A DNA stretch of 64,000 bases, taken from contig OY987247.1 in the NCBI GenBank assembly GCA_963920765.1, positions 2,852,001 to 2,916,000 on the forward strand, written 5' to 3'. The notes under the pieces were generated by a model. That model was not told the origin of the DNA. It did no database searches and saw only the letters and a program-made list of their open reading frames with translations. The stretch is from Ulota crispa. Taxonomy: Eukaryota > Streptophyta > Bryopsida > Orthotrichales > Orthotrichaceae. Each line of letters starts with the position of its first letter. The stretch's first letter is position 1. The position numbers and the translations under genes were made by a program. This document shows positions 1-64,000 of the stretch, piece by piece.

Positions 1-1726
1 TAGAAATTTTGCTAAATTTAGCCAAATTTATTTTTGATGTTGGGAAGGGGGTGGGTAGTGTTGGGACATGCAAGATATTCATTTAGGTGATGTTAATTTA
101 GAAAAGTTCTATTGTAACACATCTTTCATAGATTTTTGGCATTTATTCACAATAATTTGATTTGCAAATGTTATGCTTTAAATACTTAAATATAAGATTG
201 AGAGTATCTTTACTAGAGAGGCCAGAATAGAACATGATTATAAGAAAAGAAGGCAATAGCAAGAGAAAGGACATGAGCTCCAAAAACCTGAATTTTTTGA
301 ACCTTCCAACTCCTCAATAGCAAGCTTACCTTGACTTCAAATGTACCCATCTATACGAGTTCAACCCTACACTAACTTCTAAACCTACCAACTAGTTGAA
401 TTTTTGCCCTTCTCAAAAGATGGCCAACTAAAATTAACACCGCTCAAATATTGGGAGGAAAAAACTCTCAAAGTTCTTCTCACTAGGTCTTTGATCTCAT
501 ATAAATTTCTTTAGATTTAAATCCTTCGCTTTCAAAATCCAATTGGGTATTTGACAACATCCACCAACTAAAATTTGTTAGGTGTTGGTTCCTAAATAAG
601 ATATTGACATCCTGAATTGGATTTGAAGAAAATCGCCTATGGACTTTGAATTTTATAATTTATATCCAAAATTCTCAAATTATTTTTTTGGATTTTCTTA
701 TGCGTAACCAAAAATTAAGAAAATCAGACCGCTTTGACTCCAAATTATGCCTAATGGTGCACAAGCATGTAAGTGCATGGCTCTAGCACATGTCGTTGTG
801 AGGCATTGTGTTTCATGTGGTATAAAAAGATGGTATACATATGTACGCCATTAATATATAGACAAATTTGTTAAATGGATAACAATTCATTTATCTAGTA
901 AAAAAATTGGAACTAGGCACCAACATGATATGATTATGTTTTATTTCTTTGTGCTTAATGGGCCAAATTGAATATTACTTATGTGAAATACAAACAACCT
1001 TAATTGTCTTTGAAATTCAACAAAGTTCAATCAAACACATTATTTCGATAATTTGAGAATTTGCTTACAAAGTGGGACTCTTGGATTTTTGAAGGTTTTA
1101 GTTAACTTTCAGGAGTACTCCTAAAACCAATCCATGTGGCCTCACCTAAGAGGAAGAATTTGCAAGGGAAAAAATCTTAGTGGCTCAGACAAAATTTGAT
1201 ACCTTTGAATTTGGTTTAAGGTAACTTTTTGGGTTTAAGTTGGGTACAAAATGTGACACCCGTTTTTCCCTATTTAACGAATAACGCATTATCAATTATT
1301 TATTGTGGAACATTTCATAGTATTTCCAAGCATATGTTACGCCAACATGGCAACAGTTATTAAGTTTTAGCAGCAACATAAAAGGATTTCGCCGGAGTGA
1401 CCCACTTCGGAGCCAAATCCTAACAATGCTGTAACATTATTATTTTTAAATATGTTAATTAGTATTCTTTTTGTCCTTTACAGCAAAAACAAAGTCAGAA
1501 ACTAGCAAGTTTCGACATCAGTGCATCCCCTATTGCAAAATCATGTCAAAACTGCTTTTCATCAGTCCTCAAATATACTCACAGCAAGGGCAGGATAGTA
1601 TTAATCAGACGGTTCTACTCAGAGCACTGAGTATGTGAACAATACTATAAGAATATTACAAGATTTCAGTAAAACTACGGGATTACCTAATTGTCTATGT
1701 TACAACAAGAGCTCCACAAAAAAGGT
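1..1726. other. Gene-free AT-rich region
   Basis: I see no coding exon here. A short imperfect hairpin lies near 1381-1419 (arms AGGATTTCGCCGGAGTG and CACTTCGGAGCCAAATCCT). A string TGTGACACCCG near 1251 resembles the start of some plant Ty3/gypsy LTRs, but no matching LTR end, primer-binding site or second copy was seen, so this is only a hint of an old solo LTR. The 3' end and polyadenylation region of the TIMELESS gene probably reaches into the right end. Confidence 0.4.
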
Positions 1727-4700
1727 TTACTCATCCTCATCTGATGTCATTAAATCAATCTGAGCTTTTCTTGCAGTTCTCCAAGTCGTTGAGGGTGCCT
1801 CCAAAGCGGGGTCATCAGGAGGATCACGTTCTGCACCAACTTCCTCAGCACCATCAACCTGTAAAAGTAGTAAAGTTTCAGACTAATGCGAATATCACGA
1901 TACGTAGAAAAACCACAATTTACTTGTGCACAAGAATACAACTGGCATTATAACTAAATACCGAAGGTAATAACCACCACACGCGGAGTTTAGGAGGAGT
2001 ACAGGATTCTTCAAAAAAGCCGAGTCATTGAATTGTCTTAAAGAAATAGGGAAAAGGAAACAAATACTACTGACCTGTTCATTGCTCAAAGTTTGTTTCC
2101 TTTCAAGTCTTCGCTTCTTTAGTTTTGCTGCACGTTGATTCTCAAAAATGCGGACTTCTTGCAGAGCTGTTGCAAGATCTTGAGTGTCCTCAATATCTGA
2201 TGCATCTGAGGTTACATACAAAATCATGCAGAAGCGTCAGCATTTCAGCAGCAGACCAGTGCAAAATTATTTCCCTACGTTTCAGAAAGCAAAGAAACGA
2301 AGATTATCCATAATTGTTACCAAACGTTACCCTTCTAGTATTACCTCGAGAAGGTAGGTTTTTGTTCCTAGTCTCCATCCTTATGACAAAATACATTCCA
2401 CTCACACAAGCCCATAAATGAAGAAATTTAACATAAATTAAAACCCTACGGGCTCAAATTGAGCTTCATGCCAAAGGTGCTAATCAAGATCCTAGATTTT
2501 GAGACGTTTGGACTTGCACACGGTGTTCTTCTGTGATCCTAGAGATATAAACTTGGGCACATCTGAATCATAATCTTCACAACATGAATAGTTGAATTGG
2601 TCATACTGAAAATCATGAATCTTCACTCCTTTGGGCTTTCACATGAATGCCCTGAGAGAAGTAAGAAACAGTGGGAAGATGCTATGGTACCTGTGTCAGA
2701 GTCGCCCCAAGTTGAGCTCTTCGTCTTCTGCTCCACTAAAGGCCTTTTCCTTTCGTAAGTTCTCTTGGCCAAGACAATCTGCTCGTCCTCACCACCAAGG
2801 ATTTCTCCAGATTTGTCCATCTCACTGTCAATGGGAAGGATAGATTCATTCCCAGATTGTGGTCTCCTTTGGAAAGCCATTGGAGCGACTTCGGCCACCG
2901 ATTCCTCGATTGAGCCATCTTTTTCAGCGAATCTAACATTTGGCTGATGTCCCAGTAACTCCTGCTCTGATTGAACCTGTAATTCGAGACCACCACCATT
3001 GATTGACATTGATTGCTTGCCCAAGAGAGCTTCATCACCTGCACCTTCCCCTGCTGTACTTTCACCTCCAGCCTCCAATTGCAGTTCCTGTTCATTGCGA
3101 AGAGATCCATTTTCTACAAGAATCCTCTTCTTTTGGAGAGCACTCTTCATAGAAGGGTGGAGGGCTATAGGTACATCGTCATCACTAGAATCTGCGCGTG
3201 GCGTCTCACGCTGTGCCGTGGCGGTAGATTTTCTCACTTGAGCATTCTTTCTTGCTGAAGGACCCCAGGAGGACTTGAGAGCGCTTGCGATTGGTAGTTC
3301 AGCATCTTCACCTTCCGAGCTTTGTCCTCTACCAATTTCTTTATCAGATTTGTGCTCTTCACCGCTACTTGGCTGCACTTCACCTTCATCATCCGACATT
3401 CTCGCTAATTTAGATTTCCTCTTTCGAGGTTCAACGCAACCCAATTGCTGCAGTCGACGTCCGATTTGTGCAGTTGTAAAGCCTCCATCCAGGTCTTGTA
3501 CTATAAGATGCTTAAATCTTGTCATTCCCTTGTACCTGATGAATGTCCCATCACAGACAAGAAGGTAAGTACATTGAGAGAAAAAAAATCCAACCTTATG
3601 GATATAATGTCACGGTTGACAGATTTTTGTTTGAAATTATCACTAAATTGTACTTTTAGATGCATTACATAAATCATCTCACGTGTTTGAATAGTTGGAT
3701 TACTATACATCAAGGAATTCTGAGATTTACGACATCTCTTTCATTGGGCAATGGCAAATAGTAAGTGCTCACACTACTCTCTCACATAATACCAAGATCT
3801 TAAAACTTTTAATCTGTCCTTCACCCATTACTCTCTGTGAAGTACAAACTTTAAAAGCAAATAAACGAAACTTTAATTGACAAACAGGGTTCCAGAGTTG
3901 TTCATTTCGATAAGGTTCAAGCTTGAGGACCGTCAACAAACTCAAATATATGTCTAAATAAAGTAGTCTAGAAGAAGGTCAATCTGAGCTTACTTTTCAA
4001 ATAGAGATTGAAGTTCATGATCCTGCTCTTCGCTGAATAATCCAGTTCTGCGTCTTCGTTTCGGTACGTCAGTTCCTCCTTGGACGTCCGCACCTCCAGA
4101 TTTCCTTTTCTTTGGACTGGCCTTCAAGGACATGTCCTCATCAGCAACGGCACCATTTTTGATAACACCATCCTCTGTTTTACCCTCATCGTCACTCATT
4201 TCTTCATCGGATCTGCTACCGAGATCGTTGCTTTCTGCTGCATCAGTCCGTTGCTCATCTCCTTCCTTATCAGAACCAGTTTCATGCTCACTATCACTTT
4301 GACTTCTGACATTTCGGAGTAATTCGTTCGAGGTGGCCTTCTTCCCGACAACTCTGGCAAGTCCCAACTTTTTCAGTGCTCGGCCAACTTGCGCAGGTGT
4401 GAAGGGCTCGCCAGACTCTTGAACAGCCCCAGCTTCTTCAAGTCCCTCTGCAATCAGCTTTGAGCAGCTCCGATTCTCTTTAAATCTGCAAATTCATCAC
4501 AATTCAACCACAGTTAGGCTTTGTAGAAGCTCGTTTCAGACACTCAACGCAACTGTCTTCTCATACCAGCGTCTTGCACTTAGATTTGGATCCAATGTCG
4601 CAAATGAGAATTTTCAAACAAGGATCTGGACTGTGAATGGAAGAGGACATAGACCTCTCGAACAGGTCCTTAATTAAGTCCTCCTCGAAGTCGGTGAAAG

Positions 4701-7700
4701 GTCCTTTCTTCTTCACAGCCTTTTGCCTCTTTACTTTGCCCTTGTCCTTATTGCTGCAAAAAAAGAAGATAGATCATAATCCTTTTCCTAAGCAAACACA
4801 CACTTGAGGAAGAACTGAATATCTATCAAAGTGACTCGCTTTTGAGACACAGACCAACTCACATATCTCCAAATGAAGTATGTTTCACGTGATATGTCTA
4901 TCAGGTCAATACTATACAATACTGACATACGTATCAAGGGTCAATACTGTAGCGATACTTACAAGTCTATGAAGTCAAATTTTCACTGTAGTAAATAAAT
5001 GCACACAGAGGGGAAAACCAGTCGTCACTTACCCGTCAAATGACCTAAAGAGAGTCTCAACACTGGGCATTTTTGCATCATCGTCATCGTCATCATCTCC
5101 CAGACTATTCAACAAGGCTCGCCGGTCCTGACCGAGCGCATTGTTGCCCATGTCATCATCGTCATCATCTCCCAAACTGTTCAACAAGGACCTGCGGTCC
5201 TGACCGGTTCCTTCCTTGCTCCTATGTTTAACGCCTTGGCTAAACTCTTTTAGATCATGGATCGCGTAGTTCGCTGTTATTTCGTGACAATCTTGCTTCG
5301 ATTTCCAGAAAAGTAGGTCCACAAATAACATGGGTGAAGTTTTGAGCTTCTCGAAGAGATGGCGAACAAGTTTCGTTAAAAACCCTATCACAAACTGGTG
5401 TTGCTCGGAGTTTCTGATGGATCGGTTCGAGAGGATCTCATAGCAGGTTTGCAATATTGAGAGCTGCAAAAGGAGCACAGGCTTTTTTCGATGAGATAAA
5501 ATTCGACCTTCGGAAGTCTTCAAATTTTCAGATATAAGACCAAGCCATGGCACACAGCTCCATCAAACGAGACGCATGAACGCCAGAACATCAACAGGGG
5601 AAAGTTAAAACGAATTTTTGGAATGCAACTTCCATAATCCAAGGTTTACCTGATATAACATAGGCTCCATCATGAGGTCCTCGCAGATGCGCTGGAGCAT
5701 CCGAACAATATAATAATTTACGGCCGGGGAGTTATGAAGATAATTCGTCAGGAGCCAGCAGTAGTTGTGCAAAATTGTGTTGTCAGCGAACATCCGTACA
5801 CACTTGTGAACGTCTAGAGTCTCCTCCTTCGTTAGCATCTCCTCTCCTTCCTCTTCACTGTCGTCTTCGCTATCCTCTCCTTCACCTTCTTCCTTTTCCT
5901 CAGTCTCTTCATTGTTAATTTCCTCTGTGTAGTTCTCACGTCCTTCCTGGGCTGATACTTCGACGTCGCCAACAGGTCTAAGGTTAGTATCCGAAGGCAG
6001 AGCATCCGAGACAGGTGTATCCACGTTAGAGACTTCTGGTCTAACATGGTCTTCACTCGTAGCAGCTGCGTCAGCCTCTTCGTGGTTGACAACTTCCCCT
6101 GCTGGTTCAGGCGCTTCGCTTCTTTTCTTCTGCGGAAGTTTGGAATTCTTCTTCTTAGTGCTTCGAGCTTTCTTCTTTACCTGGAGATAGATACCGACCA
6201 GGACATGTAAGGACCAGTCGTGGATAATACTGGGTAAATAACAGTCTATTTGAGAGAAAAAAACATGGATACAGAAGAAAAAAAAAGGAAGTACTAGCGT
6301 ACTCTCAATGCTCCATCCTGCTTCGTGATGGAGTCTAGAAGCCGAAGCACTATATGCGTAGTCTCTACCAAACCGGCCAATTGACTGCAAACAGGAACGT
6401 AATGGCTGTCAACATTGAAAAGGCATCCTTCTTTAATTTCAAAATCACCGAATAGCTGAAAACATATTCGATATTAACGAAATAATGTAGTAGTATTTAT
6501 TTGATATAGTTTAGAGTGTTGGTTGACATGCCTGCGCGGTTGCTTGTGAATATCAAAAGTCTTCATAAGGCGAAAGATGAAGGGGAGGATTCCATTCTCT
6601 GTTTGGTCATAAAAGACTTTATAAAGCAGAATTCGCGCTACCCTAACTTCTTGTTGTCCTTCACTGGTGTTTGGATCTGATGCCTTAAGTATATAGTCTA
6701 GCATATGAATCTGCCAGAAACATATCAGAACTCACTGTTAATCCCTATCCTTGATCATTTCATATTTGAGCTCCATGGAAATGCATACAGAGGACTGGAT
6801 CGGGAAACTAGATCCGATAAGGTCAGTTATAGCTGCATCAATTTGAACTAAGACTTCAAGATATAAAGGTACTAAATTAACATTCATATTCTCTCTTTAT
6901 CAAAGCTTCCGTAGACCATGGGCTCCTCACGATTAAGTGATAATAAAGTGGTGCTATTACCATTTCTTTCAGAAGAGCTCCTGAAGAGGTTGCTGGCAAC
7001 CACTCGTTGGTCACCTTTGCATCTTCGACGAAGGCCTGCCATTTCATGGTGACCAGAACGAACATATCTTCATCCATAGTGGATGCAATTCGACCACACC
7101 GTCCTTGGAACACAGCACCACTATCTACAGTTGCGTTTTGGCTCTCCCCACTTAGCTGTACGTCTTTGTTGGACTGCACAGAGCAAGTTGTGAAACTGTA
7201 AGCCTCGTTGTAGAGTATAGAAAGTCGCCGAAACTGCTCAAGACTTCCAATCACTTACTACACCAATATTCCTGCTTGCTCAAGGATGTGAGAGTTTTAG
7301 ACTAACCTTCATCAAAAGGCACCGCTGATATGCCGTAAAAAATTTGGCTACAGCAAAATACATTACGATGTCTTGTGACTGCACACCGTTCCTCTCACTT
7401 CGAATATCCGACTTGATAGTCTGCATAAGCACTGCAAGAGAAAACACCCAACAGTCAATCCTGCTTCTCCAAGGCTAGTGACACAGGTCAACATCCCAGT
7501 GAAACGTTTCTCCATGATAGATTTTACTAGGGACAGTCGCATTGAGCATGGAGCTAGAGATGTCGTTGATGTCTACATCCCCCAAGCGATCCTTTGAATA
7601 GAATTAAAAAGGACTTAATACGAACTGCTGCCCTCAGAGAATGAAACCAGAGTGACTCACAGTTGTAATTGCCCTCCAAAATCTGGTCTGCGAATCCTCT

Positions 7701-9873
7701 CAGGAAGCTGCATACAATGGAATTGGATCGAGCATATGACGGAAGATCGGTTGCAACTTTCTTCACGAGTCCTCTTTTAATTTCAGGTTTCTGAAATAAA
7801 TTATCTAGAGGCGATTGATAGGGATCTCTTCTCATTAATGTCTGAGTTCCACCCTGCCAAAAACCAATAACGTTCAAGCCAATGTCCGTTTACGAAGGTG
7901 AAAAACAAGAGCAGACACAAGATCCAATACTTCATATACATTAACAGAAAAGTGGTCTTAAAAAGACTTGAGCATTGCAATACCTTCCCAACGCGGACAA
8001 GCATGCCGCAGAAGCTAGAGTGACGAGGACCTCCAAAGCCGCGGTGACGTCTGTCCTGTCGCTCCTTGTGCATCAGTGCCTCAAGCACTGCTCCTGATGA
8101 CTGGCCTTTAAGTTGCTGAAACACGCAAACCATCAGTTTTATCGTTGAAAACACATGTTCTCAGAATTTCACAGGCGTGTCAAACGAATCGGTTTTCACA
8201 TAGTTTGGAAACATTTCTGTACAAATTTCAGTTCATAATAATCCCTCTATCAGATTAGGAGGTCCACAATAAGCTCCATACTTATACTACATTTTCGAGC
8301 GTGCAATAAAGCGTCTGTCTTTGACCAATTTAATTTAATTTTTGACCAACACTTGCAATGTTAATCAATGATTCTGGTGATATACTTTGTTGGCTCTATC
8401 TGCATTAAATGTTGCAAAGCATAACCAAGTGACTGAATCATTTTAAAGCATGAATCCTTCGTCCTTTAGGAGCTACGGGAATTCAGACTGCGAGCAATGT
8501 GACGTAGACTTCCAGAAGCACTCAAAGAGTGCGATATGCTAGGTTTAAAAGAAGTCAGTACCTTGTGCACTTTCTCACGAGCTGAGGCAATAACATCTGG
8601 CGTCTGACCGGCCAGTAAGTAGTTGAGAATTTCTAAAACGAGCAGATTGTCGTGCCGCAAGAAGGGTTGCTCCCCGCCCACATGCTGCGTGAGGGCCAGC
8701 AGTAGGTCCATCACGTTCTCGGTGAACAGACGCTCGATGAGAGCATCCTTTACATATAACGCTTGCTGGCCGTCTACCAAGGAAGCTCTTACCAAGGGGG
8801 AAGATGGGTCATCCACGGCCAAGAGATTTCTTATCAACGTAAGCACCAACTGGAACATTTTGCCATCCATATCTGTGAGGGTTCCGCTGGACTCACCAAC
8901 ACAACAAAACAGATTTCAGTTTCCACTTCGCGACCTCCATTGCCAACCAAAGAAAAAGAGAGAGTAATTGAATTACCCAGACGTAACCAGATAGAGTTCA
9001 TCTCGAGATGGCCGGCTAATACCTTTCCATGTTCTCGAGGGGGTCTTGTAAGTGCGAAACAATAACCCCAATTGCATCATCCTCTAGCACTACTTCTTTG
9101 AATTGGCGCAAATACTCCAATTGTCGAGGGATATCAGTTGAAGAGGGGTCGATTGGCATACTCAAAAACACCATGACTTTCACTGCAGATAAACATAGAA
9201 TTTCCATAGACGTCAGTATATCAGCATCAATGTCCTAGTTCATCCAGATATTGCCTAAAACATTTGAAATTTCACAGATCTGCTAGAATGTCAGTCAAAG
9301 AAACAATTATGTGTCGGGTAACACTCTCGTCCTCATCTTCTCAATTCAGTAATAATATGAGTACTATGCAATCTTTGTGTGAAGGACTGTCTTTCAATAC
9401 ATGACTGAAGAAAACGCAGTCTAAGACAATCGGAAACACGTCTTTCAATTGTGAAAAGGTTTCCAGCAACGTAGGAAATGGTAACCTGCTTACCAGCATT
9501 AAGAACAAGATCGTAGTCATCTCGGTAATGAATAATAATGGGAAGCACGTCTTGCCGGATCGTGTTCCACTTGCCCAGCTGCATAAAGATTTCGCGTTCA
9601 ACAGGGTCATCCCTCCTCAGAAACCGTTGCAGATGCTTCAGGTTACCTGATACACAATACAGAACCACAGCATCACGAAGTTGTTCCTCCCCAACGGTCA
9701 CAAAACTTATCACAACATTCTTACACTTTTTCGTATAATTCAAGTCACCTGATTAGCGTATTGTGACACGTACCTAAGCAATCCTCGTGCTTCACATAAA
9801 CATCCCTGCCATTCGCATCTTCCCGCAGAGAGCCCAAACCGGTGCAAACGGCAGTCAAATGGTCCGTATCCAT
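1727..9873 (-). CDS. TIM: TIMELESS/Tof1/Swi1 homologue, replication fork protection
   Basis: Seventeen exons, all joining in frame: 9774-9873, 9494-9646, 9023-9182, 8562-8886, 7984-8115, 7661-7853, 7307-7431, 6961-7173, 6532-6710, 6303-6384, 5650-6180, 5033-5463, 4655-4753, 3994-4485, 2691-3535, 2075-2205, 1727-1858; about 1440 residues. The N-terminal half carries the TIMELESS signature, for example RFLRRDDPVEREIFMQLGKW, VKVMVFLSMPIDP and LRHDNLLVLEILNYLL. The family partners TIPIN at the fork and links helicase to polymerase for checkpoint signalling and cohesion; that role is known for the family, not shown here. The middle is strongly acidic (about residues 600-680). The C-terminal third contains two related Myb-like modules, about residues 893-951 and 1056-1108. 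Intron 9 uses a GC donor. Exon 12 holds an internal duplication. The start at 9873 gives MDTDHLTAVC and lacks the hydrophobic extension that an upstream in-frame ATG would add. The C-terminus is acidic (SDEDE). Confidence 0.93.
5075..5205 (-). repeat. In-frame tandem duplication inside TIMELESS exon 12
   Basis: Two copies of a unit encoding GQDRRSLLNSLGDDDDDD and GQDRRALLNSLGDDDDDDD start 72 bp (24 codons) apart. The copies differ at synonymous and a few coding positions, so the duplication is not brand new. It expands a poly-aspartate stretch just before the first Myb-like module. Confidence 0.85.
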
Positions 9874-10347
9874 TTCACTCTCAATCGCAAATTCCTCACA
9901 ACAAGCGCATGCATACGAACTAAGATCACACAACAACAAAAACAAAACCGCACTCTCAGCGTCCCAAACGAGGTCAATTCAAACTCCCAATATCGCCAGT
10001 CCCCCCAATTCACCACATTATATCTACAGATCCACGAACTGAGGTATATACAGCGTGAATTCGAATACAACACGATCAAAGCACACTCCAAACAGAGTCC
10101 GGCGAGCTATCAGAGTTCTCATAAAAGAAGCTACCACAGACTGGATATTGATCTCTAAGAGACGGGTTAAGATTTTAAAAAATGCGAGGAGACAACAGAG
10201 AGATGAAGAAGAGCAAGATTTGTAGATTGGAATTGAGAATGAGGCTTCGAAATTGGAACGAAACAGAAAAGGAGTGGCGAAGGTTCAGTACGACTCAAGC
10301 AACGACTATATCAGCGAAGCTCTGAAGGTGAAACGTGGACAGAGATG

Positions 10348-10355
10348 GGCGGGAA
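10348..10355. promoter_or_regulatory. E2F-like site upstream of TIMELESS
   Basis: The sequence GGCGGGAA (reverse complement TTCCCGCC) matches the core of the E2F/DP consensus. It lies about 475 bp upstream of the TIMELESS start codon. E2F control of fork genes is established in plants and animals; binding here is inferred. Confidence 0.4.
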
Positions 10356-10421
10356 GGAGGAGGGAGTGAGAGCTTCAAACGTCTTTGGTGGGAGCCACGG
10401 TGGCGCTGCGACCGAGATGGT

Positions 10422-10429
10422 GGCGGGAA
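10422..10429. promoter_or_regulatory. Second E2F-like site upstream of TIMELESS
   Basis: A second GGCGGGAA lies 74 bp from the first, in the same orientation, followed closely by TTCCCCGC. Paired sites make a functional E2F cluster more likely than a single chance match. Confidence 0.4.
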
Positions 10430-12779
10430 TTTCAAAGTTCCCCGCTTCTTTTTCGTTCTCGTCGTTCCCCTGGTTGCGTTCCCGCAGGTACTTTACCGGC
10501 CAGAAACTGTATGAATTCCAGAAATTACTTCAGGTCACTTACTGTAACTTTAACCCAAAAATGCCCAAGTCACCAAAATATGGTTTTGGCAATACTTTGA
10601 ACTTCTATAAAACCTAACCAAGATGTTATTGTTAACAGATGTTGTTCTTTAAATATTCTTTCTAAAGTCTAATTTTAGCATCAAAATATCGATTTTGTAA
10701 ACAATTGGTTACGATTTTTCTATTCAAGATTTTGTGCAAGGGTGTTCATTGCAATCTTAACTTTTTTAGTATTGAGAGCTCTTGGAAATGGGCCTCAAAT
10801 AAACTAGACCTTGGAGAAAAATTTACACTATAAATTCATTTAAAAAAAGTTGTAGAGGAGATTTTGAAAAGCCATAAATTGATTGGAGTTATGTATGTTA
10901 TGTCCTTCAACCTCGTATTTTTTTGGTGACCATCATTTTAGATTTGACAAGTGAAAGGAGGATCGAAAGACTTGAAGTCATTTTTGCAATCTTTACACCC
11001 TCTTCATCAAACATTATAATCTTTCAATCCATAAGTAGTATAGTTGTGTTTTCTTTTCCTATGTGATCTCTAACATATGTAGTTTGATTTTGTATAGTTA
11101 TAGTTTTTTAAAAACTAATATAAATTATCAAAAAGTTGGCTTTTTGTTTAACTTAGATAAAATTCTTAAAAGCTCAAAAAGTGCCTTGGGCATTTAGGGT
11201 TTAAACCATTATTCACAAAATAAACAATATAGATAAAATCCTTCTATATACATAATTAAGTACAATTAAAATTTTGTTGTTGGTGGTTGTCCTCAAGGAT
11301 GGGGCACATGGATAGGGGGCGCTAGGAAGTGACGTGATTGGCATTTCTAAATTTTGTTTAAACTACTTGCTAGGCATTAGAGACAAGGCAGGAGGTGATG
11401 TGGCATGGGGTGGTGTTGTGGCATGGGGTGATGTCATCACTCCATTGGTACAACGAGTGAGAAAGACTTGTATTCTATAATTTATTTCATTTTGAAGTAA
11501 AATGCATTTTACACATGATATTTTAGCTATCATTGGTGGGTAATATTATATAGTTGATTGAAAGTTTAACATGGAAAAAATAAATTTAAAAAATAGGTGA
11601 TTTTGAGCATATCTCAAAAGTGTTGAGTGTGAGTATTGTTTTATTTTCCAAGTCTTTAAATTGTGTTTCAAAAATATAATTTTAGAAAGTAAAATATTTG
11701 GTGTAGTGTTAATTTATTAAATGATGACTTAATTACTAATGTAAATCTTGTTAAGAATAGTCATATGAAATTGTTTGAAATGTTAATTCAAACGTGCTAC
11801 TCTAGTTATTAACTTGTTGATTTTTCAAAAATGATTTTATATTTACTTAGAAGTCACCAGATTGTTAAAACTGATTAACAAATGAATTACTTATCATAGG
11901 TCATATAAAAAAAATCAATATCCATTAGTTATATTACAATTGTTCAACTTTTTGTAAGTCTATGTAATGTATAACAAGAACCACTTAATGTATAACAAGA
12001 ACCACTTAGTATGCCCTATAATTTTGCTCAAAGAAAGCAACTATTTTGTGCTTGTATTTATCCAAGGGTTATAATCTAAAACTCTTGTTGAAAATTCATT
12101 ATTTGAAGATATTCTTTTAAATAATGCTTTAAATAAAATTCAAATTATCCTACAGCCTTTGAGGAAATAATGTAACGTACATGAGTGTCAAGCTTTAGTA
12201 TAATTGGCATAAGTTCAATCGATTTGGCCAGTTTAAAACATTTAGTTTAAATGCAACTCATATGTACTATCTTTTTAGTATGAAATTGATGAAAAGTCAA
12301 CAAGAAGTCAAACCATCATTTAAACCATACACAAATACTTTATATGACTAAACAATGAACGCAAATTACGTATTTTAAAACACAATGATGAGTCTCCTTT
12401 AAATGATATATTAAAAAAAAAAAAAGTTTCATCAATGTCCAAGGAGATTTTAGAGCTTCAACTAATAATATCCTTCATCTCCCATTTTCAACCATTTTTT
12501 TTATAATTAGATAACTAACAAAATGACAAGTATTTATTTTTCTTGCAATTTCAAACTTCAGCTTATATATATTTTTCTTTTCCCTCCTATACTTCCAAAC
12601 AACACACTAATTGTCAGTTCTCCCCAAATCCAAAATTGTGTCATACAACAATTCTATTCATTATATACAACACGTTGTCCTGATGGAGATCCCTCCATCA
12701 TGTAAATACTTGTTATTTCTTTATGTTTGTGTTGATTTCAATAAATCAACAGTTGAGGCAAAAGGGGTGGTCGTGGTGA

Positions 12780-13040
12780 GGACCACGGTTTGGTGACAGC
12801 GCAACGGCCATAGATTCCAATGCGCTGCGCCGTCTTATCACATGCACAGCTCAGGGGGGTAGGTAGCGGGTTGGCTGGGCCAATTTCCTGCCTCACTAGC
12901 TGCCAAGCCGTGAGCCGCCATCACCGCTCGACGAATTCGATGGGATTCGAACTCGGACCGGCGGGCGACCAGAGACGACCGCTTCTCCAGCCAACCAAGT
13001 CCACGACTTGGCGACTGAAGACAAGCATTTGACGCTATTA
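12780..13040 (-). mobile_element. Possible tRNA-derived SINE or SINE fragment
   Basis: This GC-rich island sits in AT-rich DNA. Read on the minus strand it has a good RNA polymerase III B-box (GAGTTCGAATCCC, around 12945-12958). An A-box-like string (GTCGCCAAGTCGTGG) lies about 55 bases upstream of it. That spacing fits a tRNA-derived SINE. The 3' limit and target duplications were not resolved and no second copy was seen in the window, so the call is tentative. Confidence 0.35.
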
Positions 13041-13139
13041 TATGCTCGCAAAGGCACGTGGCCACTTTACGATGGCATTTATTTTGTAATTTAATCATTT
13101 TCATATGTTTATCTAGATGTTTTGGAAGGCTCATATATT

Positions 13140-14860
13140 TTGCCTTTGTTTGAATAAAAATACTAAGGGTTTAGAAGTCAATAGGAAAAGTGTGAAAGGA
13201 GAAAAGGTTTGGCATCTATGGTGGGGTTAGGATAGGGAGGGCATGGGCTGATGTGCCCACCTCCCTACCTTAGATAGGGTCGAAATTGTGGAGGAAAGAT
13301 CCCTTAGTTGTTGGAAGTTAGTGTATGAGTATTGGTGAGAAGAAGGGAGAAAATCCCGAAACTTTGATGGGAGATTTTTTTCTGTGTATACGTGATTTTG
13401 AATTGAAATTTGAGGAGGTTGTTCATTGTGTGATTACCTTTTCAAAATGAGTTTGCAAGTTTGATTTGGAGTTGTGATGCAAAAGTTATGAGTGTTTGAA
13501 TTTTGGAGTCAAAAAGCCAAACTATGAAGAAAGGCTGAGACTTTGACAAGCCATAACTTATGATCTGTATATCATTTTGCAACAAGATTTGGAGAGAGTG
13601 TTTATCTTATTATCAGCTTTCTAGAAAGTCTTTAAATTTGAGATTTGAAGCTTGGACAAGAAAGTTATGAAGGTGTGAAGGTTTGGAGGTGGCTGCCCTT
13701 TTGTTAGGAGAAGGCCGAGACTTTGAAGAGCTACAACTTTTGGACAGTATGAGATTTTCTTTTCAAATTTTAAGAAGTGATAGTTTGTTGTCATAGCTTT
13801 TCAAATTGTCTTTAATCATTTCATTTGGAGTTTTATTGAAGAAGTTATAGTGGGTAGAAGTTGCGGGTTTGGGTGCTCTCCAAAAAAATTGAGACCCACA
13901 TTTTGATTGACTAGAGCTTTCGGATAAAGTTTTGTTTTGAAGTGCAAATTTTATGGGTTGAAGCCAGTGATATCATCTTTCTAAATTGATATCACGTTTT
14001 TATGGGTGATGTATAGAACAAAAGTTATAGAGGTTTTTAGAGGCAGTATTTAGTTTGTAAAGAGGAAGAAGAGCCTCTACTTTGAACTCGCATAACTTTT
14101 GGACAATATCTTAGATTAAGTTGAAATTTAGAGGGATGTTAGAAGGTTAGGAGAGCTTTTCATATTGCTATTACACTTAGCATTTGAATCTTTGAGCCAT
14201 CTGTGGCATTAGATAGAAGGTCGCTGCCTTTTCTAGGATTTGTTATTTGTGATTTTCCCCATTGTTTTTATTAAAACATGAAGTTGAAGACTTGAAGACA
14301 TGAAGACTTGAAGATCTGAAGATATGAAGATTTCAAGAGGAATGTTTTGAGTTTATTTTTATGTATGTGTGGGATGTGGCTTTGTTATTCCTAGCCGGTT
14401 TTGGAGGCTCGTTTGTCAATTCATTTCCATTCTGTTTTGTAAACCTTGTTGCGGGTAGTTTGGGTTAAACTAAACTTAACCCCATTTATTGTCGTGGTGA
14501 CGAAGTGGGATTGATCACCCACATGGTCGAGACTTGCTCTGTTCTCACGATCTGGAGTTTTGGCCAGCAGATCGTGAATTTGATTTTAGGATCCCGTCAT
14601 ACGGACGGCAGCTCGTGTCTGCTGTCCCGATCTACCCGTTCCGTATCCAGTGGGCTCTTATCCCTACCTTGACCCTTATACCCTTAGAGCCAGCCACAGG
14701 ATAGGCCAACGGAAGACTAAAGACTGAAGATTTGAAGAGAAGATCAAGATTGACAACATTTTCAGTCGGCAACGCACGATTGCAGCAAGACACCATGCGT
14801 GTTCCCAAGGCGCGCTCCTCTCAACCCGACAACGTGATTCCAAAATAAATAAAATTTAGA
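13140..14860. repeat. Internally repetitive block, possible LTR of a retrotransposon
   Basis: The block has degenerate recurring phrases such as AAGTTATGA and CATAACTTTTG every 100-200 bases and a run of GAAGACTTGAAGAC-like words near 14280-14340. It has no long open frame. The style resembles LTR or untranslated parts of plant retrotransposons, but no flanking duplicate or pol sequence is present, so identity is uncertain. Confidence 0.3.
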
Positions 14861-14886
14861 GAAAGGAATATTGAATTACTACGTTC

Positions 14887-15332
14887 TTAACCCCTAAAGG
14901 ACCAATGGCCCTTTTGGGGGACTTTCAAGATTTTGGGCAGGTACCTATGGTTAAACTACTTTGTGAGATTTTTTGAAATTTTTATTGAAGGTGAGGAATT
15001 CAAAAATCTAAGTGGGAAGGTAATTTGTTCTTCATTTTGACATTAATTGAAGAAGTTAAAATGAATAACTGAAAAAAGCTGTTCGAGGGGCAGCCCAAAA
15101 ACTTCTATAAAAATTGTATTTTTTTCAAATAAAAATCTGAAATAGGTTCTTTAGACTTATGTAGACGTGGAGAGCTTTGAATCATTCAATTATGATAAAT
15201 GAGATGAAAGTTATGAGAACTTTTAGTTTGCAAGTAGGTGTGGTTTTGAGCAATCACGCAAAGTAATTTAGCCATAGGTACTTGCCCGAAATTCCGAAAG
15301 TCCCCGAGGGACTCTGGTCCTTTAGAGGTTAA
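14887..15332. mobile_element. piggyBac-like non-autonomous element A (TTAA-bounded)
   Basis: TTAA stands at both ends (14887-14890 and 15329-15332). The inverted ends read CCCCTAAAGGACCA on the left and CCTCTAAAGGACCA on the right, and the inverted similarity continues inward for roughly 85 bp. There is no coding capacity. TTAA target duplication with CCC-type ends is the hallmark of the piggyBac superfamily; assignment rests on these ends only. Confidence 0.6.
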
Positions 15333-15536
15333 CATGATTTTTTAGGATAGAATGAACTTGACTTTAGGGTGAAACTTGGATTCTAGAAAATAGAAAAATG
15401 GTAAGAATGAACTTACCAGAGTTTATTTCGGATTTTAGGGTTTGTTCCTGGGGAGGTCTATGAATTCCGAGGTGGCGGGTGCCCAGAATACGTCATCAAG
15501 TTCAAACGGATTTGAACGCGGTGGTCAATGGGACCC

Positions 15537-15545
15537 TCCCGCCAA
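15537..15545. promoter_or_regulatory. E2F-like site upstream of CDC45
   Basis: TCCCGCCAA (reverse complement TTGGCGGGA) matches the E2F core. It lies about 760 bp upstream of the CDC45 start codon in the GC-rich probable promoter. Confidence 0.4.
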
Positions 15546-15676
15546 TCTAGTGGGGGTCATCGTCTCCATCCATTCATCTGGCTCTCACTCCCTTCAGTGC
15601 CGTTCCTCAGAACCTCTGCTGCTCTGACACTTCCGCTTTTCCATTTTTGCGCTTGTTTTTGAACAGAGCTTCCAGT

Positions 15677-15685
15677 GGCGGGAGA
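15677..15685. promoter_or_regulatory. Second E2F-like site upstream of CDC45
   Basis: GGCGGGAGA is a near match to the E2F core, 140 bp from the first site. It is weaker than the TIMELESS sites because the second A is missing from the GGGAA core. Confidence 0.3.
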
Positions 15686-16299
15686 TTTGTATATCCTCTG
15701 CCTCGTTTCATTGCTCCAATACTGCGTCCTTTCAATCGCTTCTCTCCGTTTGTGAGGATTCTCCACCGCAGATTTGCAAAGGAACACCTTCTCTTCACTT
15801 CGGCTGCTGCTTCTGTAACTCTGCTCTTGATTGATGCCCGCCGTGGGTGGTTTTGATTTCAATGCGGTCGTGAAACTCACTAGATTGTTAGCTTTCTGAC
15901 CATATATTGCATCCCCAGGCGATGAGATGTTGTCGAGGAAGCCAAATCTCGTGCTCTGGGAGAGTGCTGGATTGCCGTGTTCGACCTGGTGTGTGTCTGG
16001 GGCTTCTGGTTTGTGAGAAGGTTAATGTATCCGACCATTTGGGAGCCTTGTTTTTGTGAGAATTCGGATGTTTTGGTGAGCACCATTTTCTCAGATGGGT
16101 TCACGAGAGTATGGCCTCGACGCTTCTTGTCCGAGGGTGGCGATTTGTGAGCCTGTTGCGGCAATGACGGCGCCCTAACTGGACGTGAGAGAGCGATTGT
16201 GATAGGGAGTGTGTAGGGATGAGGATTGAGGGTTTGTGAGAGGAGAGAGTGGAAATGTGTGTCGGAGCAAACTCGTGACCTTCATCCAGTGAGACAGCC

Positions 16300-18749
16300 A
16301 TGGTTAGAGAGACAAACGCGGGAGCTTTCTACGACAAGCTTCGGAAGGCGGTGGCGACGTCTGTGGGGTCTCCGCTGCTGATATTTCCGTCCGCCGCAGA
16401 CGTGGATTCCCTCTGCGCTCTGAAAATCGTAACCCACCTTTTGGTCCAAGATTCAGTTCGCTACTCCGTGTACCCAGTGGGCGGGTTCCAAAGCATCCAG
16501 AGCCTGGCAGGTGAATCACTGAGATCGGAGGATGACCCTATCGTGATTCTCCTCATCAACTGGGGCGCTTCTCGCAATTTGCACCAGCTGCTGCAACTCG
16601 GTTCCAAAGTGCAGGTGTTTGTAGTGGACAGTCATCGACCCATTCATCTGCACAACTTGAATGACTCGAATCCCCAGGTTACGGTATTATTCACAGAGGA
16701 CGATGAGTCGCAAGCCGACATGCCGTACGGGTTCATGTTGAGTAGGCTTTCGAGTTTCGCCTCCACGTATGATATCAATCCAGATCTTTTTGAAGACTCG
16801 GACTCTGATTCGGATTCAGATTCTGATGACGAGGAAAGGAGGAGGAGGAAGAGGCGGAAGACAGGCAATGGCGATGATGAGAACCATCGCGAAGAGGAGC
16901 TTCTGAAGGCGGAGTATTACCGCATGGGCTGCTTCCATGGCCGACCATCAGGATGTCTCATGTTCGACATCGCCCACACTCTGCACAAGAACACAAACGA
17001 GCTTCTCTGGCTTGCAGGTGTGGCCTTGACAGATCAGTTCGTACATGAACGCATAAGCAAAGAGCGATACGATTCCACCCAATCCGAGCTGGAAGGGTTT
17101 GTAGCGTTGGCTGGCAATCTGGAGAGCACTACCAGCGTAACTCTCAAGGACGGAACACGAGTACGTGCACCAGACGTATCCCGAATAATCTTCGACGAAG
17201 AGCCTCGCCTGATGCTTCTCAGAGAATGGAGCTTGTACGAATCCATGATGTGCTCCTTCTACTTTGCACCGAAGCTGAAGACCTGGGGTGACAGTGGTTT
17301 GAAAACAATGAAACTGCTGATTGCCAAGATGGGGATCTCGCTTGCAGAATGTCAGCAGCAGTACCAGTATATGAAGAACGACACCAGGAAAGGGTTGAAA
17401 CGGATGCTAGAGAGTGTGGGCAAAGAAGCTGGGCTTGGAGATCTTTACTTTCGAAGTCTCTACAGATTTCATGGGTACAGTGATCAAGTATCAGCGGCAG
17501 ATGTTGTGTATGGCGTCACAGCGTTGTTGGAAGCCTCAACGACCGATGTTAAGAAAGATTGGACAGATAGCTTCTGTACTGCCTTGGAAGCTCTCTCTCC
17601 GGACAAGTGGGACCATCTCCGAGCTGGAATGCAGCTTGCTATCAAGGTGCAGCGATCGTGTATCAGTATTGGCAGTGCTGCAATTGTCAAAAAAGGCGAC
17701 ATCAAAATGTGCAAAGCTTTCAGGTGCCTTATCTTTCCATTGCCTCTCCTCTTCAAATATCTACTCCCTTCAGATTTCGTCATGTAGTATTGCTTCCACC
17801 AAAATGTGTGATGAATAGTGTCACTAAAGAGCTTATGACAAGTTGCCACATTGGAAAAACTGGTAGCAAGTTGAGAGTAAAGTCAAGATATCCCTTGGGC
17901 AGTGACGGCCCTTTTACTAAAATTTCATTATCTAAGAAAAGCTACATATGTTTTTGCGCTAATTTTACTTGGATTTTGTTTGTTATGCAAATCATAATTC
18001 ATTTGTTGTTGACTTCTCTTTTGCTCATGATGATTTTTGGTCAATAATAAGGTAGCAGCACCCATAACCGTCAAATTAAGGGTTTTGAACATAAAATAAA
18101 CATCTAGCAAATTATAGGATCCTATTAGCAAGAGGAAAATGATAAGTTTGCACTTCTGAATGTATTATTTGGATACTGTGAGAATAAGTTGTGAATTTTC
18201 AAAGAGCTTATTGCAATTGCACCTAATACCAACAGTAAGGTTTCATGTTTACATATTGTACATCCGTGTAATTGCATCTATTCACTTCCACAATATTTCC
18301 AAGATGGTTATGGGTACAGTGATGGTTTTGGGTGTTGCTACCGTAGGAGATCAGCACCATAACTGTGTGAGTGTGGTTGCAGGTACTTTGAGCTTCCCAA
18401 GTCTATAGACGCTGAGCTGCTGGCACACCCGCTGTCTCTGACCAAGCTCTGCTACTTCGTAATGGATTCATTGAAGGAGCAAGGCCGGGCAGTGAAGCCC
18501 ATGATCTGTTATGGTATCATTTCAGGGCCAAAGAATGAGGCTCTTGTTGTTGGTGTTTCCCACCGCCCTCGTCTTGGAGCTGCAAACGGCAACAGGTTCG
18601 GCTTGGTCTTCAGAGCCATTGCTGAGAAGATTGGCTCCAATTTCAGTCACGATGCGTTCGAGTCGTCATGGATTCATTTACCTGCTGACGATGTCACTCG
18701 GTTTATGCAGGAGTTGCAAACCTCTCTCGCCAGTTATAATTCCCTGTGA
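16300..18749 (+). CDS. CDC45: CDC45, CMG helicase subunit
   Basis: Two exons, 16300-17723 and 18383-18749, join in frame (AG/G) to about 596 residues, a normal length for plant CDC45. CDC45 binds MCM2-7 and GINS to form the replicative helicase. It has a RecJ/DHH-like fold, and the corresponding N-terminal motifs are visible: IFPSAADVDSLCALKIVTHL (about residues 28-47) and VFVVDSHRPIHLHNL. A long SD/DE linker followed by basic RRRRKRRK lies around residues 164-190. It is encoded by a GATTCG-type hexamer repeat near 16795-16833. The second exon carries the conserved C-terminal block (SKPMICYG-like, here AVKPMICYGIISGPKNEAL). The single intron (17724-18382) holds a copy of a dispersed repeat. 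The gene is divergent from TIMELESS 6.4 kb away. Confidence 0.96.
18051..18342. mobile_element. Dispersed inverted-ended repeat, copy 1, inside CDC45 intron
   Basis: The element is bounded by GGTAGCAGCACCCATAACC on the left and the inverted GGTAGCAACACCCAAAACC on the right. Its body matches the element at 31494-31805 in the same orientation over nearly its whole length, with scattered differences and small indels. It has no coding capacity. It looks like a MITE. Target duplications were not clear. Confidence 0.65.
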
Positions 18750-20691
18750 AACTAGCTTGTGATGAGTGTGAGAGTTTCCCTTTTCATTAGAATTTGTCGA
18801 TGCTGTACATCTTTTTTTATGCAATTTTTTTTTAGTGTAGGTTGTCCTTTCCTGGTAGCAATTTTTATGGCGGATGCTCGAGACCACTCTGTCCCTGTAA
18901 ATCCGCTTTAACCCCTATAATTGCAAGCTCTCTCTGCCCAGGAAATTATTAACCGATTCTCAAGTTCTGTTCTTGGAAGGCAGAGTATTGTACATGCATC
19001 CGAATGTCTGCATTCTCTTGCATGTATTCATCTTGTTGCCTGTTGCTTCTGTTCGACGGCTGTTTTGTTGCATGTCCTGTATCTTGCTAGCTCTAAAATT
19101 CTGTTGCCCTGCAATGAATGGTATATGAATCATAATTCATATTCTGAGTCTTATTTTCATGTTGGAATACTTTGTATTGCGAGTATATCCTTCCTATTGG
19201 GAACAGTAAAGCTGTAGAGGCACGTGCTAGAGATGTGCCACATGGACACTTGTCTAACATCGGCTAGGAGAGGCAAGCTGTGAAGCTCACTTGCATGATT
19301 GGAGCCCTGCAAGGAGTTGTAGAAGCATTTGGTCATGTGAACGTTGCACAATTGACACTTGGCAAATGTAAACTGGATTGTTGACATGGCAAAATCAATA
19401 GAAGGAGGTGAGGTGCGTGGGCAATCAATTTCTAGGCCTATTGAAATAACAGGGTACTAGTGGCTTGGATATGGAAAATAAGGGTCATCTAACTATTGAA
19501 AAAGTGGCATGATTGACAAGAGTGGCATTTTAACAGTTTGAAATAAAGAAGTGAACATTCTCCAATATTTCTAAGAAATTGTTAATTTGATGCCTTGGTA
19601 TCACAGCCCAACAAAGGGCTCTTATCAAATTTTCAAGCTAAACCAGTACTTACAAACAAAGGTTTTCCTTTTTTGAGTATTTTCATTAGCCCACCCTTCC
19701 TCCATGTCTTTGTCCTTCCTTCCCTGCGCCTCGTCCTCTTTCTCCTCTCCCCCTTCCTTCTTCCATCTTCTCTCCTTTGTTGAATGTCCAAAGAGCATCT
19801 TTTTTTTTTGAGTACATTCACTTAATTCTAGATATATTGTTAGAAGGCTTTATAATATTTTTGCAACATTCAAATTGGACTGATAGTTGGTCCTAAGGCC
19901 TTTTTATAGTAGGACCAACATACATATTAATATTTCAATACCTACTTAATTTCAACAGGGGATTTTATATGCAATCTTTTGGACTCAAACTTTCATAACC
20001 CTAATGTATAACAATGCCTCTTACTAAAATAAATCGTACAATTTACAACATTTCGAAATATAAAAAACTAAGCCTTTCCCTCATGTATGTCTATCATGAA
20101 TCATGTGTCACTAAGTCTACGTGATTAATTGGATCTACCTTGAAGGCATGGACAACCCCATACCTCTCCTCTCGTATTGCAAACCGAACAAACACAACAA
20201 TTGTGAGATTCTACAAACCTAGCTTCTAACGTTCCCTTGTTTCACTAGCAAAAACATGTCCACAGTGTATATAATTAATCACAATAACTCATGTACAATC
20301 ATTGTGGCCATCTTTTTCAAGCTAGTAACATATGACAAACAAGTTAATGCAAAAGTAGTTTTTTAAAGATATACTATGTGTGTTATAACAAAATCTATAA
20401 CAAACTATCTATCACATAAATATGAAAGAGATATATTTGTAATAAGATCTTCATGACTCAGCACAAGTAGTGGCAGAACATTCTCCTTTCATGAATACCA
20501 TCTTCAAAGCAACGAGACAAAAAAAGATGTAAACAATCAAAATTCGTATTACAATTTGATACAAAAGAACATGAAAAAATTGCATTTAAAAAAGAAAAGA
20601 GCATGATGCACATAAATCTTCTGCATGCTCGTGAAAAGAATCTAATGGTACAAGCCAAAGCAAATACGGTAGCCCATCAGGTTAACTGCAT
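18750..20691. other. Spacer between CDC45 and the BTB gene
   Basis: This is the convergent space between the two stop codons. I see no exon. A small hairpin with arms GTTGGTCCTA and TAGGACCAAC lies at about 19886-19919. A TTAACCCCTA string at 18908 resembles the end of the TTAA elements, but no partner was seen. The first few hundred bases are probably CDC45 3' UTR. Confidence 0.5.
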
Positions 20692-23600
20692 TCAAGCCCA
20701 CTGCTTTGTAACTTTGGGATTTTCAATGCTCAGTCGCCGCTTTGCAGCTTTGGTTCGGAAGCACCACACCTCGAAAGCCTCGCTCAGATCTGGGAACCTG
20801 TAAAAACCAGGACAATGAAAAACCCCATTTTTTTAAGAAAAAAGAAAGAAAATTCAAAAAAATTAAATAATAATTCAAGCAAGGCCTACAGTTACCTTTA
20901 AATTCAACATTGAGTTTAGATTTGTGATTGAACTACCAAAAGGCTTGTCAACACTCACTGACAACATTATGCATTTGTTGTATTCGCACCCTACGTTTTC
21001 AAAAAAGCAAGGTTAGCATTTCCATTTTATATAGGGAATAGTTGCATCATGTGGTAATTTTGTAGATTGGCTCACTGCTACCTATTTAGGGTCCCAAATG
21101 TTTGAGTTAATGTACAGTACATATAGTGTAAAGACTAAAAAAAACAATGACAATGACACTATGTAATTGGAGCAACTATAAGCTTGAGGATACGGATTGG
21201 GATAGAGCCATGACGTGATTGGCTTGCTACATTAGAATCCCATACTTGAATCTTGTTAAAGCATTTTTCTGATTACATGGTAGTTTCTATGTTTTGAAAG
21301 CAAGATAGCAAGATAGCAAGCTAACATTCAAATACACTTGAGCTAAGCATTTGGTAGAATAAAAAGTGATGAATTCAAATTCCTAGGTGTAACAAACAAA
21401 TTACTACTAAAGAGAGCTAGGTAGGTAGAGACGCTCATAATCTCCACCAAGCCAAAATTCCCACTAAGCATAGACCTGTAAGGCAATGGGAAGATAATTG
21501 ATTCGGAGGATGCAAACCTTTCTAAACATCTATGTTACATTACCTATCAATAAACCTTTGCAAATTTTTACAACTTTTGCATACAATAACCAATAAAACA
21601 CATTCTTTGGTGCATTGGAATCCTCTTTCATTGTTACCCAAGACCAATCAAATAACTATCCTCATCAATAATACTACATGTCCCTAGTTATGGACACTAC
21701 CAGCAATGAAGTCACATTGTTATTACACTCAAACCTCTGTATTCTGAGCTTCTCTAAAACGACAATTCAAACGTCTACACACTTTGCTTCACTATCGTCA
21801 ACTGTAATACACTTTTCACACATTCAAACAACGTCACAGTGAAACAATTGGCACCCAAACATCAGAGCAGCTGCAGAAGTGTCGGTATTACATGATAAAC
21901 CATAAACCCTCGGAGCCTCGCATCAATGACACTATATGTTTCACGTCCCAAAAGTGGGACTTCATTCAAGGTTTGGGTCGACCATTTTGCTTACCCAACT
22001 TTAGTCCAAGTCTCTCCAATACTTTACCATAATACATGGAATTGCTAATGCCACACCCCAAGGTCTGCTTTGAGCACAAAATGTGAGAATTTAATGCAGA
22101 TTTTTTAAAATTTGGATCAAAAGATTAGTTTCACCTTAATCATTCTAAGGCTGTGTTAAAAATAAAACTGGAGGTGCTTGAATTTGAAATTAAAAAAATA
22201 TAGGACTTTTGAACTACTTAAAGCAAAAATACATCAAAAAAATAGCAATGGTGCAATAAAAGTTCAACAGACATTTGTATTTGTTCTTCTTTCTTTCAAG
22301 GAGGTGGTAATGCCATGATTGAATGAATGATGGACCACTTGAATGAAAAAAAATAGCATTAAATTCTCAAATTACATGCTCACAAGGGTGTGGCATTAGC
22401 AATTTTGGGTGTGGCTTTAGCAATTCTCCATAATATCCTTGATTACAAGTCAGTTTGGCATTGTTGCATTGCTATTTGTTAATTGATTTTCAACTCGTTG
22501 TTTGTTACACCGCCAACTTGTTGTGTTGCACATCAATTTGTCTACTAGTATTGTTGATTCTCGTCATGTTGCAGCAATTTTCATCACTTGTGGCTCTATA
22601 GGGTTATGATGTGAGGTGGTGTGTAGAGCTATGATATAGAGTAAGGGATGACAAGAGACAAAAATTGCTGCAACATGACAAGAATTAACAATACTAGACA
22701 ACAAATTGATGTGCAACAAATCAAGTTGGCAGTGTAACAAACAACAAGTTGAAAACCAATTAACGAATAGCGATGCAACAGTGCCAAATTGACTTGTAAT
22801 AAAGGTTATATTCATGATTTGTTTAGTACTCCATTTTGCAGCGCCCCTAAATAACTAAGTTTTTGGTCTGACGAGAAACGTGTAAAGACTTGAGTGGTGA
22901 GGGTCTAGAGCAGTGCTTTTTTTTGGGCAATTTAAGGCCCAATTGCCTCAAAAAAAAAAAAAGTCAGCTTCAAGCTTATAGAAAAAAAAGGGGGATTTTT
23001 TTCCAAAAAATGCCAGATTGCAATAATGAAAATTGCATTGCAGTCTAGGCTTCCATGAAATTCTTGTCAAATTGAAAATTGATGCCATCACTTCAAAATT
23101 ATTTGAGGTATTGTCTAATCCAATTCCATGCAATAATTAAGTAATACCAATGATTATTCATATATGTTCAAAAAAATGTCAATGAATATTTTTTGCCTAT
23201 AAAAAAAATTCCATAATGCTCCAAAAATCCATGCATAAGGGCCACCTTCAACTCCAACCAAAAATAGGATGGAGCCTGCAAACTACAAGCCAGTTTTAAA
23301 GAATGCCATACAAGCATTGGTCGGAAAACCAAAAATAAAACCCTGGTCTAGAGTGAGGGTTACCTGGCGTGATCCCAGCGAAGCCAGTCGGCGAGAATGT
23401 CAGCTTGGTCTCCTGAAGGCAGCGACAGCACCAAAGATACAAGCGCATTTTCAATGCTCTGGCACAAATCCAAGTCCATCTCCAAGCTCATCTTCTCCAC
23501 GGCAAACAGGGCGTCCAGCACAGGCTTCGTCTCTCGAATAAAAGGCAACCACACTTTCACCAGTAAGGTGCGCTCCGTGGCAGTCAGAATCACACTCCCA

Positions 23601-26470
23601 TAGCCCACGGCCTTGAGCACCGTGGACGTGATCTCCAACACTCGCAGCTTTGTGTCCCAGAAACTCTCCCTCAGCTTATCCCCAGTCAGAGCCTGATTAA
23701 GCCAAGCCATGGACAACTCAATTCAGTTCAGTTCATTTCCCCAAATTACCAACTCAATCCCTAAACTTGTTACAATGGTGCTTGGTTAACATCAACCTTT
23801 GTAACAACAACAATTGGATAAGATCACAGCCTCACTATGAGTTTGGTTAAGGACATCAAGTGCTTGCATATGGTCAACGTTTGCTTTTTGTCAATGCCCA
23901 TTTTTGACTTGTTAGTTAGAAAGGCATTTGGTTATTGTACTTGAAACACGGGTGGGAAAGCACCTCCAAAGTTGCAACCAGCAAAACTAGGGAAAATAAT
24001 GCAAATGGGGTGCTTGTTTATGATCAATGCTTGGTAATAAGGTCAATACTTTTTTCTAGCCCAAAGTGTTGACCTTATCCAAGCACCACTATATTAGGCT
24101 TTCAGCATTTTGGAAGAGTTGAAGCATATCAATGAAACTTGGCTACCCCCTCTGTCTCTCTAAAAAAGCTCCAAATCAGACACATATCTTGTACCACTAA
24201 AAAGCTCCCTTTTGCTGATTTCAAACGCTGAGAAAGCGTTTGCCATGTTCAATGATCTCATGGGGAGCAAGTTAAGCAATTAGAGGAGTGCGTTCCTCTC
24301 CTAGCAAGCTTGGCCTTGCCCACATGAGGTACCAATTGTTGCTACTTCAAATCATCAATAAGGAGGAGCTTGCAGCATTCACAAAACTATGCAACAAATA
24401 TGGTTCTTTTGCATGGAATTTGGGGTGCCTCAACAACGACATCAAAACTGGAGACTTTTCATACATTTGGTAGATGGTATATTGATTCTAGAACGCACGT
24501 GTCACACTAGCACAAAGACTAAAATAAGTAGGAGCTGACAGCATTCACAAACTATGCATAAGTATGGTACTTTTTTCATGGAATTTGGGGTGCCTAAACA
24601 TTGACATCAAAGCTGGAGATTTTGCATACATTTCGTACATGGTATGTTGATTCTAGAATGCATGTGTAACTAAGACAAAGACTAAAAACACAGTTAATCT
24701 TTTGCAAGGAAGCTTTTTAGACGTTTTTTAGAGAGGCAGAGGGGAGTACATAACAGAGGGCTTTGAACATTCAAAGTGATCTTTACCTGAGTCACCTCGC
24801 TGGACGCCTCCACCCAAAACTCCACGAAATCTGGGTTGAGCCCTACATTTGGGAGCACACGCGAGGCCCACACGAGGTCAGACACCTTCTCCAACACGCT
24901 CTTCTCGGACACGGGCTCTGAATCCTGCTGCGTCACGAGGGCACTGAGGTCAGATTTGAAGCCCTCAAACAGCTTCAGGAAGTGCTTCTTCAGCTCAGCT
25001 TTCAGGTCGTCGTCGGCGATCAGCAATGGTGCGTCGTCGTCTTCCTCAAGCATGTACTCCACCTGCACAAACACACCCAAAAAAAAATCAATACATAGCT
25101 CATTATATATCTAGTACTCAAGTTTTTTGTAGCAAAACCACGTGCACTGTAAATGTAGATTGCGGTTTATGATGCCATTTGCCTTCTCCCCCTTCAGTCC
25201 AAAACTAACAAATAACTATCCTCTAAAAGGTTCTAGCCTTGACTTAGTACACCTACAATGCTACAAAAGGCTTTGCAGGCCATTTCAGTGTCAGCATACT
25301 CTAGATCAAGCCTACTTCATATGAGGAACGAGGGCTCTGCAGTGAAGTGAGAAACATTGAATAGGTTCTTATGTACATTACTTGTTGCACTTGGCTTTCT
25401 CCCATTGGATACAGAGCCTCCACGTAAGAACACGAAGAAGAAAACAAACAATTTGGAAAGTTGATAAGATTACGAATATTTTCGATCTTTCCAGCGGGTG
25501 CTAACTTGGCACTATGATAAAAAAGTTGAGATGTGTGACGATCATGTGTAGGAGAAATGCTAGAATGTGGATTTGAGGGTGATAAAGGCAGAGGGGTAGA
25601 GTGGTGGTACCCAGTGATCCAGGATATGATTTTCACTTTTAGCTCAAGTGACAAAAACACTGCTAAAAAGCTCTAATTTAACACTGTCAAGTTCACAAGT
25701 TTTTCAGATGCATAAATTTTTGGTAGCAATCCTGCGAAATTTAGCCAGTTTGAAGATCGCTGGACTGGTACCTGTTCCTGAGCAGCAACTTTGAGATCAC
25801 TCGGGAACTTCTCCAGCTTGTAATACCGGCTTTCAGTAGAAGTAGCCATGTGCACAGCAGACAGGAACACGTTCCGAATGGACGCGGCGTCCACAGGCTG
25901 CAGCCGGGCCAGCACAGGTTGCACTTGTGCTCCCATTCCAGCCACGAGCTTGTGCGTGGAGCTGACAATAGCAGGCAAGGCTTTCAGAATCTCCTCCTCC
26001 TCGCTCTCCTCCCACGGCACGGCCTCCAAGTAGCGAGCACACTTGGTGGCAATGGCGTCACATCCAAGCTTAGTAGCCACTTTGAGCATCCCCAGGGCGT
26101 TTTTCACGCTGTGCCACATGTCCCCCACGGGCTCCTCCAAGTTTGAGTACAGCATGCGCAGCAAGTTCACGTGGTGGTCAATGTCGCTCTCAATGCAGAT
26201 GACCTCCACACAGTTGCGAGAGTCGAGAAGGTTGTACGTGGGCCATTCATCAGACAGCCTGAGTGCGAAATACTTGCTCTTGGCACAGAGCACTTCGGCA
26301 TGCGAGTAGAGCCAGTCGTCACGGCCATAGACAGTCCTTAACCTCACAATCACATCACTAGTAGCACGCTCTCCGAGCTTGCATGCATAGCTGAATGGAG
26401 GCTCGGCCATGGCTTTGGTAACGCAGAAAAGAGACGGAGGGATCAACGAATCCGGACACATCACTGCCAT
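20692..26470 (-). CDS. BTB/POZ domain protein (plant At3g05675-like family)
   Basis: Four coding exons, 25772-26470, 24787-25062, 23364-23692 and 20692-20797, join in frame to about 469 residues. The N-terminal part is a BTB/POZ domain (about residues 35-150), with DVIVRLR, the SHAEVLCAKSKYFA core and a VNLLRMLYSN segment. The rest is an alpha-helical domain typical of this plant family, ending in FEVWCFRTKAAKRRL. Proteins of this type are thought to be substrate adaptors for cullin-3 ubiquitin ligases; the target here is unknown. The start at 26470 (MAVMCPDS) is the first ATG of the frame; a second ATG 20 codons on (MAEPPFSYA) is an alternative. Intron 3 (20798-23363) is 2.6 kb and carries two foldback elements. 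Intron 2 carries one more and a direct duplication. Confidence 0.88.
22030..22432. mobile_element. Foldback MITE in BTB intron 3
   Basis: The left end reads ATGGAATTGCTAATGCCACACCC. The right end, inverted, reads GGAGAATTGCTAAAGCCACACCC followed by a second AATTGCTAATGCCACACCC. So the right arm holds a doubled subterminal unit. The body is AT-rich and non-coding. Confidence 0.55.
22441..22803. mobile_element. Long inverted-repeat foldback element in BTB intron 3
   Basis: Arms of about 140 bp (22441-22582 and 22660-22803) are inverted copies with about 90% identity by eye. They share TTACAAGTCA, GTTGCAT, TTTTCAAC, TTGTTTGTTACAC and CATGTTGCAGCAATTTT. The loop is short, so the intronic transcript would fold into a long hairpin. 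Confidence 0.65.
23772..24096. mobile_element. Foldback element in BTB intron 2
   Basis: The left end contains TGGTGCTTGGTTAACATCAAC. The right end, inverted, contains TGGTGCTTGGATAAGGTCAAC. Further inverted words (TGGTTAAGGACATCAAG, CAATGCTTGGTAATAAGGTCAA) lie between. Non-coding. Confidence 0.45.
24350..24690. repeat. Direct tandem duplication in BTB intron 2
   Basis: Two copies of a roughly 165 bp unit follow each other. Both contain GCAGCATTCACAAA-like (second copy ACAGCATTCACAAA), CATGGAATTTGGGGTGCCT, GACATCAAA, TTGATTCTAGAA and GACAAAGACTAAAA-like strings. The copies differ by about 15% by eye. Confidence 0.65.
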
Positions 26471-28900
26471 CTAGTCACAACTCTGCCTTTCAAATCTCAT
26501 GCACAGTTGTGTTGAGCATCGATCAGTAGGAGACGAAGTACAAAAACTGCTGCCTTTCTCGTTTCCGTTGTGTCAGGAAGCTTGCTGCTCGTTCTTCATC
26601 ACTGGCAGAAGAGAGTGCATCGTTGTGTTGAAAGCTTCAGTGACGAAATCCTCTGTTGATTTTGATTTGCAAGAGTCCACTATCCTGTCAGAAAAGAATG
26701 CACACACAAACAATGCAAAATTCAAAACTCATGCAATTGCTTTTACATGCTTTGAGCTGTTTGAGACTTTCGGTGTTCCGTCCTTACATATTCTTCTATC
26801 TACAGTGATTAGAGGAGTACATATGGAAATATCACTAGTGACTCGGAAATTGAAGAAGATGCTTGTGTCTTGTATGTTTAGGTGGAGAGAGTGGAACTCT
26901 TAGAGTAAAACTTGCTTGTCAAGATTTTTATCCCCTGCTTGATTGAGTGTTTAGTGAAAAAAAAAAGAAAAAAAACTAGAAAGAGCTGGAGTTTGTATCG
27001 CCGGGGTTAGTGAACATGTGATGGTTTGACAATGAGTGAAATTGTATGATAGGAGAGTTCGGGGATGATAGAACTAGGGCCGCTATCGAAGAAGCTTCTA
27101 GTTCTACTCCCAAAAAACTCTTGCAAATTCAAATTCGGCAAATAAAAATGAGGATTTTTTTGGCATCACGTAATTTCAGCATGTTAACATGTTAAGTAAC
27201 CTGATGACAAAAAAAAGGTTTAATATCTCGTATGACCCGCTCAAAAGTGCTAAGGAAAAAAAAAACACATAGGGTTCAAAACAAGGGTCTTGGCTCTGTA
27301 ACAACATAGACTTGGTCTACCTGTTCTTCCGGTTTTATGGAAACGAAATCAACCGAAAGGAGCAGGTAAAGAAGCAAAGTATTAGCAAAAACCAATCATT
27401 TCAGTAAAGGAGTAGCAAAGGTACAAAAGCGTACAGATTGAGACGAATCAAAGTATGACTCAGCTTGCGCCGTCCTCGTGACTTGCTTGCCGGCATTCTC
27501 AGGTCTTTCTCAGAAAACTGGTTGGAGGATGGCCTTGCCTCATGACGAGCATTTTCACATAAATAAAAAGACCTATCTCTGAACCTGAAGCTTGTCAACC
27601 CGACCTGCAGCCTAGCCATGACAAAACTCACTCAAGGTTACAATTCACCCCAAAAAACCATTATAAATTCCAAAAAACAGCGTTCATTGCTGAGTCCCAA
27701 TTTCAACTTTAATAGAAAAAGAGCACCCAGCTCTTCATCGTACAACAATCTCGAGAAAACTAGCATGAGTAATCAGATAAAATCAAACAAAATCAAAGCC
27801 CCAATACACTCACCGGTTCAATTTTAAGCACAGATTTACAAAAACAAGGTGTTGGAAATCCGTTCTCATGCCAACTTAGAGGCTGGTCAACAAGAGTTTC
27901 TAGAGTATTTTGTACTACTAAGTCTTTGATACTTTCATCGTTCCTACTCAACCTTAAAATCTCCTAGATCTCGTACCCAATACTTAAACTGAAAAAACTC
28001 TTCAATACACAAGAACGCATCAGCTGAGCTTATGAATAATACAACAGCTAGAATCAACCCGATTAAAACAACACTCAGAACCTGTCTATGGTATTGTACA
28101 GCTCCCCAAATGCTTGTGAAACTCCAAGCAAGGTAGAACAACGAAATGGACACCATAAACTAAATGCAGGATAAAGTATATTCATAACAAACCGTGAATA
28201 AATCTGATAAAACCGAATCTGAAGCTAAAAACAGGCTTAACCCCAAAAGGACGATCCCAGAAACACGAATCTTTGATCACTAGATAATCCGAGACAAGCA
28301 GATCCCACTCTACCATAGCCATCGTTGCAAACCTCAGAAGCCACAAATCCACAAAACCAAAAATCCTCAAAAACCACACCAAAGTATAACAAAGTTCCGT
28401 CTCACCTAGTACTAGAAAACTATCACGACAGCGGCGTCTCCTCCGTGACGAGAACCACAGATTCCATCCACCTAACCCTTGGCAAAGGTGGCACAGAAAC
28501 AAGACGAGATCAGCAGCTTGTGATAGAGATTGTGGTAGAGACTGTGGTAGAGACTGTGGTAGAGACTGTGATACAGATTGTGAGAGAGATTGGGGTAGAG
28601 ATTTGTGAGAGAGATTTGTGGGGGGAGGAGGTGCAAGTGGGCTATGGGATGACGATGCAAGGAGGAGGAGGATCGGCGATGGAGGCGATGACAGAATGTG
28701 CTGCATGGTTGGGCAGACATATGGCAGGCATGTCGGAAGGAAAGGAGAAGAAGGACCAGATACTTTGAAAGGAGAGAAAAAAAAGGGGGAGCAGTTTCTG
28801 ATGCAGCAAAAGAAGGAAAAGAGCCAGCCAGCCAGCGCTTGTGGATAGGTGAACATGGACGTTTAAAAAGGAGGAAGCCAAAAAGAAAAAACAAGGGGGG
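26471..28900 (-). promoter_or_regulatory. Probable 5' leader of the BTB gene with a 5'-UTR intron
   Basis: No conserved coding sequence was found upstream of the BTB ATG. A good plant donor (CTAG/GTGAGA, exon ending at about 28414) and a good acceptor (TTTTCTGACAG/G, exon starting at about 26685) would remove a 1.7 kb leader intron and leave a 0.2 kb second leader exon. The proposed first exon is CT-rich and contains several short upstream ATG frames. It also contains a 12-base tandem repeat. This is splice-signal inference only, without transcript support. Confidence 0.4.
28519..28622 (+). repeat. 12-base tandem repeat
   Basis: The unit GGTAGAGACTGT and decayed versions (GATACAGATTGT, GGTAGAGATTTG) recur about eight times. 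The unit is a multiple of three, which keeps frames open and produces apparent SLPQ-rich peptides on the minus strand. I do not take those as coding. Confidence 0.75.
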
Positions 28901-28917
28901 GGGGGGGGGGGGGGGGG
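28895..28917 (+). repeat. Homopolymer of 23 G
   Basis: The run of 23 consecutive G follows an A-rich stretch. It may form G-quadruplex or triplex DNA, and its exact length is likely to be unreliable in any assembly. Confidence 0.9.
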
Positions 28918-29346
28918 TTGTAATAACTTGTGGGGCAGGCTGCGTGTGTGCAGCACTGCAGCGATGGAGAATTGTTGGAGATCTTTTCGGTTGTGGAGGG
29001 GAATTCTATCGTCGCTGTAGCATCCACGGCAAAGCACGGATTTCGTGGTCTCGCAGTTTTGGCACCCCAGTGGCCCAGTGGCCCAGTCGTTGCAGTCTTG
29101 CGAGACTGGAAGAAAAGCGCAGCCTTTGTGGGCTTTCGTTTTTCCTTCCGCGGAGTCCGCGCTGGCATTGTCCCGTGAGTTGGCTGGTGGGCTGGTGGTG
29201 CTTTTCTTTCTGGGATTCCCAATTCTGTCTGTTGCTCTTGGGATGGGATTATGGGAAGCTGTTGCATCACCGACCCCTACGGATTGTTTGCCTTTTAGAT
29301 ACACCTACGGTTGGCGCAGCAGCACTGAACCATTCATAATTTACAC

Positions 29347-29582
29347 TTAACCTCTGAGCGCCCAGAGTTATTTTAGGATTTAGGAGAAAATGGGGGTTAA
29401 TGGCCACCACAGCTTGGAAAATTACATTCAAAAAAAGTGATTGCAGGATTTGAAAAAGGACTACCTTCTTTGCTAATAGGGACCAACCATGACTGTTTTC
29501 ACTATATGGATTGAAAGAAAAAGTGAGATAAAGTTTGTGGGCCCATCAATAGTATAATGTCGACTTGGTGCTCAAGGGTTAA
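29347..29582. mobile_element. piggyBac-like non-autonomous element B (TTAA-bounded)
   Basis: TTAA stands at both ends (29347-29350, 29579-29582). Ends read CCTCTGAGCGCCC on the left and, inverted, CCCTTGAGCACCA on the right. It is 236 bp with no coding capacity and shares the end consensus with elements A and C. Its right end abuts the foldback element that starts at 29581. Confidence 0.55.
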
Positions 29583-30201
29583 CAGTGAGAATTGGTTGCC
29601 CTACATGGATTTCTCCACATTATGCACTGTATAAGATACTTATTGATACTCCAATAATTTCCACCAATAATTCTTGCAATAGTTTGTTTTTTTAATAATA
29701 AGAAGGACTTGGCAACAACAACACTATGGAAAAATAAACTAGTATTGTCCACACTATAAATCATGCAAATTCCTAATATCTAAAAAGTTGCATGCGCTTC
29801 CAAGTGGCCAATCAATGAGTTATGAGGTAACTTTCCAATGTAAAGCAACCTAATTGTCAATGCAACCTATTGTCACTATTTGGTGTATACTAAATAGTGC
29901 ATTTAGGTTGTTTTAACAATTAGGTTGCAAATAAGTTGCCTTACTTTGAAAAGTTACCTCATAACTCATTGATTGGCCACTTGGAAGCGCATGCAACTTT
30001 TTAGATATTAGGAATGTGCATGATTTACAGTGTGGACAATACTAGTTTATTCTTGCATAACATTGTTGTTGCCAAATCCTTATTATTACTAAAAATTGTT
30101 TATTGAAAGAATTATTGGAGGAAATTATTGGAATATCAATAAATATTTTATATAGTGTATAATGTGGAGAAATTACTGTAGGGCAGCCAATTCTCATTGT
30201 T
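29581..30201. mobile_element. Long inverted-repeat foldback element, about 620 bp
   Basis: The two arms of about 290 bp are inverted copies with high identity. The outer ends are AACAGTGAGAATTGG and, inverted, AACAATGAGAATTGG. The arms share TTTCTCCACATTAT, CCAATAATTTCC, GTTGCATGCGCTTCCAAGTG and TGAGTTATGAGGTAACTTT. A spacer of a few tens of bases separates them. No coding frame. A transcript would make a nearly 300 bp double-stranded stem. Confidence 0.75.
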
Positions 30202-31493
30202 TTGGATAGAGCATCTCCACTCGACCTCAAAAACCTCGTTATTAGAAATCACAACGTTTATTGTTTTTAGTGTTGATCACTTAATTTCAGTATAATCATG
30301 GAGTTGCAAACTTCATTTTATTCTCATTTTCAAATAAAATGATGCTCATGGGATTGTAACTGGCTTTCAAGTACTCTTGTGAAATTGTGAGATTGACAAG
30401 TGTCGATAACGCTAATCTTATTTATGTCTTTCTTTTTGCTTTGAACTTTCAAAAAAAAAATGGTTTCGATTTTTTAGCCAAAACCCACTTTGAGCAATAA
30501 TCTTGCTAATTTCATACAACTTATTGCAACAGCGCTTAATTTGTGATGTATAGGAAAGAAAATTGGAACTATCTTTTATGTGACCTTCTATTTTGATTCT
30601 TTTGATTGTAGTAATATTTTGTAGAATTTTGAAATAAAGAGCATCCGTCGTCTATCTTTACTAATAATAGGCTTGGTTTCATTAGTTGGGTAGATCAGTG
30701 TTTGTAATAGAATAAAATCTCTATTAGTTGAGTAGTTGGGTGTTGCTCCAAGAAGATTAAATGGCGGTTATGTGGCGGTTATTCTTATTTGTATGGTTGT
30801 GTGACGGTTATGATCGTCCTTGGGGATGGGGTATACACAGGAATAGGGGGTAGACACTTAGAGAAGGAGACAAAGCGCGTAAGTAGGCATGGTACAGGTA
30901 AGCTCATTGTAACGGAAAGGAGAAGAAGCCTAAATAAGGTGATTATGAGGAAGGTCATGTTAATATTTTTGCAAGGACCCCTCCCGTGATAGCCCTCCGC
31001 TAGAATTGCGGGTACAAGGATCCACTAATATTACTACAATTAAATTGCCTCCATTTAATTCTCCTTAGTGAACCATACACAAAACTCTTTCCTTCAACAA
31101 TACAATTTGTGCAAAATTATATATCATTTAGGGTGAAGCCATCTCATGATTTTACAGAGTTTGCAATTCCACTTTTTTTTGCACATGCTTAAGACTATGG
31201 TGCTTGGACTAAAAAATATTGAAACGCACTACTAGGAAGAGCAGTAACTTATTTGGACTGCAAGTTTGGGGCCAAAGGCCACTTTTTTCCAAATAATACC
31301 TTATCAAAAGTTTGAATGTCATATAGAAAATAATAGAAAAATGCATATTTAACCAATATTGGATTATTGTGTATAGGTCCCAAAATATAACAACTCAAGT
31401 AAATTATTTGGAGACTTCTTGATATTTTGCATATATTATATGCAAAATATTAGATTTATGCAAAAAGTTGAGAAATTTATGAAAAACATCTAA

Positions 31494-31805
31494 GGTAGGA
31501 GTTCCCATAACCGTCAAACTAAGGGTTTTGAACATGATGAGTATTAATAAACATCTAGCCAATTATAAGATCCTATTAGGAACAAAAAAATAATGACTTT
31601 GCACTTTTGAATGTATTATTTAGATATTATGAGAATAAGTTGTGAATTTTTAAAGAGCAAATTGCCATTGCACCTATAACCAACACCAAGGTTTCATGTT
31701 CACATGTTGTACATCCTTGTAATTACATCTATTCATTTCCACAAATTTTCCAAGATTTCAAAAGTGACGATTATGGGAACACTAATGCTTATGGGTGTTC
31801 CTACC
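31494..31805. mobile_element. Dispersed inverted-ended repeat, copy 2
   Basis: This is the partner of the element in the CDC45 intron (18051-18342). Ends are GGTAGGAGTTCCCATAACC and, inverted, GGTAGGAACACCCATAAGC. The flanks ATCTAA and TTAGAT extend the inverted symmetry. Non-coding. Confidence 0.65.
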
Positions 31806-31869
31806 TTAGATATCTATGCAGCTTATCAAGAGATCTCCCTATTTTTGTAATCAAAGTTCAAAATTACAT

Positions 31870-32207
31870 AAAGGGGATTGATATGTCTACCGCACCCTCG
31901 GGGAAAATTTTAGCTTTCTACTATCAAATAGTTGAATGTGAGAATTTGGAAGTCAGATTTGGACTTAGAGACCTTGTTTTGTCAATAACCATAAAAAAGG
32001 TTGTAATTGAACAACACCCAATGAAAAAGCTTAGCTCAAGAGAAAAGTATTACTTTTACTTTTGTTTATATAAAAAGATAAGCATTTTCATTGGGTGTTG
32101 TTCAATTAAAACCTCTTTATGATTCTAGAGTAAATTCTAGAGTAAATCACTATCTCTAAGTCCAAATCTGGCTGAAAGGGTGTGGTAAACATATCAATTC
32201 CCTTACA
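31870..32207. mobile_element. Foldback element
   Basis: The outer arms carry GGGGATTGATATGTCTACCGCACCC on the left and an inverted GGGAATTGATATGTTTACC-ACACCC on the right. The inner arms carry TTGAACAACACCCAATGAAAA in both orientations. No coding frame. Confidence 0.6.
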
Positions 32208-34331
32208 TAAATCATCCTTGCAGTAAATACTCTGAGCTAATGAAAATCAAGCTACTATGCAATAACAAACATCTTGCAAGAAATGCTTCCACAAACCGCT
32301 ATTGAGATGTCACATCAGTCCTTTGTCGAAACTGAAATGACTAGTGTCAAATCAAATATGGTGAGACACAACAACTGTTTTATAGTGCATTTTCTATAGT
32401 AAAAACAGCAGTTATTTCAAAAAATTACAACTTGAGGGAGAGACAAAGCAAACCGTTCTTTTCCACTCCCAACAGTCATGACAAAATAAAAGTAAAACAA
32501 TTTCCAGAAGAAAAACGCAGTTTAAATGGGATCAAATTTCATAGCACTATAATCAATGAAGAACATCATATTTGTCGTTTAAAAAACAAAAAACATGAGA
32601 TCCCATTTGAAGCTTTTAATCTTTTAGAGATTGCTTTAGTCACACGGAATTAGGATTACACAGCCAGCGCCATGAACAACACTGAGAGCTTGAAGCTGCA
32701 TCGCCAAACCCTAAATCCTAAAACCTGCAGCAGCAGTAATAATAAGTTTCTGTCCAGGTCAGTAAGAGAATCTGACAACCTACATAGGATTTGAATGTGG
32801 ATCTACATAAGAAATCGTTCCCAGAAATACTATTTGAGTCCAGCTATGGGCTTAAAACAGGGCAAAACTTCAACTCGTAAGTTAAAAGTGAACGTTCCTG
32901 GTGTGTTTGCTGTATTGCTACAATATCACACAGAAGTAACACTACAATTTAGCTGCTGCTACATCCACTAAATCCTAAATCCAGGGATAATGCTATAATG
33001 TGGCTACTTTGCTTGCTTCACGGGCAACGCTTCCCCCTGTCAATGCGAAGCACAACATTTGGAAAAAAGTGGTTGAGCCTGGACAAAGCCATCCAGGCAC
33101 TACCTTCGAATGTTTGGAAAACCCTAAACAATAAGTACTTAAGTCTATCTCTAAGACAAACAGTGAAAAAGGCTGGAACTTGGAATACTCTGAACACGTT
33201 TGATGTGGTGAATTCAATGCTGGCTTAGGGTTTAGAATTAGCTAGCGAGTTTGTGTCATTAGCAGTCAAGGCATTATTCACTAACTATGCACTCCAAATT
33301 CAAATACAAGGAATTATCATGTTACTTGAAGGAATGAAACAAAGAATTTGACTAATTTGTTGAGATCATATAAGCATACATGCACAAACACGTTAAAGAA
33401 GAAACAAATGTATGAACATAAGAAGGATTTTAAGATCATCCCTAGTAATAAGATAAATTTTAAGATATTCTGGATACGTTCTTTTCTCAATTTCGATTAA
33501 GAAATTGAAAATTGAAAAAAGAGACGTGAATGATCAAAATCATAAGAAAGTGATGAAATGCTTAATTTGTCCGTCGTACACAGATTGTAGATTTACTTTG
33601 TATCACTAAGCTTTATTAACGATGTTGTTTCGAAATAGTTGCATTTGAACTTCAGTTCTATTGAAACATGGATGTAGGGCAGGGTAAAATTACCAGTTAT
33701 CATTGAACTACGCTGTGATGTTTAGCCTCGGCTCGAAACAGAACTCCTGGAGATTTTCACAAATACGGTCACAGTGGGGAGCGAAGCTCCATGTCGTAGC
33801 AACTGTGTCGAACACCAACAGCTTGGTTGCAAAAAGCATGAAGATGAAGTCTCCGAGGCCATAGCTATCAAAATTGTAGCGCATTATATTCATGTGCTCC
33901 GGAACCACGGCCACCTTGGTCCATTCCAAAGTGCCACGAGGGAGTTGGTAGAGATGGATGCTCTGGCACCCTGAGTCGGCGTCCATGTCCTTTTTGATGC
34001 CTACCACCTGCTCTCGCATGCCTCCACATTCAGCAAATATGTTACAAAATTTCCATCAAAACATATAGTTACGAATTTCGCTCTAAGAACAGAGCCCATT
34101 AAAACAACACGCTTTCAAAATTTTCAACTAAAGAAATACTTTAAGACAAAATCCTGGGGCTCAAAATTGCGCAGATACAGGAACAGGTAACCAACTTGCA
34201 AGATTGAAATCGCAAACCCTGACAACCCCTAATACTAAACCTTCTGATGATATTTACATGCATTTTGACATTGAATGGTTTATGCTTTGTAACTACAGAA
34301 TCACCCAAAAATTGAAAGCAAAAGATAAAAA

Positions 34332-34656
34332 GGGGAAACTTGAAGGATACCCCTAAAGTTTGTAATAATTGCATAGATACCCCTGGTTTTTCAGAAATTG
34401 CACAAATACTTTTGGATCATAATTTTTAGGCGTTTATTTTGTTATGCTTGTCACTTCTTTCATGACCAATGTTGAAGCAAGGATTGCAATAGTACAGAAA
34501 AAAAAGCAAATTGCGCACAAAGGGAGAAGGAAGTGGCATGCACAATAGGACAAACATCTGAAAATGATGGTCCTAAGGGTATTTGTGCAATTTCTGAAAA
34601 ACCAGGGGTAACTATACAAATATCGCAATTTTCAGGGGTATCCATCAAATTTTCCC
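34332..34656. mobile_element. Foldback element in F-box intron 2
   Basis: The left arm reads GGGGAAACTTGAAGGATACC, then CCTGGTTTTTCAGAAATTGC. The inverted right arm repeats these almost exactly. Arms are about 80 bp, with ATACCCCT words spaced about 30 bases apart. Non-coding. Confidence 0.7.
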
Positions 34657-35328
34657 AAGATAAAAAAAGGAGTTGAGAAGGATATGGTACCATGATAAGA
34701 CGATCTCCTGATATTAGAAGTTGCTGAAATGCACAGAGCGCAGGGCGGACAGCCACAGGAATCTGCAACCAATCTCTCCTGGTCAAGCTGAAAGCAAACA
34801 CTCCGAAGTACCCTCGGAGGCGGCAGCTGATGTAATCGTCCCACACGAGAGCTTAGCGTCGTCGAAAGCATACGAAGAAAGACCAGAGAAAATGTCGGTG
34901 TTCACACGACTCAAAACCTGCCAAGTGCAAGTCTTGCTACTCAAGGTTTCAAAAGTATGCTGGTCTTCATGATGATTCGCCACCCTCCCATCCAAGAAAG
35001 GCTCCAGTTGACCGAAGTGGTAGATTGTGTAGGCTTTTGTAATTGCATCCACCGTCATGGCGTAGCCGCATCCAAACAATGTCGGCTGAGGGAGGATCCT
35101 TTCTGAGCCGGTGAGAGGGTTGCGCACAATGAGCAGATCGAGCTGACCAGAGGCTCTCCGAGAGAGTCGAGACAGAAACAGCCCTTTGACTGTTGCCATA
35201 AAAACAGAGCTCGGTTGCAAAAACGTTATCGGCATGGTATACCATTTCTCCGAGCAAGGCTCATACGCATATACCTGCAAGAAAAAAGACCAGTCATTAC
35301 AGCCTCACATTCCTTTCAACATTATCAA

Positions 35329-35651
35329 GGGGAAACTACAAATAGGGGCACATGAACAAAAAATGTTACAGATAGGGGCACGGTTTCAAAATAATTACAA
35401 ATCGGGGCATAGGTTCAAAAAAAATTCTAAATTTCAGTAAATTTATTGTTTGGACATTTGTTGATTTAGATACAATCACATTAAATGTTAGCTAATTTTC
35501 AAAAAAACTTAGAGGTCTTTCCAAATCAAGCCTAAATAAGGAAACTTTAGTGAAGGGGTCTTGAAACTATGCCCCTATTTGTAATTATTTTGAAACCGTG
35601 CCCCTATCTGTAATACTTTTCGTTTTTGTGCCCCTGTTTGTACTTTTCCCC
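35329..35651. mobile_element. Foldback element in F-box intron 1
   Basis: The arms of about 90 bp contain AGGGGCA words spaced about 30 bases apart and a shared GGGGCACGGTTTCAAAATAA. Both outer ends are GGGGAAA-like. Size, end type and internal spacing resemble the element at 34332-34656, so the two may belong to one family. Confidence 0.7.
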
Positions 35652-36315
35652 CATTCTCAAATTCAAGAACAACGTTTGTAGCTTCTAAGGAAGTGCTGAA
35701 AAGCAGAGAGACTCCGAACAGCTTCTGTTCCACTTTCTAAAAACAGGAATCTGAACATGAGGCTCCCATGTAAGGTAGAGGTCCCCTGTAAGGTACAGTA
35801 GAGGATACAAAACCTATGGTTCAACTCAATAAGTGGTGCAACAATGAATTGGCTATATGTCTAGGGCCACTGATCCTTGAATAGAACTAGAGTTTTCTAC
35901 CGCCATTTACAGTGTTTTACCCTCCCACTTTAAAATTGCGTAAGAAGTTCATACACAGTGAAAAAAATCGATCTCAACAGATTTGGCTCTTGTATCCAAA
36001 GATCGCACCACAGACCTGCACATCTCCCAAAAATCACGCTTCTAGGTGTGCTGAAATGCTTAAAGAGAAGCTGACTGTGTTCTCTACCTTATTCAAAAGG
36101 GAAGTTGCAGTTACCTTCCTTGCCTCTGCAACTATAGCAAACCAGGGTCTCTGAAGTTTGGCTTGTGAAAACTCCTCCAAAAAAACGGGTGATTCCATCA
36201 GCCGGCTCCATCTTCGACAAACCCATCGGAGACGCAAGAAGTCTCGAATGGGCAACAACGTGAGAATCTTAAAGATGATGTGATCTGGGAGTTCACTCCA
36301 AATCTCCGGGTCCAT

Positions 36316-37736
36316 CACATCGTCGTTTCGAGGGGGGTTGCTCCCCTTGATGGGGAGCAACGCACATGGCTTGAAGTGAAGTGGCAAATGGGTGAACGAA
36401 TGCCCCCACATGGGAATTCCTTGGAAAGCAGCAAAGGATACCTAAACTGGACTCTGATACCCCTTTTTACCAACACCAACTCATTTAATTAGTTGAACTA
36501 ATTAGCAAATAGTGCAAGCATGACTTGGCTAATCATCTACTGATCTTTGAATGAAGATGAGGTTATCAACCTCCCAGTTCGAAATGCATTAGAACTTGCA
36601 TAATGGTGAACATTTGATCTCAACAGATTCGGCATTGATATCCAAAGTTACCTCTCTACAGCTCTGTAGTGACATTCCAAAAAAGACTCTTACATATGTG
36701 GCATTACATACGATTGCCCAAATAATATCCCCTATCTCAGAAACTGGAGAGAAGAGCTTACAAAGAAACCCGTGTACTTGGTTACTTTGATCAATTTGAT
36801 AGGCCCCGCCTCAGTCTCATTCTGCACAGTATAGAGTAGCGACTCCAGTAACACTTAACTCCCTGTACCCTGCCAGATCAAAACAAGCATCGGAAATTCA
36901 CAAGCACGCAATGCGAAAATGCTAACATGCCTGAAACAACGGTATAATCAAGCTATGCGTAAGCGATACTTACATGATCATGAACTGATAAGATCTCACT
37001 GCAAATGTTCTCAATTCGAAGAGCACGGTCCTGTATAGTAGCAACAATGCTAACAAGCATAAATGCATGTGATACACTGCAATGTGAAAGTTAGGGTTTT
37101 AGGGTTAAAGATGGTATTCCAAGGAGAGGAGGTATTGCAAAGCGGTGCCTGCTGACCACCCTTGTCACACTGCAAGTACTTCGTCCGGACTGTTCACCTC
37201 TTCCTCTGACGATGCAGCCTTTCATGACACTAGAACAGGCATCGAACCATTTGTTGATGGTACTCAAAAAGTGTCAACTATCTGCTATAATCTTCAAAGG
37301 TCACAAATAGTGGAAAACCAAAACAATAGAACTACATTTTTCAAACAGATGTAATTGGACTGGAACTGCACAGGAACGGATGTCATTAGTTCGAATTCCG
37401 TCAACAAACAGTACCTCACCTTACTTGATAGTGTACACAAACCTTCAACCCTAAAAAGGAGCAGCAAAGATAGCATCTAACGCATTCAAACTAAGGTGCA
37501 AGGGCGGGGCCCATAGATGTCTTTCAGCAGAGTGCAACCAAGTGATTATATTTTTAATTCAACACATTGTCATTTTGCGGAACAAGCAGAATGCTTTGCA
37601 TTCAATACCCGAGGAAATCTACTACTTGCATGCACCACTCATGATTCTACTTGCCACCTTGTTTATGGAGCTATTTTTTGGTGCAAGTTGACGACTAAAA
37701 CACTCCCATCTTCATTAGGAGTACCCCATGCGGAAC
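36316..37736. other. Spacer between F-box gene and GPN2
   Basis: This holds the F-box promoter and leader and the GPN2 3' UTR. I see no conserved exon or repeat. Short frames at 36596-36790 and 37145-37354 have no recognisable domain. Confidence 0.5.
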
Positions 37737-40700
37737 TTAGTGTTGAGAGTCAACATCATCACCGTCGCCGTCCTTGATGTACTTCTCTTGAATCGCCATC
37801 GTCGTAGAACCAATGTTAAGGCACATAACGTCTCCTGTACAGCATTAGTAATTGCATAAACCACACTTACAAAATATTTTACTCAGCAATGGTATGCTAA
37901 TAATGAATCTGGAAGTAGTAGTATCTACAAACGACACAAAATGAAAGGATATCTATCATAATCCCAGTTGGTGGGGGCAGCAGCAAGTTTGCTGAACTCG
38001 TTGATATTGCCCTCGATCCCTCTGAATACATAGCCGTTACTTTTGTCAATTATCTTCAAGAGGTCCATCACACTTTCCTTATCCTGAATACAAATCACAA
38101 GAAGTCAATCAGGTGCCTTCAGGTCAGGGTAATTTCAAGAAAGATACGAAGAGAATAAAAGAGAGACTTGACTACTGACATGCAGGGTATAGACAACATT
38201 ATAAAAGGAAATTTGAACACGATCCCTTACCTTGCACTTATTGCAACATGAGCACCACTTTGTAAATTCACGAACGAAGTAAAAGTAGATTAAGTATATA
38301 GAAGAGCTTTAACCAAAGCACAAATATAGATTGCAACAACGAGTGGTACATGAGATTTTCAGAAGCGGCATGGTAAGTGTTTACAGACCTGTATATTCAA
38401 CGTTGTGAAGCTTACGAGACCATAGTCTTCTACAACCTCACACAACTCCTTCGTCAACTTCCTGCAAAAAGGCCAACAAATAATGTCACTACGATAACCT
38501 TCAAATAATACCAGTAGATATTCAAGCCTTGCTTGCAACCAGCATCCTGAACCATAAAATCAACCTTCAGAAACCAAATACTTTGGATCGATCGCATTGG
38601 CAGAGGCTCACGCAATTGCAAACAGCACTCACCCACGACCAAACGATCAGAGAGATACCTATACTTGGCAGACCTAGGATCGTTATCCAAATGATCTTGG
38701 AGGTATGAGAGATCTTGAACATCAGTGTAAAAGTCGAGATTAAAAGCTGCCACACACGGTCCCATCTCATGAATTAAGACAAAACCACATTGACAATTGA
38801 AAATTCTACATCACACATAACCTGGGCAAAGATATACTAATTCATCTACAAATCAATTACACAAAGAAAAGAGACGAGTGGAATAGTTAAGTCGTGAAAT
38901 CCGAATTTCGGTTTTCCAAGTAAGTCAACTCGTCAATGGTAAAGGGCGTTTATTTTTGGCTAAAATTTTCAATATGCTTTCAAACTTGATGGGATCACCA
39001 AAGGTTAATGAACTAGGGGAAAATATCCAATTTAACATTAGAGCTAGTTGTGCTAGAATACTGTAGCCAGGAATTGAGCAGCAAAGTTACCAAGTTTGCC
39101 GTATTGCTCAATCAAATCAATCTTTGACAACACATTGATATGTGGAAGCTCCAAGTGGAGCATAGTCGACAGCGATATCAAAAGAGCAGATACATATTTC
39201 CCAGGATCGCTGCATAAGTGAGCATCTACTAGATGTACGGCTGTGAGCTGCACTCAAAACATTGGAAGCAACATAAGAGAACAACAATACCATGAACAAG
39301 AATTATATTTGTAGAAACCTGCATATACTGTTGATACAGTCGTGATCTCCAGAACTAATATGAACCATAACAAAGACAGCTGGACAACATACAGGAAGAG
39401 AAACGTACACGATAATCCCATTTGTTCGCCATTTCTAAAATTACGTTTTTTGCATTAGAGTGTAGCGTGAAGAGCTCCACTTGCCCAGGGAAGTCGAATA
39501 GTAGGTAATGGTCTGCAACCAATACACAATTAGAACGATACAGTCGCCAGCGCATGCAATTAGTCAAAAGGCGAATGTCTTACTAAAGCACCCGTTCTAA
39601 ATCCGAACTAGGACTCACATGCAAAATGATCAAGGTGAAGAGAGTAATCAGAGACTTCATTAGTTCCCATACATAGAAACGCCCCTCAGAAATATTTGCA
39701 AACAACTTAAATGATGTGAGGTACATGACTAAGACCAAAAGAATGCAATACCTTTGGTAAGTGGGCGAAGCTTATCCTGTAACCAATCTATGTTCTTCTC
39801 CAGGTAGTCCATGCAATAAACAAGCCCTGCATTGACACCCACACACTGCTTAATCTCTCACGAGCTCTCCCATTCAAAAACACGGTAGTTGAAGCAACCA
39901 AGGTAAAACAGAATGGCCTGTGTTTGCTCCTCATCCAGCCGAACTAATCAGAATGGGCTTAACCGATGTGAATAGAATTACCTCCATTTGGTCCAAGATC
40001 GTACTGAGACATCACATCTTCCAGTTTAATGAGGTCTTCAATATTGACAGCACATTCATATCTAAACTTCGTGAAGGATTGTAGCTGAGTACTGTACTAT
40101 CACAATGAATGCCGTAGAGATGACACTTGAAGGCCGTGTTCACAAATGCGGCTAAACTTAGCAAACCATATACCAATTTTTTTTGAAGCTAAAAAAGTGA
40201 ACATCGGTGTTAATTCTGAATTTTTAGCACATTCAACAGTGCTTTTAACCACTTCAGCTGATGTTGAGAACCATATTTAGGATCACTACTTGAATGTACT
40301 GGAGAAAACACGTGCCGGACTTCTAGACACATGATAATTCATTCTTAGATTTTCACATAAGAAGCTGCTAAAGAAGGCATTGGACATATCTGAGACTGGA
40401 TTATCCGTTAATAAAGGATACGGTACGTTATCATTTGCTGGATCCAGATTGATGACTGCGGTCTTCCTGCAAGAAGAACAGTTAAACGAAATCAGCACAT
40501 CAAACCCTAAACCCTGCACATTACATACGGAACTGTAAACCCTAAACCCGAGCACGTCAAAGAAAATCTCAAATCAATCGTTCAATCACATCGCTGATAA
40601 CGCTAGACATTTCCACACAGACAATTTAATCAACGCACCGGATCAAAACAAGAACATAAAACCGTGAAACTAACCTGCCGATTAGATTAAGAAACTGCGA

Positions 40701-40766
40701 CATGCCATTGCAATACGTGGTCTTCCCGGAGCCAGCAGGCCCGATCACAATCTGACCAAATACCAT
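37737..40766 (-). CDS. GPN2: GPN-loop GTPase 2 (QQT1-like)
   Basis: Ten exons, 40675-40766, 40422-40466, 39982-40061, 39752-39826, 39409-39512, 39091-39247, 38659-38746, 38389-38461, 37953-38083 and 37737-37803, join in frame to about 303 residues, the usual family length. GPN GTPases assist assembly and nuclear import of RNA polymerase II and related complexes; the Arabidopsis homologue QQT1 is needed in early embryos. Visible motifs are the P-loop GPAGSGKTT (residues 9-17), the family-defining Gly-Pro-Asn loop at about 69-71, the DFPGQ switch at about 104-108 and the SKID base-recognition motif at about 173-176. Splicing is GT-AG except the last intron, which has AT-AC ends with U12-type signals. 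The gene is divergent from the DprA-like gene. Confidence 0.95.
37804..37952 (-). other. U12-type AT-AC intron in GPN2
   Basis: The intron begins ATATCCTTT right after the exon end GATTATGATAG, which is the exact U12 5' splice consensus. It ends CCTTAACATTGGTTCTAC before GACGATGGCG. The CCTTAAC element matches the U12 branch-point consensus, with the likely branch A at 37816, 12 bases from the 3' end. Removing this 149 bp intron restores the frame [15 protein letters not shown], matching the conserved GPN2 C-terminus. No GT-AG alternative gives that result. Confidence 0.88.
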
Positions 40767-41919
40767 GGCCTTTCCTTTTACTCACGTGCAATGGAGGAAC
40801 AGCAATTCTCAAACTCACGACTCGTTGTGGAGCTCCAATTAATTGCTGTCAAACCCGAATTTTCTCCAGGAGCAAAATCCTGCAGCACATAATGCCAGCT
40901 TCTTAACGTGCCAACCAAATTTCAAAACAACCAAAATCAAAGGTCGCATATGGCATAATCGAATCTCCAAAACCCTAAAAACAGAGCACTGTTCCAAAGT
41001 CCTTCCAGGCTTTGCATCAACAGAAGCTACTCTGCGAAAATTTGGTTTGCGAAAATTTGGTTTGAGTAGGTAAGCTTACCTTAAAAGCACATCGCGTACC
41101 TGGCTTGTTCTCCGTGGCTTTGTCGTAACCCTAAAGCTCCTCCCGCAGCGTGCGTACCTGCTTGTTCTTCTTCGAATTGCTATAAGTTAACCCTAAACCT
41201 TCAGGTGCCCTTGAATTGAAGCAGTTTCAAGTAAGCTTAAAATAGTCTAACAACGTTGCAGGCAAGATTTGACGTTGCATAAATTCCTCACAACCACGAC
41301 AGATACTGCAACATGGCATTCAGCCTGTTCTTCCGAGCAAGCCCGAGCCTCAATTCCACGGAATCTCCACGAACTGAACCCCTTCACGTTCCCCGACAGT
41401 TCTCGACCGTCCCATTCCCGTTCCCTTCCGTTCCATTTACGTTCCCGAGAGTTCCCAATGAGAATCGACGGAGCAGGGTTACTTGGCTAGCACTGGGATC
41501 AGCGTTTTTTTTTTTTCTGCCAGTCTGACAGATTTCGCCCAATGTAGCTCGTTCCCTCCAGATGTAAACCAACGTGAGGACGTCAACACACAGGTCACTG
41601 TCACTCAGAAAAAACGCTGACTGGGATTAAGCTTAGTGAGTCCAAATAACTAATGGGAGTCGAGAATTGGGATTAGTGAACCGGGAAGGGTTCGAGCGAA
41701 TCTCGTAGTAACTTAAATCGGCCTCGTTTCTATCTGAACAGTGTTTTTCCGGGGGCCTCCATTGTCGTCGTTGCACTCCTTGTTGCAGGCGACCTCAGCT
41801 TCCAGGTTTCCTCTGGAGCCTGACCTCACTGCCTTGGGATCCCAAGGAAGGGAGCCTCCCTCACTTACTCGCAAGTTTTCTCCCATCGCCTGCACTGCAC
41901 TGCCCCCCCTGCAGCTATC
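40767..41919. promoter_or_regulatory. Divergent promoter region, GPN2 and DprA-like gene
   Basis: The two start codons face away from each other 1153 bp apart. No coding exon or element was identified between them. The region probably contains both leaders and a shared or back-to-back promoter. No specific element can be named with confidence. Confidence 0.5.
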
Positions 41920-44564
41920 ATGCCTTCTCTGGGGCTGTGCAGGGCCCCTGTCGTTGTTGCCAATGTGCAGTCGCATTGCGCGCCCTCTTGCTCCTCGGCT
42001 TCCACGTCCGTCTCACGGGTCCTCGTGACCGGCCTCCGGGTCTCGAGTGCGAGCGGTAGGTGGCGGACGACGACGACGACGTCGTGGTCACGGCAACAGC
42101 AGCAGCCACGGGTACGGGCTGCTTCCAATCGCAATTCCTGTGCGTTTTGTGTGAGATTTGAACGGAATCCCGGTTTAGTTGGCATTGGCAAAGCGTTTGT
42201 GGAGCTAGGGTGGAAAAATCCGCTGTGGACGAGACAATGGTCGCATGTTGTCGTGATCTAGGTCAGAGAGATGATGAATTGGCCTGTTGTTGCGAGCTTT
42301 TTAGCTGATGATTTGCCTCAGGGCGTGTGTGATTCAATAGGGGCATGTGGAGTGCCGGGCACAAGCGAGTGATGATGGTGAGGAGGCTCAAGCCTTCGAT
42401 GACAGGAGAAGACCGGATGAATCGTGGCGAGCTTATGCTTACGGCGATGAGCTTCCCACGCAAGCCGAGGCAGTCACGCAAGGCACACAAACTGTACAAA
42501 CAGAGTATAAGTCGACTCCAGATTTAGATTACTTGCAGGTGTGTATACTCTCTCACCTCTTTTCACTTTCGAATTTGGAGATTTACAACCTAGAATTCGC
42601 ACATCTGTTAGGTCTAAGATCTGCCAAGCTCGTTTTTACAAACAATGTGAATTGAGCTATTTTCATTGTAATTCTCTTCTCAAGTTGTGCTTCGTAATTC
42701 GCATGGCAAGGATTGCGTGGATGAGAATCTGGTATATGAATGTACAACTCTGCCATGAAAACCTAAATTGGAAGATTGCTCTTGGCAGAGTGCTGCTCAG
42801 GGAACACCCTGTTTATCTTCTATCGAGAGAGAGAGTGTACCTGTGGTGTACATTTCAGGCGGTAGTTGTCCTGAGCAGCACGTGTCCCGGTGCTTTAAAG
42901 ATGCAGCTTCTAGTGTGGTATTGTGCCTTAGCTTTGACAGTATACTTTTTGCAGGAACTTCTAGCTATTCAACAGAACGGACCAAGGGCAATAGGGTTTT
43001 TTGGCACTCGGAACATGGGGTTCATGCACCAGCAACTTATTGAAATTCTGAGCTACGCAATGGTGATCACGGTGAGTATTTTCATGGTAATTTAAAAGTG
43101 TCAATGAATGAGATAAGTTTACCTAAACAATAAAACAAAGTCAACACTATGGACCACGGTTTTCAAGTTAATTGTACATTGTGCTAGCTTTAGATCCTGA
43201 GCTTTTCTGCCTATAACTTGGCATTGGCTTTTTTAAGGTTGGCTCGTACCACAGCATTTCAGATAAACTGTCTATCATGCAGAACAGTTTTGTTACGCTT
43301 TGAAATAGTTGTTGAAGATAGTGCAACGTTTACTTCTCGCCACGTCATGTAAATCTCCTTTCTCAGGACACATTTAACTCTAGTCTTATGTCCAGAAAAA
43401 TCACATTTACACTTCAGGAGCAGCGGGAACAAACGCGGCAGTTATAAGGGGAGCATTGAGAGCTGAGAGGTCAGACCTCTTGACGGTCATTTTGCCTCAG
43501 AGCCTCAAGATGCAACCACCTGAAAGCCAAGAATTGCTAGCAAAGGTGTGTTATATTTCTCTGCTTTCAATTACACATTGTTATAAATCTCGAGACTGAT
43601 TCTGTGGCCCCTCTCAGTGGCCGGTTGGTAGTGTAAAAGAGGAAGCCCAGTAAACCATAGGGTGTCTTTCTCCAGGTTTAAATGCTTTGAAAACTTCCTT
43701 ACTTGAAGACACCTGATTCTGGCTTTGGGGTGCTCTTGGAGATTGTCTTAAATCACAACCCCTAACACAAATCTTTAATGTCAAAGCGATTAGGGCTTGT
43801 GATAAGACCAGAACTGTTGCTAGCTATGCATGCTGTTATATCTTTGGCCTATTAAAAACTTTACAAAGAAGGAGTTCTTTAGGGGTTGATTTTACCGATC
43901 ATTGGTTTTTATAAACACACTTGTGTCTTCGTTACTGTGGATAGGACTTTGTTGCCGTCGATACTCTAAAGAACCTTAGTGGGTTCTCTACAATCCTCCT
44001 GTCCCATTTAAATTGACGGGGCAACCAGGTGTCTTGAATTTGTCAGTTTTTGGTGAAAATGATTCCCCGGATCATATTTGGCTTGGGAGTGGTTTAGTAA
44101 TGGGGCTTGAATTATTGGTTTATATACGACATGGGAAATATCTTTTTCACTTCAGGAGCATTTTCGTGAGATATGACGTGGATGGCTCTAATAAGTGGTT
44201 GTATTGCAGGTTAAAAATGTTGTGGAGATGCCTCATAATGACCACTTGCCCTTAATTGAAGCGAGCAGGTAACGTTGCACTAAAATTATTAGTACTTTTC
44301 TCCTCTCAATTTGGATATACGAATTGCTAGGGGTTAGTTTCTTTCATATGTAACCTTTCTTGTGGATTAGTTAGTGTGTTATGATGCTGTTGGTCCTAAT
44401 ACCAATATTTTGCTTTAATGTACTGCAGATTGTGTAACATGGACATTTTATCCCATGTGCAACAAGTTATCTGTTTTGCTTTTCACGATAGTAACTTGCT
44501 AATGGAGACGTGCAGCGAGGCTAAAAACATGCGTAAAATTGTGACTCTTTTCTACCTGGATTGA
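41920..44564 (+). CDS. Plastid-targeted DprA/SMF-like protein (DNA recombination-mediator A family)
   Basis: Six exons, 41920-42150, 42341-42538, 42955-43071, 43396-43545, 44210-44268 and 44429-44564, join in frame to about 296 residues. The first 75 residues are rich in S, T, R and V with almost no acidic residues, a typical chloroplast transit peptide. The core has a Rossmann-like DprA/SMF style: GPRAIGFFGTRNMGFMHQQL, then YTSGAAGTNAAVIRGALRAE, then ICFAFHDSNLLMETCSEA near the C-terminus. Plant and cyanobacterial genomes share this protein. Bacterial DprA loads RecA on single-stranded DNA, but that activity is not established for the plant group, and the similarity to LOG/SMF-type folds leaves other roles open. 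The donor of exon 1 (TTTTGT/GTGAGA) was chosen because it keeps the frame. The gene ends 479 bp from the convergent U-box gene. Confidence 0.85.
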
Positions 44565-45043
44565 CGGACTATAGGTCTGTTGTGTTGAAATTTGTGAGGA
44601 AGCCGTTTCTGTAGTTGATGCTCAAATATATAATTGAGCGCATGTACAGGCTTTCGTGAAGAGAATATGTTCGATTCTTTTTGTAGGTTCCAATCTTTGT
44701 ATGAATTTTAGAAATCATGGTATGCTGATGTGATCACTATTTGTCATTCTTTTTAGGGGAAGGCAGTGGTGTTTATGTAGAGATTGTAGAATTAGTGTGC
44801 AATTTTGCTTGCTGAGCTTTAGTTCGCAAAGTATCCCCTTTTTGGATGCGTTGGAATATTAAGACCGTTGTTGAGCAGCATTTGAAAACTTACTATGCTT
44901 CTCTTTAGTAGGATGCAGGTTCGACGTGTTTTGTTGTAGTCTGATTGGATGCGTTGCAGATTTCCATCAACATCTGGACTCCAGGCAGAGCTTGTGCTTC
45001 GCTGGGATCATTCTGCTTGGCGATTACACTTCAATCAATTCGT

Positions 45044-48000
45044 TCAGGCCTTCGCCTTTTTTGCTTCTTCTTTTTCTGCCTCTTTGGGTTTTTGTTGTTT
45101 CTGGACGTTTTCCTTTTGTTCCTCCTGTTCATTGTCTGCAGAATTATTAGCTTGTGTCCACAGGTATTTGGGTCCACCTGGTACCAAGCTCCACAGGGCT
45201 GCCGCAGCTGCATCTGCGGCCCGAGGTGTACTGTATTCCAACAGTGCATTAAGTTGCTGAATGGCTCCAGCTTCCACTAAGGCTTCTCTGAGCGGTTTAT
45301 GGAAGGAGATGTTTCTAATTACTCGGGCTGCAGCTTCTTGTGTCCATGGAGTTCCCGGGCCTGCCATTGCCACCAACACGTCTGCCGCACCTGCCTGTTA
45401 TGACATCATTTGCAACGGTAAGTCGCCAACTAAATTGACGTCCTGTTGACCGGACGGAACATCGTATGTGAGATGCTGTTAATATCGTGTATGACACTTA
45501 TAACCAACAACTATTGCCCCAACAAGAAATACTGAAGCACAAAACATATATCCATTAGCTCAAGAGTAAATCCGTCTCGGATTCTTATATCTTTTTTTTT
45601 GACAAAGTAGTAGGCTAGCCACTCAAATTGGGAGATGTTGGTTATAAGTGTCATGCACCGTAGTGGAAACATAGTTCATTGATTTTCTATGAAAATTAAA
45701 ATTAGATATGTCGAATTTAATACCTCGATCATGAGAGCGGAGTTTTCGAAACTTTCGCATGACAGACTTCCCAAAGCATGACAGGCATATTCACCTGCCT
45801 CCGGCGTTACGCAGTCGGTCGCTACCTGCGTACATGGGTGTTAAATTGTGTCATGCAACATCTCACTTATGTATTATGAAAAAAGTTGGAAGCATCATCA
45901 GGCAAATTGATCAACTGCAATGGATTCTTCGCTGCGCCTCATTTCAGCAACGATACGAATTAGAACGTTTGTTTTTTCACCCTCCTTTACCAAGCTACGC
46001 AATTATACGCAATTTAGAGCAAGCAAAATATGCATATGGCATCACCTGGATAAGCTTTGGAATTGCTCCTCCTTTAGAAATTTCAACGCGATTTTGATCG
46101 TTGACAGCCAAATTACACAGTGCTGCGGCAGCTATCTCCTGGGTGGTGAAAGATGAGAACATTGACTTTCCATCAAGCATTCGAATCAGCCATGGAATGG
46201 CTCCAGCAGCTGCTATACACAGTTTATTCGCTTCATTTTTTGCCGACAAGTTGACCAATGCCCCTGTAGCTGCTTCGCTTGCGTCTGGTGTGCCCTACAC
46301 TCTCCTCCAATAACATCATATCAATTAGGAATCGACTACAGTATTGTTACTATTGTAGTGCGGTATGCAGATTTGGTCGATTTGTGGGACTTGAAGAACA
46401 TGACTAAGGATATGGATTGAACGTAGTCAGCATGAATACGGAAGAAAACATCTCTATGCATGTGTGCGCGCTTGTGTCCGACTTCAAAATGTATAATGCA
46501 ACTACTGTTCCCCTTGAATGGCAAGTTTGCTGATGTATATAGCGAACGACAAAGATCTCGCAAAGGTACGATAACTTAACAGCGTTAGATCTGACATAGG
46601 CGTAGGAATAAGGCTGCTGGAATTAATTTCGAAAAATTAGGAAAGCTACTACATTTAAGCTGGACATGACAAGTCAAAAGTGTTTACCTGATGTAGCAAG
46701 GTAACAAGAAACGGAATGGCACTAGAAGCAGCCTGGGAGATCATAACATTTGTGCTTCGGCATAAAAAACGCAAACACTTCGCAGATAGCTCCCTTGAAA
46801 GTAAAGTTCCATTCTGCAACTGGTATATCAAAGCTGGTATGGCCCCTACCTCAGCTACATCACAACGACCATCTTCTCCTCCATCTTTTGCAAATTCACA
46901 GAGGTCCTTGAGTGCCGCTTCCTAGGGGTCATGAAAACACGGACATGGGCGTTGGATACAAGAGTTCATTATTACCCACTGAGATTATTTTACATCCCTT
47001 ATAAATTTTGCCAACCATAGCACTCGTAAAATGAGAATTTCATGTGGTTTTGGCGCAATATCATGTCAATGACGACCAGGTGGTTTTGGCTTCAGGTTTG
47101 TCATTTTCCACAGTGATTAGGTCCGTATTCTGTTCTTGTGAATGCATAATCAGACAATGACATCTGAAAAACATGGTCGCTAAACTCAACGAAATGACCA
47201 CATTGCACATGAAGACTTGGATGACAAGTTTGTTGAATAAAACTGTCTTTACCTGTTCTTGACTATTGCCGCGGTACAGCCTAGCAACAGCCAATGCAAT
47301 AGGAGATGTGGTGTCTGGAAGGCTTTGACCCCATTCCAAGAGTCTTTGTGTGGGAGTAATTTTCTTTTGAGCTAGAATTGGAATTGGTACAGGATCCGGC
47401 AATTTGATGTTGTGACCGTCAGCCCATCGGCCAATTGCATGGCGCAATGCATAATTAGGAAGCAGGTTTGTGTTTGTGATGGGGAGCCCTGCAACAAGGT
47501 GCTCGAAAGGTCCAACAATCACAATAAATTCTTCTATTAGTGCGTAAGATGGCCTCATACTTCTGAAGTAATGAATTGAATTACATGATTGGGCATGGGC
47601 CGTGAGTCAAGAGAAGCAGCAGTAAAGCGAGCGAATTTAACAGGCATCGTCTTTGATATTACAACCGGCATGCAGTCACTTGCATTCAAGAATATATGTG
47701 ATGTATAATTGGAATAGTGGCAAAGAACATACCAGTTACCGGGCATGTATAATGACCATCATTTATCCATTTGCTGATCAATGCACGGTCGTAAGTTTGT
47801 CCAGTGGATAATGTTACAGGGTCAACCATGAGTTCTCTTGATATTGGACACAAATACTCCCATGGGGCATCTTCTCCAGCTGAAAGGTACGAACGGCGAC
47901 TCTGGCGCCTGCACTTGTGTACAGGTGATTGGACACCTGCTCCAGTAACAATACATGAAGTAAGACTGCATGAAGATATATGAAAAAGGAATGTCAGCCC

Positions 48001-51000
48001 TAAGAAAACGTCGTTAGTCCTAAGAGTTGACATGACTTTTCGATGGAATTATGAACAAAGAAAATTAGAGTACATGTTATCTAAACCTGAACAAGAATTT
48101 CAGCTTCGTCTGATTTCTGATAATGCTCTGTCTGAGTCAAATGCACGGAAGCTCCTTAATGATGATTCAGTCAGGTAATTGTATTTCAGCAGTTCAGTTT
48201 CCATTGCATTATCTTTCTCTACTTCAAAATTCGAACTAGAGCAATTACAAAAGCAGGCAGGTTATGTATCGAGCCTTCTATGTACGATTCTCTCCTCTCG
48301 CCCCCTTCCTGTCCTGGTAAGTACGAAATTCGCCTGGGTGTTCTACTGTAAAATAGTGCTTCCGAATTGTCTCCTGTGACGTCTTGTATTTCAGGTGGAG
48401 GCGGATCTTGAACGTTCGAGGAGCCTGTAGAAGAACGCAGCTCCTTGACAACCTTGCCCTTGGAATCCTTTACGACACTTTCTGTGAAACTCTTCTCAGC
48501 ACCGAACTCTGTCAAAAAAAAATTAAATACCAGGTTTAGAACAACCAAGTACAGTCTACCTTCGCTGCATACAAGTATTTTGAATTCATGATATGACAGG
48601 AGACTACAACTGAAAATTAGAAACAGAAATCACACATACAAAGACAAGGGAATTAGTCTTTCATAGAGTATTCAATAAGTAGTGCCCAGAATGCCAAATA
48701 CCACTACAAGGAAACCATGGTCTTTTTGACAAAAAAATGTGACCTAATCTACAGTAACTGTAGATTAGGTCACATTTTTTTGTCAAAAAGACCATGGTTT
48801 CCCGTAGTGTACATACGACCGTCACTCCTATAATGAGCTCATGTCACTGGTAATTGGTTCAATTTCCAATCGCAAATATCTACTGATAGATAGCCGTAAA
48901 AAAGGGAAAAGAAAAGGAGCAAATAAAATGTATGGAAGAATTAGCTAATGCTACAAGAACATACTGGAGTTTTCAACGGATTCGTCGTCAGAGCTTAATT
49001 CAGTTGGTGTATCGACCTCCCACAACACACGTGGGCTGGTGATTATCGATTCGAGAGACAAGGTCTGGGGACGAGTCCAGACTCCGGCAATAGAGCTTCT
49101 TGCTCTTCTTGAAGCTGGGACATATTCCTCTGGAAAAACATGTCGTGAGCTTAAGAGAAAACTAACGAAAAAGATTGCCACTGAAGACCCTTGAAAACGA
49201 CTTATTACGCTCACGGGAACTGCCAGTTCAAACTTATCATAGAATAGAGAGTACTTACTATCAGCTATTGACTATTTCTCAAGTGTCTTGAAATCGTCGT
49301 GGAAGAATTTAAAGGGCTGCAGCCCCTCTTCCCAAATGTTTATAGCAATCACCCCTAGATCTCATCTCTCAATACACAGACCTAACTCTAAACTTCACCC
49401 TGACGAAAAAATTAGAGCATGGCAGCAGACACAACTACATTGCAAATATACAATATCGAAATTTCTCAATGATTGAGTGCTGAGGATTTACAATCTCACC
49501 TGGATCGTCTTCATCGTCGTAATCGTCGAGGTCTCCCTTGGCAACTTTCTCACAAATGCTGCTGAGTACAGAATTATCTTTAAAATTTCTGTAATCAGGA
49601 GTAATGCCACTACGAGCTCGTTTCGCGAGCATTTCGGAGAGCAACTCCACTGGCTCGCCGTTGATATAAGAAACCTTCTCAATACAACAGAAGAATTAAG
49701 ACAAAGGCGTGAAATATAGTGTATGAGAAACTTGAAAACCTTTGCTTATATTGTGCTCACACTGCTTCATTGCAAATTAAATTCTGTTTTCGATCTTTTC
49801 CATCAATATGTACAATGAGGCTCTGTTCTGGCTAACGGTGACATTAGACTCTACCGGAGAGGACCGTTGAGCAGTCCTCCCTGAAAAACCATTTACTAGT
49901 GAAGAGGAAACACGGTGTCTCTAACAAACCTCACTGGAAGAGGCATTGGAATCGATGTTGGCCTGACGTTTCTGTACGAGTTGTCGTATCTGGTCATAAG
50001 CGTCTCGATCATTGTCATCAATTGCATACAATACGTGCTGTAACTGATATGCAGCATTAATAGCCCTTTTCAGAGCCTTTTGCTCAAGCTCCAGTCCTTT
50101 GTTGAGTAACCCGTTGATCAGGTCTTCAATTTTGGATCCAACCTTGCCACCTAGCTGACAAAATTAACTTCGATTAGTCGAAAAGTCGTCAGAAGTGCAA
50201 TTTCTTTGTTCTTAAGAGAATTTCAGCAGCAAGTTAATTAAGCATTGACATAGACCCAAATAGTATTCACGTCACCACTTCAACGTTCCGATCATAGCCA
50301 GCAGAAGACAACATTGTTATCCATGCATGTAAGGCATAGCCATCCCAGTGACTGTTCAGCAAAAACAGACTACTCGTACATCGAGTCTAATGGCCACTCG
50401 CCGTTACTATAAGAAGCATGAAAACTTCCAAAATTCCTCCATTACCAGAGCAGCTCGTTTTAAAATCTCTTCATGCTGTAGAAGGAGGTGTAGGTGAATG
50501 GCCGGCTCCCGACATAACTCGATAAGCTCCAAAACTGACCTTAAGCTGGCTGCGACTCCCTCAAGATTGGTTCCGACCTCTTTCACTAGAAAATCTGTAA
50601 CATACATGCATCAGCTTAAAACAATTTTCTCACACCAACACAAATTCTCACTGCTGCATCAATCAGAAATCGCTAAGGACAATGGCATCACTAAGCATAA
50701 CTTTTACCGTTCTATGAATAAACTCAGTTCTTTCTTCAAATGAAATGACAATTAAACGAGGATGCAGTCCCAAATTTCCTCGATTCTCTTGCGCAAGGCT
50801 TGCGAAGTTAAGGCAGTTCTGTACGATGAGGTCAAGAAGGTCCTCAAATGCCACCAGACGACATGACTATGCATATTTTAAACATTCCGTGCATAAACCC
50901 GAAGCATTCTTCAAATGCAGCTACAACAAATTTTAGTTACTGGAGAGCGGAATCCTCCTGTTCATACATTTTTTCATAGCGTTTCTGATTTCTTCCGCTG

Positions 51001-51733
51001 CTTTCTGTTTATTGACATGTCACAGGCACAAACTAAAGAACGTTTAAAATTGTTCAGATTTTTTCGTTTAATCGACAACCGCAGAACGAAATACACTATG
51101 CTTTTCCATAACGAGACTAAAAACGAGGATACAATCTCAAATTACCTTGATCCTCTTTCGCAAGGCTCGCAAAGAAAGGGCCGGTCTGTACGATGCAGTC
51201 AAGAAGGTCCTCAAATGCCACGAGACGACATGACTATGCATATTTTAAACATTCCTTGCATAAACTCGAAGCATTCTTTAAATGCAGCTACAACAAGCTT
51301 AAATTCCGTTCTCCAGTGACTATTCTATTCACACACTTTTTCATAGCGTTTCTGATTTCTTTCGCTGCAATCTGTTTTTTGACATTTCGACTAAATAACG
51401 TTTAAAATTGTTCAGATTTTCGTTTAATCGATAACCTTAGAACGAGATACACAATGCTTTTCCATAACGAGGCTACAAACGAGGATACAGTCTCAAATTA
51501 CCTTGATCCTCTTTCGCAAGGCTGGCAAAGAAAGGGCCGGTCTGTACGATGCGGTCAAGAAGGTCCTCAAACGTGCGTTTGCACGATGGAACGGTCTTCG
51601 TCAGCAACGCTATCCATGATATCAAACGAAGAATCTCCTGGTGCGTTTCCAGTTCTGGAGCTGGCTGCTCTTCGATCCCCTTCCCAGCACCGATCGCCTT
51701 CGGCATGCTGTCTCCCTCTTTTGCTTTCTTCAT
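45044..51733 (-). CDS. U-box/armadillo-repeat E3 ubiquitin ligase (PUB family)
   Basis: Twelve exons, 51502-51733, 50446-50594, 49930-50154, 49500-49677, 48965-49129, 48347-48508, 47733-47936, 47253-47488, 46688-46921, 46046-46294, 45724-45825 and 45044-45394, join in frame to about 828 residues. An N-terminal helical plant U-box N-terminal domain covers about residues 20-250. A U-box (about 394-462) follows: [41 protein letters not shown]. Armadillo repeats run from about 500 to 790, for example [14 protein letters not shown] and [20 protein letters not shown]. The tail is Lys/Glu-rich. Such proteins transfer ubiquitin to targets held by the ARM repeats, often in defence or hormone signalling; the target is unknown. 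The exon 6 donor (TACA/GTAGAA) is the least certain join. Intron 1 holds decayed copies of exon 1. Confidence 0.9.
45491..45654. mobile_element. Short inverted-repeat element in U-box gene intron 11
   Basis: ATGACACTTATAACCAACA (45491-45509) and its exact inverse (45636-45654) bound a 164 bp AT-rich segment. The size and ends suit a small MITE. The target duplication was not resolved. Confidence 0.55.
48702..48809. mobile_element. CACTA-type palindromic MITE in U-box gene intron 5
   Basis: The 108 bp element starts CACTACAAGG and ends CCGTAGTG. It is an almost perfect palindrome centred on CTACAGTAACTGTAG. It is flanked by TAC on both sides (48699-48701 and 48810-48812), the 3-base target duplication expected of the CACTA superfamily, and CACTAC is that superfamily's terminal sequence. 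No coding capacity. Confidence 0.8.
50740..51610 (-). repeat. Tandem array: exon 1 plus two decayed exon copies in intron 1
   Basis: The 3' part of exon 1 and the following intron recur three times at about 360 bp spacing. They encode [20 protein letters not shown] (real exon, about 51502-51573), [20 protein letters not shown] (about 51145-51216) and [20 protein letters not shown] (about 50780-50850). Copy 2 keeps a GTAATT donor. Copy 3 has lost its donor GT (GGAAAT). Neither copy has an acceptor in the correct phase, so both are treated as exon relics. Confidence 0.8.
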
Positions 51734-54722
51734 TGTGAGAGTTTAATCAACGAACATTCACACAATCCACCAGCTACCAGCAACTGCAACGCCACGCCGA
51801 GCAGCTTCTCATCTAAGATTTATCTCCACCGCAAGCGGCGATCAACAGCACTGGGACTGCATTTGCAGAACTCCATAGCCAAGTTTCGTTCGAGGGACAA
51901 AGCGAAACAAGGTTGAACGGTAGTAACTTACCAGTTACCACCTACTCGAAGGCCAAAGGGCGGGTGTCCTTTCAAAGGCCCCTCTCCATTGTGATTCTTC
52001 AAAGGGAACTCCAACAATAATAAGCTTAGTTAGCCATTTTCCCATTTTCTTGCAGTGTTGCTGGAAGTTAGGCTTAAGAGGTTGTTATTTTTGGTTCAAT
52101 AGGTTTGAAAAAGTTTTCTAAATTGAGACGGATCATTTTCATTGGTTATAAGAATTTGTTACCTATTCAAGCCATTCCTTGTTCTACAACCCTTTATGAG
52201 TCCTTTTCAACGCACAATTGCAAATTTGTTTTTTTCCACTAGAACATGCATATGTTGGAAGTGTGGCCCAATTGGCTCAAAGGAACAATTTAAAAACATC
52301 TTGATGTAATCATGGCACTCTAATCGTATTACACAACCTCTCTTTTTTTTAACATTGAAATTATTACAATCACAAATTTGATTTTTAATTCAAGAATTGA
52401 AATTTGGATAAAATTAATTCAAGATGCTGTGCCATTCAATCACTTTTTAGTCTTAGTAGTACTTCTTAGGTAACAAGCTGTCATATGCAAGAACAAAAAG
52501 TTTGATAAGGGTCAAAATATTCCAAAATGCCTTTTTTACTCTTTCTTGACTCTTGTAACTTCAAGCATTATAAGTTCACATATATAGCACCACTATACCA
52601 TTTCAATATTATAGCACCTCATTTGATCACATATGTTTTGAGTGCCTAAGTTGTGACATTAAAGGGTTTTAGTGTGTTCAGCATAAACAACAATACTACA
52701 TGAAGCTCAATTCTTATAAAGTTAGCTCACTTTTTGGCTTGTTTTTTATTAAGGTCATACTCAAACCTCTCCACATGCACCTCTTGTCAATAGAAAACCT
52801 TTTTCCTTTTGGCTAAAGGCCAATGGATATTAGGAAATAAAAATCCAAAAAGAATTTAATTCCAAACTCTATATCAATACTTTAAATCAAGATGTTTGTT
52901 TGTTTGTCACATTGAGATCTCCCAAACCGTGTGTCCCCTGTCAGGTGCTTAGTATCATTGGAAAGCTCTTGTTGAGGAGGGGTGCATGGGCTAGGTTTTG
53001 TGGAGTTTGGAATTACTTTCACTTTTTAGAAGAAATAAAAGCATGGTTAAATCAAGATAAAAATTGGGCCAACAACACATGGCCACACTAGTAAGATTCT
53101 AAAACAATGCCTAGAGCACAAAAATCTTCTTTTATTACATTACAAGCTACAAATACTTATTGTTTTAGTTTGGTCATTGTATTTTAGCTTTTCTTTAATC
53201 AATATGCAAATTATTTGAAATATACATGCATTACAAATGGCTTTCATATATTTATTGTATGTGTACATTTTCTTAGATACAAGACTTGAAATTACATTTA
53301 TGAATTATACCTAAATAATTCAGCATCAATATTAGCGTAAATTTAAAACATCTTTATTTGAAGCAATTCAGAACTCTATTTTGGCTATGCATTACCTACC
53401 ACAATCAATCCAAAAACTCATCATTTAACCCTTAATCGCCGAACTGGTCACCATGACCAACCCAACTATAATATTTCACAATGTTATACAATGCTCCAAA
53501 AGTGCTCAACAATTAAATATTATTTCTTACAGTTGCAAAAGTCAATAGTGCATGATACCCTCTTGAAAATTGCAAGAAGGGCAACTTGGGACCTAACACT
53601 GCATCTCTGAATTTTCTCAAAATTCAAATTTACCCAAAAATATGAACGTACCTTTGAAGTAATTTTTTGCCTTAATTTTTTGCCTTCTGTGATTGACCAT
53701 GTGTTTATGATCACTTCTGGAAAAAAATCAAATAAAAATATCTTTTCTACCCTACAGAACATTTTTTCGGCGCAGGAGAACCAAAAAACGTCCTCGACGT
53801 TTAGGGGTTAAGAATCGTAAATGCTTGAACACGCAGCAGTAATTTGTACAAGCTTCGATTTTTATTTCTTTTATTACTCATTAAAATTGACTTGGAATTA
53901 AGTACGACGTTACGTGTACCTTTTGTCAATGCAAGTCATCCTTCCCTGAGCCAATAATAGCTATGGAGTGCCATTGTTTTTTCATGCTTTTGCTTGAAAA
54001 TCCCTTTTCATATCGTAAATGAAAGAAAGAGATACATGAGTAAGCGTTTTACGTCCAATAGAATTAGCATAATACAAATTTAGATTATCACATTTTCTTC
54101 AACTCGTACTAGGAATTCTAACATAAAATAGGAAACATTCATAACTTTCACACTAGCAGTGTAACCCTGGAAAACATTCTTCATCAAAGGCTCGTGCCAA
54201 AGCACAATAACATTAAAAATATGGAAGTAGCAAGCAAAAGGTAGGACAATACCACAGATCAAGAACCCTCCAAAAGTACTTCACTTCCAAAATGAGCAAT
54301 AGCAGAGGAGGGATCGGAACAAAAGTTCTGTCAATACAGACAGGAATAGCTCCAAATCGAAACTGTTTGCTATCAAAGCCAGGAGATGAATGTCATGGAA
54401 ACTGCTTCACTAAAATGTCCGACTAAGCCAAGCATGTATGGAAGCCTGGTATACAAGGTCGACCCAGAACTCACAACGATCTGCAGCCACCTCTAAGTTC
54501 TAACTAGAACCACTCCTGGGGGGTGAGGTAACACTTGCAAGCACGCGTCAACGATGTCTTTGATATTACCCGTTTTGAAGCACTGAGAGCTGCAACATAA
54601 AGTCCTTGCAGCCTCCCGAAATTGCAATACAGGGCTTCCTTTGAAGATAATTCTATTCACAAATCAACAAAAGAAAAAACAGAAGATATTATGTTGACAT
54701 CAAAGATCATAGCTGATGCCTG
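51734..54722. other. Spacer between U-box gene and UBC9
   Basis: The first 200 bp are the U-box promoter and leader. The rest is AT-rich and holds the TTAA-bounded element C at 53425-53811. The last 400-600 bp are likely UBC9 3' UTR. No conserved exon was seen. Confidence 0.5.
53425..53811. mobile_element. piggyBac-like non-autonomous element C (TTAA-bounded)
   Basis: TTAA stands at both ends (53425-53428, 53808-53811). Ends read CCCTTAATCGCCG on the left and, inverted, CCCCTAAACGTCG on the right. The 387 bp body is AT-rich and non-coding. The ends share the consensus of elements A and B. Confidence 0.55.
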
Positions 54723-57068
54723 TTATACAGGTGGTGGGTACTGCTTAGCTTGCGACCTTACACGTCTCTTGTACTCAACTGGATCCTGCACGCAACCACC
54801 ACCAAGCCCAGGTTGCTTGTCAGATGAGTTGAAGTATCCAGCTACGGCAATAATGGCTGAACCTGAACGTAACTGCACTAAAAAGTACCGCAATCATGCA
54901 TGATCTATAGCTTTGTCACGAAGTAGTGTTCAGCCTCGACCCCCCTGGTATTGTCAAACTGATATCGTGTCAGAACGCAAACCAAATCATTCCAAACTTT
55001 AGAGTGCACTTTGAAAAGCTCTAAGTGAGGAGCATTTACCTGAATAAAGAGCTGATAAGCTTCGGTCTGAGCAGGATCTGCAGGGTTCGGCTGATCGAGC
55101 AGCTCCTGAATACCAACGAGAATTTGCTTTACAGTGATTGCTGGTCTCCAACCCTGTCAACCAGAATCAAGAATCAGTTCAGCAGAACAATGACGAACTA
55201 TACGCCCATTATAAACTACTTTGAACATAGCGTTCAACAGAACCAATAGGCAAATAAGTACTGAGATCCAAGGGTCCGACGATTAGAGAGGGAGACACAC
55301 GGAGAAAACAGCTTCAAGGACTTCAAACACATATAAATCAACATTCAATATGGAAAAGCAAAACTTGGCCGCTCGCATGGACTGAGGAACGTACAGAGTC
55401 TTCATTGAGGATAGATAGACAAACTGTGCCCGAGGGATACACATTCGGGTGAAAAAAACCCTGTGGAAACTTGCACTTCGGAGGCTTGCTAGGATAATCT
55501 TCACTGAAGTGAATTGCTACAGGGAAAAATCCGCCTTCCCAGTCCGTCTGCCAGGATAAAAGCCAGAATCAAAACCAGAACGAGCATTAGTACACCAAGA
55601 TGAAAGGCAGGAGTTACCACGATAAACTCCAACGCTTAGAAGTGATGATGAATTTACGGTCTACATTAGGCACTACTTGCTCGTTTAGAAAGGCACTGAA
55701 AAGGCGCACATAGATATATCACCAAGTCGAAAAACGAATCTCCTTCTGCGTTAACTTAGGCCAACATCTAATGTTCGAAATGCATGCCCTCCAGAATTAA
55801 CTAAACCTCTAAATTAATCAATAGTAGCTGCAGAAAAGAGGCAACAAACATTGCTTCTACACCTACTAATTTCATTAACATCACACGCTAACCAAATGAA
55901 AGTAGCATGAAAAATACCAATAAATAAATATCTTTACTACAGTCAAAACACGAAACTACAGGATGCAGGCAGGCCTGACGATTATGAAAGACCCATATGT
56001 GAAAGAACATACCCCAACTTTTCCTGGTAAGGTACACTGCCAAACCATCAAATTAAGGGCACCATCAGCACCTGTCTCAGGCCTTGCCACAAACCCCTGC
56101 AGTTGCCAGCCTCACCCAATAAGAAATTTTCCAAGCTTGCACAACAGGTTTAAGAAACTTCAGAAACCATACCTTAACAACAGGAATTTCGCTTCACACA
56201 AAGTAGACGCATTTACAAGATAAGAAGGCGACATCTATTACCAGACGAGTAATGCACCATACATTTCTTCCAAAACAAAAACATCCGGATTAACAGGAAG
56301 AGGAGCATCACTGCCAAGAAAAAAAAATCAGAAAAAACTCAAACGAAATCTAGCATCGAAAATGATGAAAGGGAAAATATCAAAGGTGACATGACAGGAA
56401 AGCTATTACACAACCCTAAATCCATGAGTGAAAGACACCAAGTGGTAAAACTCATGGACACTGTGAAGAACAAGCAGAACGATCTTTATAAGGGTTGCTT
56501 ATACCATATAATGAAAAGGGAAAAAATAAACCTAGAAAGATTCGTTAAATAAAATAGCTACATAAAAACCTAAGCCTCCAGTTCTCTAATTCCAACATTG
56601 AACCTAATTTCGTCGGACGAAGCTTAGAAGTACATCTGAGAACGAAAATATAAGCCCGCACTATGTGCACTTGCTCTTTGCCCACTCACATTTGTGCATG
56701 TACAGAGGACAAACATTTTCGTTCTCAAATGTACTCCCTCGGTATATCTAACAGAATTAGGTCCTTTTTATAAGTAGAGCGCCCTGGTTTAACAACATGA
56801 GCAAGAAACGAGTCTACACGAACATAATACTCATACCAGCATGAAAAAAAATGAACGCAGCGAACCAAGAACAACAAAAAAACCAAAGGAAACCCCGAAC
56901 AAGAAAAAACCAAAGGTTATCCTACGCAAGTACCAGTGCCTCCTCCAAAATAAGTATGGCATATAGAATCAGAAGCACTGGAACGGAAAAAAGAAAGCAG
57001 CCACCAAGGGTTGGAAAATACGGGAGAAAACGAAATAGAGGCGATACTGGACCAAACTGCAGAGAAAA

Positions 57069-57100
<32 letters not shown>

Positions 57101-57178
57101 CGGCTGTACGTGAGGATGATTCTTGCGCCAGGCCTTGCGCTCCTCGGCGAGACGACCTCGCGCAATTCCACCCGACAT
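54723..57178 (-). CDS. SCE1: SUMO-conjugating enzyme E2, UBC9
   Basis: Five exons, 57110-57178, 56013-56096, 55395-55547, 55040-55153 and 54723-54785, join in frame to 160 residues, exactly the plant SCE1/UBC9 length. UBC9 is the single SUMO E2: it receives SUMO from the SAE1/SAE2 E1 and passes it to target lysines, often directly at psi-K-x-E motifs. Visible features are the N-terminal [20 protein letters not shown], the HPN motif at residues 84-86 and the catalytic Cys94 within [11 protein letters not shown]. The C-terminus reads [11 protein letters not shown]. The N-terminal basic helix that binds SUMO is intact, so the gene looks functional. Intron 1 starts next to a CT/GA microsatellite. 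The leader contains a GGAGTC repeat. Confidence 0.97.
57061..57100. repeat. GA/CT microsatellite in UBC9 intron 1
   Basis: A run of about 14 GA dinucleotides with short interruptions lies 10 bases inside intron 1. On the transcribed strand it is a CT tract immediately after the first donor. Such CT tracts near transcription starts can be GAGA-type regulatory sequence in plants; here that is only a suggestion. Confidence 0.8.
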
Positions 57179-57236
57179 CGTCGTTTGCGTGCTTGCGATC
57201 CGACCCTCGCGCCTGTCGCCGCTCCTCCCTCTACTC

Positions 57237-57266
57237 ACTCCGACTCCGACTCCGACTCCGACTCTC
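57237..57266. repeat. Hexanucleotide repeat upstream of UBC9 ATG
   Basis: CTCCGA is repeated about four to five times, about 60-90 bp upstream of the UBC9 start codon. It is probably in the 5' leader. Confidence 0.75.
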
Positions 57267-57576
57267 TGAAGCTCTGTGTTTGTCGCACGGGCTATGGCCT
57301 GCGTAATTCCCACGCCCACCTCCTATTCCCGGGTCACGGTGTTCGGAGTTCCGTCGCCTCCTATTACCGTGGGATGTTATCATCCACGGTTTCTGTATCT
57401 GTCGGGATAAATTCGTTTCTGGATGAATGGAAGTCGTGGATTATTCGTTTCATAGTTTACTTTCAGCTAAAGAACGTTGTCGGACACATCCATTTCAGGT
57501 ATGCTTAGGAATAGGAGGTACCTTGCAAATACAGCAAAAGTGAATGGTCGGTGATATGGACATATAACAAGTATAA

Positions 57577-57735
57577 GGGCGTCCTTTCATGCGGAGTCGG
57601 TCATCGGCAAAATTATATGAAGCCGATCACTTATCGGTCGGATCGGAGTTTCAGAAAATGAAATTTCAATCTGACCAATAATCGGACGGCTTAATATAGT
57701 TTTGTTGGTGGCCGATTTTGCATGGAAGGACGCCC
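57577..57735. mobile_element. Tourist/PIF-Harbinger-like MITE, 159 bp
   Basis: The inverted ends GGGCGTCCTTTCATGC and GGGCGTCCTTCCATGC are flanked by TAA on both sides (57574-57576, 57736-57738). A 3-base TWA duplication fits the PIF/Harbinger superfamily. Non-coding. Confidence 0.7.
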
Positions 57736-57740
57736 TAATA

Positions 57741-58069
57741 GGGGGCTTCAAACATGAATTCTGACCCTTGAACTTCTCACCTCACAGGATCTCCACTCCG
57801 CTCACCAATGAATTGTTTTCGTTCCCTCGCACGCGCAAAGTCGAAGACACCCATGAGTTTGCGAAAATTTTTGCTAAAGAAGTTTAGGAGTTTGAGGACG
57901 CAGGTGCATGAGCCCCGCGAAGCCACAAAAGTGAGTTTTTGAAATTCACTCCTCATGTGAATCACGTTAGGAGTGAAGTCCAGAGGTGAGTCACATCAAG
58001 TTCAGTAGTGAATTCACAGAGGTGAATCGCTACGTGAGTCACCAAAAAAAATTGATGTTTGAAGCCCCC
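57741..58069. mobile_element. GGGGGCTTCAAAC MITE, copy a
   Basis: The 329 bp element begins GGGGGCTTCAAAC and ends with its inverse GTTTGAAGCCCCC. It is flanked by TAATA on both sides (57736-57740 and 58070-58074). It contains a recognisable GTGAATTCACAGAGGTGAAT block. Non-coding. Confidence 0.7.
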
Positions 58070-58074
58070 TAATA

Positions 58075-58400
58075 GGGGGTTTCAAACATAAAATCTGGCC
58101 TTTGAACTTCTCACCACACAAGATCTCTGCTCACTAGTGAATTGTTTTCATTCTCTCACACGTGCAAAGTCTGAGATATTCGTGAGTTTGCAGAAGTTTC
58201 TGCGAAAGAAGTTTTGAGATTTAAGGAAGCAGGTGAATGAGCCCCGCAAAGCCACGAAAATAAGTTTCTGAAATTCATGCCTAACTTGAATCACATTAGG
58301 AGTGAAGTCCAGAGGTGAGTCACCTTGCGGTTCACTAGTGAATTCACAGAGGTGAATCATGACGTGAGTCACCTGAAAAAGTTTTAAGTTTGAAGCCCCC
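58075..58400. mobile_element. GGGGGCTTCAAAC MITE, copy b
   Basis: This is a direct copy of the previous element (by eye about 85% identical), only five bases (TAATA) further on. The left end is GGGGGTTTCAAAC and the right end TTTGAAGCCCCC followed by TAAT. Confidence 0.7.
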
Positions 58401-58407
58401 TAATCCT

Positions 58408-58595
58408 CAAACATCAAGTTTTTCAAGTGACTCAAATTGCAATTCACCTTGGTGATTTCACTAGTGAATAGCAAGGTGACTCAACTCTGGAATTCACTCC
58501 CAACGTGATTCAAGTTAGGCATGAACTTTAGAAACCCACTTTTGCGCGACTTATCTTCATTAATATCTTAGATGCTCATACCTTCTACTTGTACA
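58408..58595. mobile_element. Truncated inverted third copy of the same MITE
   Basis: The segment from CCTCAAACATCAAG onward matches the right half of copy b in reverse orientation, including TTCACTAGTGAA, GCAAGGTGACTCA and AAGTTAGGCATGAA. The outer GGGGG end is lost and the match fades around 58595. Confidence 0.6.
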
Positions 58596-58599
58596 CAAA

Positions 58600-59790
58600 A
58601 CCCTAATCGCAGACTCACGGGTATGTTAGACTTTGGGCATGCAAGTAAACAAAAATAATCCACTAGTGAACTAGGACCCTATGAGGTGAGAAACTTGTTG
58701 ACCTAATTGTTTTACAAGAGATGATAGTTTGAAATGCACATTTATAGGACTCTATGTACACAATTATAGGTGATATTCATTATTTTGACAAAAAATCCTT
58801 GCCCATGGCTCACGACTTAGTGAGATCCCTGCTCACAAAGTGACATTCCCTAGGCATTTTCTCTCACAAAAAAATTGTACAAAACCTTGTTTCTCATAAG
58901 AAAACAAAAAACTTGCACACCTATCAAGGTTCAAAAGCATGCAAGCATGTGCCCTATGGCAAAAAAACAAAACAAAAACGAACAAAATAAATAAATGACA
59001 AGAAACCAATCTTGAAACCATTATGAGAAACTCAGATTTTTCTTATGCAAACAGGGCCAAGGAAAAGTCATAAAGAAATGTACTCATTATTGAAACTCAA
59101 CGTCAAATGGTTATTGTTTATTCAAAAATGGATAAATCTCATCCATTGGTGCATGAAGTTTGTAAATGGTGTACTTATCTCTTGAATTCTATTTAAGTTG
59201 TATATGAGATACTTTATTTTTCTCAAACATCACCGTATTATGTATTGTATTTTAGCAATTTGGGCTCTTTGTTTTCCACATATGGTTTAGAAGACCAAAG
59301 CTATTCTTTCAATGTGAGTATATGTACATGTTGTACCAATGGAGGCAACACAAATGTCTTTGCACTAAGTAAAATTTGGGCTAGCAATCTTATTACAAAA
59401 TGTGGTCAGTTTAAAAATTTAAACCGTGAGTGATATATTGGTTAACTCACAAACCCCATTAACTTGATTCAAAGTAAAACCTCAAATTAAATCACTTTAT
59501 GCATGTAGTCCTCTCTCCACTATATGCATGTAGCCTTCTCTCCACTATATGCATGTACCCATTTCTCTCATGTAAAAGGACAAACAAGTTGTTGGAAGTT
59601 GCACCATGACTCTCTCTCTCTCTGTCAGCCAATCTCTATTCTTGATTGTGTATTCTATTCTTAGTTGCATTATTCTATATATAGAAAAGGTTATATTCTA
59701 TTATTTATAACTAGTTTACGTACCCATTGTACCAACGACAGCAACAAAAATATCCTTGCAGTAAACAAATTGTGCAATACCAATCATATC
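58600..59790. other. Gene-free AT-rich region
   Basis: No exon or clear element is visible. A short GCATGTAGYCYTCTCTCCACTATAT-type repeat appears two to three times around 59495-59560, and a CTCTCTCTCTCT tract lies near 59610. Confidence 0.5.
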
Positions 59791-59795
59791 CCCGT

Positions 59796-60094
59796 GCCCT
59801 CCTATCCCTATGCCTTCTATCCATGTGCCCCCTATCCATGTGTCTCTTATTCCCGTGCCATCTATCCATGTGCCCTCCTATCCCCATGCCCCCTATCCAT
59901 GTGCCCCCCTATCCTTGTACCCCCTACCCTTGTACCCCCTATCCATGTGCCCCCCTATCCATGTGCCCCCCTATCCATGTGCCTCCCTATCCATGTGCCT
60001 CCCTATCCATGTGCCTCCCTATCCATGTGCCCCTCTATCCATATGCCCCCCTATCCATGTGCCCCCCTATCCATGTGCCCCCCTATCTCCATGC
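59796..60094 (+). repeat. 16-base minisatellite
   Basis: About 18 units of CCTATCCATGTGCCCC, with point variants and length variants (15-17 bases). Because no unit contains a stop in any plus-strand frame, all three frames stay open for over 100 codons and look like Pro/Cys/His-rich proteins. I regard these as artefacts of the repeat. Confidence 0.9.
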
Positions 60095-61071
60095 CGAGAA
60101 AGTGTTGTGGTGTCACTTCTAGTGACCCGTCATACTTTATTGTTAACTACCACATGAATCATGGAACTACTCGCTTTTATTAGCTAAAGAAAACGTAAAA
60201 GGTGCAATTTGTTAAATAAAGAAAATGTAAAAGGCGCAACTTACATGCATGGAATGCAACTCATAGTTGCACACAAACTCTTTACTTTTCATCCAAAATG
60301 AGGTATTGGGATTCTTTTATAGATATAGACAATTGGCATCTATTCTTGGTTGTATATTTCATTCTTGGTTATATTTTTCTATATATAGAAAAGGTTGTAT
60401 TCTATTATTTACAACAAATTTGAGCAAAAACAAACAAAAGAATTTGTCTCAAATGTAATTATTACTTCTTATAAGTTATTTTTTATTGATCTTGGAGTGG
60501 ATAGTTTATTGCAATCAAATTTAAAAAATTGTAATTTTATTACTAAATGTAAAAATGATACAAGATGTAATTTTATGCTACAACAATTTGCACTCCAAAT
60601 AAAAACATATAGTGAGTTATTATGACAAAAATGCATTGTTACCTGTTTAGATAACTGTAATAGAAAAATAGAGGAGATGATTTGAATAGAGATCAACAAG
60701 CAATGACAAACCATAAACCATGGATGAGCTTGCATTAAACAATGAAAGAAATAATTTATCCTATGCAATAATTGGCCAAATTGTCATAATAACAATTAAC
60801 GGTTGTTCTTAATTGCTATAGTGACCATTATTGCTATATTAATCCTTAGACCAATGAATCTAATAAAATGTTGGCCCTTTCAAATAGATTAGCTAAATCT
60901 AAAAAATCAGACTAATATTAAAAGTTCAATGGCCATTTAAAAAATATGTAAATCCATTATAGAAAATTTAGAGACCATTATAAAAAGTTCAAAGACCATT
61001 TTTTAATGGCATGAGCGCCATCAACAATTTGACAAGATTTGTATTCATTTTATATAGATTTTTTTAATCAA

Positions 61072-61077
<6 letters not shown>

Positions 61078-61162
<85 letters not shown>
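61078..61162. repeat. AT dinucleotide microsatellite
   Basis: About 42 uninterrupted AT units. It is self-complementary, and the length is likely to vary between individuals and assemblies. Confidence 0.95.
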
Positions 61163-61167
<5 letters not shown>

Positions 61168-61464
61168 ATGCCTACATAGTTAGATAAGTTGTGATTACCT
61201 TTGCAAAACATAAGGATTAATTAACATGAAATTCAAATAGGAAAAGTCGAAAGTGATTAAGTCAATAAATTAAAGTGAAACGTAAGGTAAATTAACACTC
61301 AAATTAGGAAAAGTAAGGATAAAATGAAATTAAAGATTCATAAAATTAAAAAATTTGAGCTAAAATATTTGTGCATACCTCCCATGGATGAGGTCTGTAA
61401 CTAAATATTTTCATTAATTGACCATGAATGCAATTCCATGCAAATGCTATCATTCTACTCAAAA

Positions 61465-61860
61465 CCTCATATTCATTAAAATGTGAGTTTTTCATTGAAA
61501 TGAGAGGTATTGTAAAGGAAATTTGACAAAAGGTTTGACATAAAACCTTTCAGCTTTGACCATAAATTAGAAAGTTTTAACCTAAAATTACAAAGAACAT
61601 CATATTCATTAAATTGGAACTTTTTGGACATTTTGGGTTTTAGGTGACCAACTTAAACCGAGTATTATGGTACAACTTGGGAATCTAATATTCCCAATTT
61701 AATGAATATGGTGTTTAAGTTTTATTGCAATTTAGCTCAATTTGAGCTAAATTGCAATAAAACTTTTCAAAACTGACCTAAAATTGAAAGGTTATATGTC
61801 TCATTTGGTTCTTTTGGGAGGTGGCCAATCTCCCATTTTCATGAATATGGTGTTTCAAGG
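61465..61860. mobile_element. Foldback element with a perfect 49 bp palindrome
   Basis: The perfect palindrome at 61717-61765 has 24-base arms (AAGTTTTATTGCAATTTAGC and following) around a single T. Weaker outer arms with CATATTCAT and CTCATTT words extend the inverted symmetry to about 61465 and 61860. Non-coding. Confidence 0.55.
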
Positions 61861-62198
61861 ATAAAAAAGGTAATAGAGTAATTGTTACTCAATGCACATC
61901 ACTTATTGACAATAATCTTTGGCAATAATCTCATGCATACAGTATCTAAATAGTATTCTTATTGCAATAACCCAAGAACTAAATTGATTGATTTTAATGT
62001 TTTAGGAGTTAAAATGCTATCATAAATTTTTTATTGTTGGTTTTAAATTGCTACCATGTTTAAATCAGGTAATGCTCTATCTATGTTGAGTTTTTCAAGC
62101 ATGTTTAGTCTATTGTAAATAGATTCTACCTCTCCTAATTTACAACTAATGTCTATATTCAACAATAGAATTTCCAATTCAATTGGTGATGTGGCTCC

Positions 62199-64000
62199 TT
62201 AGACATAGAAAAGTGGAAAAGAGGTATGGTTTGTAATTACTATATAAGCTATACAATAAGCCAATAAAACGTTAAAAAATCTCTCATCCCAATCTAAGCT
62301 AGAACTTTGAACAATTTTGGTAATAGCTTTACATAATTTTCCGTTAATTTTTTCCATTTGGTCATTTGCTCTTGGGCTGTATAGAGTTAATTTTCTATGT
62401 TTAATAAAATATGTTTTTGTTAAATGCTTGATTATGGAATCTGAGAAATGTGTACCACTATCACTTACTAATTCCTTAGAACATATAAATGTTGTAATTA
62501 TATTTTCATAAACAAATTTAGCTACCATGTCAGCATTAGTTTTGCAAGTAGCTTGGAATTCTATTCATTTAGTGATGTATTTTGTAACTACTAAAATGTA
62601 TATTTTCTGCTTATTCCCACTTAAAGGTTTAATGAGACCTACAAATTAAATTCTCCGCTTCTCATTGGGGATTTGAGCTAAAATAGGTGTTAAAAGCATT
62701 GCCAAAGTGGTATAGGTTTCTCAATCCTCTAATAGGGATCACAATGTTTGATCATAATTAGTGCCATTTTTAATTAAAGTGCGCCATCAATAATTTGAAT
62801 GTAATGCCTTCTTGGCAATTACAAATCCAACAAAGTGACCCACACAACTAGAATCATGACAAAATTTCAAAATGGTTGACATTTCACTAGGATGAATGCA
62901 TCCACGCAATCATATGTCTTGACCCAATTTAAATAACAAACCATCTAATTAGGTTTAAGATTTAAATTTATAAAGTGAAATTCAAGAGATAATATATCAA
63001 CTTGAAAAGGATTTGCATATGGAAAACTACCATCAACTAATTCATTTTGTATCTCAACATTAATACAAGAAATGTGACCAACATTGTTTTGATTTTTTTA
63101 TGATACATATTAATTGTAAAATGTAACTTTTGTAATAAATGAACCCATTTAGCAATTTTCCCATCTAATTGAGATTTGTTGATCATGTGTTTTAAGGCAT
63201 CATGATTAATGTGAGAAGTGAATTTATAGTTGAATAAATAATGCCTAAACTTTTGAACAAAAAAAATCATGCCTAAAGCTTCTTTCTTGGTTACTAAATA
63301 ATTTATTTCTACAGCACTAAGTTGTCCACTAGTATATATGTAAGATGAACTCAACTATTATCATCTTTTTTGCTTAAGATGTTTTCAATTGAAAAATTAG
63401 AAGCATCTACATAAATTTCCAAATCTTTATTCCAATTTGAAATTACTAAGTTTAGAGCTTTAGTTAACTTGTGTTCTAAACTTGAAAAGCTTTGGTACAT
63501 TTATTTGTCTGAATTGGAGGATCTTTGTTTTTTTCAGTAATTATGTTAAAGGTAAGGACATTATTTTCATATTTATAAACAAATGTACAGTAATAATCTA
63601 TATGTCCGAAAAACCCATTTTTTTCAATTATTGTGTTTTAGAAGAACAACTTTATAAGGGATAGTTGATATGCCATGTGCAAAAATCATATTATCCAAAA
63701 TTTTCCCAAAATATACAACAAACTCAAAAATAGTTGCATTCAATATACCAAAATTTTCATATTATACAAAACATTTTTTGAGATAAGAAGCATGATCCTC
63801 TTTAGAACTAAATGCATTAAATTGTCTTAGAATATTTCTATAAACTTTCTTAAATACTTTTGAAAACCTATAGTCATAATCCTTTAGAATGGTGCAAATG
63901 CGTTGCATAATCCAAAAAACATAATACAATAAGCAAAAGTTCCCCAATTTATTGTGAAAATTGTTAAGGATTGGTAAACTTGAGCAATTTGGACTTTATT
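62199..64000 (-). pseudogene. Decayed Ty3/gypsy retrotransposon pol, truncated by window end
   Basis: Read on the minus strand, the order is reverse transcriptase tail (about 63660-63947, with FNAFSSKEDHASYLKKCF), RNase H (63037-63354, with EALGMIFFVQKFRHYLFNYK and HDALKHMINKSQLDGKIAKW) and integrase catalytic core (62199-62528, with SDSGTHF and a downstream QMEKING about 35 residues on). RT-RNaseH-integrase is the Ty3/gypsy order. The frame is broken between every segment by stops and shifts, so the copy is dead. It continues beyond the right edge. No LTR was identified on the left side. Confidence 0.85.

What the first reader, a model, noticed from the sequence alone, without database searches (positions are those of the whole stretch)
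37804..37952. U12-dependent AT-AC intron at the 3' end of GPN2
The intron starts ATATCCTTT, contains CCTTAAC with the branch A 12 bases from the end, and ends in AC. All ten exons sum to 912 bases in frame only if this intron is removed with AT-AC ends. AT-AC introns are a small minority of U12 introns, which are rare themselves, and a GT-AG gene finder would mis-annotate the protein's C-terminus. Retention could regulate GPN2, hence polymerase II assembly.
Basis: partly seen in the sequence, partly recalled or inferred. Interest (0 to 1): 0.7.

Follow-up and report, generated by a model that had tools for sequence, protein, structure and literature searches.

The report
Genuine minor-spliceosome intron in plant GPN2

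Summary
On the minus strand, GPN2 (Arabidopsis QQT1) has 10 exons, 40766-37737, 912 nt with stop, 303 aa. Intron 9 (37952-37804) has a 9/9 U12-type donor (ATATCCTTT), branch site TGCCTTAAC (8/9) with its A 12 nt from the end, and AT-AC ends; the full motif averages 0.01 per simulated window. The genome also encodes two U12 snRNAs, one U6atac, CENATAC and TXNL4B/DROL1, and CBP20 with its known AT-AC intron.

Corrections: frame alone does not force AT-AC; three GT-AG pairs and a tandem AC acceptor also keep it. AT-AC is 13-26% of U12 introns in four plants (PMC7367187).

Novelty is low: QQT1 is a published essential U12-intron gene (PMC5853960). Actual splicing, and the intron's position in other plants, could not be tested. 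The only U6atac gene found has an altered 5'-splice-site box, which complicates the machinery argument and deserves follow-up.

The parts
37737..40766 (-). GPN2/QQT1-like GPN-loop GTPase gene, 10 exons, CDS 912 nt incl. stop, 303 aa
   Evidence: Spliced model translates without internal stop; Pfam PF03029 E 3.8e-82; 5 PDB sequences matched, four of them GPN-loop GTPases or ATP(GTP)-binding protein by name and one called GTPase
37804..37952 (-). Intron 9: U12-type AT-AC intron, 149 nt, phase 2
   Evidence: 5'ss ATATCCTTT 9/9, branch TGCCTTAAC 8/9, A 12 nt from end, AT-AC ends
37815..37823 (-). Branch-site motif TGCCTTAAC of intron 9; its second A (37816) is 12 nt from the intron end
   Evidence: pairs at 7 of 8 positions with the GUAAGGAA element of this genome's U12 snRNA
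37801..37803 (-). Tandem alternative acceptor (TAC|GAC|): use of 37801 would delete one Thr, 302 aa
37835..37932 (-). In-frame GT-AG pair lying wholly inside the AT-AC intron (possible weak alternative or twintron-like pair, 320 aa product); its donor GTTTGTAG looks poor by eye
   Evidence: no RNA evidence, donor not scored
40062..40421 (-).
   Evidence: 5'ss GTATCCTTT 9/9, branch ATCCTTCAC 7/9, A 10 nt from end
37953..38083 (-). Exon 9, 131 nt, ending ...NWDYD plus two bases of the R codon
37737..37803 (-). Exon 10, 67 nt, encodes [21 protein letters not shown] and stop

Best explanation
Intron 9 of GPN2 is a U12-type AT-AC intron removed by the minor spliceosome. By the established scheme (recalled), U11 and then U6atac read the 5' site ATATCCTTT, U12 pairs with the branch sequence CCTTAAC, and the AC 12 nt downstream is the acceptor. 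Exon 9 (...WDYD-R) joins exon 10 ([25 protein letters not shown]). As an A-type minor intron it should depend on TXNL4B/DROL1 and CENATAC. Retention would end the protein after 8 foreign residues (290 aa) and remove the last 21 residues. Intron 2 of the same gene is a U12-type GT-AG intron, so full GPN2 mRNA would need the minor spliceosome twice. Shown: the sequence signals, the frame, and machinery genes. Inferred: actual splicing, its rate and any regulation.
For: 9/9 donor and 8/9 branch at 12 nt; the seven introns other than 2 and 9 match the donor consensus at only 3-6 of 9 positions. Frame and protein family. Chance 0.01 per simulated window. Same genome: U12 snRNA twice, 101.3 and 96.6 bits, with GUAAGGAA; U6atac at 80.9 bits; CENATAC/CCDC84 exons, E 3.7e-27 and 1.1e-18; a TXNL4B-type gene scoring 140.7 bits to TXNL4B against 60.9 to its U5-15kD paralogue. 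CBP20 in this genome has exons of 224, 139 and 34 nt followed by a 151-nt ATATCCTCT...AC intron, matching the lengths given for Arabidopsis and rice, with an AT-AC U12 intron in all CBP20 genes studied (PMC5932401 passages). Arabidopsis QQT1 is a documented U12-intron gene whose splicing fails in 31K and 48K mutants (PMC5853960, PMC4892727).
Against: No RNA evidence. No other plant genome could be compared, so conservation of this position is untested. 3 GT-AG pairs and 17 non-GT-AG pairs (two of the 17 are the proposed AT-AC pair and its tandem variant) keep frame at both ends. The only U6atac gene found pairs with this 5' site at 4 of 6 positions, one a G-U wobble, instead of 6 of 6 for the Rfam consensus; that search scored only 46 of 15,217 candidates, so other copies may exist. 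U4atac, U11 and U11-48K searches did not complete. ATATCCTTT...CCTTAAC spaced 90-120 nt is not enriched genome-wide: 3 hits against 16 for the reversed control (that range excludes the window's own 122-nt gap).
Confidence: 0.95

Rival explanations
1. A U2-type GT-AG intron nested within the stretch (37932-37835, 37935-37832 or 37932-37832) is the real one, giving a 318-320 aa protein with 15-17 extra residues; the U12 motifs are coincidental.
For: 3 of 355 GT-AG pairs keep frame at both ends; the 3' side ...TACTAATGCTGTACAG|G looks by eye like a fair U2 acceptor.
Against: The donors (GTCGTTTG, GTTTGTAG) look poor by eye (not scored); it leaves a 9/9 U12 donor and a branch site at 12 nt as coincidence (0.01 per simulated window).
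Confidence: 0.03
2. Twintron-like arrangement: the AT-AC U12 pair and the inner GT-AG U2 pair are both used, as in Drosophila prospero.
For: The inner in-frame GT-AG pair lies wholly inside the AT-AC pair; prospero is listed as a twintron in PMC2831892 (passage).
Against: Weak-looking inner donor; some in-frame GT-AG pairs are to be expected among 355 tried (no formal null was run); no RNA data.
Confidence: 0.03
3. The same U12 AT-AC intron, but with the acceptor at 37801 rather than 37804 (tandem AC), giving 302 aa.
For: Both AC sites are in frame; branch distances would be 12 and 15 nt, and the CBP20 intron here has 16 nt.
Against: 37804 is the first AC downstream of the branch motif.
Confidence: 0.1

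Closest known systems
QQT1 (At5g22370), Arabidopsis GPN2-type gene with a U12 intron
   Same: ATP/GTP-binding QQT1 with documented dependence on the minor spliceosome (PMC5853960: part 1 of 5 of the text, section 14, and passages). That QQT1 is the GPN2 orthologue is recalled
   Different: Which Arabidopsis intron is U12-type, and whether it is AT-AC, was not stated in what I read; position could not be compared
CBP20 U12 AT-AC intron of land plants
   Same: AT-AC, U12 branch site, splits off the C-terminal coding part; found in this same genome (PMC5932401 passages)
   Different: Different gene; branch A 16 nt from the end and donor ATATCCTCT (8 of 9)
GPN-loop GTPase family minor introns
   Same: PMC6865273 (passage) lists the GPN-loop GTPase family as 100% minor-intron-containing genes (human by context; the passage does not name the species)
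   Different: Intron positions not given in the passage; here GPN2 carries two U12-type introns and the GPN3-like gene one, at different positions
Twintrons (prospero)
   Same: An in-frame GT-AG pair sits inside the AT-AC pair
   Different: Inner donor looks weak; no evidence of use

Membership tests
U12-type (minor) intron | Highly conserved 5'ss RTATCCTTT | tested here: met
   ATATCCTTT 9/9; consensus letters recalled; that 5'ss and branch site define the class is from PMC3584512 passages
U12-type (minor) intron | Branch site TTCCTTRAY close to the 3' end | tested here: met
   TGCCTTAAC 8/9, A 12 nt from end; consensus in PMC5932401 passage
U12-type (minor) intron | Spliced by the minor spliceosome in vivo | not testable with these tools
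   No RNA data for this genome
AT-AC (A-type) subtype | AT at the 5' end and AC at the 3' end | tested here: met
AT-AC (A-type) subtype | Host encodes the A-type factors CENATAC and TXNL4B/DROL1 | tested here: met
   roles from passages in PMC11039992 and PMC8280824
AT-AC (A-type) subtype | Canonical U6atac that pairs with the 5'ss | tested here: inconclusive
   One U6atac found, box altered, 4 of 6 pairs; only 46 of 15,217 candidates were scored
Minor spliceosome parts U4atac, U11, U11-48K | Genes present in the host | not tested
   Searches for RF00618, RF00548 and PF05253 did not complete
Intron orthologous to the Arabidopsis QQT1 U12 intron | Same position and phase | not testable with these tools
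   No plant genome to compare; prokaryote genome scan gave none
GPN-loop GTPase | PF03029 domain with a GPN motif | tested here: met
   PF03029 E 3.8e-82...[10 protein letters not shown]...
GPN2/QQT1 rather than GPN1 or GPN3 | Orthology to GPN2 | tested here: inconclusive
   By elimination: the other two PF03029 loci resemble GPN3 and GPN1 by eye (against the alignments). No GPN2 reference was available; the window protein's best PDB match is GPN3. No tree was built

The most novel reading that the evidence does not exclude
In this plant GPN2 is gated twice by the minor spliceosome (intron 2, GT-AG; intron 9, AT-AC). The 5' sites of both would be read by a U6atac whose 5'-splice-site box has been rewritten (UGAGCCGAG for the consensus UGAAAGGAG) while the splice sites stayed canonical. 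That would mean minor-intron 5' sites here are selected with only a partial U6atac helix.
Probability: 0.1. Interest if true: 0.65.

Novelty: new member of a known kind. Interest (0 to 1): 0.2.

Why it matters
It is a clean case where annotation restricted to GT-AG introns would probably give GPN2 the wrong C-terminus. It adds that GPN2 carries two U12-type introns of different subtypes in this plant, tying an RNA polymerase II assembly GTPase (function recalled) to the minor spliceosome. Arabidopsis work already shows that QQT1 expression rescues the 31k minor-spliceosome mutant (PMC5853960), so the concept is established.

Tried and rejected
Frame-only argument: I enumerated single-intron replacements (355 GT-AG, 265 GC-AG, 481 AT-AC, 554 AT-AG, 1047 AT-AA, 309 GT-AC pairs). 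In-frame solutions that keep both ends: 3, 0, 5, 4, 2 and 6. Only those from 37952 have the U12 donor (four of them), and of these only 37804 and 37801 lie at a U12-like distance after the CCTTAAC branch site.

Genome-wide motif counting: ATATCCTTT N{90,120} CCTTAAC gave 3 places against 16 for the reversed control. The window's own gap is 122, so it lay outside the range. Dropped as uninformative; the 3 places were printed but not assessed for genes.

Conservation in other species: the genome-contig scan with the GPN2 protein gave no relative (6 stretches matched a pattern, none confirmed). I know of no plant genome in the collections other than the window's own.

Literature: nine searches., which asked for GPN2 with minor-intron terms, returned 0. 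One search listed 20 of 72, none with GPN2. Searches listed only 20 of 615, 54 and 654. One search (At5g22370 with U12) returned only PMC5853960. Kim et al. 2010 (PMC3027169) is not held. Of PMC5853960 I saw part 1 of 5, section 14 and passages; of PMC4892727, PMC3422263, PMC6865273, PMC5932401, PMC11039992, PMC7367187, PMC3584512, PMC2846911, PMC2831892 and PMC8280824 passages only.

GPN1-like locus: read by eye in part, no U12-like donor noticed; not scored.

Full report
What is there. The region 40766-37737 on the minus strand codes a GPN-loop GTPase in ten exons. Five PDB sequences match it: GPN-loop GTPase 3 best, then a GTPase, GPN1, a second GPN1 and an ATP(GTP)-binding protein. The window's genome (275 Mb, 157 contigs) has PF03029 matches at two further loci, which by eye resemble GPN3 (on C1) and GPN1 (on C6). 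The window gene is therefore called GPN2 by elimination; no GPN2 reference was available.

The intron. Intron 9 (37952-37804) begins ATATCCTTT, ends TTCTAC, and has TGCCTTAAC (37823-37815) with the second A 12 nt from the end. Of the nine introns, seven match the U12 donor consensus at 3-6 of 9 positions; introns 2 and 9 match at 9 of 9. Intron 9 also has the 8/9 branch site. The combined pattern is found once in the window and averaged 0.01 in 300 simulations. The U12 snRNA of this genome carries GUAAGGAA, which pairs with this branch site at 7 of 8 positions.

Frame alone does not decide: three GT-AG pairs and several non-GT-AG pairs also keep frame, and a tandem AC gives a one-residue-shorter protein. 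AT-AC ends are 26% (Arabidopsis), 23% (soybean), 22% (rice) and 13% (maize) of U12 introns in Table 2 of PMC7367187 (passage), though 4.8% in a transcriptome-based set quoted by PMC5932401 (passage). Intron 2 (40421-40062) is a second U12-type intron, GT-AG subtype, with branch ATCCTTCAC (7/9) 10 nt from the end. Retention of intron 9 would give 290 aa ending in YPFILCRL.

Is the machinery there? U12 snRNA: 2 hits, 101.3 and 96.6 bits. U6atac: 1 hit, 80.9 bits. CENATAC/CCDC84, which promotes splicing of AT-AN minor introns in human cells (PMC8280824 passages): two exon matches over cut-off. DIM1 family: 7 exon matches; those on C1 come from a TXNL4B/DROL1-type gene (140.7 bits to TXNL4B, 60.9 to the U5-15kD paralogue). 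DROL1 mutations cause splicing defects of AT-AC U12 introns in Arabidopsis according to PMC11039992 (passage). Searches for U4atac, U11 and U11-48K did not complete by the machine (RF00618: 13 calls from 29 to 90; RF00548; PF05253).

Independent control in the same genome. These are the lengths that PMC5932401 gives for Arabidopsis and rice; in all CBP20 genes that paper studied, the next intron is U12 AT-AC (passages; in Selaginella the second exon is 3 nt shorter). Here that intron is 151 nt, ATATCCTCT...TACCTTAAT...AC, with the branch A 16 nt from the end. So an AT-AC U12 intron exists in this genome at a known conserved place. The GPN3-like gene has a 137-nt intron GTATCCTTT...TAG with a weak branch (CACTTTGAC, 6/9, 11 nt).

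Against the reading. There is no RNA evidence and no other plant genome to compare. The single U6atac found has UGAGCCGAGAG where the Rfam consensus has UGAAAGGAGAG. Its helix with the donor falls from 6 of 6 to 4 of 6 pairs (one a G-U) for GPN2 introns 2 and 9 and GPN3, and from 5 to 4 for CBP20. A search for the canonical 20-mer with up to 2 mismatches found 2 places, neither of which Rfam calls U6atac, and a DNA search found no second copy. The family search scored only 46 of 15,217 candidates, so a missed copy is possible. The gene has an upstream element ATACCATAT (at -64; at -68 in both U12 genes) and a TATA-like box at -30, so it is not obviously dead. Either a canonical copy is missing from the assembly or the search, or the species' U6atac has really changed. 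The canonical donors in GPN2 (twice) and GPN3 favour the first.

Known or new. QQT1 is a published U12-intron gene in Arabidopsis: its splicing fails in the 31K and 48K mutants, and its cDNA rescues 31k (PMC5853960, PMC4892727). The GPN-loop GTPase family is listed as 100% minor-intron-containing genes, human by context (PMC6865273 passage). [quoted passage not shown] The finding is a correct, well-supported new instance of a known kind.

Noticed in passing
L013 1501-1628 minus (own genome C4:3240167-3240294): The only U6atac gene found has UGAGCCGAG in place of the conserved UGAAAGGAG 5'-splice-site box, with upstream element and TATA-like box present; pairing with canonical U12 donors drops from 6 to 4 of 6.
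   Followed up: partly
   Followed up: yes
L011 3707-3571 (minus), GPN3-like gene: U12-like GT-AG intron (GTATCCTTT, weak branch 6/9) at a position where GPN2 has no intron.
   Followed up: partly
L014 and L015: Two U12 snRNA genes about 15 kb apart on C4 with similar upstream regions; shared upstream element ATACCATAT (the recalled plant USE is RTCCCACATCG).
   Followed up: partly
window 36441 (minus): Another GTATCCTTT, just upstream of an ORF that looks by eye like an F-box protein (36034-36411); 0.64 such matches are expected per simulated window.
   Followed up: no
window 16300-17787 (+): Long ORF (495 aa) that looks like CDC45 (recalled resemblance, not searched).
   Followed up: no
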